From contig NZ_CP006745.1 of the NCBI RefSeq assembly GCF_000510265.1, positions 181,444-245,443 of the forward strand: a DNA stretch of 64,000 nt. The letters are read 5' to 3'. The position numbers were made by a program, and so were the translations under genes. Within the stretch, counting starts at the first letter, position 1, and every line of letters starts with the position of its first letter. This document shows, in pieces, positions 1 to 64,000 of this stretch. Under the pieces are notes generated by a model. It ran no database searches and was not told the DNA's origin. It saw nothing but the letters and a program-made list of their open reading frames with translations. Source of the DNA: Candidatus Endolissoclinum faulkneri L5 (GTDB lineage: Bacteria > Pseudomonadota > Alphaproteobacteria > Thalassobaculales > Thalassobaculaceae).

Positions 1-421
1 AATATCTCGATCACAGCAAAAAATTATATTTTGTGACATTAGAAGTTTTTAGCTTAGGCTTAAAATTTTATTAGTAGGTCGCAAATATGTTACTACCTCC
101 AAATTTCTCTGCGACGAATTATGATTAAAATTTTTTCATTCTACAGCTTGTTATCAAGTAAAAGTCTTGTGCACTTCATTGTACTACTTTTATCTTCCAC
201 GTAGATAATTTTTTATTAAAAACAGTTTGTTATTGAAATTTAAATTCCATTCAACTTTTAGCGTAAAATAATTATTTATATAATTTAATTGTGATGATAG
301 TTTATATCATTTTGTACACCTGACAAGATTAGTTGAATGATCTTTTAAAGTATAAGAAAGTTCATTTTTATTGTCTGTGTACTTACAAAAAGAAGATAAT
401 TATTAATATACTAAATCATAT
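1..421. other. Gene-free AT-rich stretch
   Basis: No open reading frame with a ribosome binding site or recognisable protein could be supported here. The stretch lies downstream of the ThyX-like gene, which reads leftward and ends at 422. No clear stem-loop with a U-tract follows that stop. Confidence 0.6.
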
Positions 422-1717
422 CTATAATTGTTTAATATTTTGCATACCTCGTCTAACATCGAGTGTATTTCTTTCTAAATCACAATGTAGCCGGATGAAA
501 GGAAACTCTGTTTTGACTGCTTTATGGAAATGATGAGCAATAGAGCGAAGGTTGGAGTGTACAGTTTTACTTGAACGTAATTCTGCTACGTATATCATCT
601 GTCGTAGATCATAAACTATTCGACATGGAACTAATAAGCCGAGCGGGAGATAGTTTTGGCGTTCTTCTTCGGTAGTTTCCAGTTTATTTGAAGCTTTGCG
701 CAGATTTATTATACGCGGAGCGATTGATATCATGGTAGATTCTGGTATATTGTTTATATACCATGGGTGAAAGCCGTACAACCAAGTTAGTAGAGGCATC
801 TCACAATAACCGTTACGATGACGCTGGATATCTCGGAAAGACCCAAAATCGAGTAAAAATCGGCATTCAAATGATGCATATGACCCTACTATCCTTGGGA
901 GTTGTTCGTATTTTGGCCTATCCGTAAAAATCCTTGGGTCCAATAAATCAATAGCACTACGATCAGCATCGCATATATACTCAAAATTTGGATAATTTTC
1001 TTGTTGTGTATGATAATAAGTTTTTAGTTTAGAGATTATCGCCCGATATGCAGATTGTTCTGGTCGATATTTCTGACTAAACGATACTGGGTATTTTTTC
1101 TTTAGTTTTGTAAGAATTATTGCCGCTGTTTCACGGGTTTCAGTTAGGGGATGTAGAGAAAGAGTTCGTAAGTGGTCTGCAGCCTGGCGCAAGTTAGTTG
1201 TCCATGAAAGTTGGGATTTTACTCCGGCAGGCAGAAATCCTCGAGAAATATCAAATGCTCTTGCTTCAAGGGTTTTTGCCCATATTTCTGCTTTAATACC
1301 ATCCGGGCAGGGATAAGCGAGAGTTAACTTTGATAGGATAGCGGAATGAACTTTGGTATAAATCTCAATCCATTCGCATATAATTGCTTTTGACTTTGTT
1401 GTACCGACCGGGTCGGTGTATCCATTATTGGAGAAATTAATGTAGCGAGTAGATGTCTCTTGGCCAAAATACAGTGGAGTATTTTGCAGTGCTTTGCAGG
1501 TTAGAATAGAAACTTCTTCTATAAAGATTGTTGTGAAGCCACAATCTCCGATTGATTCATGACCATACTCTACATAATATTTTTCCATAAACTTCTCAAA
1601 TCCACGATCTTCGACATTGGAAAGGTGATCGATGATACTCGATGCTGATCGGCTATATAGTGCTTGAAGCATGGAATTTGCTTCTGGTTTTAGGCCGTCT
1701 TCGATCAAGATTCGCAT
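422..1717 (-). CDS. Two-domain ThyX-like protein (FAD-dependent thymidylate synthase superfamily)
   Basis: This 431-residue protein resembles flavin-dependent thymidylate synthase ThyX but is about twice the usual bacterial length. Visible ThyX-like features are GHESIG (52-57), QETSTRY (86-92, matching the end of the RHR-x7-S/R signature) and a later helix region around 155-200 (SRGFLPAG, then WTTNLRQ). In this first half the Arg-His-Arg of the signature is missing (LQNTPLYFG). An intact QRHR triplet appears only in the second half (298-301), there without the following Ser and Arg. The start is supported by a GAGGGG ribosome binding site 8 bases upstream of the ATG. Canonical ThyX makes dTMP from dUMP with methylene-tetrahydrofolate and FAD. 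Whether this split-motif form does so cannot be told from sequence. It could be a non-catalytic paralogue or an enzyme with another substrate. It stands alone between gene-free flanks. Confidence 0.72.
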   Translation of the reverse strand: MRILIEDGLKPEANSMLQALYSRSASSIIDHLSNVEDRGFEKFMEKYYVEYGHESIGDCGFTTIFIEEVSILTCKALQNTPLYFGQETSTRYINFSNNGYTDPVGTTKSKAIICEWIEIYTKVHSAILSKLTLAYPCPDGIKAEIWAKTLEARAFDISRGFLPAGVKSQLSWTTNLRQAADHLRTLSLHPLTETRETAAIILTKLKKKYPVSFSQKYRPEQSAYRAIISKLKTYYHTQQENYPNFEYICDADRSAIDLLDPRIFTDRPKYEQLPRIVGSYASFECRFLLDFGSFRDIQRHRNGYCEMPLLTWLYGFHPWYINNIPESTMISIAPRIINLRKASNKLETTEEERQNYLPLGLLVPCRIVYDLRQMIYVAELRSSKTVHSNLRSIAHHFHKAVKTEFPFIRLHCDLERNTLDVRRGMQNIKQL

Positions 1718-2789
1718 TATTTAGCCCCTCTATCTTTCCATATTTTTCTGAATTTTGTTACTTGGATAACTAAATATCAAATGCATTCATAAAGTTTTAG
1801 ATGTTTTTATAGAAAACTTATTTAAATTTTTTCATAAACGGCTGTTGCTTATAAGCAGTAAATTTTAATCACAGCAGTTTATCATTTATTCCTTGTCTAC
1901 TTTTTAATGAGATATCAGTTTAAAATTTAGTTCATTAATCAGAATTTTTTAATTCTGTAGCGGGATATAAAATATTGTGTTGTTCGTATTAGTAATGTAC
2001 TAATTTATTTATATTTTAGGTAAAATCTTCTCATCGGTACTACTTGAAATTTACTTGCTGGATTTACAAAAGCAATAAATAAAATCTTAGCTGTTGTACT
2101 CAAGTTAATTTTTATGATTGACAGGTAAAATCATAAAGTGTCCTTTTTTGAAAAATTCTCGCTATTCATAAAGCAGTTTTTACTTCAAGAAAAAATTTTT
2201 TGCTTCTTGATTTTAATTACCGCGAATTTTATGAAGATTTTTGTTTTATTTATAGTGATTTTTATATAAAAAAATTGTTCTGTAGTTAATTTATACGGTT
2301 AATCATTACGCTTTTATTACATAACACTTATGTAAAATGTTTATTGATGGTTTGTTTAAATGAGAAAAATATTTTTATGGAGTTAAGTTTATTATTAAAT
2401 AATTAACTATGTAATGTTATAGTTAATTATGATATTTCGTGTTCAATTGTATTTTTATTTCTAACAAATAGTTTTAATCTAGGCGGATGAGTAAAAACTC
2501 ATTTTATAAGAATACTGTTGCTTGTTTTCAACTATTTTAGCTCATCTGTAAGCATTAAGTTTTAAACACTCTTTTGTGTTAAGATCTTGATAAGTTTTGA
2601 AATATGAATTCCTTAGTTTCTGATTGCTGCTCGTTTGAGCAAATGCTTCTAGGAATTTTGCATTCATGCTACGCGTTGTCTTTTTTAAACGGAATTATAG
2701 ATATTCTCGGATATTCGGATTTTTATGTATTTAGAATTAATTGCTTAGATGGATATTTTATTAATCAATAAGTGGAGAATATTCTTACT
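1718..2789. other. Gene-free gap upstream of hisA, with several hairpins
   Basis: No gene is supported. In related bacteria hisB and hisH usually sit just before hisA, but no remnant was recognised. The gap holds a perfect 12-bp stem with an 8-base loop (2399-2430), a 6-bp stem followed by TTTTAT (2487-2502), and a nested stem at 2185-2210 followed by TTTTAATT. The last two look like plus-strand terminators with no gene in front of them, which may mean lost genes. Confidence 0.5.
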
Positions 2790-3530
2790 GTGATTCTTTA
2801 TCCGGCAATTGACATAAATGGTGGAAAATGTGTTCGTTTGCTTCGTGGTGAAAGGAGTAGCGCTACAATATATGCCATTGATCCTGCTGCCCAAGCCAAG
2901 TATTTCCAGGATGCTGGTTGTACATACATTCACGTGGTGGATCTGGAAGGGGCTTTTTCTGGTAAAGTAGTGAACGTAGCAGCCGTGCGTTCCATATTAT
3001 CAATCGTGGATATTCCTGTGCAGTTTGGGGGTGGTATTCGAAATCGTACCCATATTGATGCTTGGATTAATGCTGGAATTAGTCGTGTTATATTAGGTAC
3101 ATTGGCTGTATCTAATCCAGACTTGGTAGCAGCTGCTTGTCGCGATTATCCAGGCATGATCAGTGTTAGTATCGATGTTCGCGGTGGCAAAGCGGCAATT
3201 CAGGGATGGACTAAAACCTCTAAACTAACTGCTAGAGATCTGGCATTAAAATTTGAGGATGCTGGTGTTGCTTCTATTGTTTTTACTGATATTGACCGAG
3301 ATGGCACTATGAAAGGGCCGAATTTTAAAGAAACTAAAATATTAGCTCAGGTATTATCAATACCGGTTATCGTTTCAGGTGGAGTGTCTTCTATTAAGGA
3401 TTTATCGAAGTTAACCAAACTGAATAGCGATGGTGTAGAAGGAGTTATTGTCGGCAGAGCACTATATGATGGCAGGATTAATTTGAATAATGCACTACGT
3501 GTACTTGCTGGAGATAATATTTTATGCTAA
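2790..3530 (+). CDS. hisA: HisA, phosphoribosylformimino-5-aminoimidazole carboxamide ribotide isomerase
   Basis: HisA performs the Amadori rearrangement of ProFAR to PRFAR in histidine biosynthesis (cytoplasmic TIM barrel). The N-terminal strand PAIDING carries the first catalytic Asp, and FTDIDRDGT carries the second. The two phosphate-binding loops are FGGGIRN and the later VSGGVSS with GVIVGRALY. The family normally begins with M-hydrophobic-hydrophobic-hydrophobic-PAID, so the GTG at 2790 is preferred. It has a GGAG 12 bases upstream. An in-frame GTG at 2772 would add six residues and lacks a ribosome binding site. The last seven bases overlap hisF, which indicates one operon hisA-hisF-hisE-HIT. 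Length (246 residues) is normal and nothing is degraded. Confidence 0.95.
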
Positions 3531-4288
3531 ATGTGCGCGTTATTCCCTGTCTAGATGTTAAGGCTGGTCGCTTAATTAAGGGGGTAAAATTTGTTGACCT
3601 GATCGATGCCGGTAGCCCGGTAACGCAGGCTAAGTTTTATAATGCCGAAGGAGCAGATGAGCTATGCTTTTTGGATGTTGTTGCTAGCCAGGAAGGTCAG
3701 CGTACGATATTTGATGTAATTGGTCTTGTTGCTGAAGAGTGCTTTATGCCGCTAATGGTGGGTGGTGGGGTGCGCAACATTGAGGATATACGCAAGCTTT
3801 TACTCATTGGAGCTGACAAGGTTGTCATTAATACTGCAGCGGTGAACAATCCAGAGCTTGTTCGCCGCGCAGCAAACAAGTTTGGCAGCCAGTGCATTAC
3901 AGTTGCCATTGATGCTAAGCGCACGATTGGTGGTAGGTTTAGTGTTTTTACGCACTCCGGCCATCAGCCTACTGGTTTAGATGCTGTTGTATGGGCGCAG
4001 CAAATGGTCGAATATGGTGCAGGTGAGATTATGTTGACATCTATTGATCGCGATGGCACCAAACAAGGATTTGATATATCATTAACTAGGAGTGTCTCTG
4101 ATTCTGTACAAGTACCAGTCATTGCTTCGGGGGGGGTTGGTACACTGGATCATTTGGTGGAAGGAGTTTTTGCTGGTCATGCCAGTGCAGTGCTATCTGC
4201 TTCTATTTTTCATTCAGGTACTTACCGAATTAGCGAGGTAAAAAAAGCAATGTTTGCTGCTGGTATTGCTGTTAGACAGAGCGATTGA
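3524..4288 (+). CDS. hisF: HisF, cyclase subunit of imidazole glycerol phosphate synthase
   Basis: HisF converts PRFAR and ammonia to imidazole glycerol phosphate and AICAR. It normally works in complex with the glutaminase HisH, which supplies the ammonia. The protein has the expected length (254 residues). The first catalytic Asp is in [10 protein letters not shown] and the second in [19 protein letters not shown] and IASGGVGT are the two phosphate-binding loops. It starts seven bases inside hisA and hisE follows seven bases after its stop, so the three are surely co-transcribed. No hisH is next to it, although it is usually a neighbour. The subunit must be encoded elsewhere or the step is changed. 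Confidence 0.96.
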
Positions 4289-4295
4289 GTATAGT

Positions 4296-4586
4296 ATGAG
4301 TAGTAGTCATGTTCTTGATCGTCTTGTTAGCACTATAGCATCGCGTCGAAACGATAACTTAGAGACGAGTTATACTGCCAGGTTATTATCAAGTGGCCCG
4401 TTGAGATCTGCGCAGAAAGTTGGAGAAGAAGCCGTTGAGGTAGCTATTGAGGCAACGTTAGGTAATAATGATACTTTGATTTCAGAAAGTGCTGATTTAC
4501 TATATCACCTATTGGTATTATGGGTCTCCATGGGAGTAAGCTCAGATGAAGTTTGGGCTAAATTAGAAGAACGCGAGAAAATTTGA
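4296..4586 (+). CDS. hisE: HisE, phosphoribosyl-ATP pyrophosphatase
   Basis: HisE hydrolyses phosphoribosyl-ATP to phosphoribosyl-AMP and pyrophosphate, the second step of histidine synthesis. The MazG-like all-alpha fold shows its metal-binding helices: KVGEEAVEVAIEA, with the paired glutamates, and ESADLLYHLLVL with the E-x2-D pattern. The 96-residue form starting at the ATG at 4296 (MSSSHVLDRL) matches the family. A longer in-frame opening from 4254 would lie inside hisF and is not needed. It is a stand-alone HisE, not fused to HisI, as is usual in alphaproteobacteria. It is the third gene of the his operon, and the HIT gene follows 63 bases later. Confidence 0.93.
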   Translation: MSSSHVLDRLVSTIASRRNDNLETSYTARLLSSGPLRSAQKVGEEAVEVAIEATLGNNDTLISESADLLYHLLVLWVSMGVSSDEVWAKLEEREKI

Positions 4587-4649
4587 ATTAAATTCGATAA
4601 AATTGCTGTTAGCCTATCAGATAAAAGATAATTACTTGGAAATTTTTAA

Positions 4650-5006
4650 ATGTGTTACGATAAAAATAATACCTTTGCTAAGATTTTGCGTGGTGATATT
4701 CCAAGCAATACTATTTATGAGGACTATTACACTCTTGCATTTAAGGATATTGATCCATGTACCCCGTTTCATGTTTTAATTGTACCTAAAGGGGATTATG
4801 TTTCTTTATCAGATTTTTCTCAGAAAGCAAGCGATTCAGAAATACTTGGTTTTGTTCGCGCCATCGGTAATATAATCTATCAATTTAATCTTGCAGAGAA
4901 AGGCTATCGTATAGTGGCCAATAGCGGCTCTGATGCCAATCAAGAAGTGTTACATTTTCATTTACATATGCTTGCCGGTAGAAAGCTTGGAAGTATGTGT
5001 AAATGA
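4650..5006 (+). CDS. HIT-family nucleotide hydrolase (HinT-like)
   Basis: This 118-residue protein is a small histidine-triad hydrolase. The triad reads H102-F-H104-L-H106 followed by MLAGRKLG, which matches the H-x-H-x-H signature and the usual GGR tail. The N-terminus (TFAKILRGDIPSNTIYEDYYTLAF) is typical of HinT/PKCI proteins. Family members cleave adenosine 5'-phosphoramidates and acyl- or aminoacyl-adenylates; the physiological substrate is unknown. A HIT gene just after hisE is a common alphaproteobacterial arrangement, so it is probably the last gene of this his operon. Confidence 0.9.
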   Translation: MCYDKNNTFAKILRGDIPSNTIYEDYYTLAFKDIDPCTPFHVLIVPKGDYVSLSDFSQKASDSEILGFVRAIGNIIYQFNLAEKGYRIVANSGSDANQEVLHFHLHMLAGRKLGSMCK

Positions 5007-5706
5007 AGGTATCTCTTATCTGCACTAAAATACTGTAAGGGTCGATATAGCATTTCGTAATTAATAAGGTTTAGCTTGCTAGATTATATATAAAAAACTC
5101 TTGTTAGTAAGAGTAGATTAAGGAGAGCAAAATTAGTAACAGTAAAAATTTTCTTTTCCCCATAGTCTAAAAATTATTTGATGTCCAGTGATGAGGATAT
5201 TAAAAGAAATTGTGTTTAACAAGACAAGTAAATTAGATTGTACTGAATCTGCTTAAAGTAGATTAAGGCAAATGATACTATTTTTAATATATTAAAAATT
5301 ATTTGCTGCTATGTTCTATACACTCATATATGCTGTTAATGATTGAAGCTATAATAATTAATTATATATTCGTATTTTCCTAATTTTTATTGTAAAATGC
5401 TACGGAATCATAATAAGATATTAAATTTAATATAATGGTGTACGGTAATTTTTTTATTAAACCAGTATTATAATACAAATTGTATTGTATCTTAGAAAAA
5501 TATTTTACTATCGAGTAGTATATAATATTTAATGAAAAATGAAAAAATCTATATATTTTGATTTTTAAAACTTATCCAAATTATTTTGATAATCTGCATT
5601 TATACAAATGTTATACTTAACTTTTATAAGATTATTCTAAGACGCTATAAAGTTAAGTCTTTGTAAAACTATAACTAAAGTATAAGCTAACCTTAGCATG
5701 TTGTAG

Positions 5707-5748
5707 TTTGCATTTTTTCACTTACTGTAGTAAGCAAGAAAATGCAAA
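5707..5748. repeat. Inverted repeat, nested hairpin
   Basis: A perfect 10-bp outer stem (TTTGCATTTT at 5707-5716 with AAAATGCAAA at 5739-5748) encloses a 5-bp inner stem CTTAC/GTAAG (5721-5725 with 5730-5734) closed by the four-base loop TGTA. A short unpaired segment lies between the two stems. No T-run follows. Confidence 0.7.
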
Positions 5749-6027
5749 GAAAATAATAAATTAAGCTTTTTAATGAAATATTAACATTACTTCAGCTAAG
5801 TAAGTCTTACTTCTTTATAGTTTGTAACTTAAACTACTATGTGTGGATAAATTTATTCTAGCTATTTGCGTTCAATTGAGCGCTTAATAATCTATATTAG
5901 CCTCATTAATCTCAATTAATTATTAATAGTTTAACTAATATAAATTAATTTTATAACGCACAATTTTAAGCCATAAAACGATTCATCGATTTGTTCTGCT
6001 GTCTGTGATCAGTTGATCTATTATGAT

Positions 6028-6047
6028 GCATGAATAATTATTCATGC
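6028..6047 (+). terminator. Orphan terminator-like palindrome
   Basis: A perfect 20-bp palindrome that can fold as GCATGAA/TTCATGC with a TAATTA loop. It is followed by GGCTGTTTTTATTT, so on the plus strand it resembles an intrinsic terminator. The nearest upstream plus-strand gene ends 1 kb earlier, so it may be left over from a lost gene. Confidence 0.5.
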
Positions 6048-6149
6048 GGCTGTTTTTATTTAGCCAGTAAGCTCATTTGTTATATTTTATGTTATTAATT
6101 TTATTATTTGCATTATGACGTAAGATACTTGTTATTATGAATCTATTTA

Positions 6150-6170
6150 TTGTGTAATTCTATTACACAA
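6150..6170. repeat. 8-bp perfect stem-loop
   Basis: TTGTGTAA and TTACACAA pair perfectly around a 5-base loop. No T-run follows on either side. Confidence 0.6.
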
Positions 6171-6442
6171 AGTTTCTGTAATAAATTAGCAACCAGCAAA
6201 AATTTTTTTTAATTTTATCACTTCAAAAGTATTGTTAATCCATTTAGATTTGAAATGATGATATAGCAATCTGTACTTAACTTTTTTTGTAAAAGTAATA
6301 GAATATATGATCTAATTATTGATTTACCCAAGGAAGGTATTGCTTTAAAATTTAAGTTAAGAACGATTATTTTTTATTATCTTTAATTTAAGCAAGACTA
6401 ATTCTTTACTCGAGGAATAAGACTGATTAGAAATCAAATTAT

Positions 6443-7249
6443 ATGTTTTTTCTATTATTTGAATTTCCAATGATTGACCCTGTTGCAATCACTATGGGTC
6501 CATTATCCATACGTTGGTATGCGCTTGCATATATCGCTGGAATAATTATCGGTTGGCAATATGTACTCTATCTGATTAAAAGTTATTCTATTGTATTCGA
6601 GACTAAGTTGCTCGATAGTCTTCTGTTCTACGTTACTTACGGTGTTATTTTAGGCGGTAGGATTGGTTATGTTTTATTGTATAATTTAAATTATTACTAT
6701 TCTAATCCAGAAGAGATCTTTATGGTTTGGCGAGGAGGTATGTCTTTTCATGGAGGGGTTCTTGGTGTTGTTTTAGCTATTATACTTTTTGCTCGCAAGG
6801 CTAAAATCTCTATTTTTATTATTGGTGATTTAGTAGCTTCTGCTACACCAATTGGTTTATTCTTTGGTCGCATTGCTAACTTTATAAATGGCGAATTATT
6901 TGGTCGCGTAGCACCTGATTTACCTTGGGCAATGATTTTTCCTATTGCCGGCGATATTCCACGACATCCTTCCCAAATATATGAAGCCATTTTGGAGGGA
7001 ATAGTGCTATTTATTCTTGTTCGAGGAGTGAAGATCAGAAAACAAAATCCTGGAATGACTATGGCTTCTTTTTTTATTGGTTATGGCTTTGTTCGTACTA
7101 TTTGTGAATTTTTTCGTGCTCCAGACGTGCAGCTTGGCTTTGTTGTATCGAATATGACCATGGGACAACTCCTTAGTTTGCCGATGATATTAATTGGAGG
7201 TATTGTAATGTGTTGTGTTTCGCGGAAGGATCATTTGGACTGCAATTGA
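6443..7249 (+). CDS. lgt: Lgt, prolipoprotein diacylglyceryl transferase
   Basis: Lgt is an inner-membrane enzyme that moves a diacylglyceryl group from phosphatidylglycerol to the lipobox cysteine, the first step of lipoprotein maturation. The family signature GRIANFINGELFG lies at residues 142-154. The conserved SFHGGVLG (101-108) holds a conserved His, and the C-terminal part has RHPSQIYEA. About seven hydrophobic segments are visible and the length (268 residues) is normal. The ATG at 6443 or the in-frame ATG at 6470 (MIDPVAI) could be the start; relatives often begin close to the second. The methyltransferase gene overlaps the end of lgt by 40 bases. Lnt, the last enzyme of the same pathway, is at 56.2-57.8 kb. 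Confidence 0.95.
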   Translation: MFFLLFEFPMIDPVAITMGPLSIRWYALAYIAGIIIGWQYVLYLIKSYSIVFETKLLDSLLFYVTYGVILGGRIGYVLLYNLNYYYSNPEEIFMVWRGGMSFHGGVLGVVLAIILFARKAKISIFIIGDLVASATPIGLFFGRIANFINGELFGRVAPDLPWAMIFPIAGDIPRHPSQIYEAILEGIVLFILVRGVKIRKQNPGMTMASFFIGYGFVRTICEFFRAPDVQLGFVVSNMTMGQLLSLPMILIGGIVMCCVSRKDHLDCN

Positions 7250-8325
7250 CGATCCTTGATTATATGAGACAAAGAGTAGAGGCTGATGGTCCAATGGCTT
7301 TGTCTGAGGTTATGAAATGTACTTTAACCCATCCGTGCTTTGGCTATTACGCAACACGTAATCCATTGGGTGCTTTAGGTGATTTTGTTACTGCACCAGA
7401 AATTAGCCAAATGTTTGGTGAGCTGATAGGTCTTTGGGCTGTAGTAAGTTGGCAGCAAATTGGATCGCCTAGAAGGTTTAATTTTATTGAACTTGGTCCA
7501 GGTAGTGGCATGATGATGAATGATGCACTACGAGCTAGTCAGTTGGTACCGGATTTTCATGTTGCTTTAGATTTGCATCTAGTTGAAGCTAGCTTAGCCT
7601 TGCGTAAGATTCAGAAGAATTCGTTAGCTGGATATGCTCCTACGTGGCATAATGATGTGTACAGTTTACCTTGCGGACCATCTATTATCATTGCGAATGA
7701 GTTTTTTGACGCTATGCCTATTACTCAGCTTGTCCGTGGTAGCTTAGGATGGCATGAAAGGCGTTTATCTTTTGATCAACAGACTAAGATGCCTATTTGG
7801 ACCGTAATGGCCGAAACAAGCCACTTGGCTAGTTTGCTTCATCCAAAAGTATTGACTACGGGGCAGGTAGGAGAAATAGCTGAGGTATCATCTTTTTCTT
7901 TATCAATAGCAGATGCTTTAGCTCGACGCTTGGTAAGCGAAGGCGGAGTAGCTTTGGTGATTGATTACGGTTATTGCAATAGTGCATTAGGCGATACTTT
8001 GCAAGCAGTTAAAAAGCATAAATTTGTTGATGTATTAGAAAATTTGGGCCAGTCAGATTTGACGGCGCATGTTGATTTTGCTGCTTTGTCTGCTGCAGTC
8101 AATAAAGCAGGTGCAATTGCTTATGGCCCGATAACACAGAGTGCTTTTTTGTTATCTTTAGGGATTATTCAACGAACGTATAATCTAATGAAAAAATCTA
8201 ATTATAAGCAAGCTCGTAGCATTGAAGCAGCAATGGTTCGTTTGATCGATTCTAAGGCAATGGGTAGCCTTTTTAAAGTCTCAGCATGGTCTGGTCGCGA
8301 GGTCAACTTGCTGCCTGGATTATGA
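7210..8325 (+). CDS. MidA/NDUFAF7-family SAM-dependent methyltransferase
   Basis: The 371-residue protein carries the MidA-family pattern: HPCFGYYATRNPLGALGDF then TAPEISQMFGELIG near the N-terminus, the SAM-binding loop ELGPGSGMMM, NEFFDAMP, and ALVIDYGY. In mitochondria the homologue NDUFAF7 methylates an arginine of complex I subunit NDUFS2. In bacteria the substrate is not settled. The GTG at 7210 is preceded by GGAGG at 7196-7200 at good spacing, so translation probably begins inside lgt and is coupled to it. TTG at 7246, which overlaps the lgt stop, is an alternative. The gene pair lgt-midA is a common alphaproteobacterial neighbourhood; a laccase-domain gene often follows but is absent here. 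Confidence 0.9.
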   Translation: MLCFAEGSFGLQLTILDYMRQRVEADGPMALSEVMKCTLTHPCFGYYATRNPLGALGDFVTAPEISQMFGELIGLWAVVSWQQIGSPRRFNFIELGPGSGMMMNDALRASQLVPDFHVALDLHLVEASLALRKIQKNSLAGYAPTWHNDVYSLPCGPSIIIANEFFDAMPITQLVRGSLGWHERRLSFDQQTKMPIWTVMAETSHLASLLHPKVLTTGQVGEIAEVSSFSLSIADALARRLVSEGGVALVIDYGYCNSALGDTLQAVKKHKFVDVLENLGQSDLTAHVDFAALSAAVNKAGAIAYGPITQSAFLLSLGIIQRTYNLMKKSNYKQARSIEAAMVRLIDSKAMGSLFKVSAWSGREVNLLPGL

Positions 8326-9542
8326 ATTTACCTCTTTTAGTCCAAAATATCATTTAACACAATAAATCAATTATTGTTGTGTATCAATATATTAGGTAAA
8401 AATCTTCACATAACTGTTATCATAATTAAAGCATTGTAAAAATTGCGTTTAAAGTAAAGTTTTGCTTGTTAAAGTTAGTTTAGATATTTTTTAGTTATTT
8501 GATACAACCAAAACTAGAAATATTCTTTTATTTTAATAAATATTCTTTCAATACTTTTTATTTAAATGATTATGTTTAAATTTGGTCTTTTGGCTTTCGC
8601 TAACGCAAAACATAAAGTAATTGATAATTACTTCACAATTTTTTACTTAGTTTTATTTAATTAACTTTTAGTCCTATCGCAACAGTAATCATGATTTAAT
8701 TTTATTAAAATTAAAAAACGGTTTTTAATTATCACTTCCTTTAGGTATCCATTAATATAGAATTAAATATTTTATTGTATAGCTTATACAAGTTAGTAAG
8801 CGAATATAATCATGGATATCATGAATTTATTGTAATATATCTGATATCATAAATTTACTGTAATATATCTATAATTAGCTGTTAATTTTTTGAACTATAT
8901 TCCAATACCGTATTGACCTATTATAGTTATTTATTTTCAATTTTGGTAAGCATATTTCTTACTTTTGCAATAGATTAATGTTTTAAAAATATTATGGTAA
9001 TTGATTATCGTCTAGGCTGGGGATGTAAGCAAGAGTAGAACATAGAATTTCTATTAATTTTTCTTTTTTTTTAGGGGCATAGTACATTTAAAATATTATT
9101 ACTTGGTTATTGTATTTCATTTCTATTTGCGAAGATTATTCAAATCTGAGCAATAACAAGCTTCTACTTTAGTTAGAACTGAACAAATATCTATTTACGC
9201 TATTTGAGAAAGTGCATTACCGGCGCGACTGGGGTTAACTTTTAATATGCATAGCCGCAAAATTCTAAAGCATAATTTGCTTTATTTTATTAAATAGAAG
9301 CAGAGCACTACAAGAGTGTAGCAAATCTTCTTGATTATACAATCGCTTTTTATTTGTTAAAATATAATTTAAATTGTATTTTATATAGAAATTGTATACG
9401 ATGCGCTAAATTAGATGGATGGCGGAGTTAGCTATATTATTTGCTTTAGCTTATAAAATAACGATTGTATTAAAGTAATAATGCTTTTACTTATAATGCA
9501 GTAATCATAGTATTTCATGATGCCATTCGATATCTAAAATAA
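8326..9542. other. Gene-free gap
   Basis: No gene is supported in 1.2 kb. A bulged stem-loop (8357-8382, ACACAATAA against TTATTG-T-TGT) lies 31 bases after the methyltransferase stop and could end that transcript. A two-copy direct repeat is at 8815-8870. A short GC-richer patch near 9220-9240 stands out from the AT-rich background and may be a coding remnant, but its origin cannot be recognised. Confidence 0.5.
8815..8870. repeat. Tandem direct repeat, 28 bp x 2
   Basis: Two adjacent 28-base copies (8815-8842 and 8843-8870) differ at two positions. Each begins GATATCAT and ends TAATATATCT. The tract is non-coding. Confidence 0.85.
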
Positions 9543-10055
9543 TTATCTTACATTATCGTTGATATTTTGCGCTATTTTTATTAGTCCAATAGCTTTTAGA
9601 TTATCGGTAGTAACTTTCGACAAGCAAATATTATTCCGACGTGCAACTAAGTTGCAGTAGCTTACAATAGCATTAAAGTCGTTTATAGAATTATCTAAGT
9701 ATAGCTCTTTACCATTGCCAGCTATTTTTAGCTCCAAATAACCAGAATTTTTATTATATCTAGTAGAAAAATAGTGTAACTTCATCGTATCAAGCTTTTC
9801 CCAAGGAATCTCTGTATCCATGTAGCCTGTGCGTCGAATTACTTTATCTTCTATTTCGATAACTTGATAAGCGCGTAAGTAAGTACGGATTAAGTAAAGC
9901 CCAAACAGCATTGCTAAGCTACCGAATATGATTTCAAGAATAGTTGTAAGCGGTATCATCATTAGTGGTACGCCTGTAACAATGAAACCGCTAGCTCCTC
10001 GGAGCATATCCCAGAAAATCGCTTTGCTGTTATAGCGATGCTTAGTTACTAGCAC
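9543..10055 (-). CDS. Small membrane protein with PH-like domain, function unknown
   Basis: This 170-residue protein has two hydrophobic segments near the N-terminus (about residues 20-40 and 42-62). They are followed by a short beta-rich region with a bacterial PH-domain look (VIEIEDKVIRRTGYMD, then IPWEKLDTMKLHYF and LELKIAGNGKEL). That layout resembles YdbS/YdbT-type membrane proteins. The start is a GTG at 10055 with GGAGAAA 8 bases upstream; a nearby ATG is out of frame and closed by a stop. Its function is not known, and it stands alone between gene-free gaps. Retention of a good ribosome binding site in an eroding neighbourhood suggests it is still used. Confidence 0.65.
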   Translation of the reverse strand: MLVTKHRYNSKAIFWDMLRGASGFIVTGVPLMMIPLTTILEIIFGSLAMLFGLYLIRTYLRAYQVIEIEDKVIRRTGYMDTEIPWEKLDTMKLHYFSTRYNKNSGYLELKIAGNGKELYLDNSINDFNAIVSYCNLVARRNNICLSKVTTDNLKAIGLIKIAQNINDNVR

Positions 10056-10709
10056 ATTATTTTCTCCATTGAGTATATCTACCTACTACTTACAATGTTT
10101 GCTTTCTCTCAACAATATGTTTGTATTTGAATTAGTTATTGGAGTGATACTTAATTAAGTAGTATATAGATATACTAGGAAAATGGTATTATCGGATACG
10201 CTGTTCTAGCAAGAAGAATTGTTGCGTAAACTAACTTTAAAAACTATCTCTATTATATAATACCTTCTTTTTATCGAGATCTTATCAATGGATAATAAAT
10301 CCAATAGGTTAAATAGCAATTCTATTGCCTGATTATTCTCAATCTTGAAAATGTTATAATATTTTATTTTTTTATTCTACATAATTGTGTTATTCAATAT
10401 CAGGTATATTTAACGTCAAATATATACATTTTAATTAGCTAAAACTAGAAATTATTTTTTAGCCACAATCGACAGCATGCAAAGTTATATATTTTTGGAT
10501 ATTATTTTAATTTTCAGAAATAGGAAATTAGTATAGTGTTATCAGTCTCGTATCCTTTTATTATAGCTAATCGTAAGATAATTGATTATTCTTATAATTT
10601 TACCCTACAACAATTTCACCCAAATCAACCAGCAACATTCTTATGTGATGAGGTATTATCTAATTTAATGCACTTTAAATAAGTCATTCTAACTATTGCT
10701 TATTATCCC
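10056..10709. other. Gene-free gap
   Basis: No gene is supported. A perfect 8-bp inverted repeat with a 2-base centre (TAGTATAT / ATATACTA, 10160-10177) lies next to the small palindrome CTTAATTAAG at 10150-10159. The rest is AT-rich DNA downstream of uvrA, which reads leftward. Confidence 0.5.
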
Positions 10710-10726
10710 CCCTCTCTCGGAGAGGG
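10710..10726 (-). terminator. GC-rich stem-loop just after uvrA
   Basis: CCCTCTC and GAGAGGG pair perfectly around a three-base loop, six bases after the uvrA stop. The stem stands out in AT-rich surroundings. It is not followed by a U-tract in the direction of transcription (GGGATAATA follows), so it is a non-canonical terminator or a 3'-end stabiliser. Confidence 0.6.
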
Positions 10727-10732
10727 TTGCGG

Positions 10733-13606
10733 CTAGGCTCGTGGTAGGTAGCGCTTTAGATAGTGGGTAGTGTAGCTATTTTTTGCTGTTACTATCTCTT
10801 CGGGAGTCCCTTGTGCAACGATTTTACCACCAGCTTCACCGCCTTCTGGACCAAGATCAATTACGTAATCTGCAGTCTTAATAATTTCTAAATTATGTTC
10901 GATAACGATAACAGTATTACCCTTATTAACTAGCGATTGGAGTACTTCTAATAGCTTACGTATGTCTTCAAAATGTAAACCGGTTGTCGGTTCATCCATA
11001 ATATAGACAGTTTTCCCAGTTGTGCGACGTGATAATTCTTTAGCTAACTTCATCCTTTGTGCCTCGCCACCAGATAAGGTATTGGTTTGTTGGCCGATTT
11101 TTATATAGCTAAGACCTACTTGTTTTAAAGTTTCTAGTTTGTCGAGGATTGATGGAACAGCTTTGAAAAAAATAGCGACTTCTTCCACTGTCATATCAAG
11201 AACATCAGATATAGATTGATTGCGAAACTTGATTTCCAATATTTCTCGATTATAGCGTTTACCTTTGCAACTGTCGCAAATTACATCCATCGGCGGCAGA
11301 AAATGCATATCCACTTTGATTATACCATCTCCCCCGCAAGCTTCGCAGCGTCCACCCCGCAAGTTGAACGAGAATCGACTAGCAGTATATCCTCTAGCTT
11401 GTGCTTCGGGCAGATTAGCGAACCAATCTCTTATGGAGGAAAATATACCAGAATAGGTAGCCGGACTTGAGCGTGGGGTATGACTGATCGGTATCTGATC
11501 AACATCTATTACTTTATCGATGTTCTCTATTCCTTTTAATTGTTTAAAAGGAGCAGGATGTTCGCGGTTGTTGTGTAATCGTGATGCAAGCGCTTTCCAT
11601 AGAGTCTCTATTATTAAAGTAGATTTGCCACTACCGGATACACCAGAAATGCAAGTGAATGTACTTAGCGGGATACTTATATTTATATTTTTTAGATTAT
11701 TGCCAGTAGCACCAATTAAAGTTATTTGCTTGTTATTCTTTGCTTTGCGCCGCATAGCTGGAACTTCAATTTGCTTAACTCCTGTAAGATATTTTCCTGT
11801 CATGCTCGCTGAATTAGCCATTATTTCTCTTGGTGTTCCAGCGGAAGTTACAGAACCACCGTTTATCCCTGCACCTGGTCCCATATCTACTACGTAATCG
11901 GCCTTTCTAATTGTGTCTTCGTCATGCTCAACGACAATTACTGTGTTGCCAACATCACGTAAATGCTGGATAGTGGCGAAAAGTCGATCATTATCGCGTT
12001 GATGCAAGCCAATTGACGGTTCGTCCATTACGTAGATGACTCCTGTTAGAGTGGTGCCAATTTGTGATGCTAGGCGAATGCGCTGTTGTTCACCAGCCGA
12101 TAGTGTGCTAGACGAGCGCGATAAGGTAAGATAGTTAAGTCCGACATTTTTTAGGAAGCTAAGTCGCTCTTGAATTGTCGGCAAGATTATTTCGATAATT
12201 TTTTTTTGTTTATTGCTGATATTATTTGATAGCTCTTTAACCCAACAAGCTGCTTTATTTATAGAAAAATTAGCTACATCATTAATGTTTAGGCCGTCAA
12301 TTTTAACCGCTAAAGCTTCTGGCCTTAAACGTTTACCTTTACATTCTTCACAAGGGGAAAAAGATCGAAATCTACTAAGATCTTGACGAATCAAGGGGCT
12401 TTTGGTTTCCTTCCACTGCTGTTCCATATGGGGAATTATACCATCGAATAATTTTTTTGACTGATCGTTATGCGAGGAATCGGTTGAGGATGTGCTAGTT
12501 GAAGTATTATTAACGCCAAGTAGAATACTTGTACGGATTGTTTCTGGTAGTTTCTCAAATGGGATATCATTGAAAATGTTAAAATTTTTTAATAGACTAC
12601 GGAGCAATAGAGGGTAGTATTTTTTAGATTGTTTTTCTAAAGGAGCGATAGCGCCGTTTTTCAAGCTTAGTTTTGGATTGGGTACTATAAGTTGTTCGTC
12701 AAAATATGTATAATTACCAATACCGTTACATGCTTGACATGAACCAAAAGGACTATTAAACGAAAATAGTCGCGGTTCGATTTCCTGCACAGTAAAACCA
12801 GTAACTGGACAAGCACATTTGGTCGAAAAAGTATGATAACGCTGCCCGCTATTTGCATCATCTATAAAAATCTGTCCGGAGGATAATTCTAATGCAGTTT
12901 CTACTGAATCAGCTAACCTGATCTTGATCCCATCACGCACAACAATTCGGTCAACCAATACTTCAATGTTATGCTGATATTCTTCGTTAAAATTTGGCAG
13001 ATCTTTAGTTTCATATAGATGGCCATCGATACGCACGCGCGGAAAGCCAAGTTTACGTATTTCTAGTAATCTATTAAGACACTCGTCTTTCTGTGTATTT
13101 CGGATTGGTGCTAAAAGGTATATGCGGGTTCCATGGCTAATAGAACAGATTTGATCAACTATCTGGCTTACTGTTTGGCTCTCTATCGGCAAACCAGTAG
13201 TAGGTGAGTAAGGAATTCCGATACGCGCAAATAGCAAGCGCAGATAATCGTAAATCCCTGTTATAGTTCCTACTGTTGAGCGTGGGTTATTTGATGTTAT
13301 CTTTTGTTTAATAGATATTGCCGGCGATAGGCCCTCAACCAAGTCTACATCTGGTTTTTTCATCAACTCTAGAAATTGGCGTGCATAAGCAGATAAACTT
13401 TCTACATAGCGGCGCTGGCCCTCCGCGTATATTGTGTTAAATGCTAGCGATGACTTACCAGAGCCACTAATTCCTGTTATTACGATAAGACTATTGCGTG
13501 GTAAATCAATATCTAGATTTCTTAAGTTGTTTTCACGCGCTCCGCGTACGCGGATCAGCCGCGATTTTACTGCAGCATTACAGTTAAAATACGATCCAAT
13601 GGTCAT
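10733..13606 (-). CDS. uvrA: UvrA, excinuclease ABC subunit A
   Basis: UvrA is the damage-sensing ATPase of nucleotide excision repair and loads UvrB onto lesions. The 957-residue length is normal. The first Walker A is GISGSGKS (45-52) and the second is GVSGSGKST. Zinc-binding cysteines are visible as GSCQACNGIG in the first half and GGRCEACGGDG with CDSCKGKRY in the second. The second ABC signature is the usual LSGGEAQRMKLA. The first reads LSAGEQQRIRLA, with Ala in place of the usual second Gly, an unusual change at a functional motif. The Walker B regions VMDEPSIGLHQRDN and IMDEPTTGLHFED are intact. The gene diverges from ssb across a 1.3-kb gap, an arrangement common in proteobacteria. 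Confidence 0.97.
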   Translation of the reverse strand: MTIGSYFNCNAAVKSRLIRVRGARENNLRNLDIDLPRNSLIVITGISGSGKSSLAFNTIYAEGQRRYVESLSAYARQFLELMKKPDVDLVEGLSPAISIKQKITSNNPRSTVGTITGIYDYLRLLFARIGIPYSPTTGLPIESQTVSQIVDQICSISHGTRIYLLAPIRNTQKDECLNRLLEIRKLGFPRVRIDGHLYETKDLPNFNEEYQHNIEVLVDRIVVRDGIKIRLADSVETALELSSGQIFIDDANSGQRYHTFSTKCACPVTGFTVQEIEPRLFSFNSPFGSCQACNGIGNYTYFDEQLIVPNPKLSLKNGAIAPLEKQSKKYYPLLLRSLLKNFNIFNDIPFEKLPETIRTSILLGVNNTSTSTSSTDSSHNDQSKKLFDGIIPHMEQQWKETKSPLIRQDLSRFRSFSPCEECKGKRLRPEALAVKIDGLNINDVANFSINKAACWVKELSNNISNKQKKIIEIILPTIQERLSFLKNVGLNYLTLSRSSSTLSAGEQQRIRLASQIGTTLTGVIYVMDEPSIGLHQRDNDRLFATIQHLRDVGNTVIVVEHDEDTIRKADYVVDMGPGAGINGGSVTSAGTPREIMANSASMTGKYLTGVKQIEVPAMRRKAKNNKQITLIGATGNNLKNINISIPLSTFTCISGVSGSGKSTLIIETLWKALASRLHNNREHPAPFKQLKGIENIDKVIDVDQIPISHTPRSSPATYSGIFSSIRDWFANLPEAQARGYTASRFSFNLRGGRCEACGGDGIIKVDMHFLPPMDVICDSCKGKRYNREILEIKFRNQSISDVLDMTVEEVAIFFKAVPSILDKLETLKQVGLSYIKIGQQTNTLSGGEAQRMKLAKELSRRTTGKTVYIMDEPTTGLHFEDIRKLLEVLQSLVNKGNTVIVIEHNLEIIKTADYVIDLGPEGGEAGGKIVAQGTPEEIVTAKNSYTTHYLKRYLPRA

Positions 13607-14618
13607 TTTTTATTAAAAGACTGATATTAATAATATTACTATTGTAATAGCATCAGCTTTAGTCATATCGCAAAACATTGATACTATTTTATTTATCGTT
13701 GAATAAAGTGCTTTTATATAAAAAAAATATTGATAATCAAAAAGAAAGTAGTATAGCTAATTTACAGCAGCATTACTACTGTTTTTAGGCAAGGCTTTGA
13801 AACTGCTAGGAATAATTTTATTTCAATAGCTAATTAATTTTATTATGAGGAATAAACTAAGTTAACTTTATATTCAGGCTAATCATTAACTTATTAATAA
13901 TATATCTTATTTTGCTAACTTTATGTTACATTGTTTATTTAATTAATCGATTAATATTATTTTTATGTCTGTGCACATTTAGAGTATGAATTTTGTTTAT
14001 ATTAAATTTAAAATTAAATCAATTTACTTCCTATTTAATCCTACTATTGTTAATTCTTTTATCTTGATGAAGCTGAATAGTTGTTTAGTAGCGAGTTCAG
14101 TTAAAGAGAAAATGATACCTAAATTATCGCTTGCATATTGTCTGGAGATAACTATTTCTGACGTATTTGTTTTAAACTGGTAAATCGCAAGTATTTTTGA
14201 TAGTTGTTAGATTTCAATTTGATTGTTGTTAATCCTAATGAAAATTAAACTAGAATTGTGTTAATGATCGTTGCGTAAAAATAATTCACCTAAGCAAACC
14301 TCAAATACAAACAACGTATTTATTGCTAGGTTATAGAATCCTGCGATGGCGTAATCTATGCTATTTCAATTACAATTAATTATTAGTCAATTGTTTTAAA
14401 AAATATTTTGATACAAATCAATAAAATTAAAATTTACTCAAAAAAAATATTAGAACAGCTAAAAATTCTATTTAATAGCAAAAATTATGCTTATGCGAGA
14501 CGATTGACTATAAAATAATTTTATTAAATGATGCTCTTCCTAAGAGGGATTAAGATAATTAATGGCAAAAAGAATTTTTTGCTAGTAAAAGTAATTTATA
14601 GATTTTGCAGATATTTTA
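13607..14618. other. Gap between divergent uvrA and ssb
   Basis: Apart from the uvrA promoter candidate at its left end and the ssb promoter at its right end, no gene is supported. A short reading frame around 13986-14183 is AT-rich and lysine/isoleucine/leucine-rich. It has no ribosome binding site and no recognisable domain. A perfect 14-bp palindrome ATTAATCGATTAAT sits at 13942-13955. No clear alphaproteobacterial LexA box was spotted. Confidence 0.5.
13713..13740 (-). promoter_or_regulatory. Candidate sigma-70 promoter for uvrA
   Basis: On the minus strand TTGATT (13740-13735) and TATAAA (13718-13713) are separated by 16 bases. Transcription would begin about 100 bases before the uvrA start codon. 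The surroundings are AT-rich, so a chance match is possible. Confidence 0.5.
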
Positions 14619-14647
14619 TTGATTATTTGAAATACTCGTGATATAAT
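14619..14647 (+). promoter_or_regulatory. Candidate sigma-70 promoter for ssb with extended -10
   Basis: TTGATT (14619-14624) and a perfect TATAAT (14642-14647) are separated by 17 bases, and TG-A before the -10 makes it an extended -10. It points at ssb but lies 234 bases before the start codon. This predicts a 5' leader of about 225 bases. Confidence 0.6.
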
Positions 14648-14880
14648 TTGGCATGTAGTTGTTTATACAAATTAACTACATATTAAAGTTTTTAAGATGG
14701 CTGCTTTGATGTAAGAGTGTTATACCCTTTCCGACTAACTGGAAAAGTTGAGCCTTTGGAGATGATGATTTTTTTGGGCAGATCTTGCGTATTGTTTTTA
14801 TTACTAAGAGTGTCAGATGCACTATTATATTTTTATTGAATTCTGGCCGTAAGCTTAAAAAATAAAGAAAGTTAGAGGTA

Positions 14881-15369
14881 ATGTCAGGTAGTATTAACAA
14901 GGCAATTTTAATCGGTAATCTTGGTCGTGATCCGGAAGTAAGATTTACTCAAGACGGAGTTAAAGTGATTAATCTTGCTATAGCTACATCTGATCGATGG
15001 CGTGATAAAAACTCAGGTGAGCAACGTGAGCGTACTGAATGGCATCGCGTTGTTATATTTAACGAAAATCTTGCACGACTTGCCGAACAATATTTACGTA
15101 AAGGTAGCTTGATTTATATAGAAGGCCAGCTGCAAACTAGAAAATGGTCGGATCAGAGTGGCCAGGAGCGTTATTCTACCGATATAGTCTTACAACGTTA
15201 TCGCGGTCAGTTAGCTATGTTAGGTAGCGGTAGTCGTCGTGATTCTAATGCTATAGATAACAGCACTGATGGGAGATTATCAACTGGTTATAGCGGCGAT
15301 TCCTTTGATCTTAGCAATGAAGCCCACCTTGATGGCTTGAACGATTTGGAAGATGAAATCCCGTTTTAG
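14881..15369 (+). CDS. ssb: SSB, single-stranded DNA-binding protein
   Basis: SSB coats single-stranded DNA in replication, recombination and repair and recruits partners through its C-terminal tail. The OB-fold begins [20 protein letters not shown] and continues with [19 protein letters not shown] and [12 protein letters not shown] flexible linker follows (about residues 115-150) and the acidic tip LEDEIPF ends in the usual hydrophobic pair. The length (162 residues) is typical. The leader before the gene is long, and no strong Shine-Dalgarno other than weak AGAGG-like bases (14872-14876) lies before the ATG. A stem-loop starts three bases after the stop. Confidence 0.96.
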
Positions 15370-15372
15370 GCG

Positions 15373-15393
15373 AATCTATTCGTTAAATAGATT
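15373..15393 (+). terminator. Stem-loop just after the ssb stop
   Basis: AATCTATT and AATAGATT form a perfect 8-bp stem with a CGTTA loop, three bases after the ssb stop codon. The bases that follow (ATAGCTTATT) are not a proper U-tract, so it is a weak or non-canonical terminator. Confidence 0.55.
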
Positions 15394-16325
15394 ATAGCTT
15401 ATTATAATGTCCTAATGATGCAATGAATCGAGCCATTGATTGATATGTAGATCGATAGCTAATTTATAAATTACAGTAATTTTTGTATTATTTAGATTAA
15501 TTTAGTATGATAAATAATATTTATTTATCATACGTGCCCTTCATGACATTGCTTGATTAATCAATTTTTGCTATAAATAAACAACATCTAAATAAATTTT
15601 GATTGGAACTAGAGATTCTTTATCTAGTTATCATGTTTATAATGCTTAACCAGATGTTGTAATCTAGTCTAGCACATTATTAGTTGATTTTTAAAATTTT
15701 TCTATCTAATGTGCTGATAAAAAAGTTTATAGCAATTGATATTAGTAGCTGTTTAAGTTTTTTTATATAGGCCTTCATTATAGTGTGTTGTTTTACGCTT
15801 TCCTTCTTTCATCAAAGCGGATGGCTTATTGCTTGTTGTTATCAAACTATAATCATTAAAGGTTTGCGATCAATATTGTTTTTTTAAAATAGCCGCTATA
15901 TTAGCAATAGCTGCTACTCTAATATCTTTTTAAATTTTTAGACAAGAAAGCATTAAATAAAGCTTACCTTATAGTTTTTATAGTTTAAAATGTATATCAA
16001 AAATCTTTATCTGCTCGATTTAATGCAAAATCAATATAATAAGTGATGTATCGTTTATTTATGCTTTTATTGTTAATGAATCATTTCCTAAAGCATAAAT
16101 TGTAGCAAATCTTGCCAAACATTGTAAATATTAAGTTTTAATTGTAACTATTATTTTGGTATTACGTACTTGAAAAATCAATGTAAAATATAGTATCTTA
16201 GTCTACCAGCAAAAGATAGGGCAAAATGATTAAAAGAAGGATTCGATAATACAAAAATGATATTATCTTTTTCTTCATAATTTTGAAAATTATTCAATTA
16301 TTTTTTTTGTGGTTTAAAAGAAACA
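15394..16325. other. Gene-free gap between convergent ssb and wzt
   Basis: No gene is supported. Besides the stem at 15505-15533, a 9-base inverted repeat AGCACATTA/TAATGTGCT (15671-15679 with 15707-15715) is visible. The rest is AT-rich. Confidence 0.5.
15505..15533. repeat. 13-bp perfect stem with 3-base loop
   Basis: The arms at 15505-15517 and 15521-15533 (GTATGATAAATAA and its complement) pair without mismatch around TAT. It lies 136 bases after ssb and could be a second end point for that transcript. There is no T-run after it. Confidence 0.7.
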
Positions 16326-17672
16326 TTATGCTTTATCCGCAGAGCAATAAGATGATTTAATGTTTAGGTCGACAATGCCTGAAATACTATCATCATGGTT
16401 TGGTAAAACTTGGAACATCATAGCATCCAATATACGATGGATGGGTTGGCGTACACCATTTATCAACCCATTTACCCCGGCGTTAGCGAAATATATTCCT
16501 GGCATTAGTCTGCAAGTGAAATTAAATAAAACTGATATACGCTCTCCTATATTAAAATCTGGTAGATTATCACTTAAGCGATTTGTAGCACGACCACCAA
16601 TTTCAACGCCAGATTTTGTCTTGAAAAGAGTAGCAAATCTGACCTTTTGGCAAGGAGTGAGAAAAGTAACCTCGTAGCGCAAGACATATGATTTACCATG
16701 AGTTAGCAAATTAGCTGGGCAGCCATTGCTTGTTTCAATTCTTGGATTAGAAATTTTTGCAAGGTTACCACCATGTTCAACTCGACTTTCTGTAAAAAAG
16801 GTTAGATCTATCGTAGGATCCAAGTATTGGGTTTTTAGTGACTTATTTTTGTCGCTACTTAAAATCTCGGCACGAATATGCTCACGATCAATGATTGGAG
16901 CTTGAGTTAAGCGATAATAGTTAGAGGCGATATCTTTAGGAGTACCGTCAAGCAATATTTCACCACGATCCATTAACACTGCTCTATCACAAAGTTGAGT
17001 AATCATATCAATAGCATGACTAACAAAAAGAATAGTAACCCCAGCATCACGCATTTCTTCAATGCGAGCAATGCATTTGCGCTGGAATCCATTATCACCT
17101 ACAGCTAATGCCTCGTCGATAATTAAAATATCAGGATTAACGCTAAGTGCTATAGAGAAGGCTAGGCGAACATACATTCCACTAGAATAAGTGTTTACAG
17201 CTCGATCGATAAAATTGTGCAGGCCAGAAAAGTCCAATATATGAGATAGACGCTCATCAATTTCTCGTTGAGTTAATCCGAGTATCGCTGCGTTCAAGTA
17301 GATATTTTCTCTTCCAGTAAATTCTGGATTAAATCCAGCACCTAGCTCTAGAAGTGCAGCTGAGCGACCATTTACTTTTACGTATCCATTGTTAGGTTGT
17401 AGTAACCCAGCAATAATTTGCAACAAAGTAGATTTACCAGAACCATTAGGTCCAACAATACCTACGGTTTCATAACGGTTTATGATTAGAGATACTTGGT
17501 TTAGTGCTATAAAGATCTCACAATAAGGCTTTTCTCTCATGGAAAACATCTGTAGTAGTTTATCTACTGGACGTTTGAAGATCGAGAAGGATTTTGAGAT
17601 ATTATTGATGACAATAGCCGGTTTGTCATCATTCTGTTTGACGATTGCGGATGTATACGCATTAGATGACAT
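16326..17672 (-). CDS. wzt: Wzt-like ABC transporter ATPase for polysaccharide export
   Basis: This is the cytoplasmic ATPase of an ABC-2 exporter for O-antigen or another surface polysaccharide. Counting from the ATG at 17672, the Walker A motif GPNGSGKST is at 74-82. The signature region reads YSSGMYVRLAF and the Walker B reads ILIIDEALAVGD. A C-terminal beta domain follows (about 270-445), similar to the Wzt carbohydrate-binding domain that recognises the polymer end. The ATG at 17672 (MSSNAYTSA) overlaps the end of wzm by 11 bases, so the pair is translationally coupled. An upstream in-frame opening inside wzm is unlikely. No glycosyltransferase or sugar-nucleotide genes are nearby, so the polymer cannot be named. 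Confidence 0.9.
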   Translation of the reverse strand: MSSNAYTSAIVKQNDDKPAIVINNISKSFSIFKRPVDKLLQMFSMREKPYCEIFIALNQVSLIINRYETVGIVGPNGSGKSTLLQIIAGLLQPNNGYVKVNGRSAALLELGAGFNPEFTGRENIYLNAAILGLTQREIDERLSHILDFSGLHNFIDRAVNTYSSGMYVRLAFSIALSVNPDILIIDEALAVGDNGFQRKCIARIEEMRDAGVTILFVSHAIDMITQLCDRAVLMDRGEILLDGTPKDIASNYYRLTQAPIIDREHIRAEILSSDKNKSLKTQYLDPTIDLTFFTESRVEHGGNLAKISNPRIETSNGCPANLLTHGKSYVLRYEVTFLTPCQKVRFATLFKTKSGVEIGGRATNRLSDNLPDFNIGERISVLFNFTCRLMPGIYFANAGVNGLINGVRQPIHRILDAMMFQVLPNHDDSISGIVDLNIKSSYCSADKA

Positions 17673-18522
17673 CCGCAAATCCCCTTTTTGTACGTGTAAA
17701 CCAGAAAGCACTAAACCATAAGAATATTATTGCAAATCCAGTGTAAATTGTCAGATAATTTAGATTAGGAATTAGCCCCCAAAGAGCTAGATTACGGGTT
17801 GCATGAACAGGTACCGACAGTGGATTAAACAAAATTAATATTTTTAAAAAATTTGGTAGATTATTTGCAGGGAAAAGTATTGTGCTACCGAACAATAGTA
17901 ATGTAGAAAATAATCCTACTACATGGACGATATCTCTCAAGAATACTCCAAGTGATGATAATACCCAAGAAATTCCCGCAACCACAGCAAAAAATGGGAT
18001 CCAAACCAGCGGTACTAAGATAATGGTTGGCTGTACAGTCCCGTTGAATAGAAAGATGGCCCCTACTAAAATTAGGTAATTTAGGCTGAGAGGAACCATA
18101 GCTGAACCTATAGCTACTAGTGATAATATCTCTAATGGGAATACTACTTTCTTGACGAAATTGACATTTTCTAGCACCAGCACTGGGGATCGGTTCAATA
18201 CTTCTGTAAGAAATAAATGCAGCATTATTCCGGAAAAAAGAATTATGCCGTAATTGTAATTAATATTTGGTACTGGGGAGGTAAAGCGAACCCTTAATAT
18301 ATTACTAAATACGTAGAAATAGACAACAAAAGTCAGCATTGGTGTTAGCAAAGCCCAAAGTATACCCAAATAAGATTTGCGGTAGCGCGCTAAAATATCT
18401 CGTCGAATAAGTTGGCAAAGGATTAGACGATGAGTAACTAGCGAGTGATAAATATCAGCTGGCGTAGTAAGAAATCTATATGCGAGCTTTGTTACTTTAC
18501 GTCCTGTGTACTCAAGATTCAC
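17662..18522 (-). CDS. wzm: Wzm-like ABC-2 permease for polysaccharide export
   Basis: The membrane partner of the downstream Wzt ATPase. The N-terminal cytoplasmic part (LIRRDILARYRKSYLGILW) is the typical ABC-2/TagG-Wzm entry motif. About six hydrophobic segments follow, including the region around FFAVVAGISWVLSSLGVFLRD and the re-entrant VFLRDI segment common to the family. The length (286 residues) is normal. It is the first gene of a two-gene unit. About 200 bases upstream of the start is a perfect 18-bp inverted repeat. The gene-free 1.7 kb upstream suggests that polysaccharide genes once next to it were lost. Confidence 0.9.
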   Translation of the reverse strand: MNLEYTGRKVTKLAYRFLTTPADIYHSLVTHRLILCQLIRRDILARYRKSYLGILWALLTPMLTFVVYFYVFSNILRVRFTSPVPNINYNYGIILFSGIMLHLFLTEVLNRSPVLVLENVNFVKKVVFPLEILSLVAIGSAMVPLSLNYLILVGAIFLFNGTVQPTIILVPLVWIPFFAVVAGISWVLSSLGVFLRDIVHVVGLFSTLLLFGSTILFPANNLPNFLKILILFNPLSVPVHATRNLALWGLIPNLNYLTIYTGFAIIFLWFSAFWFTRTKRGFADVI

Positions 18523-18715
18523 GAACTTTTATCCAGTCCTTTTATCAGCATCAGTAAAATTATATCGAAAAACAGTATTATTATAACCGCGTAATTTCTG
18601 CTAGAAAATTGGCTTATTATTGCATGAAATTGTTAAGGTTTACAGAAAAAATATATCTATTAAACTTTTGATAATTTAACACTATGGAATTAATCTATTA
18701 ATTAAAAATAAAGTG

Positions 18716-18760
18716 TTATACTAAGATGAATTTGTAGTAGTAAAATTCATCTTAGTATAA
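18716..18760. repeat. 18-bp perfect inverted repeat with 9-base loop
   Basis: The arms at 18716-18733 and 18743-18760 (TTATACTAAGATGAATTT and its complement) are perfectly complementary around GTAGTAGTA. It lies upstream of wzm and is not followed by a T-run. It could be a regulatory dyad or a mobile palindromic element. Confidence 0.8.
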
Positions 18761-19580
18761 ATGGTTCTCTCTATGAGGATTATTATAAATTAAGTTTAAT
18801 ACAGGAAGTATAACTAGAAATTAGTACATTAATTTACTTAATCTAACAGATTAGTGGTTTGTCTTTTTAAATAAATATCTAAGTACAATATATCATAATT
18901 ATCTTAATCAAATTGTAAATTGCGTTGTTATCGAAATTTATTATAGTACAATTGGAGCTGTACTTATAATACATTAAAAGTCGTTGAATTTCAACAAACA
19001 GACAAAAATTATTGTAATCATATTTGTAAAATTGTACAATGTAAGTAGCATAAATGATTTAATTAATGATAATTCCTTATCCTAGTAGTTAAGATTTAAA
19101 CTTAATCTATTAACTCGCCTATAATAAATTGATTTGTGTATTGCCATCTTAAAAAAGACAGACTATTATCTTCGAGATATATTATTAAAATTACGACACA
19201 CTTTTTATACCTATTTGATTTATAATTTGCATTGTAACGCTAAAAATTACTATTCTAAATAGATCTAGTATTACAATAAACTAATCTTGTTATAGTTATT
19301 ATAGAATAATGCAATAGAATGCGATCTATTACCTCTATAGAATTTAATAAATTGTATTTTTGAGGTTATATAAAAATATCTTAATGTATAATGAAAATTA
19401 TTTTCAATGATCACTTTTGATCTGCGAATAATCTTTACATGACTACAAAAATTCTTGCTTTATAGGTAAACAATTTATTTTGCAATCAAGCTATGAGGTA
19501 TTGCATTGTTTGTAGTATTAAGTCATATTTTATCTATGACTGCTGGTTTCTTGGCGGTAAAATTGACAATCCACATTGCC

Positions 19581-19614
19581 AGTTTTACTTAATTTTTGAA
19601 AATTAAGTAAAACT
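19581..19614 (+). terminator. Orphan terminator-like 16-bp perfect inverted repeat
   Basis: The arms at 19581-19596 and 19599-19614 (AGTTTTACTTAATTTT and its complement) are perfectly complementary with a 2-base centre. The sequence after it is T-rich (CTTATTTATTATTTG), so on the plus strand it resembles a terminator. No plus-strand gene precedes it in this gap. Confidence 0.55.
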
Positions 19615-20216
19615 CTTATTTATTATTTGTTTAGATTTCTTGCTTTGAGCCTCTATACTATTTTATGGAGTATTTATAATGAAAATTAGCTGTTATAATA
19701 ACAAAACTATTGCTAAGTCTAATTAATTTGCTATCAAGATTTAAGTGTTAATTGATGGGATGGAGATAGAATAATCTTTTTAGAATAAGATCTTTTTGAT
19801 AAAAAATGTGTATTTAGAATTACCTTGGCTAAATTGTAGCTTAATGAGATTTAGTGAGTTATTTTTTTTTGCTAGAGTATTAGGACAATGATTGATAACT
19901 TTAACCTAAATAATAGAAATCAGCTAATGTCGGTTTCCCACAAATAAAATACAGATAATTTTAGCAAATTAATCTTAGTGTTTTTAATCTCCTTCGATGT
20001 TCTTGATTACCTAAGAACTTTTAGAACAAAAACTGATTAACTATTGCTATTCAAGGGCCGCTACTAATAAAAGTTACTGCTTAATATTTCATTCATAGAT
20101 AAATAAAACTATCCTGGATAGAATAAGTTTAATTTGCGGATCGTACCCCCCCAATTATATTGTACCTGATTTGTGGCAGCATAGATAATCCAAAATAATC
20201 TTGCTGATAGCACACA

Positions 20217-20242
20217 CCAATGATATTAAGATATCTCATTGG
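20217..20242 (-). terminator. Stem-loop directly after the etfA stop
   Basis: CCAATGA and TCATTGG pair perfectly, with a 12-base partly self-pairing loop. The hairpin begins at the first base after the etfA stop codon. No U-tract follows in the minus-strand direction (TGTGTGCT). Confidence 0.6.
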
Positions 20243-21184
20243 TTAGAGATTGTCAAGAGACGCTTTGAGCTCTGGTAGTACTTTAAAAAGGTCCCCGACA
20301 AGACAATAATCGGCAATCTTAAATATTGGAGCATCTTCATCGTTGTTAATGGCTACTATGACTTTGCTGTTCTTCATTCCTGCTAGGTGTTGAATAGCAC
20401 CAGAAATTCCAACAGCAATATATAGATCAGGAGCTACTACCTTGCCAGTCTGACCAATTTGGTATTCGTTTGACAAGAAACCTGCATCGACAGCGGCACG
20501 TGTAGCACCTACAGCACCACCAAGCTTATCGGCAATCTCTTCCAGCATCTTAAAGTTTGCGCCATTCTGCATTCCTCGACCCCCAGAAACAATAACTTTG
20601 GCTGATAATAAATCTGGACGATCTACATTTGATTGTTGCGTGCTGACAAATTTAGATAATCCAGTATCACCTTCTCCATTGTTATTTTCTATTTTTGCGG
20701 AACCACCTGTAGTAGCAACGGCGTCAAAATTAGTACTACGTACGGTAACTACTTTAATCGCATCTAAGGATTGTACTGTAGCTAAGGCGTTACCGGCATA
20801 GATAGGGCGTACAAAAGTATTTTCATTTATAACTTCAACTATCTCTGAAACCTGAGCGACGTCCAGTAGAGCCGCTACGCGTGGCATAATATTCTTACCC
20901 ATACTAGTTGCGGCTGCCAGCACGTGACTATAACTGTTAGCTGCTATCCTTGCAATTAGGATTGCCAAGTTTTCAGGCATTAAATGCTCGTATTCTTTGC
21001 TGTCAATCTTAATAACCTTAGAGACGTAGGGAACTTTCGCTGCTGCTTCTGCAGCCGGTGTACAGCTAGAGCCAGCAATTAAAGCCACCACATCACCTCC
21101 GATTTGCTTTGCAGCAGTAACCGCATGAAGGCTAGCTATGGAAATATTATCATTTTTATGTTCGAAGAATATAAGCGTGCTCAT
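20243..21184 (-). CDS. etfA: EtfA, electron transfer flavoprotein alpha subunit
   Basis: EtfA with EtfB forms the soluble FAD-containing heterodimer that carries electrons from acyl-CoA and other dehydrogenases to ETF-quinone oxidoreductase. The 313-residue length is normal. The C-terminal FAD domain is clear: VSGGRGMQNG, AVGATRAAVDAG, QIGQTGKVVAPDLYIA, VGISGAIQHLAGM, and ending IFKIADYCLVGDLF. It starts three bases after etfB stops, so the two are one operon. A stem-loop directly follows its stop codon. The 3-hydroxybutyryl-CoA dehydrogenase gene that often follows etfA in alphaproteobacteria is missing here. Confidence 0.96.
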   Translation of the reverse strand: MSTLIFFEHKNDNISIASLHAVTAAKQIGGDVVALIAGSSCTPAAEAAAKVPYVSKVIKIDSKEYEHLMPENLAILIARIAANSYSHVLAAATSMGKNIMPRVAALLDVAQVSEIVEVINENTFVRPIYAGNALATVQSLDAIKVVTVRSTNFDAVATTGGSAKIENNNGEGDTGLSKFVSTQQSNVDRPDLLSAKVIVSGGRGMQNGANFKMLEEIADKLGGAVGATRAAVDAGFLSNEYQIGQTGKVVAPDLYIAVGISGAIQHLAGMKNSKVIVAINNDEDAPIFKIADYCLVGDLFKVLPELKASLDNL

Positions 21185-21187
21185 TTT

Positions 21188-21937
21188 TCATATAACTTTT
21201 GCCTCATTTTTCAGCTTTGAAAGTAGCTCACATACATTAGCTACCTTAATGCCACTTTTACGTTCTGGTGGCTCTACAACCTTAATAGTTTTTAGGTGTG
21301 AGGATAGATTAATACCAAGATCAGATAGCATTATCTGATCAATTGTTTTCTTTTTAGCTTTAATTATGTTGGGTAAAGACACAAAGCGCGGTTCGTTTAG
21401 ACGCAAGTCAGTTGTTATTACGACCGGAGTATTAACTTTGATAGTTTCCAAACCGCCATCGATCTCACGATTAACAGTCACTTCGTTATCATTAATCTCT
21501 ATTCGAGATACAAAGGTTGCTTGGCTCCAACCTAGTAGCGCAGAGAGCATTTGGCCGGTTTGGTTACAATCATCATCAATTGCTTGTTTACCGAAAAAAC
21601 ATATAGTTGAATTTATTTTTTCTACAATACTTTTTAGTATCTTTGCAATAGTTATTGGCTCAATTTCAATATCATTAATCACATGAATACCTCTATCAGC
21701 ACCCATTGCTAGTGCAGTGCGGATAGTTTCTTGAGCTTGTATAGGGCCTATTGAAACGGCTATAATTTCGCTTGCCTTACCTGCTTCTTTTAGACGTATC
21801 GCCTCTTCAACAGCAATTTCGTCAAACGGATTCATTGACATTTTAACATTAGTAAGATCGACACCACTTTGATCAGCTTTAATGCGGATTTTAACGTTGT
21901 GGTTAACTACTCTTTTAACTGAGACGATTACCTTCAT
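21188..21937 (-). CDS. etfB: EtfB, electron transfer flavoprotein beta subunit
   Basis: EtfB is the AMP-binding partner of EtfA. The 249-residue protein opens [19 protein letters not shown] and contains [29 protein letters not shown] and [15 protein letters not shown]. The beta-subunit signature region ([21 protein letters not shown] then [20 protein letters not shown]) is also present. It follows the cobalamin adenosyltransferase gene after 109 bases, on the same strand, and precedes etfA by three bases. Confidence 0.96.
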
Positions 21938-22046
21938 ATTTACCTCTTAGTAACCGTTCTTCAAAACAAGTTAGTACAAAGTTTTGATAGATTGAATTGA
22001 TATTAACTAACTGCTTAAAAATTATCTAGTTATTTTATTTATTTAA

Positions 22047-22622
22047 TTATTTGTTTGCTCCGGGCGTCCAAAGTACATCTGTTGCTCCTTTGTCGTTGAC
22101 CCAACGAGCTAGTACAAATAGATGATCCGATAGTCTATTCATATACTTGATAACTTCGCCATTTATCGTTTCGACACTAGCAATTAAAGTAATTTCTCTT
22201 TCAGCACGACGGGCGATAGTACGAGCCAATTGAAGATATGCGGCCGTGATCTTACCGCCTGGAATGATAAAAGAATTTATCGGCTGCAGATCGTTGTTCA
22301 TTTTATCAATTTCTCTTTCCAAGCGCAGCACTTGATTGGGAGTTATGCGTAAAGAGGGATGGTTTAAATTTTTTTGCTCAGGATTGGATAGATCGGCACC
22401 TAAGTCAAACAAATCATTTTGTATGCGGGCTAACATATAGTCAACTTGTTCCCCTCCATCATTTATAGCATTTAGTCTAGCAATACCAATTGCTGCGTTA
22501 GTTTCATCTACAGTGCCGTAGGCATTTGGTCTAAGGGCATGCTTAACTATACGTGTCCCATCTCCTAGTGAGGTTTGTCCTGAATCTCCAGCACGAGTAT
22601 AGCTATTAGTAAGCTTTACCAT
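22047..22622 (-). CDS. PduO-type cob(I)alamin adenosyltransferase
   Basis: This enzyme transfers adenosyl from ATP to cob(I)alamin to make adenosylcobalamin. The ATP-binding N-terminal motif YTRAGDSGQTSLGDG is at 8-22 and is followed by NAYGTVDETNAAIG. The later ARTIARRAEREI and YMNRLSDHLFVLARW segments are the family's conserved helices. The length (191 residues) is normal. Its place directly upstream of etfB is common in alphaproteobacteria. Retention implies that the cell still uses adenosylcobalamin, for example for methylmalonyl-CoA mutase or a B12-dependent ribonucleotide reductase, but no such gene is in the window. Confidence 0.92.
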   Translation of the reverse strand: MVKLTNSYTRAGDSGQTSLGDGTRIVKHALRPNAYGTVDETNAAIGIARLNAINDGGEQVDYMLARIQNDLFDLGADLSNPEQKNLNHPSLRITPNQVLRLEREIDKMNNDLQPINSFIIPGGKITAAYLQLARTIARRAEREITLIASVETINGEVIKYMNRLSDHLFVLARWVNDKGATDVLWTPGANK

Positions 22623-23111
22623 TTTTGTGAATATATTTCACCTTTCCAAAAATTAATCACTACCAGCATTATAAGATATTTATAATATGATAAATATATG
22701 AAATTGATATAAAATAAGCTACCAGATTTGATATATTATTATATTTTAAAGGTAATTACCGTTAAAATATAATAATATATCAAATTAAATTTTAAGATTT
22801 AGTCGGCAATAGCATTTTTCTAAAATCTATTGATGTGATTTACTTTAAAGGAGGCGTTTTCATAGAATTACATGAACAGTTGTAAATAATTACAAAGCAT
22901 TATTTACAAGTAATAATAGGAATATGATAAGATAAATCGTATCTTATTGAGACTTAATTATTAAAATTAATAAAAATTACTCTTATGCATATTAAATTCC
23001 ACTTTATTTATAAATGAAATGGCTTTACTAAGATCTTGTTAAGATTGGTTAATCTATAAATCAAGGTTCCATAACTGTAAGCAAAAAGCTAATACGCGGA
23101 TCAAGTAACTT
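22623..23111. other. Gap between rplQ and the adenosyltransferase gene
   Basis: The stretch holds the near-perfect 60-bp palindrome at 22726-22785 and no supported gene. No conventional terminator was seen right after rplQ. No cobalamin riboswitch element was recognised in front of the adenosyltransferase. Confidence 0.5.
22726..22785. repeat. Near-perfect 60-bp palindrome
   Basis: Arms of 24 bases (22726-22749 and 22762-22785) are perfectly complementary, and the centre GGTAATTACC is itself a palindrome. The only mismatched pair is 22750 with 22761. It lies about 105 bases upstream of the adenosyltransferase start codon and about 330 bases after rplQ. It has no U-tract. Confidence 0.85.
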
Positions 23112-23507
23112 TTATGAACAATTATTAGAGTTATGCCCACGAGCAGCTTCGTCGCGATCAACTAACTCTATCACTGCCATCGGAGCAGCATCGCCATGAC
23201 GAAATCCAGCCTTTATTATACGTATATATCCACCATTACGCTTTTTATAACGATTAGCTATAAAATTAAACAGTTTGCGGGTCATTGCATCGTCGTGTAT
23301 TCGACTTGTTACAAGTCGACGAGCGTGTAGGTCACCGCGCTTTGCTAAAGTAATTATCTTTTCGACAATTGGCCGTAATTCTTTTGCCTTGGGTAAGGTG
23401 GTAATGATTTGTTCATGCTTAATTAGTGCTACTGCCATGTTTTTAAACATGGCTTTACGGTGAGAAGATGTACGGTTAAGTTTGCGACCATTATTGCTGT
23501 GACGCAT
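23112..23507 (-). CDS. rplQ: Ribosomal protein L17
   Basis: L17 is a large-subunit protein near the peptide exit tunnel. The sequence opens [20 protein letters not shown], with the family pattern LNR-x2-HR, and contains [20 protein letters not shown] and [20 protein letters not shown]. The length (131 residues) is close to the alphaproteobacterial form. It is the last gene of the alpha operon, 52 bases after rpoA. Confidence 0.96.
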
Positions 23508-23559
23508 AATACCAAACTCCTTATGTGCCGCGTCTTGTACGCTAAGGATGTAAGGAGAA

Positions 23560-24576
23560 TCAGAATGTTTCTTCCAATCGCTTAGCTAGTTCATCTATAT
23601 TGTCTGGAGGCCAAGCAGTAATTTTCATACCAAGTGAAAGACCAAGAGAGTTGAGCACTTCCTTAATCTCATTGAGAGACTTACGACCAAAATTTGGAGT
23701 ACGAAGTAGTCCTGATTCAGTTGTTTGAACTAATTCACCAATATAAACGATATTATCATTTTTCAGGCAATTTGCCGAGCGGACTGAAAGCTCTAATTCT
23801 TCTACCTTACGTAACAGGTTTTTGTTAAATGGCAGATCGTTAGTTTCTTCGGTTTTGCCACGTTGAGCTGGCTCTTCGAAGTTTATAAAAAGTTGTAGTT
23901 GATCTTGCAAGATACGAGCAGCATAAGCTATAGAATCATCTGGAGTTAAAGAGCCATCAGTTTCAACTGTAATAGACAGTTTATCATAGTCTGTTACTTG
24001 ACCTACACGAGTATTTTCTACTTTGTAAGCTACTTGACGAATTGGGCTGAAAATAGCATCAATTGGTATTAATCCAATTTGTGTATCTTCATGACGACTA
24101 GCCGAAGCAGGAACATATCCTCTGCCATTCGTTACAGTTAATTCCATAGACAAAGAAGCATTACGATCTAAAGTGCAGATTGCATGATCAGGATTCATAA
24201 TCTCAATGTCTGATATCGCGTCAATATGACCTGCTTTCACTTCTCCTGGTCCTTTAACGTTTAGACGCATCTTTTTTTGGCTTTCACCATACATACGGAT
24301 AGCAATTGCTTTAATATTTAAAATTATATCGGTTACGTCTTCACGGACACCAGGTATACTAGAAAACTCTTGAAGTACACCGTCAATCTGGACTGCAGTT
24401 ATTGCGGCTCCTTGTAAAGACGAAAGAAGCACTCGACGCAAAGCGTTACCAAGCGTTAAACCAAATCCACGCTCTAACGGTTCTGCAACAATAGTTTTTT
24501 TGCGTTTAGCATCGTAACTCGCTTGAACATCAAGCTTCTTGGGCTTAATCAACGTCAGCCAATTTTTTTGTATCAC
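23560..24576 (-). CDS. rpoA: RNA polymerase alpha subunit
   Basis: RpoA dimerises to start assembly of RNA polymerase, and its C-terminal domain contacts UP elements and activators. The N-terminal domain (about 1-235) shows [20 protein letters not shown] and the insertion domain. The C-terminal domain (about 255-330) shows [31 protein letters not shown] and LGLSLGM. The length (338 residues) is normal. It lies between rpsK (92 bases upstream) and rplQ. Confidence 0.97.
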
Positions 24577-24668
24577 AGCTCAACCTTTAATGTCAGTATA
24601 TTTACACTGAACAATTAACGTAACAAACCCAGCTAAATTCAAATTAGCCAGAATGTTGACATCTTCTT

Positions 24669-25064
24669 TCATACTCGCCTACGTTTGCGCGGACGACAAC
24701 CATTATGGGGGATTGGTGTGACATCGCGAATTGATATGACCTGAAAACCAACTGATTGCAATGCGCGTAAAGCAGATTCACGTCCCGATCCTGGCCCACT
24801 AACCTCGACATCTAGTGTTTTCATGCCATGCTCAACTGCTTTGCGACCAGCGCCTTCAGCAGCGATTTGAGCAGCGTAGGGGGTAGATTTGCGCGAGCCT
24901 TTAAATCCCATCTGACCGGCAGATGACCAAGAAATAGTATTTCCTTGAGCATCTGTAATAGTAATTATAGTATTGTTAAAAGAAGCATTTACATGTGCAA
25001 CACCAGCAGTAATATTCTTTTTTTCTCGTCGACGAACACGTCCTTGAAGTGTTTGTTTTATCAT
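24669..25064 (-). CDS. rpsK: Ribosomal protein S11
   Basis: S11 is a small-subunit platform protein near the mRNA E-site. Recognised by [51 protein letters not shown] and the C-terminal [18 protein letters not shown]. The length (131 residues) is normal. It is the gene before rpoA in the alpha operon and follows rpsM by 57 bases. Confidence 0.97.
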
Positions 25065-25121
25065 TAACTTCCCTATCTCCTTAATATGATAATTTGGCCG
25101 ATAAATTTATGCAAGAGTGAA

Positions 25122-25490
25122 TTATTTCTTTTTACCGGCAATTGTTCTTGCCGGTCCTTTACGAGTTCGAGCGTTTGTGTGAGTACGTTGACCGCGGACA
25201 GGAAGACCCTTGCGGTGTCGAAGTCCACGATAGCAACCCAAATCCATTAATCTCTTTATGCTCATTGAGGTCAGTCTGCGTAAATCTCCTTCGACTACTA
25301 AATCACTATCAATGATTTCTCGCAATCGCAATAGTTCATCCTCAAAGATTTCTCGAACCCTTCGTTTGGCAGGTATACCAATCTGCGCACATAACTTTTG
25401 AGCAGTCGTGCGTCCAATGCCATGAACATAAGTTAACGCAATAACAACACGTTTCTGCGTAGGAATGTTTACACCAGCTATTCGAGCCAT
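25122..25490 (-). CDS. rpsM: Ribosomal protein S13
   Basis: S13 sits in the head of the small subunit and bridges to L5. Recognised by [53 protein letters not shown] and [18 protein letters not shown]. The length (122 residues) is normal. adk lies 138 bases upstream, the usual alphaproteobacterial order. Confidence 0.97.
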
Positions 25491-25628
25491 ATTTGCTCTC
25501 CTTAGTCAAAATTCAAAGTTATTAAAACACAAAAATATCCGCGGGGGAAATTCCTAATTCTTATAAAGATACATAATTAATCAAAAACAATTAATCTATA
25601 CTAATGTATAATTAGGTAAATTAATCTT

Positions 25629-26192
25629 TTAAACAGCAAGGATTTTTTCTATCTGATCGGCAACATCATTAATTGGTTTCATACCATCTATAACATTTAA
25701 GACGACTCTGTCTTGGTAATATTGCAATATCGAAGAAGTCTGCTGATGATAAACATCCATTCGCTTACGTATGGTATCTTCGTTGTCATCGCTGCGGCTT
25801 TCTTCAGTCGCACGCTTACAAATACGCTTAATCATCTGTTCCTTGTCAACACAAAACTCTATTAGGTGATCTATTCGGAGGCTTTTTTGTGACAACAGAT
25901 GCTCTAAAGCATCTGCTTGAGCGATGTTACGTGGGAAACCATCGAGAATAAATCCTTTTGAGCAGTCAGGATCATCAATACGCTCAGATATCATTTGCAT
26001 AATTATATTATCTGATACTAAATTGCCAGCATCTATAACTGCTTTGATTTCATGCCCTATATTCGAAGCAGAAGAAATTGTTCTTCGTAACATATCGCCG
26101 GTAGATAAGTGTTTTATTCTCAAGTTTTTTTCAAGCCGCTTTGCTTGAGTACCCTTGCCTGCACCAGGTGGACCCAAAAAGATTAGGTTCAT
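25629..26192 (-). CDS. adk: Adenylate kinase, short form
   Basis: Adk interconverts ATP plus AMP and two ADP. The P-loop is GPPGAGKGTQAKRL at 7-20. STGDMLR and GFILDGFPRN mark the AMP-binding region. The LID is short (RATEESRSDDNEDTIRKRM) with no zinc-binding cysteines, so the protein is 187 residues long, as in other alphaproteobacteria. The ATG overlaps the secY stop codon in an ATGA arrangement, so the two genes are translationally coupled. Confidence 0.96.
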   Translation of the reverse strand: MNLIFLGPPGAGKGTQAKRLEKNLRIKHLSTGDMLRRTISSASNIGHEIKAVIDAGNLVSDNIIMQMISERIDDPDCSKGFILDGFPRNIAQADALEHLLSQKSLRIDHLIEFCVDKEQMIKRICKRATEESRSDDNEDTIRKRMDVYHQQTSSILQYYQDRVVLNVIDGMKPINDVADQIEKILAV

Positions 26193-27544
26193 ATGCGTTT
26201 ACCCCTAAATCTTGATTTTTTAATTAGTTTCTCGTACTGATGAGTTAACAAATGCGACTGAATTTGACTTACTGTATCTATGGTAACAGTAACGATGATA
26301 AGTAAACTAGTACCACCAAAATAGAAAGGTACTGAAAACTGACTGATTAATAATTCTGGTAGAACACACACGAAGGATAAATAAGCAGCACCAATGACAG
26401 TCAATCGGGTTAATACAAAATTAAGATAATTAGAGGTGTTTTTACCTGGTCGGATACCTGGTAAAAAACCACTATATTTTCGCAGATTCTCGGCAGTTTC
26501 TTCTGGATTGAATACAATTGCAGTGTAAAAGAAAGAAAAAAATACAATTAAGCATACGTAAATTGCTATGTAAAGCGGATTGCCGTGGCCAAGTAAAGTA
26601 GTGACTTTTGATAACCAATCACTTGGTGCATTGTTTTTACCTGCTGATAAGCTTGCGACGGTAATTGGCATCAATAGTAGAGAACTGGCAAAAATTGGCG
26701 GTATTACGCCAGATACATTGATCTTTAAGGGCAGATGCGAGCTATCGCCACTAGTCATGCGATTGCCAAGTTGACGTTTTGGATATTGCACAAGAATTTT
26801 GCGTTGAGAGCGTTCGATAAAACAGATAAAAGCGATTACAGCCCAACCCATGATCAAAAGAATCGGGATGCCAATGGCCGGCAGTGCTCCTGTACGACCT
26901 AGCTCAAACAAGTTGGCTATAGCGGAGGGTAGATTGGCAACAATGCCAGAGAATATGATGAGTGAGACACCATTGCCTATACCACGAGCAGTAATTTGCT
27001 CTCCTAGCCACATTAGAAAAATAGTACCACCAACCAATGTGATTAGCGTAGTTGTGCGGAAAAATGTACCAGGATTTAGAACAGCCCCCCATTCACCAAA
27101 GCCAGATAGCGATTCAAGACCAACAGCAATTCCATAGGATTGAAAAGATGCTAAAATAACGGTCAGATAGCGTGTGTATTGATTAATCCTTTTACGACCA
27201 ATTTCACCTTCTTTTTTTATGGATTCCAGAGCAGGAATAACAGACGCCATAAGCTGCATAATGATAGCAGCCGAGATGTAGGGCATAATATTAAGTGCAA
27301 AAATTGTCATACGACTTAATGCACCGCCGGAAAACATGTTAAAGATATCCAACATGTCGCCTTGAGTATTATGAAATATTTGTTTTAGAACTTCTGGATC
27401 GATCCCAGGTACAGGAATGTATGTACCAAGCCTGTATAGTATTAGGGCACCTAGCGTAAACCAGATACGCTTCTTTAATTCCGTTGCCCTTGAAAAGGCG
27501 CTAAAGCTTAGCTGTGAGCTGATATGGTCAACATTAGTAGCCAT
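26189..27544 (-). CDS. secY: SecY, protein-export channel subunit
   Basis: SecY is the ten-helix channel of the SecYEG translocase in the inner membrane. Conserved stretches are IPVPGIDPEVL, MPYISAAIIMQL, the R-rich QYTRYLTVILA, and GIGNGVSLIIFSGI. IRPGKNTSNYLNFVL lies before the last helices. The ATG at 27544 (MATNVDHIS) is preceded by AGGAAGAA and gives 452 residues, close to the family norm. A longer in-frame opening to 27658 lacks support and would run into rplO. SecE is at 52.8-53.0 kb. Confidence 0.95.
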   Translation of the reverse strand: MATNVDHISSQLSFSAFSRATELKKRIWFTLGALILYRLGTYIPVPGIDPEVLKQIFHNTQGDMLDIFNMFSGGALSRMTIFALNIMPYISAAIIMQLMASVIPALESIKKEGEIGRKRINQYTRYLTVILASFQSYGIAVGLESLSGFGEWGAVLNPGTFFRTTTLITLVGGTIFLMWLGEQITARGIGNGVSLIIFSGIVANLPSAIANLFELGRTGALPAIGIPILLIMGWAVIAFICFIERSQRKILVQYPKRQLGNRMTSGDSSHLPLKINVSGVIPPIFASSLLLMPITVASLSAGKNNAPSDWLSKVTTLLGHGNPLYIAIYVCLIVFFSFFYTAIVFNPEETAENLRKYSGFLPGIRPGKNTSNYLNFVLTRLTVIGAAYLSFVCVLPELLISQFSVPFYFGGTSLLIIVTVTIDTVSQIQSHLLTHQYEKLIKKSRFRGKRI

Positions 27545-27626
27545 GATGACTTCTTCCTGTTGTCCTAAGCAGATTCCGACCCAGAAATAGGGTAGAGACA
27601 GAAAAATATGGCATATAAAAGATAGT

Positions 27627-28118
27627 TTACTTTGACATAGACCTTGCTTTTTTAGCAAGGTCTATGTCAATTGAACCGCCGATTTTTTCTATGGCGCTGA
27701 TCGCAGCTTTAGAAGCGGCAGTAACTTTGAAATTAACCTTTGAGATTATTCTACCATTCGCTAAGAGTCGTACTCCATTCTTAGAATGGCCAGCGAGACC
27801 AATATCTTTAAGCAATATCTCATCTATTTCTTGGGCTGTATTTATCTTGCCAGCATCGATTGCAGATTGTACGCTACCTAGGTTAATTAAATAAAAATCT
27901 TTAGTAAAGTTATAATTATTGAAGCCACGCTTAGGCAGACGTCGATAAATTGGCATTTGGCCGCCTTCAAAACCATCAATAGATACACCGCAACGCGCTT
28001 TTTGACCTTTGTGTCCTTTACAGCAAGTTTTACCCATACCAGAGCCGATACCTCGACCGATCCGTTTGCGTGGTCGAGTCGATCCATTATTATCTTTAAT
28101 CTCGTTTAATTGCACCAT
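27627..28118 (-). CDS. rplO: Ribosomal protein L15
   Basis: L15 is a large-subunit assembly protein. Recognised by MVQLNEIKDNNGSTRPRKRI, GRGIGSGMGKTCCKGHKGQK, GFEGGQMPIYRRLPKRGF and the C-terminal KVTAASKAAISAIEKIGGSI. After this point, where the family usually ends soon, the protein continues DIDLAKKARSMSK. Those codons form a perfect 14-bp stem-loop in DNA. The tail is thus encoded by an inverted repeat that also reaches within six bases of the stop codon. Confidence 0.95.
   Translation of the reverse strand: MVQLNEIKDNNGSTRPRKRIGRGIGSGMGKTCCKGHKGQKARCGVSIDGFEGGQMPIYRRLPKRGFNNYNFTKDFYLINLGSVQSAIDAGKINTAQEIDEILLKDIGLAGHSKNGVRLLANGRIISKVNFKVTAASKAAISAIEKIGGSIDIDLAKKARSMSK
27634..27668 (-). 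repeat. 14-bp perfect stem-loop inside the 3' end of rplO
   Basis: The arms at 27634-27647 and 27655-27668 (GACATAGACCTTGC and its complement) are perfect, with a 7-base A-rich loop on the coding strand. The stem encodes the last residues of L15 (DIDLAKKARSMS) and ends four bases before the stop codon. It lies between rplO and secY. It could limit or end transcription between them, or be a palindromic insertion that has become coding. Confidence 0.85.
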
Positions 28119-28192
28119 TCAATTCTCGTCTAAGTATTCTCAATCAAAAATATAAAAGGAATATTCCTGACAGAAGTCAGCGACATAGCTAG

Positions 28193-28387
28193 TCAATCAA
28201 TGTTAATAATTTCAATTAGGTGTTTAACTTTGCCAATCATTCCTTGCACTTCGGGGGTATTATCAAGCCTACTTTCACGCCTAAGCTTACCAAGGCCAAG
28301 GCCTTTTAGAGTTGCTATTTGACTTTTTTTACGACCTAAACCACTACGAATCTGTCGCACTTTAATTATTGTTTTATCTAGCATCAT
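28193..28387 (-). CDS. rpmD: Ribosomal protein L30
   Basis: L30 is a small large-subunit protein. The sequence KTIIKVRQIRSGLGRKKSQI, TLKGLGLGKLRRESRLDNTP and VQGMIGKVKHLIEI is typical. The ATG at 28387 (or the next codon at 28384) gives about 64 residues. An upstream opening into rpsE is not needed. The ribosome binding site is weak. It follows rpsE after 10 bases. Confidence 0.93.
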   Translation of the reverse strand: MMLDKTIIKVRQIRSGLGRKKSQIATLKGLGLGKLRRESRLDNTPEVQGMIGKVKHLIEIINID

Positions 28388-28397
28388 TAGGTTTCTA

Positions 28398-28973
28398 TTA
28401 TTTTGTACTAGCAGAATATACTGCACTGCTTTGCTGCCTATCGCGATGAAAAATTTCTGCTACTTTTTTGCCTCTCCTAGCGGCGACAAATCTTGGCGGA
28501 TGAATGTTACATAAGGCTCCAAATGTTGCCTTAATAATATTGTGCGGGTTTGATGTACCAATCGATTTAGCAACAATGTCCTGCACGCCAAGTATTTCAA
28601 AAATAGCTCGCATCGGCCCACCAGCAATTATACCAGTACCCGCCGGTGCTGCGCGTAATACGACACGACCTGCTCCAAAACGACCGCTAATATCGTGGTG
28701 TAAGGTACGCCCCTCACGTAATGGGACCCTAATCATTGAGCGTTTAGCTTGCTCTGCTGCTTTACGAATGGCCTCAGGAACTTCACGCGCTTTACCAGAT
28801 CCATGACCAACTCGTCCGCGCTTATCCCCTACTATAACAATAGCGGCAAAACCAAAACGACGACCACCCTTGACAACCTTAGCCACACGATTGATACCTA
28901 CCAATTTTTCAGTCAGATCGCTTTCTTGTCGATCACGATCTCTATTGCGATCTTTTTTGTCATGACGTGCCAT
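28398..28973 (-). CDS. rpsE: Ribosomal protein S5
   Basis: S5 contributes to the mRNA entry site and decoding fidelity. Recognised by [20 protein letters not shown], the RNA-binding loop, and by [20 protein letters not shown] and [19 protein letters not shown]. The length (191 residues) is normal for alphaproteobacteria. It is in the spc operon between rplR and rpmD. Confidence 0.97.
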
Positions 28974-28986
28974 CTATTACTCTTTC

Positions 28987-29349
28987 TTAGAACCTAAGGC
29001 CGAATTTGCGTGCTGCGTCAGCAAGCGATTTAACACGACCGTGATACATATATCCTCCTCGATCAAACACTACTTTATGCAGCCCTTTTTCGATCCCACG
29101 TAACGCTAATAACCTACCAACGGCTTGAGCTGCAGCTTTATCCGCGCCTGTCTTCAAGGAGCTCTTTAGCTCTTTATCAATAGAAGAAGCTGATACAACC
29201 GTATTACCATCGACTAAATTAATGATTTGAGCATAAATATTTTTAGATGATCTAAATACTGACAATCGTTTACGATCGCCAGCACTACGATTAATTTTCG
29301 CACGATTTCGCATCTTACGACGCTTAAACATTTCAGTAGCTGAAAGCAT
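28987..29349 (-). CDS. rplR: Ribosomal protein L18
   Basis: L18 binds 5S rRNA. Starting at the ATG at 29349 (MLSATEMFKRRKMRNRAKI) gives 120 residues, the family norm. RKRLSVFRSSKNIYAQII, ALRGIEKGLHKVVFDRGGY and YHGRVKSLADAARKFGL are conserved. A longer in-frame opening runs into rplF and is unlikely. Confidence 0.95.
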   Translation of the reverse strand: MLSATEMFKRRKMRNRAKINRSAGDRKRLSVFRSSKNIYAQIINLVDGNTVVSASSIDKELKSSLKTGADKAAAQAVGRLLALRGIEKGLHKVVFDRGGYMYHGRVKSLADAARKFGLRF

Positions 29350-29359
29350 CAGAAAACTC

Positions 29360-29893
29360 CTATTTCTTTTTACCTTCCTTAATAAGGATAATCTCATTAG
29401 CGTATTTGATGCCCTTACCTTTAAAAGGTTCTGGCGGACGGAATGCTCGAATTTCTGCTGCAAGTTGACCAACCCGTTGTTTGTCTGCTCCTTTTATAGA
29501 AATCGTGGTCGTACGTTCGCATTTTATTGTGATCCCCTTAGGAATAAATAATCTCACAGGATGACTAAAACCCAGTGCTAATTCCAGATTAGCATCCACA
29601 ATTGCAGCACGATAACCTACACCGCTAATCTCAAGATCAATAGTATAACCAATTGAAACACCGATGATAATATTGTTAATCAGAGATCTGGTAGTACCCC
29701 ACATAGCTCGCGCTTGTTTAGTATTACGTTTTGGAGTAAGCTTTATAAGATCACCTTCTTGCACGACATTAACTTGTGGTAATATTGGTGCCGATAAAGC
29801 TCCAAGTATGCCGACTGCTTTAACTTCTTTATTAGCAATTTCAATTTTTACATTATTTGGAACTGCTATTGGATATTTACCGACACGTGACAT
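29360..29893 (-). CDS. rplF: Ribosomal protein L6
   Basis: L6 sits near the sarcin-ricin loop. MSRVGKYPIAVPNNV opens the protein. GFSHPVRLFIPKGI and the C-terminal RPPEPFKGKGIKYANEII signature are present. The length (177 residues) is normal. It is in the spc operon between rpsH and rplR. Confidence 0.97.
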   Translation of the reverse strand: MSRVGKYPIAVPNNVKIEIANKEVKAVGILGALSAPILPQVNVVQEGDLIKLTPKRNTKQARAMWGTTRSLINNIIIGVSIGYTIDLEISGVGYRAAIVDANLELALGFSHPVRLFIPKGITIKCERTTTISIKGADKQRVGQLAAEIRAFRPPEPFKGKGIKYANEIILIKEGKKK

Positions 29894-29906
29894 GATATAT
29901 TCCTAA

Positions 29907-30305
29907 TCAGAATACCCGACAAAGGATTTCGCCGCCGACATTAAATACACGAGCCTCATGATCAGACATTACACCACGCGGTGTCGATAAAATTGCAATC
30001 CCAAGACCGTTATAAACGCGTTGCAAGTTCCTTATTTTGGAATAGACTCGAAGACCGGGAGTAGATACCCGCGCAATTTTTCTTATTACTGGCTCACCTT
30101 CAAAATATTTTAATTCGATTTCAATGTTAGTGACGCCACTGCGAATATTATCTTGCGAATAAGTATTTATATATCCTTCACGCTGTAAAACATCGAGCAC
30201 ATTTTTGCGCAAACGCGAAGCTGGTGTAACAACGACTGACTTACGTGCATTCTGACCGTTGCGAATCCTTGTCAGCATATCACCAAGAGGATCACTCATG
30301 GACAT
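29907..30305 (-). CDS. rpsH: Ribosomal protein S8
   Basis: S8 is a primary 16S rRNA binder and in some bacteria represses the spc operon. [20 protein letters not shown] opens the domain. The C-terminal signature [20 protein letters not shown] and GGEILCRVF are intact. The length (132 residues) is normal. Confidence 0.97.
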
Positions 30306-30318
30306 TTATCGCCTGCCT

Positions 30319-30624
30319 TTACCAACTTGACTTGATCAAGCCTGGAATTTGACCAGTAGAACCCAAAGCGCGTAGCGCAATCCTTGAAAGCTTGAATTTG
30401 CGATATACGCCTCTTGGGCGCCCTGTAAGTTCACAACGATTACGAATACGTTCTTTAGCGCCATTTTTAGTAAGCCTTTGCATTCTAAGTTGTGCTGCAA
30501 AACGTTCTTCAATGGGCGTTGAGCGATTCATTACAATCGCCTTTAAACGTGCACGCTTTGTGGCTTGCTGCAGATGTAGCCTGCGATTAGAATTGTTCCT
30601 TTCAATAGCGCTTTTCTTAGCCAT
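30319..30624 (-). CDS. rpsN: Ribosomal protein S14, zinc-free long form
   Basis: S14 sits in the small-subunit head. The 101-residue length and the single Cys in [20 protein letters not shown] show the zinc-independent form. [15 protein letters not shown] opens it. It is co-transcribed in the spc operon between rplE and rpsH. Confidence 0.96.
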
Positions 30625-30642
30625 ATGATCCTCTAAATTTGA

Positions 30643-31182
30643 TTAATTAATGAACGGAAAATGAAAATTTTTAAGTAATTCACGTGCTTCGTTATCAGTA
30701 TTAGCACTAGTAACTACAATAATATCCATGCCCTTAATGCTATCAACTTTATCATAGTCAATTTCCGGAAACACAATTTGCTCTCTAATGCCCATAGAAT
30801 AGTTACCACGACCATCAAAGCTTTTTGGGTTTAGTCCTCGAAAATCTCTCACTCTTGGTAGGGCAATATTTATTAAGCGATCTAAAAATTCATACATTCT
30901 ATCACGACGTAATGTTACTTTTACGCCGATTGGCGTATTGGCACGCAACTTGAAGCTTGCAATAGACTTTTTAGCGCGTGTCACTACTGGTTTTTGTCCA
31001 GCGATTAAAGCAACCTCATTAATGGCCGCCTGAATTTTTTTGCTATCTCTAACAGCTTCGCCGACGCTCATATTTAAGATTACTTTAAGTACCTTAGGAA
31101 TCTGATGTACATTGTTGTAGCCAAACGTGAACTGCAAATTTGGGCGTATTCGCTCAATGTATTCTTTGTATAAACGAGTCAT
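30643..31182 (-). CDS. rplE: Ribosomal protein L5
   Basis: L5 binds 5S rRNA and bridges to S13. [35 protein letters not shown] and [20 protein letters not shown] are conserved. The ATG at 31182 gives 179 residues, the usual length. The codon before it is TTG, a less likely start. Confidence 0.96.
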
Positions 31183-31188
31183 CAAGCT

Positions 31189-31518
31189 TTACCTTGCAAG
31201 CAAGTATGTATTAATCAATTGGCCAGATCGTTTAGCAAGGCGAACCTTCTTTCCATCTCTTTCTTCGAAACGAATACGAGTAGACTTACCTGACTGAGGA
31301 TCTACATGCATGACGTTAGATATATCTAATGTAGCTTCACGTTTAATAATACCCCCAGGTGAATTTTGGCTCGGACGTTTATGACGTTTGATGATATTTA
31401 TACCTTCTACAACTAAACGATTGTCTGAGGGTATTACTCGCAATACTTTACCAGCTTTACCTTTGTCGCGACCGGTGATAACTACTACCCAATCTCCTTT
31501 TCTAATACGCGCTGACAT
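31189..31518 (-). CDS. rplX: Ribosomal protein L24
   Basis: L24 is an assembly initiator with an N-terminal KOW motif ([20 protein letters not shown]). [20 protein letters not shown] follows. The length (109 residues) is normal. Its ATG overlaps the rplN stop codon by one base (TAATG), which indicates coupled translation. Confidence 0.96.
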
Positions 31519-31886
31519 TATAAAACCTCCGGAGCCAATGAAATAATCTTCATAAACTTCTTAGCACGAAGCTCGCGGGTTACCGGACCAAATATTCTAG
31601 TACCGATCGGCTCTCCTTGCTTGTTAATCAGCACGGCAGCATTTTTGTCAAATCGTATAGTAGTTCCATCTTTACGACGAATTTCTTTAGCGGTGCGAAC
31701 AATGACCGCACGATGCACATCGCCCTTTTTTACGCGTCCTAGAGGAATTGCTTCCTTAACAGATACGACGATGATATCGGCAATCGAAGCAAACTTACGC
31801 TTTGAACCACCGAGTACCTTAATACATTGCAAGCTTCGAGCACCAGAATTATCCGCCACTTGAAGATTCGTCTGCATTTGAATCAT
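31518..31886 (-). CDS. rplN: Ribosomal protein L14
   Basis: L14 contacts h14 of 16S r[40 protein letters not shown] and the C-terminal [20 protein letters not shown] are typical. The length (122 residues) is normal. It begins the spc operon genes here, 13 bases after rpsQ. Confidence 0.97.
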
Positions 31887-31899
31887 GACCTGCTATCCT

Positions 31900-32163
31900 T
31901 TAATTATTACGGTTTACTTCAGGCCCCACAGTACGATCGTATAAAACTGCAAATTTTTTATTTTTTGAAATTGGAGCACACTCCATTATACGCACCGCAT
32001 CTCCTTGTTTAAAGCAATTCTTAGGATCATGAGCAGAAAATCTATGTGAACGTGTTATAAACTTTTTATATAGTGGATGCATAACCCGCCTCTGGACATT
32101 CACAATTATAGTTTTATCGCTTTTGCTGTTTACGACTATACCTTGAAGAATGCGCTTTGGCAT
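31900..32163 (-). CDS. rpsQ: Ribosomal protein S17
   Basis: S17 is an OB-fold protein binding 16S rRNA. MPKRILQGIVVNSKSDKTII, HPLYKKFITRSHRFSAHDP and the CAPISKNKKFAVL segment are present. The length (87 residues) is normal. It is the last gene of the S10 operon order. Confidence 0.96.
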   Translation of the reverse strand: MPKRILQGIVVNSKSDKTIIVNVQRRVMHPLYKKFITRSHRFSAHDPKNCFKQGDAVRIMECAPISKNKKFAVLYDRTVGPEVNRNN

Positions 32164-32191
32164 TGCTTTTCTCCCAACCTTTTAGTCATAC

Positions 32192-32410
32192 TTACTTTAA
32201 AGGCATTGCTTGAGCCTTTTCGCTAATAATTGTCTTCACCTGAGCAATTTCACGTCGGACTAAGCGTGCACGATTAAAGTCTTTAATCTGTGCATTTGCT
32301 TTTTGAAAGCGTAGATTAAATGCTTCTTTACGCAATTGCAGGAGATGTTCTTTTAATTGGTCCGGCGACCTTGTTCTAAGATTGTTAAGAGCCTTAGTCT
32401 TATTCACCAT
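32192..32410 (-). CDS. rpmC: Ribosomal protein L29
   Basis: L29 is a helical hairpin at the tunnel exit. LRTRSPDQLKEHLLQLRKEA and NLRFQKANAQIKDFNRARLV followed by RREIAQVKTI identify it. The length (72 residues) is normal. It lies between rplP and rpsQ. Confidence 0.96.
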   Translation of the reverse strand: MVNKTKALNNLRTRSPDQLKEHLLQLRKEAFNLRFQKANAQIKDFNRARLVRREIAQVKTIISEKAQAMPLK

Positions 32411-32428
32411 AATGTAATTTGCTCCTAA

Positions 32429-32842
32429 TTACTCACTTAAACGCACTACAAATCGAGTATCAACCGGGAGCTTCATAGAAGCAAGGCAAAATGCCTCCTT
32501 GGCTAGGTCTTTTGATACACCATCTAATTCAAACATAATCCTACCAGGCTTTATACGACAGACCCAAAACTCGGGAGAGCCTTTGCCCTTACCCATACGG
32601 ACTTCAGCTGGTTTACTCGATACCGGTATGTCTGGAAAAATTCTGATCCATAATCGACCTGTACGGCGAATATGACGTGTTATTGCGCGGCGAGCAGATT
32701 CAATCTGACGCGCCGTTACACGTTCTGGTGTAATAGCTTTAAGGCCGTATGCGCCAAAATTTAGCAACGTGCCACTCTTTGATAAACCATGAATGCGTCC
32801 CTTATGAGCTTTACGGAACTTCGTACGTTTGGGGAAAAGCAT
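32429..32842 (-). CDS. rplP: Ribosomal protein L16
   Basis: L16 helps position A-site t[19 protein letters not shown] opens the protein. [20 protein letters not shown] and the [20 protein letters not shown] signature are intact. The length (137 residues) is normal. Confidence 0.97.
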
Positions 32843-32866
32843 TTATTTTCACCTTTCGCTGAACGG

Positions 32867-33559
32867 TCAACGGCGATCACCAACAGAATTTATATGCTGC
32901 TCAGCTAAGCGTTTATCTTGTGCCATAGGATCATGAACTAGCACTTCACCCTTAAATACCCACACCTTTACACCACAACTACCGTAGGTAGTGTAAGCAG
33001 TAGCTTCACCATAATCGATTTCTGCTCTTAATGTGTGAAGGGATACTCTTCCTTCGCGATACCACTCGGTACGCGCGATTTCTGCTCCACCTAGACGGCC
33101 ACTACAATTAATTCGAATTCCCATTGCACCAAGGCGCATTGCCGATTGGACGGCTCTCTTCATTGCGCGACGAAAAGCTACCCGTCGCTCAAGCTGTTGA
33201 GCAATATTTTCCGCAACAAGATGAGCGTCGATCTCGGGTTTGCGTATCTCCACTATATTCAGTGCGACATCTGTATCGGTTAGTTTGGATAAGTATTGAC
33301 GAAGCTTTTCTATATCAGTACCCTTCTTACCGATTACGACGCCCGGACGAGCCGAATATATAGTAATACGAGCGCGTTTAGCTGGACGTTCGATAACAAT
33401 GCGGCTAACACCAGATTGACGCAAACGCTCCGTCAAGTATTGACGGAGCTTGATGTCTTGATGTAGTAGCTCAGCATAACCTTTACTAGCAAACCAGCGT
33501 GAATCCCAGGTACGATTAATACCGAGACGCAGCCCTATGGGATTAACTTTATGACCCAT
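32867..33559 (-). CDS. rpsC: Ribosomal protein S3
   Basis: S3 forms part of the mRNA entry channel. The ATG at 33559 begins [20 protein letters not shown], the usual start. Conserved are the KH region [16 protein letters not shown] and the C-terminal [19 protein letters not shown]. Length 230 residues. It overlaps the rplV end by 11 bases. An opening seven residues upstream is not needed. Confidence 0.96.
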
Positions 33560-33938
33560 TAGGTTGCTCCCTGAGCTCACTTACGATTACGGTGATGTGG
33601 CTAAATGGCCTTTTAATTCGACCTAACAACCCACGTGCTCTAGGGCGAAAGCGCTTCATTGTTATACTCTTGCCTACAAAAGCCTCTTTAACAAAAAGTC
33701 TATCGACGTCAAGTTGGTGGTTATTCTCAGCGTTGGCAATAGCAGATTCCAGAAGCTTCTTCACGTCATGTGCAATCTGGCGCTTGGAAAAAGCTAAAGT
33801 AGCTAAAGCATGATTTGCACGTTGACCGCGAATCATTTGTGCAACCAGATTTAGTTTTTGTACACTGACACGTACATTACGTAGTATAGCCTTAGCTTCT
33901 CTATTATCAAGTCGTTTTCCAAACATTCTTTTACCCAC
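33549..33938 (-). CDS. rplV: Ribosomal protein L22
   Basis: L22 lines the exit tunnel. [39 protein letters not shown] and [20 protein letters not shown] identify it. The length (129 residues) is normal. Overlaps rpsC. Confidence 0.96.
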
Positions 33939-33956
33939 TGCCCGCTCCTTTTAGTC

Positions 33957-34232
33957 TTATCGACGTGATTTCTTATCTGCAGCATGACCGTAATAAGTGC
34001 GTGTTGGCGAGAATTCACCAAACTTATGCCCTACCATGTTTTCGCTAACAAGAACCGGAATAAATTTACGGCCATTGTGTACGCCAAAAGTTAGTCCGAC
34101 AAACTGCGGCATAATGGTCGAACGTCGCGACCAAGTTTTGATAACTTCATTTCGACCGGATTTGCGGGACTTTTCAGCCTTCTTTAGCAAATAACCATCG
34201 ACGAAGGGTCCCTTCCAAACGGATCTAGCCAC
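33957..34232 (-). CDS. rpsS: Ribosomal protein S19
   Basis: S19 lies in the small-subunit head next to S13. The GTG at 34232 begins [19 protein letters not shown], the family N-terminus, with GGAGAAG just upstream. The longer reading frame to 34376 is antisense-frame extension inside rplB and was not used. [20 protein letters not shown] and [19 protein letters not shown] are conserved. Length 91 residues. Confidence 0.95.
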
Positions 34233-34245
34233 TAAAAACTTCTCC

Positions 34246-35070
34246 TTACTTCCGACGACGGCGAACAATAAACTTATCAGTTGCCTTATTGTTACGCGTC
34301 TTCTTGCCCTTAGTTGATTTACCCCACGGGGTGACTGGATGACGACCACCTGAGGTCCTACCTTCACCACCACCATGCGGATGATCGACTGGATTCATGG
34401 CAACACCGCGCACAGTTGGACGTCTTCCTAACCAGCGATTTCGGCCAGCCTTACCTAATTTAATGTTTTGCTGTTCAGGGTTTGATACAGCACCTATAGT
34501 AGCCTTACATTCAGCGCGCACCATGCGAATCTCACCCGAGCTCAAACGAAGTAGAGCGTAGCCAGAATCACGACCGACAATTTGGACATAAGTACCAGCA
34601 GAACGAGCAAGTTGACCGCCTTTTTTAGGCTTTAACTCAACATTGTGGACTATAGTACCGATCGGTATGCTGCTCAATTGCATAGAATTGCCTGGTTTTA
34701 CATCTACGCGTTCACCGGCAATAATTTTATCTCCGATATTAAGACGCTGCGGAGCTAAAATATAATTTTGTTCTCCGTCTTCGTAATTGACAAGAGCAAT
34801 AAAAGCTGTCCGATTCGGATCGTATTCAATACGCTCTACAGTGGCGGTTACATTTAACTTAGAACGTTTAAAATCAACAATTCTGTAGGTCCTCTTGTGA
34901 CCTCCTCCCCGGTGGCGAACAGTTATACGGCCGGTATTATTACGACCAGATTTTTTGCCAATACCTCTGGTTAGCTTTTTAATTGGTTTACCAGACCACA
35001 GCTCCGAGCGATCAATACTAATTAGCTGACGCCGCGATGGAGTAGTTGGATTAAATGACCTTAAAGTCAT
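34246..35070 (-). CDS. rplB: Ribosomal protein L2
   Basis: L2 is essential for subunit joining and peptidyl transfer. The sequence contains [37 protein letters not shown] and the signature [20 protein letters not shown]. The length (274 residues) is normal. Confidence 0.98.
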
Positions 35071-35074
35071 AAAT

Positions 35075-35404
35075 TTATATTCCTACCATCAAATCAATCT
35101 TCTGCCCTTTGGCTAGAATAATAATAGCCTTCTTGTAGTTAGAACGACGACCCAATCTCCCTCGATAACGTTTTATCTTACCTTTAATCAATAGAGTATT
35201 AATTGAACTTACTTTTACATTAAATAAATCTTCAACAGCCTGCTTAATTTCTGGTTTGGCTGATTTAACAGGAACCTCAAACGTTACTTGACCGAAATTA
35301 GATCCAGCAGTCGACTTTTCAGTTACTATTGGACGACGAAGCAATTCATAAGCTCGCTCACTGCTTACATTACTAAATTTTGGTTTGTATGGAGTGACAG
35401 TCAT
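35075..35404 (-). CDS. rplW: Ribosomal protein L23
   Basis: L23 is the docking site for trigger factor and SRP at the tunnel exit. [18 protein letters not shown] and the RNA-binding [20 protein letters not shown] segment are typical. Length 109 residues. Its ATG overlaps the rplD stop by four bases. Confidence 0.96.
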
Positions 35405-36021
35405 CTCAAGCGAATCTCCAGTTGTTCGACAGCAACTTTGGTTAAAACTAAAGTTTCACGACGGAGAATATCGTAGACATTAGCGCCTTGCTGTGGCAAC
35501 AGATCCACTAACGGAATGTTACGCACGGCGTAGGCAAAATTTTTATTCAATACTCCTCCGTCAATAACCAGCACTGACAGCCAGCCAAGTAATTTAAATC
35601 TTGCTGCTAGTGGTTTTGTTTTGGGCCTATCGGCACTTGCTTCATCGATAACAACCAGTTTGCCATCCTTAAATTTCGTTGATAGCGCAATTTTTAAGCC
35701 CAGTTTCCGAAATTTTTTAGTAAGTTGGTATTTATGACTACGAACAACTGGTCCATGGACTGTTTGTCCGCCACGAAAATGAGTTGTCCTCATTGAACCT
35801 TGACGAGCGCGACCAGTACCTTTTTGACGAAATGGCTTTTTAGTTGTTCCAGATATTTCTGAGATACCCTTGGTTTTATGATTACCACTACGACGCTTGG
35901 CCAGTTGCCAATTTATTACTCGGGCTAAAATATCCTTACGTGTTTCAAGGCCAAATATCGACTTATCAAGATAAATCTCGCCGGTCTTCTTTGCGTCAAG
36001 ATTAACGGTGTCAATTTTCAT
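35401..36021 (-). CDS. rplD: Ribosomal protein L4
   Basis: L4 lines the exit tunnel, and in gammaproteobacteria it also represses the S10 operon. Conserved are GTTKKPFRQKGTGRARQGSM, FRGGQTVHGPVVRSHKYQLT and the C-terminal ILRRETLVLTKVAVEQLE. The length (206 residues) is normal. The 123 bases after rplC without coding are unusually wide for this operon. Confidence 0.96.
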   Translation of the reverse strand: MKIDTVNLDAKKTGEIYLDKSIFGLETRKDILARVINWQLAKRRSGNHKTKGISEISGTTKKPFRQKGTGRARQGSMRTTHFRGGQTVHGPVVRSHKYQLTKKFRKLGLKIALSTKFKDGKLVVIDEASADRPKTKPLAARFKLLGWLSVLVIDGGVLNKNFAYAVRNIPLVDLLPQQGANVYDILRRETLVLTKVAVEQLEIRLR

Positions 36022-36144
36022 GACTTCAACTATTCTCCTCAGCGTTTTTCATCGTGACAGATTGTATTTAAGGAATTGTCAACAGAACCGTTTACTGCTT
36101 CTGAGAAAATAAACTACTATAAAGCTCCTTGATCATTTTTACGT

Positions 36145-36819
36145 CTATTTTTTTAGCCCAGCTGGATATGGAGCATTTTTTGGCATACCAATTTTTACTG
36201 AGTCTCTGAGCAACACACAACTTCCCTTAGAACCAGGCACGGATCCTTGTACAAGGATCAAGCCACGGGAAGGACTAGTAGAAACAATAGTCAGGTTTTG
36301 AACAGTAATCCGCTCGTTACCCATGTGACCAGCCATTTTTTTTCCAGGAAATACTCGGCCAGGATCTTGATTGTTTCCGGTAGAGCCGTGGGAGCGATGT
36401 GATAATGAAACTCCGTGTGACGCTCTTAAACCACCAAAATTATGCCTCTTCATTACACCAGCGAAACCTTTACCAATGGAAACACCTATCGCATCAACTT
36501 TTTGTCCTACAATAAAATGTTCAACGGATAATTCGGAACCAATTTCGATAAGAGCATCATCAGAAATACGAAACTCAGCTAACTTACGTTTGGGATTAAC
36601 TCCTGCTTTGGCAAAATGACCACGCATTGGCAGGGTAGTACTACTGATCTTTTTGCATCCAACTCCTAATTGCAATGCGCTGTACCCATCTTTTTCCTTA
36701 GTTCGTTGAGCAATGACTCGACAATCCTCAATTATTAATACAGTAACTGGAATATGCTTACCTTCTTTAGTAAGAAGTCGCGTCATGCCAAGTTTATAAG
36801 AAATTAGTCCTGAACGCAT
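36145..36819 (-). CDS. rplC: Ribosomal protein L3
   Basis: L3 is an early-assembly protein near the peptidyl transferase centre. The ATG at 36819 begins [20 protein letters not shown], the usual start. [19 protein letters not shown], the [20 protein letters not shown] loop and [12 protein letters not shown] are conserved. Length 224 residues. It follows rpsJ after 13 bases. Confidence 0.96.
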
Positions 36820-36832
36820 CGTGCTGACTACC

Positions 36833-37141
36833 TCAGAGTTTAATCTCGACATCCACACCAGAAGCTAAATCAAGCTTCATTAATGCATCTACGGTTTGTG
36901 GAGTTGGATCAACTATATCAAGAACTCTTTTGTGAGTTTTAATTTCAAACTGCTCCCGACTTTTTTTGTCGATATGTGGACCTCGTAGTACAGTAAAACG
37001 CTCGATACGAGTCGGGAGAGGAATAGGACCACGCACGCTTGCTCCAGTGCGCTTAGCTGTGTTTACAATTTCACAGGTCGACTGGTCAAGGACTCGGTGA
37101 TCAAATGCCTTCAGACGGATGCGAATGTTTTGACTGTCCAT
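36833..37141 (-). CDS. rpsJ: Ribosomal protein S10 (NusE)
   Basis: S10 is a small-subunit protein and, as NusE, a partner of NusB and NusG in antitermination and coupling. [20 protein letters not shown], the loop [19 protein letters not shown] and [19 protein letters not shown] are present. Length 102 residues. It is now the first gene of the S10 operon with a 414-base gap upstream, where relatives carry tuf. Confidence 0.97.
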
Positions 37142-37191
37142 CTTTCCGCTACTTTCAATCGCGTTGAATAACTAAGCCGTTGTCATCGCGC

Positions 37192-37228
37192 AAAAAAAAA
37201 ATGCGAAAGCCTATAAAAGCGCTTTTGC
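37192..37228 (-). terminator. Hairpin with 10-U tract in the rpsJ leader
   Basis: On the minus strand GCAAAAGC pairs with GCTTTCGC (one A-C mismatch) around a 10-base loop, followed by A and ten T. This is the best intrinsic terminator shape in the window. It lies 50 bases upstream of the rpsJ start. It may end fusA read-through or act as an attenuator of the S10 operon. Confidence 0.65.
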
Positions 37229-37380
37229 TTCTGGCCACTTAAATATTGTGCTGCCCTAAAACACGAAAAAGGTATCCAATCAGTTAAAAGTTAACTAAAT
37301 CACAGCTAATCGAGAGAGTACTAAGCAAACTGTTAGTCCTAAAAGGCATCGTCAAGTAGCAACTTTAGATTTATAGAGAG

Positions 37381-37408
37381 ATAATACTCATTTCTAACAC
37401 CAAGGCAA
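37381..37408 (-). promoter_or_regulatory. Candidate promoter for the S10 operon
   Basis: On the minus strand TTGCCT (37408-37403) and TATTAT (37386-37381) are separated by 16 bases. It is upstream of the hairpin at 37192-37228, so the leader would contain it. Matches are moderate and the background is AT-rich. Confidence 0.4.
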
Positions 37409-37434
37409 AGGCTAATCTGGATAAAAAATTAATT

Positions 37435-37462
37435 ATTCTAAAAATAAACGATATACTGTAAA
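37435..37462 (-). promoter_or_regulatory. Second candidate promoter in the fusA-rpsJ gap
   Basis: On the minus strand TTTACA (37462-37457) and TAGAAT (37440-37435) are 16 bases apart. It could be an alternative start of S10 operon transcription. Support is weaker than an experimentally known promoter would need. Confidence 0.35.
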
Positions 37463-37555
37463 TTCTTACAAGAAGATAACTAAGGAACAAATCTTAATAA
37501 AATCTGGATTATCAATCTCGCAAGTAGACAATGGCAAATATTAAAATAATTTATG

Positions 37556-39637
37556 CTATTTTTTACATATTTCATCAGTTATAGTCTTAGGGACAGGCTT
37601 ATAATGGTCAAATTGCATACTATACTGAGCTCGACCTTGACTCATAGAGCGAAGAGTATTGACGTATCCAAACATGTTTGCTAAAGGCACCATGGCATCG
37701 ATAACACGAGCATTGCTGCGATGTCCCATTCCATTAACATGGCCGCGACGGCTACTCAAGTCTCCTATAATGTCACCCATATAATCTTCAGGAGTGATAA
37801 TCTCAACCTTCATAATTGGTTCTAATAAAATCGGAGCAGCTTTTGCCATTCCTTCATTCAAAGCAGCGCGAGAAGCTATTTCAAATGCTAATACACTGGA
37901 GTCTACATCGTGATAGGCTCCATCTGTTAAAGTAATCTTCATGTCAACAACAGGAAAGCCATCAAGTACCCCAGTAGTCAAAGCTGAATTTAGACCTTTT
38001 TCAACACCAGGTATATACTCACGTGGTACTGATCCACCAAATATGGCGTTTTCGAAAAGAAAACCCTTCCCTCTTTCTTGGGGAGAAAGAGTCAGTTTAA
38101 CGCGAGCAAACTGGCCAGCACCGCCAGTTTGCTTTTTATGAGTATAATCAATCTCAACTGTTTTGGTAATTGATTCACGATAAGCTACTTGGGGTGCACC
38201 CACATTAGCTTCAACTTTAAATTCGCGACGCATACGATCGATTAAAATATCCAAATGAAGTTCACCCATACCTTTAATAACCGTTTGTCCACTTTCAGGA
38301 TCAGAAGTAACGCGAAAAGAAGGATCCTCTGTGGCTAAACGACTAAGGGCAACCCCCATCTTTTCCTGATCTCCCTTAGTTTTTGGTTCTACTGCAACTT
38401 CAATAACTGGATTGGGAAATTCCATTCGCTCTAAAATTACTGGTTTTAGCTGATCACACAGTGTATCGCCAGTAGTCGTATGTTTAATACCTGCTAAAGC
38501 TACTATATCGCCAGCACGTGCTTCTTTTATATCCTCACGATTATTTGAATGCATAAGAAGCATACGACCGACACGTTCACGCTTATTTTTAATAGTATTC
38601 ATTATTGAGCAACCAGTTGCTAAAACACCAGAATAAATGCGGGCAAACGTCAGTGAACCAACAAAAGGATCGTTCATAATCTTAAATGCTAATGCGGCAA
38701 ATGGTTCTTCATCAGAGGATTTACGTATTATTTCGGTTTTACCGTCAATGGATATCCCCTTTATGGCTTTAACATCCATTGGAGAAGGCAGATAGTCAAT
38801 CACAGCATCAAGCAGCGGCTGAACGCCTTTATTTTTAAAAGCTGAACCCAAAAACACAGGAACGAAACTACCATCCAATACTCCCTTGCGGATGCATGCA
38901 CGAAGCATTTTTTCTGTCAATTCATTACCATCTAGATAAGCCTCCATAGCAGCGTCATCCGCTTCAATAGCTAACTCAATCATTCTTTGGCGATAATCAG
39001 CTGCTTTACTAGCTAAATGCAGTGGTATTTCATCAATCTCAAAGTTTGCGCCTAATGATTCATCCATCCAGCGCACAGATTTCATAGCTACAAGATCAAC
39101 AATACCGACGAAATTAGATTCTACACCAATCGGCAATTGCATAATTATTGGCGTAGCACCTAGACGCTCCACAATCATATTTACGCAGCGAAAAAAGTCA
39201 GCACCTATACGATCCATCTTGTTGACAAAACAGATACGTGGCACACTGTACTTATCGGCTTGGCGCCAGACAGTTTCAGACTGTGGCTCAACACCAGCAA
39301 CACTATCAAATACAGCAATAGCACCATCTAATACACGCAAAGAACGTTCTACCTCAATTGTAAAGTCAACATGACCTGGGGTGTCAATAAGATTAATACG
39401 ACATTCGCGCCAAAAGCAGGTAGTTGCAGCTGAAGTTATTGTGATGCCGCGCTCCTGCTCTTGTTCCATCCAATCCATAGTTGCATTACCGTCATGAACT
39501 TCGCCGATCTTGTAGGAACGACCAGTATAGTATAGAATTCTTTCAGTTGTTGTCGTTTTGCCAGCGTCGATGTGGGCCATGATACCAATATTGCGATACA
39601 TTTCTAGTGGATGAGTACGATACATTGAGCGTGTCAC
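37556..39637 (-). CDS. fusA: Elongation factor G
   Basis: EF-G drives tRNA-mRNA translocation using GTP. The P-loop AHIDAGKT is at 21-28. [18 protein letters not shown] (G3), [11 protein letters not shown] (G4) and [20 protein letters not shown] lie in the G domain. The C-terminal domains include [20 protein letters not shown]-like sequence (here [20 protein letters not shown]). The length (693 residues) is normal. It follows rpsG after 83 bases, with a hairpin in between. Confidence 0.98.
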
Positions 39638-39704
39638 TAAAATTTAAAGTTTTGGGCGTTAAAGAAAAAAAACAACAAATATTTGAATAAAAGAAGTTTA
39701 GTTT

Positions 39705-39723
39705 TAATTGCTAGCGGCAATTA
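39705..39723 (-). terminator. Stem-loop overlapping the rpsG stop codon
   Basis: On the minus strand TAATTGC pairs perfectly with GCAATTA around CGCTA, and the first three bases are the rpsG stop codon. No U-tract follows (AAACTAAAC). It could partly end transcription before fusA or protect the rpsG 3' end. Confidence 0.5.
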
Positions 39724-40191
39724 CCAACGATAATGAGAAAAAGCTTTATTAGCATCAGCCATCCGATGAGTATCTTCACGTTTCTTAACTGCTGAGCCAC
39801 GGTTTTGAGCTGCATCCCTTAATTCAGCAGATAACTTTTGCATCATGGTTTTTTCAGAGCGCTTGCGGGCAGCATTAATCAACCAGCGAATGGCTAACGC
39901 TTGAGCGCGCTCAGGGCGAACCTCAATGGGAACTTGATAAGTAGCTCCACCGACACGACGAGAACGAACCTCCACACGGGGCTTTACATTGTCTAAGGCC
40001 TCATGAAACGTTCGAATCGCCGTAACTCCAATTCGTCCTTCAAGAATATCAAATGCACCATAAACTATAGCCTCAGCTACTGAGCGTTTACCGTCGTACA
40101 TCAAACAGCTCATAAATTTAGAAACGACTGGGTCACCAAAATGAGCATCTGGCAATATATGGCGCTTTACTGCGCGATGGCGACGCGACAC
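39721..40191 (-). CDS. rpsG: Ribosomal protein S7
   Basis: S7 starts assembly of the 30S head. [40 protein letters not shown] and the [19 protein letters not shown] region are conserved. The length (156 residues) is normal. It follows rpsL after 12 bases. Confidence 0.97.
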
Positions 40192-40203
40192 GATATAATC
40201 TCC

Positions 40204-40575
40204 TTACTTTGGACGTTTCGCGCCGTACTTTGAACGACGTTGACGACGATCCTTAACACCTTGCGTATCAAGTGCGCCACGAATAATATGATAGCGAACG
40301 CCCGGAAGGTCTTTTACACGACCGCCACGAATCATGACAACTGAATGTTCTTGAAGATTATGACCTTCTCCCGGAATATAGCTGATAACCTCAAATCCAT
40401 TGGTTAAACGAATGCGAGCTACTTTACGCAAGGCAGAATTTGGTTTTTTTGGTGTAGTCGTGTAAACACGTGTGCAAACACCACGTTTTTGCGGACATGA
40501 CTGCAGAGCAGGAACTTTATTACGGGCTACTGGCACCCTACGGCCGTAACGAATTAGCTGATTAATTGTTGGCAT
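40204..40575 (-). CDS. rpsL: Ribosomal protein S12
   Basis: S12 shapes the decoding centre. [19 protein letters not shown] holds the unchanged lysine associated with streptomycin sensitivity. [20 protein letters not shown] and KYGAKRPK at the end are typical. Length 123 residues. First gene of the str operon, with a good promoter candidate upstream. Confidence 0.97.
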
Positions 40576-40922
40576 AATTAAAATCTCATAAAAAATAAAA
40601 ACTATTATTTATATTGAATTAAAAATATCTACTATTAATGCATACAAAACTATCTCGTAATAACAATTTGCATCTGCTGCAAGTCAATCAACTAGAAAAA
40701 CACAGTAACACTCAGTTAGGAGAAATAATATTAAAATTCTTTCTTATAGTCAAGACAATTATATGCAAACTAAAAATTAACACATATATTCTTACACACT
40801 AGACACTTGAGCGATAAAATGTAATTAAAATATTGAACTAATCGTAATCTACATAGTGATTATTTCCTAAACTTAGATGACAGATTAATTAATTTTTTGC
40901 TACTAAGGGCATCGAGGACTAA
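40576..40922. other. rpoC-rpsL gap with the str-operon promoter
   Basis: 347 bases hold no gene. The promoter candidate at 40725-40753 lies in the middle. No clear rpoC terminator was recognised. Confidence 0.55.
40725..40753 (-). promoter_or_regulatory. Candidate sigma-70 promoter of the str operon
   Basis: On the minus strand TTGACT (40753-40748) and TATTAT (40730-40725) are separated by exactly 17 bases. Five of six positions match consensus in each box. Transcription would begin about 140 bases before rpsL. Confidence 0.65.
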
Positions 40923-43900
40923 TCATTGATCACGATCTGCAGCTACTCTACGCAGACGGCTCATAACACTCCCCGTGCCTGCAGGTATAAGGTGACCGAC
41001 AATGACGTTTTCCTTTAGTCCGTCTAGACCATCTTCTTTTCCGGAAACAGCAGCTTCAGTTAAAACACGAGTAGTTTCTTGAAAAGACGCTGCAGAGATA
41101 AAAGACTTTGTTTGAAGTGAGGCTTTAGTGATACCCTGAAGTACCGGCTTAGCTACAGCTGGGTGCAAATCACTCGCTAAGGCTTTATCATTAGCTTTCT
41201 TGTATTCGTCACGGTCAATGTTTTCGCCTAAAAGTAAAGTTGTATCGCCAGTTTTGATTACTTCAACTTTTTGTAACATCTGGCGAACAATTACTTCGAT
41301 ATGCTTATCGTTAATCTTAACCCCTTGCAAACGATAAACTTCTTGAATTTCATTAATAAGATAGTCAGCTAGAGCTTCAATACCCATAATGCCTAGAATA
41401 TCATGCGGAACTCGTGCTCCATCAAGTAACATATCACCTTTTTGTACAAAATCTCCTTCTTGAACAGCTAAATGCTTGCCTTTTGGGATCATATACTCTA
41501 TCGGAGTAGCGTTTTTTTCCACTGGACGTACTATAACCCGACGTTTGGTTTTATAATCTTTACCAAACTCTATTTTACCGGCAGTTTCTGTAATTACAGC
41601 AAAGTCCTTTGGACGACGAGCTTCGAAGAGTTCAGCCACGCGTGGTAAACCACCAGTGATGTCACGAGTTTTTGAGGATTCACGCGGGATACGTGCTAGA
41701 ACGTCGCCGGCTTTTACTTGCGAACCATTATCAACGGATAATACAGCATCGACTGACATGAAATAGCGAGCTTCCAAGCCGTTAGAAAGTTGGATTAACT
41801 CACCTGAGGTATTACGTAAAGTTATGCGTGGCTTTAACTCGCTTCCTTTGGCCTGCTGCTTCCAGTCAATCACTACACGAGACGAGATACCAGTAGCTTC
41901 ATCTGTTACCTCGCGCATGGACAAGCCTTCTACCAAGTCGACGTAATGAGTAATACCTTCACGCTCAGTGATAATGGGGATGGTATAAGGATCCCATTCT
42001 GCCATCTTGTAGCCAGACTCGACAACAACACCGTCATCGACAAATAATTTAGCTCCGTAAGGTACGCGATGACGTGCTCGCTCACGTCCTTGCTCGTCAA
42101 GCAAAATGATTTCAGTGTTACGATTCATTACTATTAATACTCCATCAGAGTTAGTAACAACACTGCGATTATGTAACTGTACAATTGTACCAAAAGTAGC
42201 CTCAACAGTAGATTGCTCAGCACCGCGTTGAGCAGCACCACCTATATGGAATGTTCTCATAGTTAGCTGTGTCCCAGGCTCACCGATTGATTGAGCGGCA
42301 ATTACACCAACTGCCTCGCCAATGTTTACCAGTGTACCACGAGCCAAATCACGGCCATAACAGACAGCACAGACACCAGGATGTGTTCTACATGTTAGAA
42401 CCGAGCGTATCAAAACCGAATCAATATTTGCGCGTTCAATTTCCTCAACCATTGTTTCGTCTATAGTTTGGCCCTTTTTAATAATTACTGCACCATTAAC
42501 TGGATCTAGCACTTCATTCACTGTAGTACGACCGAGGATACGGTCTCCTAAAGGTTCTATTACTTCACCTCCGTCTATCACTGGTTTTACGGTTATACCG
42601 TTTGAGGTACCACAATCAACTTCTGTAACAATACAATCCTGAGCAACGTCGACCAAACGACGGGTTAAATAACCTGAATTTGCTGTCTTGAGCGCAGTGT
42701 CAGCTAGCCCCTTACGGGCACCATGAGTTGAATTAAAGTACTCAAGGACAGTTAAACCTTCTTTAAAGTTAGAAATGATAGGAGTTTCAATGATTTCGCC
42801 GGATGGCTTAGCCATCAGGCCGCGCATACCGGCTAGTTGTTTAATTTGATTAGCAGAACCACGTGCACCGGAATGTGCCATCATCCATACGGCATTTACA
42901 GGATTTACGCCGTCATCCTCCTTAATTACTGACATCATTCTATCGGCTACTTGATCTGTGCAACGGGACCACACATCAACTACCTTGTTGTATTTTTCAC
43001 CTTGAGTAATCAGACCATCAAGATATTGCTGCTCAAGTTGCTTGACTTCCTCATTAGCACTCTCAACTAAACTTTGTTTAGCATCCGGAATTACTAAGTC
43101 ATCTTTACCAAAGGAAATGCTTGCACGACAAGCATGACTAAACCCTAAACTCATTAAACGATCTGCAAAAACTACTGTCTCTTTTTGTCCACAGTGACGA
43201 TACACCATGTCAATAATGTTAGATACTTCCTTTTTTGTCATCAGGCAGTTAATCATTTCGAAGCCTAATTTTGGACTATCCGGGAGCAGCAAAGATAACT
43301 TAAGTCTGCCAGGTGTGGTTTTTACACGCCTAACTACCTTGTTGCCATTTACATCATATGTAGCTATGCGAGCTTGTATTTTTGTATACAAAGTTACTAT
43401 ACCGTTATCAATGGCATGATCAACTTCGTATGGATCAGCAAATATCATACCTTCGCCTGGTTGATTTTCGCGCTCCATAGTTAAGTGGTAGAGTCCCAGG
43501 ATAATGTCTTGTGATGGAACAATGATTGGCTTTCCGTTGGCTGGACTTAAAATATTGTTGGTTGACATCATAAGCACACGAGCTTCCAGTTGAGCCTCCA
43601 AAGATAACGGTACGTGAACTGCCATTTGGTCGCCGTCAAAATCAGCATTGAACGCTGTACAAACTAGCGGATGAAGTTGAATTGCTTTGCCTTCAACAAG
43701 CTTTGGCTCAAATGCTTGAATGCCAAGACGATGCAAGGTAGGTGCACGATTTAACATAACTGGGTGTTCGCGAATCACCTCTTCCAAAATATCCCAAACC
43801 TCAGGGCGCTCTTTTTCAACCATACGCTTTGCAGCCTTTATGGTGCTGGCCATACCGTAAAGCTCAAGCTTTGAATAGATAAACGGCTTAAACAACTCCA

Positions 43901-45032
43901 ATGCCATTTTTTTTGGCAGCCCACACTGATGTAATAGTAGATCTGGACCCACTACTATAACAGAACGGCCCGAATAGTCGACACGCTTACCTAATAAATT
44001 TTGACGAAAGCGACCCTGTTTCCCCTTTAGCATCCCACTAAGCGACTTTAATGGCCGCTTATTGGCACCTGTGATAACGCGTCCGCGACGGCCATTGTCA
44101 AACAAAGCATCAACTGCTTCTTGCAGCATTCTCTTCTCATTGCGTACAATGATATCTGGCGCACGAAGTTCTATCAAACGCTTTAAACGGTTGTTGCGAT
44201 TAATCACACGGCGATACAGGTCGTTTAAATCGGATGTAGCAAAGCGACCACCATCCAATGGCACCAGGGGACGCAACTCAGGTGGAATCACTGGGATTAC
44301 ATCCATGATCATCCATTCTGGGCGAGAGTCAGATTCTTGAAATGCTTCAATTATTTTTAAGCGCTTAACTAGTTTTTTACGCCTAGCTTCAGAACCAGTT
44401 TCGCGTAATTCTACGCTAATTGCACTACGTGTAGCCTCCATGTCTAAGCGAGAAAGAATGGTTTTCAGAGCTTCAGCACCCATTTGGGCGACGAAAGCGT
44501 TATTACCATATTCATCTTGTGCTTGATAATACTCTTCTTCGCTGAGAAGCTGCTTGTCTTTCAATGGAGATAACAGAGGGTCAGTAACCATAAAGTTCTC
44601 AAAGTACAAAACTTTTTCTAGATCTTTTAGAGTCATATCTAGCAGAAGACCGATGCGACTAGGTAGTGATTTAAGAAACCAAATATGCACGACAGGTGAA
44701 GCCAGATCAATATGACCCATTCGCTCACGGCGTACCTTTGAAAGTGTAACCTCCACACCACATTTCTCACAGGTGATACCGCGATACTTCATACGTTTGT
44801 ATTTGCCACATAAACACTCGTAATCCTTAATAGGACCGAAGATTCTAGCACAAAACAAACCGTCGCGCTCAGGTTTAAAAGTTCGGTAATTAATAGTCTC
44901 TGGTTTTTTAATTTCACCAAAAGACCATGATTTCATGCGATCTTGGCTAGCAATTGAGATTTGGATAGTGTCAAATCTTTGTAGTCCGCTCGGCCGACCA
45001 AAAATGTTCACTAACTCGTTCAATCCAAGCAC
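40923..45032 (-). CDS. rpoC: RNA polymerase beta' subunit
   Basis: RpoC carries the catalytic magnesium site: the motif [14 protein letters not shown] is intact. The N-terminal zinc site is [19 protein letters not shown] and the second is [13 protein letters not shown]. The trigger-loop neighbourhood ([18 protein letters not shown]) is also conserved. The length (1369 residues) is close to the alphaproteobacterial norm. It follows rpoB after 116 bases. Confidence 0.98.
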
Positions 45033-45148
45033 TCCTAGCGCTACTGCCTTGTTTGTAGGTCATGTTGTTGCTTCAATATTGCTCTGTTTTTACGATAGCT
45101 ATTTCATTAGCTAACTGGCTAAAGGCATCTAACTTTTGCCATTTTCCG

Positions 45149-48100
45149 TTACTGATTTTCTTGATTCAGCTGGACATTAAGCCCGAGTGAACGCAGTTCT
45201 TTTACCAAAACATTAAAAGATTCCGGAATACCTGCTTCAAAGTTGTCTTCTCCGCGAACTATAGATTCGTATACTTTAGTACGACCAGATACGTCATCAG
45301 ATTTAACAGTAAGCATTTCTTGCAGAGTATATGCTGCTCCGTAGGCTTCAAGGGCCCAGACCTCCATTTCACCGAAACGCTGGCCGCCAAATTGCGCTTT
45401 GCCGCCCAATGGCTGTTGAGTTACAAGACTGTATGGACCTATGGAACGTGCATGAATTTTATCATCCACTAAATGATGTAGCTTAAGCATATAAATATAC
45501 CCGACTGTTACTCTGCGATCAAACTTTTCTCCAGTGCGACCATCCCATAAATCTACCTGACCGCTCGAATCGAGCCCTGCAATTTGTAGCATATTAACGA
45601 TATCTTCTTCACTGGCACCATCAAAAACCGGAGTCGCCATCGGTACTCCGTGTTGAAGATTGCGGGACATTTCGACAATCTCTTTGTCATCTAAACAAGC
45701 AATCTTTTGATTGTATTCGTTGCTAGAGTATATTTTTTTAAGCTTATCACGCAGAGCAGATATTCTAACATCTTGATCAAGTGTTTCAATAAGTTCACGA
45801 ATTTGACGTCCTAGATTAGCTGCAGCCCATCCAAGGTGAGTTTCTAAGATTTGCCCAACATTCATTCTAGAAGGTACACCTAGTGGATTTAGTACTATAT
45901 CTACTGGGGTACCGTCTTCTAAGTATGGCATGTCCTCTATAGGGTTAATTTTTGAAATGACGCCTTTGTTACCATGACGACCAGCCATTTTATCGCCTGG
46001 CTGTAGCTTGCGCTTAGCCGCAATAAATACCTTAACCATTTTCATTACGCCGGGTGGAAGCTCGTCGCCACTGTGTAGTTTATTTGCTTTATTATCAAAT
46101 ATATTATTAAGTTGCTCAATTGATTTGTCAAAATTTTCTTTCATGCTCTCTAGATGGTCCATAAGTTGGTTGTCTTCGACAACCAACTGACGCCACTGGC
46201 CAGGAGTGTATTTAGCAAAAACTTCCTCTGTTAGAGGACCTATCTTAAATCCTCTTGGACCGCTGATTCCGATTTTACCTAATAGCAATTTCTTTAGACG
46301 GTCAAAAAAACCACGTTCTAATATCGCACGCTCGTCGTCACGGTCTTTAGCGAGACGTTCAATTTCCAAACGCTCAATAGCTTGGCTACGTTCATCTTTT
46401 TCAATACCTCGACGAGAAAATGCTCTAACCTCAACGACAGTGCCAGTTACTCCAGGAGGTACCTTTAGGGAAGTATCACGCACGTCGGAGGCTTTTTCAC
46501 CAAAGATTGCACGTAGTAATTTTTCTTCGGGTGTTATTGGAGATTCACCCTTCGGAGTTACCTTGCCGACTAATATATCGCCTGGATTAACTTCGGCACC
46601 TATATAGACTATGCCAGCCTCGTCTAGATTTCTTAAAGTTTCTTCACCAACGTTTGGGATATCTCTGGTAATTTCTTCCTGACCTAGTTTAGTATCGCGA
46701 GCCATAACCTCAAATTCCTCTATGTGGATTGAGGTGAACAAATCATCTCGGACAATGCGTTCGGAGATCAGAATGGAATCTTCGAAATTATACCCGTTCC
46801 ACGGCATAAAAGCGACAAGCACATTTTTACCAAGCGCAAGTTCGCCCATCTCAGTAGATGGGCCATCAGCTATTATGTCACCACATTTAACGGTCTCGCC
46901 GACGGATACCAGCGGCTGTTGAGTTATACAGGTGCTCTGATTAGAACGTTGAAACTTCAGTAATTGGTAAATATCAACATTCGAAGCCGTACCTTCTAGA
47001 TTTTCATTAGCTAGGATAACGATGCGTTGCGCATCTACTTGGTCGATTACTCCAGACCTTTTGGCTATAATAGCTACACCACTATCGCGAGCCACAATCG
47101 CTTCCATGCCAGTACCTACATACGGTGCTTCAGCCTGAAGGAGTGGAACAGCTTGACGTTGCATGTTTGACCCCATCAGTGCGCGATTAGCATCATCATT
47201 TTCTAAAAAAGGAATTAGCGCGGCGGCTACAGATACAAGCTGTTTTGGAGACACATCAAGCATATCAATATCTTCTGGGCGAGCAAAACCAAAGTCACCG
47301 CGACGGCGAACCGGTACCAATTCTTCGTTAAACTTGCCATCATCATCAACCTCAGTGTTTGCTTGAGCAATCGTGTAACGTCCTTCTTCCATAGCGGAAA
47401 TATAGCACACTTCGTTGGTTACTAAACCATCCTTTACCTTACGGTATGGAGTTTCGATAAAGCCGTATTGATTAATTTTCGCATAAGTGGCTAAAGAATT
47501 TATTAGACCGATATTTGGGCCTTCCGGCGTCTCTATTGGACAAATTCTCCCATAATGAGTGGGATGTACATCACGAACTTCGAAACCGGCACGCTCACGA
47601 GTTAACCCACCAGGACCAAGCGCTGAAAGGCGACGTTTGTGAGTGATTTCAGATAAGGGGTTGGTCTGATCCATAAATTGAGAAAGTTGCGATGAACCAA
47701 AAAATTCGCGAACTGCCGCTACTGCTGGCTTAGCATTAATTAAGTCGTGCGGCATAGCAGTATCGATATCTATCGAGCTCATTCGCTCGCGGATTGCACG
47801 TTCCATGCGCAGCAATCCCAGACGGTATTGGTTTTCCATAAGCTCACCTACTGATCTTACCCGGCGATTACCAAGGTGATCAATATCGTCAATTTCTCCT
47901 TTACCGTCCTTTAAATCAACCAATACTTTAAGAATGGCCAATATATCTTCTTTGCGGAGAACACGAAGCTGATCATCAGTTTCCATTAGAAGACGAGCGT
48001 TCATTTTTACTCGACCCACTGCAGACAGATCGTAACGTTCGGCATCAAAGAATAGACCGGTAAAAAGCGCTTCAGCAGTTTCAAGTGTTGGTGGCTCACC

Positions 48101-49327
48101 TGGACGCATAACTCTATAGATGTCGACTAAAGCTTCTTCGCGAGTGGTATTTTTGTCGACAGCTAAAGTATTCCTTATATAAGCGCCAAAATTCATATGG
48201 TCGATTGCTAGGACTGTTAGCTCAGTAACACCAATGGAATATAATACTTCGAGTAGATCGTTGGTAATTTCCTCGCCGGCATCGCAATGTACTAGACCGG
48301 AATTCTCATCAATCATATCGGCGCCAATATATTGGCCTATTAGCTGTTCACTTGGAACAAAGATGTTTTTCAAGCCGTTTTCAAGTAATTTACGTATAGT
48401 CCTCGGGGTGATTTTATCACCGGCCTCAGCTACTACTTCACCTGTATCAGCATCAATTAAGTCATCAGTCAATTTCTTACTCTTCATGCGATTAGCGTCA
48501 AAGGGTAGTCGCCAGCCATCACCATCTCTAACATAGTTTATTTTATCATAGAAGACACTAAGAATATCCTCGGCACTCATACCCACAACCTTCGCCCGCT
48601 GCACCTCGCTTCCTGTTGCATGACAATTCTTAATATAAGCCTCACTCTGATCAGACAAAAGAGCAAATAGGAGCGTTGTAGCGGGCAATTTACGACGGCG
48701 ATCAATACGAACATAAGCTATGTCTTTGGCGTCAAATTCGAAGTCCAGCCAGGAACCGCGATATGGAATCACTCTTGCAGCAAACAAATGCTTTCCGGAG
48801 CTATGGGTTTTACCTTTGTCATGATCAAAGAATACACCAGGAGAGCGATGCATTTGACTGACTATTACACGCTCAGTACCGTTGATTATAAAGGTTCCAT
48901 TATTTGTCATTAAAGGCATATCACCCATGTAGACATCTTGCTCTTTAATATCCTTTATCGACTTGAAAGCAGTTTCTTCGTCCATGTGCCAAACCACTAA
49001 ACGCAAGGTTATCTTTAGCGGAGCAGAGAAGGTTAAGCCGCGCTGTTGACATTCTTCAACATCATATTTGGGATCCTCTAAAGTATAGCGTACGAATTCC
49101 AGCATGGATTGCTCTGAAAAGTTGCGAATTGGAAATATTGACTTGAAAACTTCTTGCAAACCAATATTACTTCGATTTTCCCCAGAAACGCCCATCTGGA
49201 GAAAAGCCTCATAAGAGCTTTTCTGAATTTCTATGAGATTTGGCATCGGCGCTACTTCGGGAATACTAGCAAAGTTTCGACGAACGCGCTTACAACCGGT
49301 AAAAGAGCCGACTGTGGAAACTGTCAT
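45149..49327 (-). CDS. rpoB: RNA polymerase beta subunit
   Basis: RpoB forms the other wall of the active cleft. The rifampicin region reads [20 protein letters not shown] and [20 protein letters not shown], with no obvious resistance-type change. [36 protein letters not shown] and the C-terminal [19 protein letters not shown] are conserved. Length 1392 residues. It follows rplL after 295 bases. Confidence 0.98.
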
Positions 49328-49622
49328 CTTGCGACCTCGACCTTAAAACGTGTGACCCAAAAAGAACTTAATAAATCTTCTTTGAGCAAAGCGGTTTATT
49401 TATTTTTTAAACTTCTACCAGCATCAAGCAAAAGCATCTTAGCTATACGCTGCGGTATCTTTTCTGCAAGCAAATCTGCTCCATAAGTTAGAGCGTTTTC
49501 TAATACACCTTACTAAATACAGATTCAATCGAGAACTTTAGCTGAGAGGTAGGAAGCTAGACTGGGAGTAAATATTAGACCTACAATTCTATCATAAATC
49601 TGCGCTAAAAAATTTAACCAGA

Positions 49623-50000
49623 CTACTTAATCTCAATTACAGCGCCAGCTTCCTCCAGTTTGTTTTTGATTTTTTGGGCTTCTTCACCGGAAACAGCGTC
49701 TTTGATAAGTTGCGGAGCTCCTTCAACAAGATCCTTGGCATCCTTAAGACCAAGACCTGTAATAGCTCTAATCTCTTTAATAACATTGATTTTTTTTGTA
49801 CCAGCAACAGAAAGTATAACGTCAAACTCGTTTTTCTCTTCAATTGCTGGAGTAGATGCGCTGTCAGTAACAGTAGCAGTTATCCCGATCGGAGCAGCTG
49901 CAGTTACATGCCACTTCTCTTCTAGAATCTTTGATAGTTCAGCTGCCTCAAGGACGGTCAGACTGGATAGATCATCAACCAGCTTCGCAAGGTCAGACAT
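49623..50000 (-). CDS. rplL: Ribosomal protein L7/L12
   Basis: L7/L12 is the multi-copy stalk protein that recruits translation GTPases. The ATG at 50000 ([20 protein letters not shown]) has GGAG 8 bases before it. A flexible hinge follows at about 40-55, then the globular domain with [20 protein letters not shown] and [19 protein letters not shown]. Length 125 residues. Confidence 0.96.
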
Positions 50001-50091
50001 TTTAATTGACTCCACAATTTATAAACTATTGTTAATAGAGTACACTTTTGTTAATAGATATACTCCCTAAATTATACAAACTTTCTTAACC

Positions 50092-50604
50092 TTAACTATC
50101 ACTGGTGCTATGAAATCTAAGTACTCGCGTTATTTTACTTGCTGGCGCTCCAATTATAGTTACCGTTTTACGATTTACATTTTGAAGAATACTTACAATA
50201 TTTTTGCGTGATTCTTCGATTGAGGGGGTTTTAGCAAGAGCGTAAATCTCATTAGCGTTAAGTACTTGTTTTCCTATTCCACCAGCAATAATTGTAATTT
50301 TGTCATTTTTATTAGCAAACTCAACAATTACTTTTATCGCCGCTATAGGATTTTTCGATATTGTTAAAGAAGTTGGGCCAATGAAAAACTTACTTAAGTT
50401 CATATAGGTTGTACCAAGCAGCGCAAGACGGGCAAGTCGATTTTTGATTACCTTGTAATACCCTCCCACTGAACGTATTTTTGATCGCAAATCGTCGATT
50501 TCTTTCACCTTTAGATGAGCATGATGTGTGATAATAAGAACATCAGCACATTTAAGAGCAGAGTGAGTGGATTTGATTAATTCAGACTTTTTGGTTCGGT
50601 TCAC
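50092..50604 (-). CDS. rplJ: Ribosomal protein L10
   Basis: L10 anchors the L7/L12 stalk and in many bacteria represses its own mRNA. The GTG start (MNRTKKSELIK) has GGAG 10 bases upstream. HAHLKVKEIDDLRSKIRSVG, YYKVIKNRLARLALLGT and FIGPTSLTISKNPIAAIKV fit the family. Length 170 residues. Confidence 0.94.
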   Translation of the reverse strand: MNRTKKSELIKSTHSALKCADVLIITHHAHLKVKEIDDLRSKIRSVGGYYKVIKNRLARLALLGTTYMNLSKFFIGPTSLTISKNPIAAIKVIVEFANKNDKITIIAGGIGKQVLNANEIYALAKTPSIEESRKNIVSILQNVNRKTVTIIGAPASKITRVLRFHSTSDS

Positions 50605-50941
50605 CTAATTATTCTCCGCAATTTAGAATCTTCTTGTCCGTACGCTGACTTGGAGAGATGGCTCTTTAGGCTAGATGCATGTTAAAGACAGAATAGCAAG
50701 ATACTGTTTTTACAGCTAACATAACCCAGAAGTTTAATTCAGCAGGCACAACCCAAACAAATGTCAGAGCTTCTTTAATATTGTGTGGGTGGAAATTATA
50801 ATAGTAGCCCAACCTTAAAGAGTGGCAAACTAGTTAAAGTCACAACAACGAAATGACTCTCCGCTTATAAAATGTTAATCAAAATAGCGCTTGCAGTAAG
50901 CCTAACAAGCTCAGTGAAATCAGCCATTTAAAGCAAAAAAC
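50605..50941 (-). promoter_or_regulatory. Long rplJ leader
   Basis: 337 non-coding bases lie between rplA and rplJ on the coding strand. In other bacteria the rplJ leader binds L10-L12 for autogenous control, so a similar role is likely here. The L10-binding kink-turn could not be placed with confidence by eye. Confidence 0.4.
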
Positions 50942-51640
50942 CTATGCAATATTTAAAACACCGGAATCAATTTTAATACTTGGTCCCATAGTTGAGCTAA
51001 TTGATATACGCTTAATATAGCTACCTTTTAAACCTAAAGGTTTGGCAATGATAATAGCATTGACAAATGCCTTCGCATTATCGACCAAATGATTTTCAGG
51101 GAAGCGTACCTTCCCGATTCCAGCGTGTACTATACCAGCCTTTTCAACTCGAAATTCCAATTGACCAGCTTTAGCAAATCTAACGGCTTCGGCAGTGTTT
51201 TGAGTAACTGTTTTAAATTTCGGATTCGGCATTAATCCACGAGGGCCAAGCACCTTGCCAAGCTTGCTAACCATAACCATCATTTCAGGTGTAGCAATAA
51301 CTCTATTAAAATCAATACGACCGTTTTGTACTTCTTCTATTAAATCTTCAGCACCAACCACCTCAGCTCCAGCTAAGCGAGCTTCTTTCGCTTCGAAATC
51401 TTTCGCAAATACAGCCACCCGAACAGTTTTACCAGTACCATATGGTAGAGATACAACGCCACGTATCATCTGCTCAGAGCGTTTAGGGTTAATGCCCAAA
51501 TTAACTGACATTTCAACCGTCTCATTAAACTTAACCCTAGAATTAAACTTAATAATTTGTATTGCTTCTGGAATACTACTTAGTTTGGTGCGATCTATAC
51601 TACTATATATGTCTCTAAGACGCCTACTAGGTTTTACCAC
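50942..51640 (-). CDS. rplA: Ribosomal protein L1
   Basis: L1 forms the mobile stalk at the E-site and represses rplK-rplA in many bacteria. GTG at 51640 (VKPSRRLRDI) lies seven bases after rplK with GGAG upstream. A TTG six codons earlier would overlap rplK and is less likely. GRIDFNRVIATPEMMVMVSK and KVLGPRGLMPNPKFKTVT are typical. Length 232 residues. Confidence 0.95.
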   Translation of the reverse strand: MVKPSRRLRDIYSSIDRTKLSSIPEAIQIIKFNSRVKFNETVEMSVNLGINPKRSEQMIRGVVSLPYGTGKTVRVAVFAKDFEAKEARLAGAEVVGAEDLIEEVQNGRIDFNRVIATPEMMVMVSKLGKVLGPRGLMPNPKFKTVTQNTAEAVRFAKAGQLEFRVEKAGIVHAGIGKVRFPENHLVDNAKAFVNAIIIAKPLGLKGSYIKRISISSTMGPSIKIDSGVLNIA

Positions 51641-51647
51641 GACTATC

Positions 51648-52076
51648 TCACTCCACAACCTTTATGCCCATAGAACGAGCAGAACCTTTAACCATCTTAA
51701 CGGCACCTTTTATGTCAATTGCGTTCAGATCAGGCATTTTAATTGCAGCTATCTCCTCGATCTGGGATGAAGACACTTCACCAATAGTAGATCGACTAGG
51801 TGTTTGCGAACCTTTTTTCAAACCTAATGCTTTCTTCAAAAAATAAGATACAGGAGGAGTCTTTGTGACAAAAGTAAAAGTACGATCAACATAAGCAGTG
51901 ATTACTACTGGTACTGGCATTCCATTTTCCATTTTCTCAGTAACAGAATTAAAAGCTTTACAGAATTCCATAATATTAAGTCCGCGTTGACCAAGAGCGG
52001 GGCCAATTGGAGGAGATGGGTTGGCCCCTCCTGCTGGTATTTCAAGCTTAAAAGAACTAGCTATCTTCTTGACCAT
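51648..52076 (-). CDS. rplK: Ribosomal protein L11
   Basis: L11 binds the GTPase-associated centre. [33 protein letters not shown] and the C-terminal [20 protein letters not shown] identify it. Length 142 residues. Begins the rplKAJL-rpoBC series, 201 bases after nusG. Confidence 0.97.
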
Positions 52077-52277
52077 ATGCTAACCTTAATGAATAATTTA
52101 TACCGAGACGGTGTACTTTAAATATTGTATAAAATACCTTAATTACTTTCGGCTTTGGCGCGCTTAACCCTCATTCTACAGCATTGTAGTGTAATCCACA
52201 ATCAAGAAATCTAATGAAGAACACAATCATTATTAAATCCCTGATTACATAACCGCAATATACAAATCAAAAAGAAC

Positions 52278-52808
52278 TCAATTTTTTTCAACTTGATTAA
52301 AATCCAGATCGACCGGCGTCGATCTGCCAAATATTGAAACGGCAACTTTTAAACGAGATCGCTCGTCATCTACATCCTCGACTAAGCCGTTAAATGTTGC
52401 AAATGGACCGTCAGCCACGCGAACTTGCTCACCTATTTCAAAAGTAACAGAAGCTTTTGGTCGATCAAGACCTTCAGATACTTGTTTTAGCAAGCGTTCT
52501 GCTTCGATTTGAGAGATCGGTGTAGGCTTACTTTTACCGCCAACAAAACCCGCAACCTTGGGCTGTGATTTGACTAAATGCCAAACTTCATCAGTCAACT
52601 CCATTCTAATCAATATATAACCAGGGAAAAACTTACGCTCCGTTGTCGCTTTTATGCCACGACGTACTTCAATAATTTCTTCGGTTGGTACAAGAATTTC
52701 GGTAATCAAATCCCTAAAATCATTTTGCAAAAGTTGCTCATTAATAGACTGAGCAACTTTTTTCTCATATCCAGAGTAGACTTGAACCACGTACCATCGG
52801 TGTGCCAT
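52278..52808 (-). CDS. nusG: NusG, transcription elongation factor
   Basis: NusG couples RNA polymerase to ribosomes (through S10) and to Rho. The ATG at 52808 begins MAHRWYVVQVYSGYEKKVAQ, the usual start. The NGN domain has ERKFFPGYILIRMEL, and the C-terminal KOW domain has RVADGPFATFNGLVEDVD. Length 176 residues. It starts one base after the secE stop. Confidence 0.96.
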   Translation of the reverse strand: MAHRWYVVQVYSGYEKKVAQSINEQLLQNDFRDLITEILVPTEEIIEVRRGIKATTERKFFPGYILIRMELTDEVWHLVKSQPKVAGFVGGKSKPTPISQIEAERLLKQVSEGLDRPKASVTFEIGEQVRVADGPFATFNGLVEDVDDERSRLKVAVSIFGRSTPVDLDFNQVEKN

Positions 52809-52809
52809 G

Positions 52810-53010
52810 TTAATTTCCGAGGCCCAAAATGATTTGAACACCCCAAGCGATAACTTGGTCTACCACAAAGAGAAATACTGAGGACAAAAAAACCATAAGT
52901 AATACCATGAAAGTAGATAGAAGAACTTCCTTACGACCCGCCCAGGCGACCATAGCCCCCTCTTTTCGAACCTGACGTATAAACTCGGATGGACTTAGTT
53001 TAATTACCAA
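52810..53010 (-). CDS. secE: SecE, preprotein translocase subunit
   Basis: SecE is the small stabilising subunit of SecYEG. It has an amphipathic helix with SPSEFIRQVRKEGAMVAW and one transmembrane helix (about residues 32-58). Length 66 residues, the short single-helix form. Its position between tRNA-Trp and nusG is standard. Confidence 0.92.
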   Translation of the reverse strand: MVIKLSPSEFIRQVRKEGAMVAWAGRKEVLLSTFMVLLMVFLSSVFLFVVDQVIAWGVQIILGLGN

Positions 53011-53147
53011 TCGTATCCTCCATCACCTAAGCACCAATAGCATAAACTAAAATACTCTCTAGTATTAAAATGCTAGCAAAAGCAATCCCAATTAAAATAT
53101 AAACGTAAACCTAATGAAAATTTCACTAACTATAGTATTACATACGG

Positions 53148-53220
53148 CAGGAGTGGAGGGTTTCGAACCCCCAGCCCCCGGTTTTGGAGACCGGTGCTCT
53201 ACCATTTGAGCTACACTCCT
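53148..53220 (-). tRNA. tRNA-Trp (CCA)
   Basis: Acceptor AGGAGTG pairs with CACTCCT. D-arm GCTC/GAGC, anticodon stem CCGGT/ACCGG with loop CTCCAAA (anticodon CCA), and T-arm GGGGG/CCCTC with TTCGAAA loop. The discriminator is G. The next bases read CCG, so the 3' CCA is not encoded. Located between tuf and secE. Confidence 0.93.
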
Positions 53221-53274
53221 CAATCTCAGAAAACACAATTGTAATACAAAATAGCCAGTAAAAATTATTTCGTC

Positions 53275-54468
53275 CTAGTCTATAATTTGAGAAACCAAAC
53301 CAGCACCAACGGTGCGTCCACCTTCACGAACAGCAAAACGTAGACCATCATCCATGGCAATCGGCGCAATTAATTCAACAGACATCGTAACATTGTCGCC
53401 TGGCATAACCATGTCAGTGCCCTCCGGCAAAGTAACTGTCCCAGTAACATCTGTTGTGCGAAAATAAAACTGCGGGCGATAGTTAGTAAAAAAAGGTGTG
53501 TGACGGCCGCCTTCTTCTTTAGTCAAAATGTAAGATTCGGCTTTGAATTTTGTGTGCGGTGTGATCGTAGCAGGTTTTGCAAGAACTTGGCCTCTTTCAA
53601 CATCCTCACGTTTAGTGCCACGCAACAAAACTCCTACATTGTCGCCTGCTTCACCTTGATCAAGTAGCTTGCGAAACATCTCCACTCCGGTACAGATAGT
53701 CTTGGCAGTTGTTTTAATACCTACAATTTCAATTTCATCGCCAATTCTCACAACACCACGTTCTACACGTCCAGTCACTACAGTACCTCGACCGGAGATT
53801 GAAAAGACATCCTCAATCGGCATTAAGAATGGCTGATCCTTTGGCCTCTCGGGCGTTGGAATATAATCATCTACTGTACGCATTAGTTCAAGTATAGCGT
53901 TCTTTCCAACTTTATCGTTATCGCCATCTTCCAAAGCTGCAAGGGCAGAACCTCTTGTGATTGGAATTTCTTCACCAGGAAATTCATAAGAAGATAACAG
54001 CTCACGAATTTCTAATTCAACTAACTCGAGAAGTTCATCATCGTCTACTTGATCTACTTTATTCATTAGCACGACCAAAGCCGGAACGCCAACTTGGCGT
54101 GCCAACAGGATATGTTCTCTAGTCTGAGGCATTGGGCCATCTGCTGCCGATACCACTAAAATAGCACCGTCCATTTGTGCTGCACCTGTAATCATGTTTT
54201 TTACGTAATCAGCATGGCCAGGACAGTCCACATGTGCATAATGGCGTTTGGCAGTTTCATATTCTACGTGAGCTGTTGAGATAGTAATGCCGCGCGCCTT
54301 TTCTTCTGGAGCTTTATCGATAGCGTCGTACGCCATAAACTTTGCACCACCAATTTCAGCAAGTGTCTTTGTAATCGCTGCTGTCAAAGTAGTTTTACCA
54401 TGGTCGACGTGACCAATAGTTCCGATATTACAGTGCGGTTTTTTCCGCTCAAATTTCTCCTTGGCCAT
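53275..54468 (-). CDS. tuf: Elongation factor Tu
   Basis: EF-Tu brings aminoacyl-tRNA to the ribosome. GHVDHGKTT at 19-27 is the P-loop. [20 protein letters not shown] (G3), NKVDQVDD (G4) and [10 protein letters not shown] (G5) follow. The C-terminal domain ends [15 protein letters not shown]. Length 397 residues. This is the only tuf in the window, beside tRNA-Trp and tRNA-Tyr; the usual second copy after fusA is absent. Confidence 0.98.
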
Positions 54469-54590
54469 CTAGTCATTCCCATCGGCTGTATTATTAAGGC
54501 ACCATATTAAGGAGATGCCAAAAAAAACAAATCCATAAATAATAATATGGAGTTGCTAGTTGATATAGTTTGTAGGTGGCTACAAATGTG

Positions 54591-54676
54591 TGGTAGTGGG
54601 GGTAGGATTCGAACCTACGGACGCACACGCGGGCAGATTTACAGTCTGCTGCCATTAACCACTCGGCCACCCCACC
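54591..54676 (-). tRNA. tRNA-Tyr (GTA)
   Basis: Class II tRNA with acceptor GGTGGGG/CCCCACT (one G-U pair), anticodon stem GCAGA/TCTGC with loop CTGTAAA (anticodon GTA), a long variable arm, and T-arm GTAGG/CCTAC with TTCGAAT. The discriminator A is followed by an encoded CCA (included). It lies 122 bases before tuf on the same strand. Confidence 0.94.
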
Positions 54677-54795
54677 TCAAAAACCTACCGTAAACGTTGC
54701 CTTTATCGGCAAGCCCTCATGATATTTAATGAAATTCTCCTATACAGTTAATGGTAAAGATATACAGTTATGAAAGATTTTTAGCGGTAGGCTAC

Positions 54796-54825
54796 AGGAT
54801 ATGTTAGTTTTTAAGTATTTGTCAA
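54796..54825 (-). promoter_or_regulatory. Candidate promoter for tRNA-Tyr and tuf
   Basis: On the minus strand a perfect TTGACA (54825-54820) and TATCCT (54801-54796) are 18 bases apart. Transcription would start about 110 bases before tRNA-Tyr and could continue into tuf. Confidence 0.55.
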
Positions 54826-54901
54826 CGAAGAATACGATAAAAATGCTTCTAAGCTTCACAGCTAAATTTCTTTGATATAAAGAATTAACTCTGTTTCTGG
54901 T

Positions 54902-55795
54902 GTGATTATGATAAAAAAAAAGTATCCTGGTTGCTCTTCACACGCTATAAGAGAGGATGTGGACAATTTAAAGAAAAGATCAGAGAAATTTTTAAAAATC
55001 TCTCGAAATGTTAAACATAAGAAGAACGATAATTCTTACTGGTTGTTTGGGTTCCATGCTGTGATGTCTGCTCTAGCCAATCCTTTACGTCGAGTACGCG
55101 CACTAGTATGCTCCCCCGAAATTGCTGAGAAAGTATTGATGTTATTATCTAACTTACCAGATGCAAGATATAGGACTTTGCCTAAGCCTAGGTTGAGTAG
55201 TGTTAAAGAGATTTCTGCTATGGTGGGCCAAAACGCGGTACATCAGGGGCTAGTAGCTTGGGTTGATTCGCTACGTAGTGTTACTCTTGATGAAGTCCTA
55301 ACTGTTTCGAGCAAACAAAGACTTCTAATGGTGCTTGATCAAGTTAGCGATCCGCAAAATCTAGGAGCAGTGTTACGCTCTTCAGCTGCATTCGGTGCTG
55401 ACGCTGTAATTGTTCAGAATCGCTACACGGCTAAAGCAAACGCCTTGGTAGCCAAGATCGCATCTGGTGCACTCGATGTTATTCCACTTGTGCGAGTCAG
55501 TAACTTAGTCTATGCTATGCATAAAATTAAAGAAGCTGGCTTTTGCTGTGTGGGTTTCGAAGAAAAAGGCTCGGTAAAGTTAGAAGATCTGCATTTGTCT
55601 GGAAAAGTTGCCTTAATTTTAGGTTCAGAAGAAGCTGGTCTTCGTCGATTGACTCGGGAAACTTGCAATCAATTGGCTTACCTTTCAACTAAGTCACCGA
55701 TTCGATCACTTAATGTTTCAGCTGCCGCGGCGATCGTTTTGCATCACTTTGCCGTTTCTTTGCGAACAGCTGGTAAAATTCCGCCTAAGCTTTAG
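54902..55795 (+). CDS. rlmB: RlmB-like 23S rRNA 2'-O-ribose methyltransferase (SPOUT/TrmH family)
   Basis: TrmH-family methyltransferases use SAM with a knotted SPOUT fold; RlmB modifies G2251 of 23S rRNA in E. coli. The N-terminal substrate domain begins WLFGFHAVMSAL at 47. Motif 1 is LDQVSDPQNLGAVLRSSAAF (about 145-164), motif 2 is LILGSEEAGLRRL and motif 3 is SLNVSAAAAIVL. The first 40 residues are lysine-rich, and the start is uncertain between GTG 54902 and ATG 54908. A run of nine A near the start could allow slippage but the frame is open. It diverges from the tRNA-Tyr/tuf unit. Confidence 0.9.
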   Translation: MIMIKKKYPGCSSHAIREDVDNLKKRSEKFLKISRNVKHKKNDNSYWLFGFHAVMSALANPLRRVRALVCSPEIAEKVLMLLSNLPDARYRTLPKPRLSSVKEISAMVGQNAVHQGLVAWVDSLRSVTLDEVLTVSSKQRLLMVLDQVSDPQNLGAVLRSSAAFGADAVIVQNRYTAKANALVAKIASGALDVIPLVRVSNLVYAMHKIKEAGFCCVGFEEKGSVKLEDLHLSGKVALILGSEEAGLRRLTRETCNQLAYLSTKSPIRSLNVSAAAAIVLHHFAVSLRTAGKIPPKL

Positions 55796-55796
55796 A

Positions 55797-55824
55797 TTTC
55801 TAAATTAGAATTTCTATTTAGAAA
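55797..55824 (+). terminator. Stem-loop just after the rlmB stop
   Basis: TTTCTAAAT and ATTTAGAAA form a perfect 9-bp stem one base after the stop codon. The 10-base loop can partly pair with itself. No U-tract follows (AATATTGAGG), so the terminator is non-canonical. Confidence 0.55.
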
Positions 55825-56177
55825 AATATTGAGGAATAAATTAGAAAAATTTAAGGATTAAAATTTTAATTTATTAAATATTTTTTAGGTATTATTTTAA
55901 TATGCTAAAGAGCCCATGTGATACAGCAAGTTTTTTTACTTTATCCGAGTCAAGATATTTCTAGCGTTAGTGTATACTAAAACCTAATTAGTGTATACTA
56001 AATTTAGGATATTTTTATTATTAAGTGTGCGTCAAAGGATAGCAGACCATCATCTTGCACTGAGTAGTTCGATGATCATGCTAATCTCAAAGTAAACTTA
56101 CCTCAAAAAAATTGCTGTGAATATTGTCTTCTAGTGCTAGCATTAAGTTATAGTGTATGCACAAATAAATCAAGTGA
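55825..56177. other. Gap between convergent rlmB and lnt
   Basis: No gene is supported. A short tandem repeat of the 15-mer TTAGTGTATACTAAA occurs at 55967-55981 and 55988-56002. A slightly GC-richer segment near 56030-56090 is not a recognisable tRNA. Confidence 0.5.
55967..56002. repeat. 15-base direct repeat, 21-base period
   Basis: TTAGTGTATACTAAA is repeated exactly at 55967-55981 and 55988-56002 with six bases between copies. Non-coding. Confidence 0.75.
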
Positions 56178-57767
56178 TTAATGTTCTTCGGCTGGCTGAA
56201 ATCGCCAGCAATTTCCAACTAATAATAGTGACAAAACCATAATGAAGAATGGTATGTCACCAGTTATGCTAAACATCGGTTTTGCTAAAGCCGTAGGTAG
56301 AGGCGTATCAATACTAGCAGTTATACCCATTGATATGCTCGTTACAATTCGACCAGCAGCATCAATTACTGCTGAAATGCCGGTATTAGCTACACGAATC
56401 ATTGGAAGTCTTTGTTCGATAGCTCTGAGACGAGATATTGCTAAGTGTTGATACGGCCCACTCCAACGGCCAAACCAAGCATCATTGGTGACGTTTAACA
56501 GCCAGGATGGCCTGCGCTTCGGATCCACTGTCTTACCAGGAAAGATTGCTTCGTAGCAAACCAGTAAAGAAACTGGTGGTGCGCCTTGCAAATTCATAGT
56601 TAGTGGGCCGATTCCCGGTGTAAAGTCCAACTTACTTCGTACCATTCTACTTATCGCGAGTTTACCGCTCAAAGGTGTATATTCACCAAAGGGCACCAGG
56701 TGGGTTTTATCGAAAGTCCAAACAACGTTTGCTTGGGAATCCAGCGCAAAAATACGATTATATAGCCTATATTTATTATCCGTTTGGGCTATATAAGGTG
56801 CGCCGAAAATTAGGTTACCTTTATGCGGTACGCTTAGGAATAACTCTCTCATCAGATTTGATTTATCATTCATTAAATAAGTAACTGCTGTTTCTGGCCA
56901 AACGACTACTGTAGGCATGTAATTACAAACTAAACCTGGAGCGCGAATACTGTCTTTTCGCCTTTGTTTACTCATGCTTAGATAGCGCTTTATGTGTTTT
57001 GATTTCAAAAGTGGGTTCCATTTATCGCGCTGAGGCACGTTTCCCTGAACGATTTTAACTACGACGCCAGGTACTACCCCCTTTGGATCGGTTAATTTAG
57101 GAATTGTCGCTAGTCGTAATGCACCCCAGCCTATTATTAGTATCAACAACAAGCAACTCGCGGCTGTTATAAGTATTCTTTGTTGAATTGATGTTTTTCG
57201 ATCAATCCAAATTACAGGCAACATGGTAACTAATAGGACGAGCAAACTGAGTCCGTAGCTTCCGATCACGGATGCAGATTGCAATAGTGGTAACCATCCA
57301 TCAACCGTAGCTGAAGGTAAGTTCCACGGAAAGCCGCTTAAAGCATGACCGCGGACCCATTCAGCACTTGCGTATGTGGCAGACAAGCCAATCCACAGTT
57401 GCCAACCGCACTTAAACAGGTGCTTCGCTAAACCACCTGCTACGGCAGCGTATACAGCTAATATAGCCGGTAGTCCTATATTGGCGAACGGTATTAACCA
57501 AGCATCTTCTTTAGGATTAACGAGCATTGCGTTAGCAATCCAATGCAGACCAGAGATATGGTAGCCGAATGCCCACAACCAAGCTCTCCAAGCAGCTAAA
57601 CGCACGCTAGTAGAGTTAGCGACTAAAACTAGAATAGCAGCGTGCCCAAATGATAAGGGCAATAAGTGTAGAGGAGCTAATGATAAGGATGTAGCTGCTC
57701 CAGAAAACAAAGCGATAATTGCAACAATCCAACGATATTCTTTATGGGCATTTTTACTATGCTGCAT
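56178..57767 (-). CDS. lnt: Lnt, apolipoprotein N-acyltransferase
   Basis: Lnt adds the third acyl chain to lipoproteins in the inner membrane, the last maturation step before Lol sorting. About six hydrophobic helices occupy residues 15-215. They are followed by the nitrilase domain with the catalytic triad: E292 in WPETAVTY, K354 in FDKTHLVPFGEY and C404 in LLVCYEA. The length (529 residues) is normal. In many alphaproteobacteria lnt follows phoH-ybeY-corC, but none of these is next to it here. With lgt at 6.4 kb two of the three pathway enzymes are in the window; lspA is not. Confidence 0.95.
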   Translation of the reverse strand: MQHSKNAHKEYRWIVAIIALFSGAATSLSLAPLHLLPLSFGHAAILVLVANSTSVRLAAWRAWLWAFGYHISGLHWIANAMLVNPKEDAWLIPFANIGLPAILAVYAAVAGGLAKHLFKCGWQLWIGLSATYASAEWVRGHALSGFPWNLPSATVDGWLPLLQSASVIGSYGLSLLVLLVTMLPVIWIDRKTSIQQRILITAASCLLLILIIGWGALRLATIPKLTDPKGVVPGVVVKIVQGNVPQRDKWNPLLKSKHIKRYLSMSKQRRKDSIRAPGLVCNYMPTVVVWPETAVTYLMNDKSNLMRELFLSVPHKGNLIFGAPYIAQTDNKYRLYNRIFALDSQANVVWTFDKTHLVPFGEYTPLSGKLAISRMVRSKLDFTPGIGPLTMNLQGAPPVSLLVCYEAIFPGKTVDPKRRPSWLLNVTNDAWFGRWSGPYQHLAISRLRAIEQRLPMIRVANTGISAVIDAAGRIVTSISMGITASIDTPLPTALAKPMFSITGDIPFFIMVLSLLLVGNCWRFQPAEEH

Positions 57768-57820
57768 AATTTGCTGCGTTTATTCCTCATTATGTGACCG
57801 TTCGTCTTGAGATGTTTTAT

Positions 57821-57872
57821 TATAAAAAAGATTATTAATCTGATGATATAAAAAAGATTATTAATCTGATGA
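57821..57872. repeat. Tandem direct repeat, 26 bp x 2, identical
   Basis: Two identical 26-base copies at 57821-57846 and 57847-57872, each starting TATAAAAAAGATT and ending AATCTGATGA. It lies about 55 bases upstream of the lnt start. Confidence 0.9.
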
Positions 57873-58000
57873 TCAATTTTTTAAAAAGCATGATTATTTA
57901 GTGGCAGAAAAATTTTTCTAATCGTAATTGATCTGCTCTAAATAAGGAATAACTACGATATCGTAATTTTTTCGCATAAATGTGAATTTCTCGCCGAAGT

Positions 58001-58037
58001 GTAAAATTCCCTAAGCAAAAGCCTTAGGGGATTTTAC
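58001..58037. terminator. 15-bp stem-loop, bidirectional terminator shape
   Basis: The arms at 58001-58015 and 58023-58037 (GTAAAATTCCCTAAG against CTTAGGGGATTTTAC) pair with one wobble around CAAAAGC. The GC-rich core followed by ATTTTA on one strand and AATTTTA on the other is terminator-like. It is 230 bases upstream of lnt, where a terminator is unexpected. Confidence 0.55.
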
Positions 58038-58206
58038 ATAAAGATTTTTAAGACATAAAAATTTTTAAGATTTTATTAAAAATTTAAATTTATAAATCTC
58101 TATGCAAATTTCATTAAACTCTTGCAAATCTCATATAAAAATACTTAGACTCTTTTTGACTTAATATTGTAACCCAAAGCTATAATGGGTTATTGAACAT
58201 AGTATT

Positions 58207-58238
58207 TGATAATACTTGCATCTGATAATACTTGCATC
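58207..58238. repeat. Tandem direct repeat, 16 bp x 2
   Basis: TGATAATACTTGCATC occurs exactly twice in tandem. Non-coding. Confidence 0.85.
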
Positions 58239-58265
58239 TTTAAGATGAACTCTCTACCTTAGTTC

Positions 58266-58291
58266 TTGTTCAATAATGTTGTTCAATAATT
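58266..58291. repeat. Tandem direct repeat, 13 bp x 2
   Basis: TTGTTCAATAATG is followed by TTGTTCAATAATT, differing in the last base. Non-coding. Confidence 0.75.
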
Positions 58292-58513
58292 AAATAGTTG
58301 TATCACTGATGAAAAATATATTTTTTAACTTTTGGGCGAGTAATTTAGATACTGTTTTTTTTGTTTAAATGCTAGCTATATAGTAAATTAATGCTCAGAT
58401 TAGGAGCTTTGTGATTTTTCATTATTTTATTTAATTTTTCCTAAACTTCAATTAATTAACTTTTTAGAAACCTCACATGCCTAATGTGTTACTGAAAATA
58501 GAAAGAAATATCC

Positions 58514-59083
58514 ATGTTTATCCAGACAGAAGCAACCCCTAATCCGGCTACTTTAAAGTTTTTACCAGGGCGGACTGTTATGCCGCATGGAACCGCTGAA
58601 TTTAGGTCAATAGAAGAAGCTATTGGTAGTTCCCCACTTGCTGCCGCGATTTTAGGAGTTGATGGGGTAACTACAGTTTTTCTTGCTAGAGATTTCATTA
58701 GTATTAGCAAGAGGGAAGATAAAAATTGGTATGTTATAAAGCCAGCTTTGCTTGGTGTAATTATGGAGCATTTTGTTGCCGAAAAAGCAATAATTTCTGA
58801 AGACATTGATCAATCGGTCACTAGTCATATTAAACCTGAAGATCAAAAAGTTGTTTCTCATATTAAGGAACTGCTTGAGACTCGTGTAAGGCCGGCTGTA
58901 TCGATGGATGGTGGAGATATAATTTTTCATAGATATGAGAATGGCGTGGTTACCCTCACAATGCATGGAGCCTGTTCTGGTTGCCCGAGCTCGACTGCGA
59001 CTTTGAAAATGGGTATAGAAAACATGTTACGCCACTACATTCCGGAAGTTCAAGAAGTACGAGCTACCAATGAGCTCTATTGA
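58514..59083 (+). CDS. nfuA: NfuA/Nfu1-type iron-sulfur cluster carrier
   Basis: This protein delivers Fe-S clusters to target enzymes. The N-terminal Nfu domain opens MFIQTEATPNPATLKFLPGR and has SPLAAAILGVDGVTTVFLA. The C-terminal NifU-like domain has VRPAVSMDGGDIIFHRYENG and the C154-x2-C157 cluster ligand motif (CSGCPSS). The length (189 residues) matches mitochondrial-type Nfu1. It is followed by tsaB after 453 bases; the two are commonly close in alphaproteobacteria. Confidence 0.95.
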   Translation: MFIQTEATPNPATLKFLPGRTVMPHGTAEFRSIEEAIGSSPLAAAILGVDGVTTVFLARDFISISKREDKNWYVIKPALLGVIMEHFVAEKAIISEDIDQSVTSHIKPEDQKVVSHIKELLETRVRPAVSMDGGDIIFHRYENGVVTLTMHGACSGCPSSTATLKMGIENMLRHYIPEVQEVRATNELY

Positions 59084-59536
59084 TGACTATTAATTTGATC
59101 TAAGAATATTGAATACGGACTAGAATATATTATTGCTATATTGGTGCAATGAATATAGTAGATTATTGCTATATTGGTGCAATGAATATAGTAGATTATT
59201 GCTATATTGGTGCAATGAATGTAGTAGAAAAAGAAATCGTTTTTTATTGTAGTTGTATGTCGGATAATTAATCACAAACTATTGTATAGTTTTAGCTGTC
59301 TTTAAGATATCATATAATGTAGAGCAGATGCTGTGTATCATATAATTCTTCACTTGAGTTATATTATTAGGTTGTAATGAGTGCTATGTCATTAGTAGTT
59401 TGTATGGTTTACCGTTGATACATTAGCTTCATACTTACAATGTGCTTTTATAAAACTAGCGATTTGCGCAATAATTTTACATTCTGGATCTTTTCTTAAT
59501 TAAGACTGCTGGTGATATGGATAACGGAAGCGTTAC
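59084..59536. other. Gap with a 33-bp triple tandem repeat
   Basis: No gene is supported between nfuA and tsaB. The main feature is the tandem repeat at 59129-59227, just after the nfuA stop. Confidence 0.6.
59129..59227. repeat. Tandem direct repeat, 33 bp x 3
   Basis: Three adjacent 33-base copies (59129-59161, 59162-59194, 59195-59227). The first two are identical and the third differs by one base. Each contains GCTATATTGGTGCAATGAAT. There are no unique spacers, so it is not a CRISPR array. It lies 45 bases after nfuA. Confidence 0.93.
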
Positions 59537-60190
59537 ATGAGCCTTGTTCTTGCCATTTCATGCTATACTAGTTCTTGTTCTGTAGCTGTGGCCAACTCCG
59601 GTAAAACGATAGCTTTTAAGACATTACATATAAGCCAGGGCCATGCCGAAGTGGTAATACCTATGATTGAGCTAGTTATGGCTGATGCCGGTTGTAAAGT
59701 TAGTGACATTGAAGCAGTTGCTGCTATGGTTGGACCTGGAAGTTTTACCGGCATCAGAATCGGTTTAGCGGCTGCTAAGGGAATTGCCTTGGCAATGGGT
59801 ATGCCTACTGTGCCGGTAGACTCGATAACAGCTTTAGCCTATACCGCCGGCAACAGCGATATTCCCTTGTTGGTAGCTTTAGATAACAAGAATGGTAATT
59901 TAATATGCCAATGGTTTACAGACAACGGTAGCTCTATAAATGATTTGTGTTTATGCACCGCTACTGAGGCAGTATGTTTATCGCCAACTGTTTCTTTCAG
60001 AGTAGCGGGAAACGTTAGCGAAAAGGTTGTTTTAGCGGCTACCGAGGCCAAAAAAACTGCATATGTAGTTCAAAGATGCGATGTGCCTGATATTCGTTCG
60101 ATAGCTATCTTAGCTAACGATCGACTAGCAATCGGAGCGTATGGTCCTTTACTTCCTATTTACTTGCGAAATCCTATATCCTTTAATTAA
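59537..60190 (+). CDS. tsaB: TsaB, tRNA threonylcarbamoyladenosine synthesis protein
   Basis: TsaB pairs with TsaD (and TsaE) to place the t6A modification at position 37 of ANN-decoding tRNAs. The 217-residue protein has the ASKHA-fold N-terminus LAISCYTSSCSVAVANSGK. HISQGHAEVVIPMIE and the signature GPGSFTGIRIGLAAAKGIAL follow. The C-terminal part is short, as in other bacterial TsaB. rimI usually follows tsaB in proteobacteria but is not present. Expect tsaC, tsaD and tsaE elsewhere. Confidence 0.94.
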   Translation: MSLVLAISCYTSSCSVAVANSGKTIAFKTLHISQGHAEVVIPMIELVMADAGCKVSDIEAVAAMVGPGSFTGIRIGLAAAKGIALAMGMPTVPVDSITALAYTAGNSDIPLLVALDNKNGNLICQWFTDNGSSINDLCLCTATEAVCLSPTVSFRVAGNVSEKVVLAATEAKKTAYVVQRCDVPDIRSIAILANDRLAIGAYGPLLPIYLRNPISFN

Positions 60191-60843
60191 TTGTGTGAAA
60201 TGCTGTGAGTTATAGCGCGTTTTTTGGGGAGTTTTTTACTGTATTTCCTGTGGCCTTTTATAATCTAGGGTTATGCAATTAAGGGTTATTCCATAACCAT
60301 TGCAAATACATCTTTGTAAAACGAAGTAAAAATTTATTAGTCCATTATTATTTAAATTTGAGCAATATGTACAGGATTCGTTTTTTTATCTATCTGTATT
60401 TTCCGTAGAAATATTCGAGTTGATTGCAATGTGTATAAATTATTGAGTTAATAATAGAAACCATTCTTAGATGATTAATACTTGTTGACTCTTTAGTGTA
60501 ATTTATGTCAAGCAAGTAATAATTAATTTTTAAATTGACTGAATAACAATATATTATTTCTAACTTTTGTCTTATGCGGGTGCGTTAAGTTGCAGCCATT
60601 AGTGCATACTAGTATCTTAGTTATATGTATTTGACTGAATTAGATATTAAGATTTACGACTAACAATATATTACATAAGCTAGGATTTTTTGCGTAACTA
60701 GCGGCTAGGAATTTGTACTTGTCATGAAGACATGCAAATATACAATATCGTACAATATCGAGAGTTTATCCACTATCTTAAGTGATGCGAATTTAGGAAA
60801 AGGGTTTTGTACAAAACATCACTGTGGATTCTGATAGCAGCAC
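60191..60843. other. Gap where rimI and fur usually lie
   Basis: No gene is supported. In many alphaproteobacteria tsaB is followed by rimI and fur and then the acyltransferase genes. Here the acyltransferase pair comes directly after this 653-base gap. A bulged hairpin is at 60274-60304. No rimI or fur remnant was recognised by eye. Confidence 0.55.
60274..60304. repeat. Bulged 12-bp stem-loop after tsaB
   Basis: GGTTAT/ATAACC closes on a TCC loop, and an outer TGCAAT/ATTGCA stem flanks it with a four-base bulge on one side. It lies 84 bases after tsaB and may end that transcript. Confidence 0.55.
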
Positions 60844-61680
60844 ATGATTGACACAAAAGAACACTATGAGATTGCTACGCCTAATCCAGATGCTGCCTTT
60901 TCGGCGATCAGCTCAGGCACTCTTGAGGTTCGCTTAGCTCAAAATGTTGAGGAGATCGATGCATCTCAGGCTTTGCGTTATAAAGTCTTTTACGAGGAGC
61001 GGGCTGCAAAGCCGATTGGTGATATGGGTGCTCTGAAGCGTGATTTTGATGCTTTTGATTCGATTGCCGATCACTTGCTAGTTCTGGACTATGATAAGGG
61101 CTCTGGGTGCAAAGCGGTTGTTGGTACTTATAGGTTGCTTAGACGCTCTCTTCTCCCATCGAACCGAGAATTTTATACAGCAGGTGAATACGATATTTCT
61201 AAGATCCTAGCTTATCCTGGGCAAATTATGGAGCTAGGTCGTTCTTGTGTTGATTTGGATCATCGCAACCGACCAACAATGCAGCTTTTGTGGCGTGGCA
61301 TTGCTGCTTATGTATTCAAGCATAATATAACATTGATGTTTGGATGTGCTTCACTTCCTGGTATTAAACCAGATGCTGTTGGTACTGATCTTAGTTATCT
61401 TTATCATTATCATTTAGCTCCAGATTTGTTGCGGGTGCGGGCGCTGGATCATCTTAATCTAAACATGAATCGTGTACCAATTGATCTAATTGATGCTAAG
61501 CGTGCGCTTGCTACGTTACCGCCACTAATTAAAGGCTACTTACGACTTGGCGGTTTTGTGGGAGAAGGTGCAGTAATAGATCGCCAATTTAATACTATTG
61601 ATGTTTGCGTTATTGTTCAGACTAGCTCAGTGACGAATAAATACTACAAACATTATGAACGTGAATCCCGCAGTGTCTAA
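60844..61680 (+). CDS. OlsB-like GNAT acyltransferase (ornithine N-alpha-acyltransferase family)
   Basis: Members of this GNAT-type family move a 3-hydroxyacyl chain from acyl carrier protein to the alpha-amino group of ornithine, giving lyso-ornithine lipid. The 278-residue sequence has LEVRLAQNVEEIDASQALRY then KVFYEERAA. Also present are DHLLVLDY, VGTYRLLRR, the family motif MELGRSCVDLDHRNRPTMQL and FGCASLPGIKPDAV. The DLDHR stretch is typical of the OlsB/hemolysin-like branch. The start is a plain ATG without a strong ribosome binding site. The next gene is a PlsC-type acyltransferase, so the pair is probably olsBA. The specificity is inferred, not proven. Confidence 0.82.
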   Translation: MIDTKEHYEIATPNPDAAFSAISSGTLEVRLAQNVEEIDASQALRYKVFYEERAAKPIGDMGALKRDFDAFDSIADHLLVLDYDKGSGCKAVVGTYRLLRRSLLPSNREFYTAGEYDISKILAYPGQIMELGRSCVDLDHRNRPTMQLLWRGIAAYVFKHNITLMFGCASLPGIKPDAVGTDLSYLYHYHLAPDLLRVRALDHLNLNMNRVPIDLIDAKRALATLPPLIKGYLRLGGFVGEGAVIDRQFNTIDVCVIVQTSSVTNKYYKHYERESRSV

Positions 61681-61768
61681 TTGCGATGATAGAAGCTGAT
61701 CGGATTAACTGTAATATTGCCTAATGCTATTGTTAGGTGAAAAAGCAGTTGTTAATTGAGCTAAGGAT

Positions 61769-62554
61769 ATGGCTATTATTTGCTCGGAGACTAGGAGTGT
61801 TATACTACTAGTTACTTATGTCCTGTTGACGTTAGCAATAATACCAATTCAACTTATCGCAGTACTGCTGCGGATTCGCTTAGCTGAACTGTTGCCGAGG
61901 TTTTATCATCGTATGTGCGCTTCCCTTTTAGGGATCAGGGTTGTGGTGCGTGGTAAGCAAGTACGTGAACGCCCGGTACTATTTGTTGCTAATCACGTTT
62001 CTTATCTAGATATTATTGCTCTAGGCTCTGTTGTAAATGGTTGTTTTATAGCGAAAGCTGAAGTTGCTTTTTGGCCATTATTTGGCATTTTAGCAAAACT
62101 GCAGCGTACGATTTTTATTGTTCGTAAACGTTTTGCTGTGGTAGAGCATAGTGCTGACATAGCAAATCGCTTAGAGTCTGGTGATAACTTAATATTGTTT
62201 CCAGAAGGAACTAGTGGTGATGGTACTCGTGTCATGCCTTTTAAGAGCGCTTTTTTTGCTGTCGCTGAACATTGGTCTCATAGGCAGCCGCTTGTTATTC
62301 AGCCGGTATCAATAGCTTACACCATGTTAAACGAGGTTCCTCTTGGACGAAGTTTGCGACCTTTATTCGCCTGGTATGGCGACATGGATTTTTTGCCACA
62401 TTTGTGGACTGTTGCCGCTATGGGTAAGCTAACTGTAGTTATTGACTTTCATCAGCCTTTGACAGTAGCCGAGGGTGGATCACGTAAAGTTTTAGCTTCC
62501 AAAGTTCAGGAGGAGGTAGCCATTGGATTAGCGCGAGCTAATGCTGGACGTTAG
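61769..62554 (+). CDS. PlsC/OlsA-like 1-acyl-glycerol-phosphate (or lyso-ornithine lipid) acyltransferase
   Basis: Membrane acyltransferase of the PlsC family. An N-terminal hydrophobic helix (about 10-34) precedes the catalytic H76-x4-D81 in NHVSYLD. FPEGTSGDGTRVMPFKSAFF (about 144-163) is the substrate phosphate-binding motif. Length 261 residues. Placed 88 bases after the OlsB-like gene, it probably acylates lyso-ornithine lipid (OlsA), but it could also make phosphatidic acid. miaB and phoH, which often follow in relatives, are missing. Confidence 0.85.
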   Translation: MAIICSETRSVILLVTYVLLTLAIIPIQLIAVLLRIRLAELLPRFYHRMCASLLGIRVVVRGKQVRERPVLFVANHVSYLDIIALGSVVNGCFIAKAEVAFWPLFGILAKLQRTIFIVRKRFAVVEHSADIANRLESGDNLILFPEGTSGDGTRVMPFKSAFFAVAEHWSHRQPLVIQPVSIAYTMLNEVPLGRSLRPLFAWYGDMDFLPHLWTVAAMGKLTVVIDFHQPLTVAEGGSRKVLASKVQEEVAIGLARANAGR

Positions 62555-63857
62555 GCATTTTAATATAATTATTGGATTATTGTCTGTCATTATAGTAACA
62601 GTATGGCTTTTATAGAATTAAACTAGAACTAATTTAGACTATTTATTGGAATATTCTTGCATTGCTTTTAGGTTATTATTAAGTACCTACTCTTTCGTTG
62701 TTAATGTAAAAAAATACTTAATTTTGTTAGGTTTTATGTTTATGTAACTAGGAAGAATATTAAAGATTAAGTAAAATACCTTAAATGTTTCAGTACGAAC
62801 GTTAAAAACTATTTTTATTATATTTTATCTAAAAAAATACCTGTTTATTCGTAAGCAGTAAGTTTTTTGTATATTACATGTCATAATCTAATTTAGATTT
62901 TAGCTAAGATAAACTCAACTAGTCTGGATAGTTATCTCTGTAATTAAATATTTATACTAGAGCTTTGTTTATCAAGGTTATGTTTATTTGGTGTGTGTTT
63001 CAGTACTTACAGTTAAGATTTATGCTATAAATCTTGTATTATTCTAATTTGTAATTAATAGCGGCAATCTATAATGCACTTGTTGTTTATTGCTTTAAAG
63101 TAAGATTTTAATTATTTGTTTGTATTATAAAAATTTAGCTTTAGTATTTTGCATTATCAAAGTTTTGCGATTAACTTTAGAGTTATTAGTTTGACAGCTT
63201 TTTAAGCTTTTGGGTTAATTAATTGGATTTATCATCCACTCATTATCAGCTAGAAGAGTAAATTCTTATTTAATTTATTTAAATGCTAGATTAACTATAA
63301 TTAATTCTAGTCGGAGACTAAAAAGAATAAATTAATCGTAAATTGAGTATGCTGAGTATTTTTATTTTATGTATTGTATTTAAAAGAAAACAGAGTGGTA
63401 AAAATAAACTTGGTGTTTAGCTATTGATGTTAAATGAAACATTCATAAAATTACCTTTTTCTTTTATTCCTATCTAAAAATAAGTATGGCAATTTTTAGT
63501 ATTATAAGATATTTATCTCGAGTACCGTATGAACAAAATCATTCCGTTCTGGTCAGCTTCTACCAAAGCAATACTATGAAGTGCTACATTAATAATACTA
63601 ATCTTACTAAGCAGTTAGCTAAGAATAAAAATTAGCATGAATAATATACTTCCAAAGATTCTTGTATTATGTGAAGCAAATATGAAGTGTGATATGATTA
63701 GTTTTTTTTCTAAAGCTACTTTAATTGTATTAACGGTGGTGTGCATTTTGTGAATAGTGTCTAAATGTAAATTATGTAAAATACGTCTTTGGGTCTCAGA
63801 TGTTACTTTAGTTGATACTTTTAAATACGAAATTAATTTTATTTTAGGAGTGGCGCA
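62555..63857. other. Gene-free gap upstream of tldD
   Basis: 1.3 kb without a supported gene. A perfect 9-bp stem with a 3-base loop is at 63015-63035, and a small TAGTC/GACTA stem at 63308-63320. Relatives often place miaB, phoH, ybeY and corC after the acyltransferase; no remnant was recognised. Confidence 0.5.
63015..63035. repeat. 9-bp perfect stem, 3-base loop
   Basis: AAGATTTAT and ATAAATCTT pair perfectly around GCT. A moderately T-rich stretch follows on the plus strand. Confidence 0.6.
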
Positions 63858-64000
63858 GTGTCCAACATGGCCTTAACTGATGAGTTATTTTTTAATAAAG
63901 CTGGCCTAAATAAGACTCGTACACAGGATATGGTGAACGATGCACTCAGGGGGGCTGATGATGGTGAATTATTCTTAGAATATAGTGAGATTGAAAGCCT
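63858..64000 (+). CDS. tldD: TldD, metalloprotease subunit (N-terminus, cut by window end)
   Basis: The GTG at 63858, with TTAGGAG 6-7 bases upstream, opens a frame that runs off the window after 47 full codons. The start VSNMALTDELFFNKAGLN and the stretch DALRGADDGELFLEYSEIES match the N-terminus of alphaproteobacterial TldD. TldD works with TldE/PmbA as a zinc protease that processes peptides. In-frame ATG codons are also present but the GTG has the better ribosome binding site. The active-site region lies beyond the window. Confidence 0.82.
   Translation, partial: MSNMALTDELFFNKAGLNKTRTQDMVNDALRGADDGELFLEYSEIES

Follow-up and report, generated by a model that had tools for sequence, protein, structure and literature searches.

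A fused double-domain ThyX with a complementarily split active-site signature, the probable thymidylate synthase of Candidatus Endolissoclinum faulkneri L5

The window, a stretch of 64,000 nucleotides from Candidatus Endolissoclinum faulkneri L5, carries on its minus strand an open reading frame (ORF) for a double-domain ThyX protein of 431 amino acids (422..1717). The ThyX signature was divided between the two halves: the N-terminal domain (D1) had S.R without RHR, and the C-terminal domain (D2) had RHR and the equivalent of Arg174 without S.R. The cell very probably uses this protein as its thymidylate synthase; it would be a ThyX that was duplicated, fused and specialised by complementary loss, with one composite active site per chain.

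The gene starts with an ATG at 1717 and ends with a stop codon at 422-424, and the plus strand of the same positions was riddled with stops. A Shine-Dalgarno-like AGAGGGG (1725..1731, minus strand) lies upstream, with a 7-nt spacer to the ATG; AGAGG was also found in strain L2. The organism is a sea-squirt endosymbiont with a 1.5-Mb genome and a coding density of 57%, and both strains, L5 and L2, have been described (PMC3851785). The genome of the window consists of a single contig of 1,518,636 bases. The nearest named relative of the protein was found in Candidatus Endolissoclinum faulkneri L2 (NC_019566.1), with 87% identity across the whole protein. The genes of the two strains were 87.3% identical, compared to only 57% and 63% for the 400-bp flanks, and the G+C content was 0.389 in the gene and 0.249 and 0.237 in the flanks. 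Between the strains, dN was 0.065, dS 0.466 and dN/dS 0.14, equal in both halves. The gene is thus under purifying selection and not eroding, as an earlier note had supposed from a ribosome binding site kept in a decaying region. Further along the window, on the plus strand (2772-4288), two ORFs overlap by 7 bases; by sequence, they resemble hisA and hisF. The 1-kb stretch between the ThyX gene and these ORFs held no ORF of at least 70 aa.

The ThyX-like character of the protein was confirmed by Pfam. Thy1 (PF02511) matched in two stretches, with an E-value of 3.1e-15 and 56.9 bits against a gathering cut-off of 24.8. It was the sole Pfam match of the ORF at E-values up to 1, and PF00303 (Thymidylat_synt, ThyA) did not match. 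The NCBIfam thyX equivalog model, TIGR02170, scored 29.6 bits, far below its cut-off of 87.9. The signature expected within one domain, RHR followed by S..R, was complete in neither half, RHR occurring only in D2 and S.R only in D1.

D1, the putative dUMP-loop half, spans residues 1-222 (1052..1717, minus strand, as are all features below), as delimited by structural alignment to the ThyX of Mycobacterium tuberculosis (Mtb). By alignment with Mtb, His53 and Ser55 in its GHES motif (residues 52-55, in GHESIG 52-57; 1553..1564) correspond to Mtb His69 and Ser71. The canonical RHR place is taken by N79-T80-P81 (1475..1483), and RHR is lost there. In GQETSTRY (residues 85-92, with QETSTRY at 86-92; 1442..1465), E87, S89, R91 and Y92 align with Thermotoga E86, S88, R90 and Y91. 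Two more arginines could be assigned: Arg159 (1241..1243), equivalent to Thermotoga Arg147, which is kept in D1 and lost in D2, and Arg177 (1187..1189), equivalent to Mtb Arg190, a subunit B residue in Mtb. An approximate linker of residues 223-242 (992..1051) follows, placed by lower pLDDT blocks at 231-250. D2, the putative flavin-holding half, covers residues 243-431 (425..991), as delimited by structural alignment to T. maritima ThyX. Its Arg299-His300-Arg301 (815..823) is followed by NGYCEMPLLT, without Ser and Arg; CEMPLLT (residues 305-311; 785..805) occupies the canonical S..R place, which is lost in D2. In ELRSSKTVH (residues 379-387; 557..583), Arg381 corresponds to Thermotoga Arg174 and Mtb Arg199 by the Mtb alignment.

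A single-chain AlphaFold2 model, computed from 30 aligned rows comprising the window protein and related loci, had a pLDDT of 88.3 and a pTM of 0.87. Its weak spots were residues 41-60, which hold GHES (pLDDT 67-68), and the end (59). The modelled protein had a ThyX fold in both halves. All 15 matches found by Foldseek in the PDB at E-values up to 0.001 were ThyX. With VIA-align 2, model residues 243-416 were placed on T. maritima ThyX (3g4c_A; Z 12.6, rmsd 3.0, 171 aligned) and residues 2-224 on Mtb ThyX (3gwc_E; Z 11.6, rmsd 4.6, 201 aligned). One viral model matched across both domains (TM 0.90, 449 columns). The matches also included PolB structures (Z 9.8, rmsd 3.0, 166 aligned; Z 9.5, rmsd 3.0, 177 aligned), a result that would suit a substrate-shifted enzyme such as a PolB-like UMP methylase. 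Such a shift had been proposed for this protein before. We consider it highly improbable, because the protein was the sole thymidylate synthase candidate found in all 12 genomes that carry it; the PolB Z scores were also below those of the best ThyX entries.

Homologues of the same architecture and motifs (type I) were found in 12 of the 385 alphaproteobacterial genomes of the class sample, in two bacterial plasmids, in phages and at 38 usable viral-contig loci. The earlier impression that only a few double-domain ThyX-like proteins exist was therefore too narrow. The alignment comprised 56 proteins, 12 from bacteria (including the window), 6 from phage or plasmid records and 38 from viral contigs; an 88 aa fragment (L091) was dropped beforehand, and merging of identical rows reduced the 56 to 49. 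Viral loci had been retrieved with two D1 patterns, one of them GH[AE]SIGD, so the retrieval itself accounts for part of the conservation seen at the start of YSRS and in GHxSIG in these loci; RHR, E.STR and ELR did not serve as patterns. The frame ran open through both halves in the 12 separate genomes, in most viral loci and in the records of phages and plasmids. Nothing was found to suggest that two genes had been joined artefactually in assembly or annotation; these independent genomes refute that idea, and we give it practically no credence.

The split of the motif over two halves, noticed earlier in the single protein and here located on the minus strand, was borne out in all 49 non-redundant homologues. 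In D1, S55, E87, S89, R91 and R159 were invariant (49/49 each), Y92 was present in 48/49, H53 in 47/49 (Asp in two homologues) and R177 in 39/49. The RHR triplet never occurred in D1 (0/49): its first Arg place was never Arg, and the third was Arg in 2/49. In D2, R299 and R301 were invariant (49/49), H300 was kept in 47/49, and R381 and H387 were present in 48/48, one row being truncated there. Neither Ser at the S88 place (309) nor Arg at the R90 place (311) was found in any D2 (0/49 each). Two viral contigs, L064 and L065, were the only rows of the 49 with the His of the D2 RHR replaced, their triplet reading RQR.

New residues were conserved at the lost places, namely D79 (40/49) and P81 (38/49) in D1 and P308 (44/49) in D2. 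They might mean that each half forms its own site with substitute residues, giving four working sites with altered chemistry. This is very unlikely: the kept residues fall into published subunit roles, and in 49/49 homologues D1 was without the first RHR Arg and D2 without both the Ser and the Arg of the loop. The conserved stretch at the lost RHR place of type I D1 (residues 75-81; window 1475-1495) can be written K-A-x-[QE]-D-x-P. The dead site of type I D1 may have a new role.

The published subunit roles come from canonical structures. In Mtb ThyX, one active site is built by subunit A with RHR 95-97 and Arg199, by subunit B with Ser71 and Arg190, and by subunit C with the Gln103 backbone, Arg87, Ser105, Arg107 and Tyr108 (PMC6514825). 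In the viral ThyX of PBCV-1, Gln75 and Arg182 of monomer A, together with Ser88 and Gln89 of monomer B, hold an inhibitor that overlaps the dUMP pocket, and the ThyX tetramer has 222 symmetry (PMC3498832). Mapped through the printed Mtb alignment, the A set fell into D2 and the B and C sets into D1. As one canonical subunit contributes RHR and Arg174 (Thermotoga numbering) and another contributes Ser88, Arg90 and Tyr91, D2 would resemble the flavin-holding subunit and D1 the dUMP-loop subunit. Each half has lost the part that the other keeps, so the halves most likely share one active site. The earlier suggestion of a fused dimer with its site between the halves is thus well supported by the partition and the published subunit roles.

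From the observed partition, selection and gene content, the modelled fold and these published roles, we infer the following arrangement and activity. After duplication and fusion of ThyX and complementary loss in the two halves, D2 would hold the flavin through RHR and present its Arg174/Arg199 equivalent to dUMP. D1 would act as the partner subunit, supplying the Ser-x-Arg-Tyr loop over dUMP and a wall of His53, Ser55 and Arg177. In a ThyX-like pseudo-tetramer formed by two chains, two composite sites would be complete and the other two dead. If D2 takes positions A and D, and D1 takes B and C, whole sites would arise at A and D; these live sites would methylate dUMP in the flavin- and folate-dependent manner usual for ThyX.

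Several observations count against a composite enzyme. The Gln75 place on the flavin side of D2 was changed to Asp in 48/49 and Glu in 1/49. The D1 place of Mtb Arg87 (subunit C) was Ile, Met, Leu, Cys or Asn and never Arg; in the Mtb alignment, Thermotoga likewise has no Arg there. Further points are the incomplete conservation of Arg177, the two homologues with Asp for His53 and the low equivalog score. According to PDB titles, Corynebacterium glutamicum can dispense with its atypical single ThyX, which also counts against a composite enzyme, though that organism depends on ThyA.

Gene content was examined in the same 385 genomes. A thyA gene or a Thy1 match was present in 352 of them, two of which had both. 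Of the 385, 113 had thyA, including none of the 12 with type I double ThyX. Each of the 12 had a single Thy1 match, the double ThyX ORF itself. In the window genome, where the earlier note had raised the question of a thyA or another thyX elsewhere, both were looked for and none was found, PF00303 giving no match. Of the 12, only the four genomes belonging to the genus of the window had DHFR_1, and the other 8 lacked it; many ThyX-dependent bacteria have no DHFR_1 (PMC1971073). Tdk had no match in 11 of the 12, the window genome included, and G275 gave a partial match of 20.7 bits against a cut-off of 20.6. One genome of the window genome's family (G107) had thyA and no Thy1 match, and the family therefore appears to have switched its type of thymidylate synthase.

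These data bear on another proposal, that of a non-catalytic ThyX paralogue in a symbiont that obtains thymidine or dTMP from its host. An endosymbiont with so small a genome and so low a coding density (PMC3851785) could fit this, as could the canonical motif broken inside each half. The proposal is nevertheless very unlikely, because the protein is the only thymidylate synthase candidate in 12/12 genomes. Two of the 12, from the genus of the window, have genomes of 5.4-5.6 Mb (99-100% complete), in which the double ThyX likewise stood alone. Moreover, the absence of a Tdk match in the window genome and the low dN/dS argue against it, and the catalytic residues are invariant, though distributed.

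Beyond type I, 13 genomes with weak Thy1 scores were re-inspected, and 7 of them held double proteins of 447-541 aa (open-frame lengths). The other six (G217, G343, G106, G025, G382 and G021) had frames of 120-233 aa, whose length points to single-domain proteins or fragments; these six were not counted as double ThyX. In type II (G089, G090, G201 and G293), D1 had DQRSGR[FY] without RHR, and D2 had DQRHR without S.R. In type III (G024, G156 and G333), D1 had NEFS[AG]RY, with [ML]NG at the RHR place; D2 had IRHR and the LR of Arg174 without the S.R pair, one of the three keeping the Ser but not the Arg. A type II-like protein from another class (G385, locus L119) kept R-H-P in D1. By its sequence, this D1 looks like a less eroded state, an intermediate in the loss of RHR. 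In the aligned rows of all three types, Arg147 was found in D1 and not in D2. His53 was found in D2 in type III, unlike in types I and II, so the wall of the B role would differ between the families. Either placing would give two whole sites, since only the A and C sets must sit in different halves.

None of the eight type II and III genomes (G385 included) had thyA. Tdk was present in G201, where salvage is thus possible, and was not found in the other seven. With types I-III combined, 19 genomes of the class, a count outside which G385 stands, had a double ThyX only. A thyA or separate Thy1 gene was present in 0/19 of these and in 333/366 of the rest of the class (Fisher p 1e-18, with the relatedness of genomes ignored). 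In a 249-genome sample of the phylum, reaching beyond the class, a profile built from 12 rows picked up the window genome and otherwise only four weak matches, at 20-23.5 bits. The four were rejected as double ThyX, their frames of 280-295 aa (two of the four frames were read) being too short.

The origins of the split were addressed with domain trees, in which long branches were present, and BLAST. Both type III halves grouped with canonical alphaproteobacterial ThyX (support 95/91, and 97/91 without the motif columns). In BLAST against canonical ThyX, the top scores were 107 bits for type III D2 and 60 bits for type III D1. Four type II proteins were tested, and their halves had their best match in the short-type ThyX of genome G371, which shares its family with three of the four. 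With motif columns dropped, a single clade was rejected both for all D1 (p 0.012) and for all D2 (p 0.025); with all columns it was not rejected (p 0.085 and 0.11). Grouping of type II with III was rejected for D1 and D2 both without the motif columns (0.021 and 0.024) and with all columns (0.016 and 0.047). Type I with III was not rejected, either with all columns (D1 p 0.23, D2 p 0.26) or without the motif columns (0.17 and 0.069), and neither was type I with II (0.41 and 0.44, all columns only). The chance of a complementary split by random partition was estimated per family at 0.06 for five residues and 0.03 for six, values that assume independent loss and serve as a guide only.

The complementary split seems to have arisen on at least two occasions, and three origins are possible. 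We lean slightly towards a broader reading, in which ThyX would have been duplicated and fused at least two, perhaps three, times independently into an obligately asymmetric enzyme, the N-terminal copy keeping the dUMP loop and the C-terminal copy the flavin-holding RHR, with two live and two dead sites. The conserved residues of the dead sites would possibly serve regulation or the handling of NADPH or folate, and the His53 wall in D2 of type III would mean that its halves are placed differently in the tetramer than those of types I and II.

With canonical ThyX (PF02511; T. maritima, M. tuberculosis), these proteins share the fold in both modelled halves and the equivalents of R78, R80, S88, R90, Y91 and R174, here present once per chain. 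They differ in having two fused domains with half a signature each, one composite site expected per chain and Asp at the Gln75 place. Canonical ThyX is a homotetramer with four sites that binds FAD and makes dTMP from dUMP and methylene-THF. A ThyX domain duplication in Chloroflexi was noted as uncharacterised by Valas and Bourne in 2009 (PMC3224940), with no motif analysis in that part of the paper. Trypanosomatid deoxyhypusine synthase, as presented in PMC3663545, is similarly a tetramer of catalytic and dead copies that arose by duplication, but it is another enzyme, encoded by separate genes without fusion. In the open-access literature, the scope of our search (subscription papers and preprints lay outside it), no description of a complementary split was found. 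Among the sequences compared, which did not include the Chlamydia trachomatis enzyme, there was also no close family of full-length homologues with known canonical activity, which would have removed the novelty seen in the earlier note. Chlamydia trachomatis ThyX is a long form. It is a flavin-dependent thymidylate synthase reportedly studied biochemically by Griffin et al. (2005, in JBC); if it is a split double ThyX, the activity of such enzymes would already be shown.

A composite enzyme would explain dTMP synthesis in some bacteria and phages that have neither thyA nor a ThyX with the signature. An RHR...S.R motif or an equivalog model scored within one domain misses such a working-looking enzyme. 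The fusions would dissect the three-subunit site into separable roles and so offer ready-made variants for the debated mechanism of ThyX, a drug target that humans lack. Complementary loss that recurs after fusion would also make a good case for the passage from symmetric to obligately asymmetric enzymes.

The homologues on the Parabacteroides and Miltoncostaea plasmids were annotated as FAD-dependent thymidylate synthase, and those of phages as thymidylate synthase or thymidylate synthase-like in two cases and as hypothetical in others. No shared neighbours were seen by eye in 11-12 kb at six type I loci, in 10 kb at one type II locus or on an 8.3-kb type III contig, a rough look whose simple ORF picker overlooked even the ThyX gene in two of the eight stretches (L122 and L127). 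In phage Tunturi_5, the homologue directly followed a dCMP deaminase gene, with a dUTPase three genes before it. On the short contig of the type III double ThyX of genome G024 lies a minus-strand ORF (L129, 1056-1607) whose start resembles that of a dCTP deaminase.
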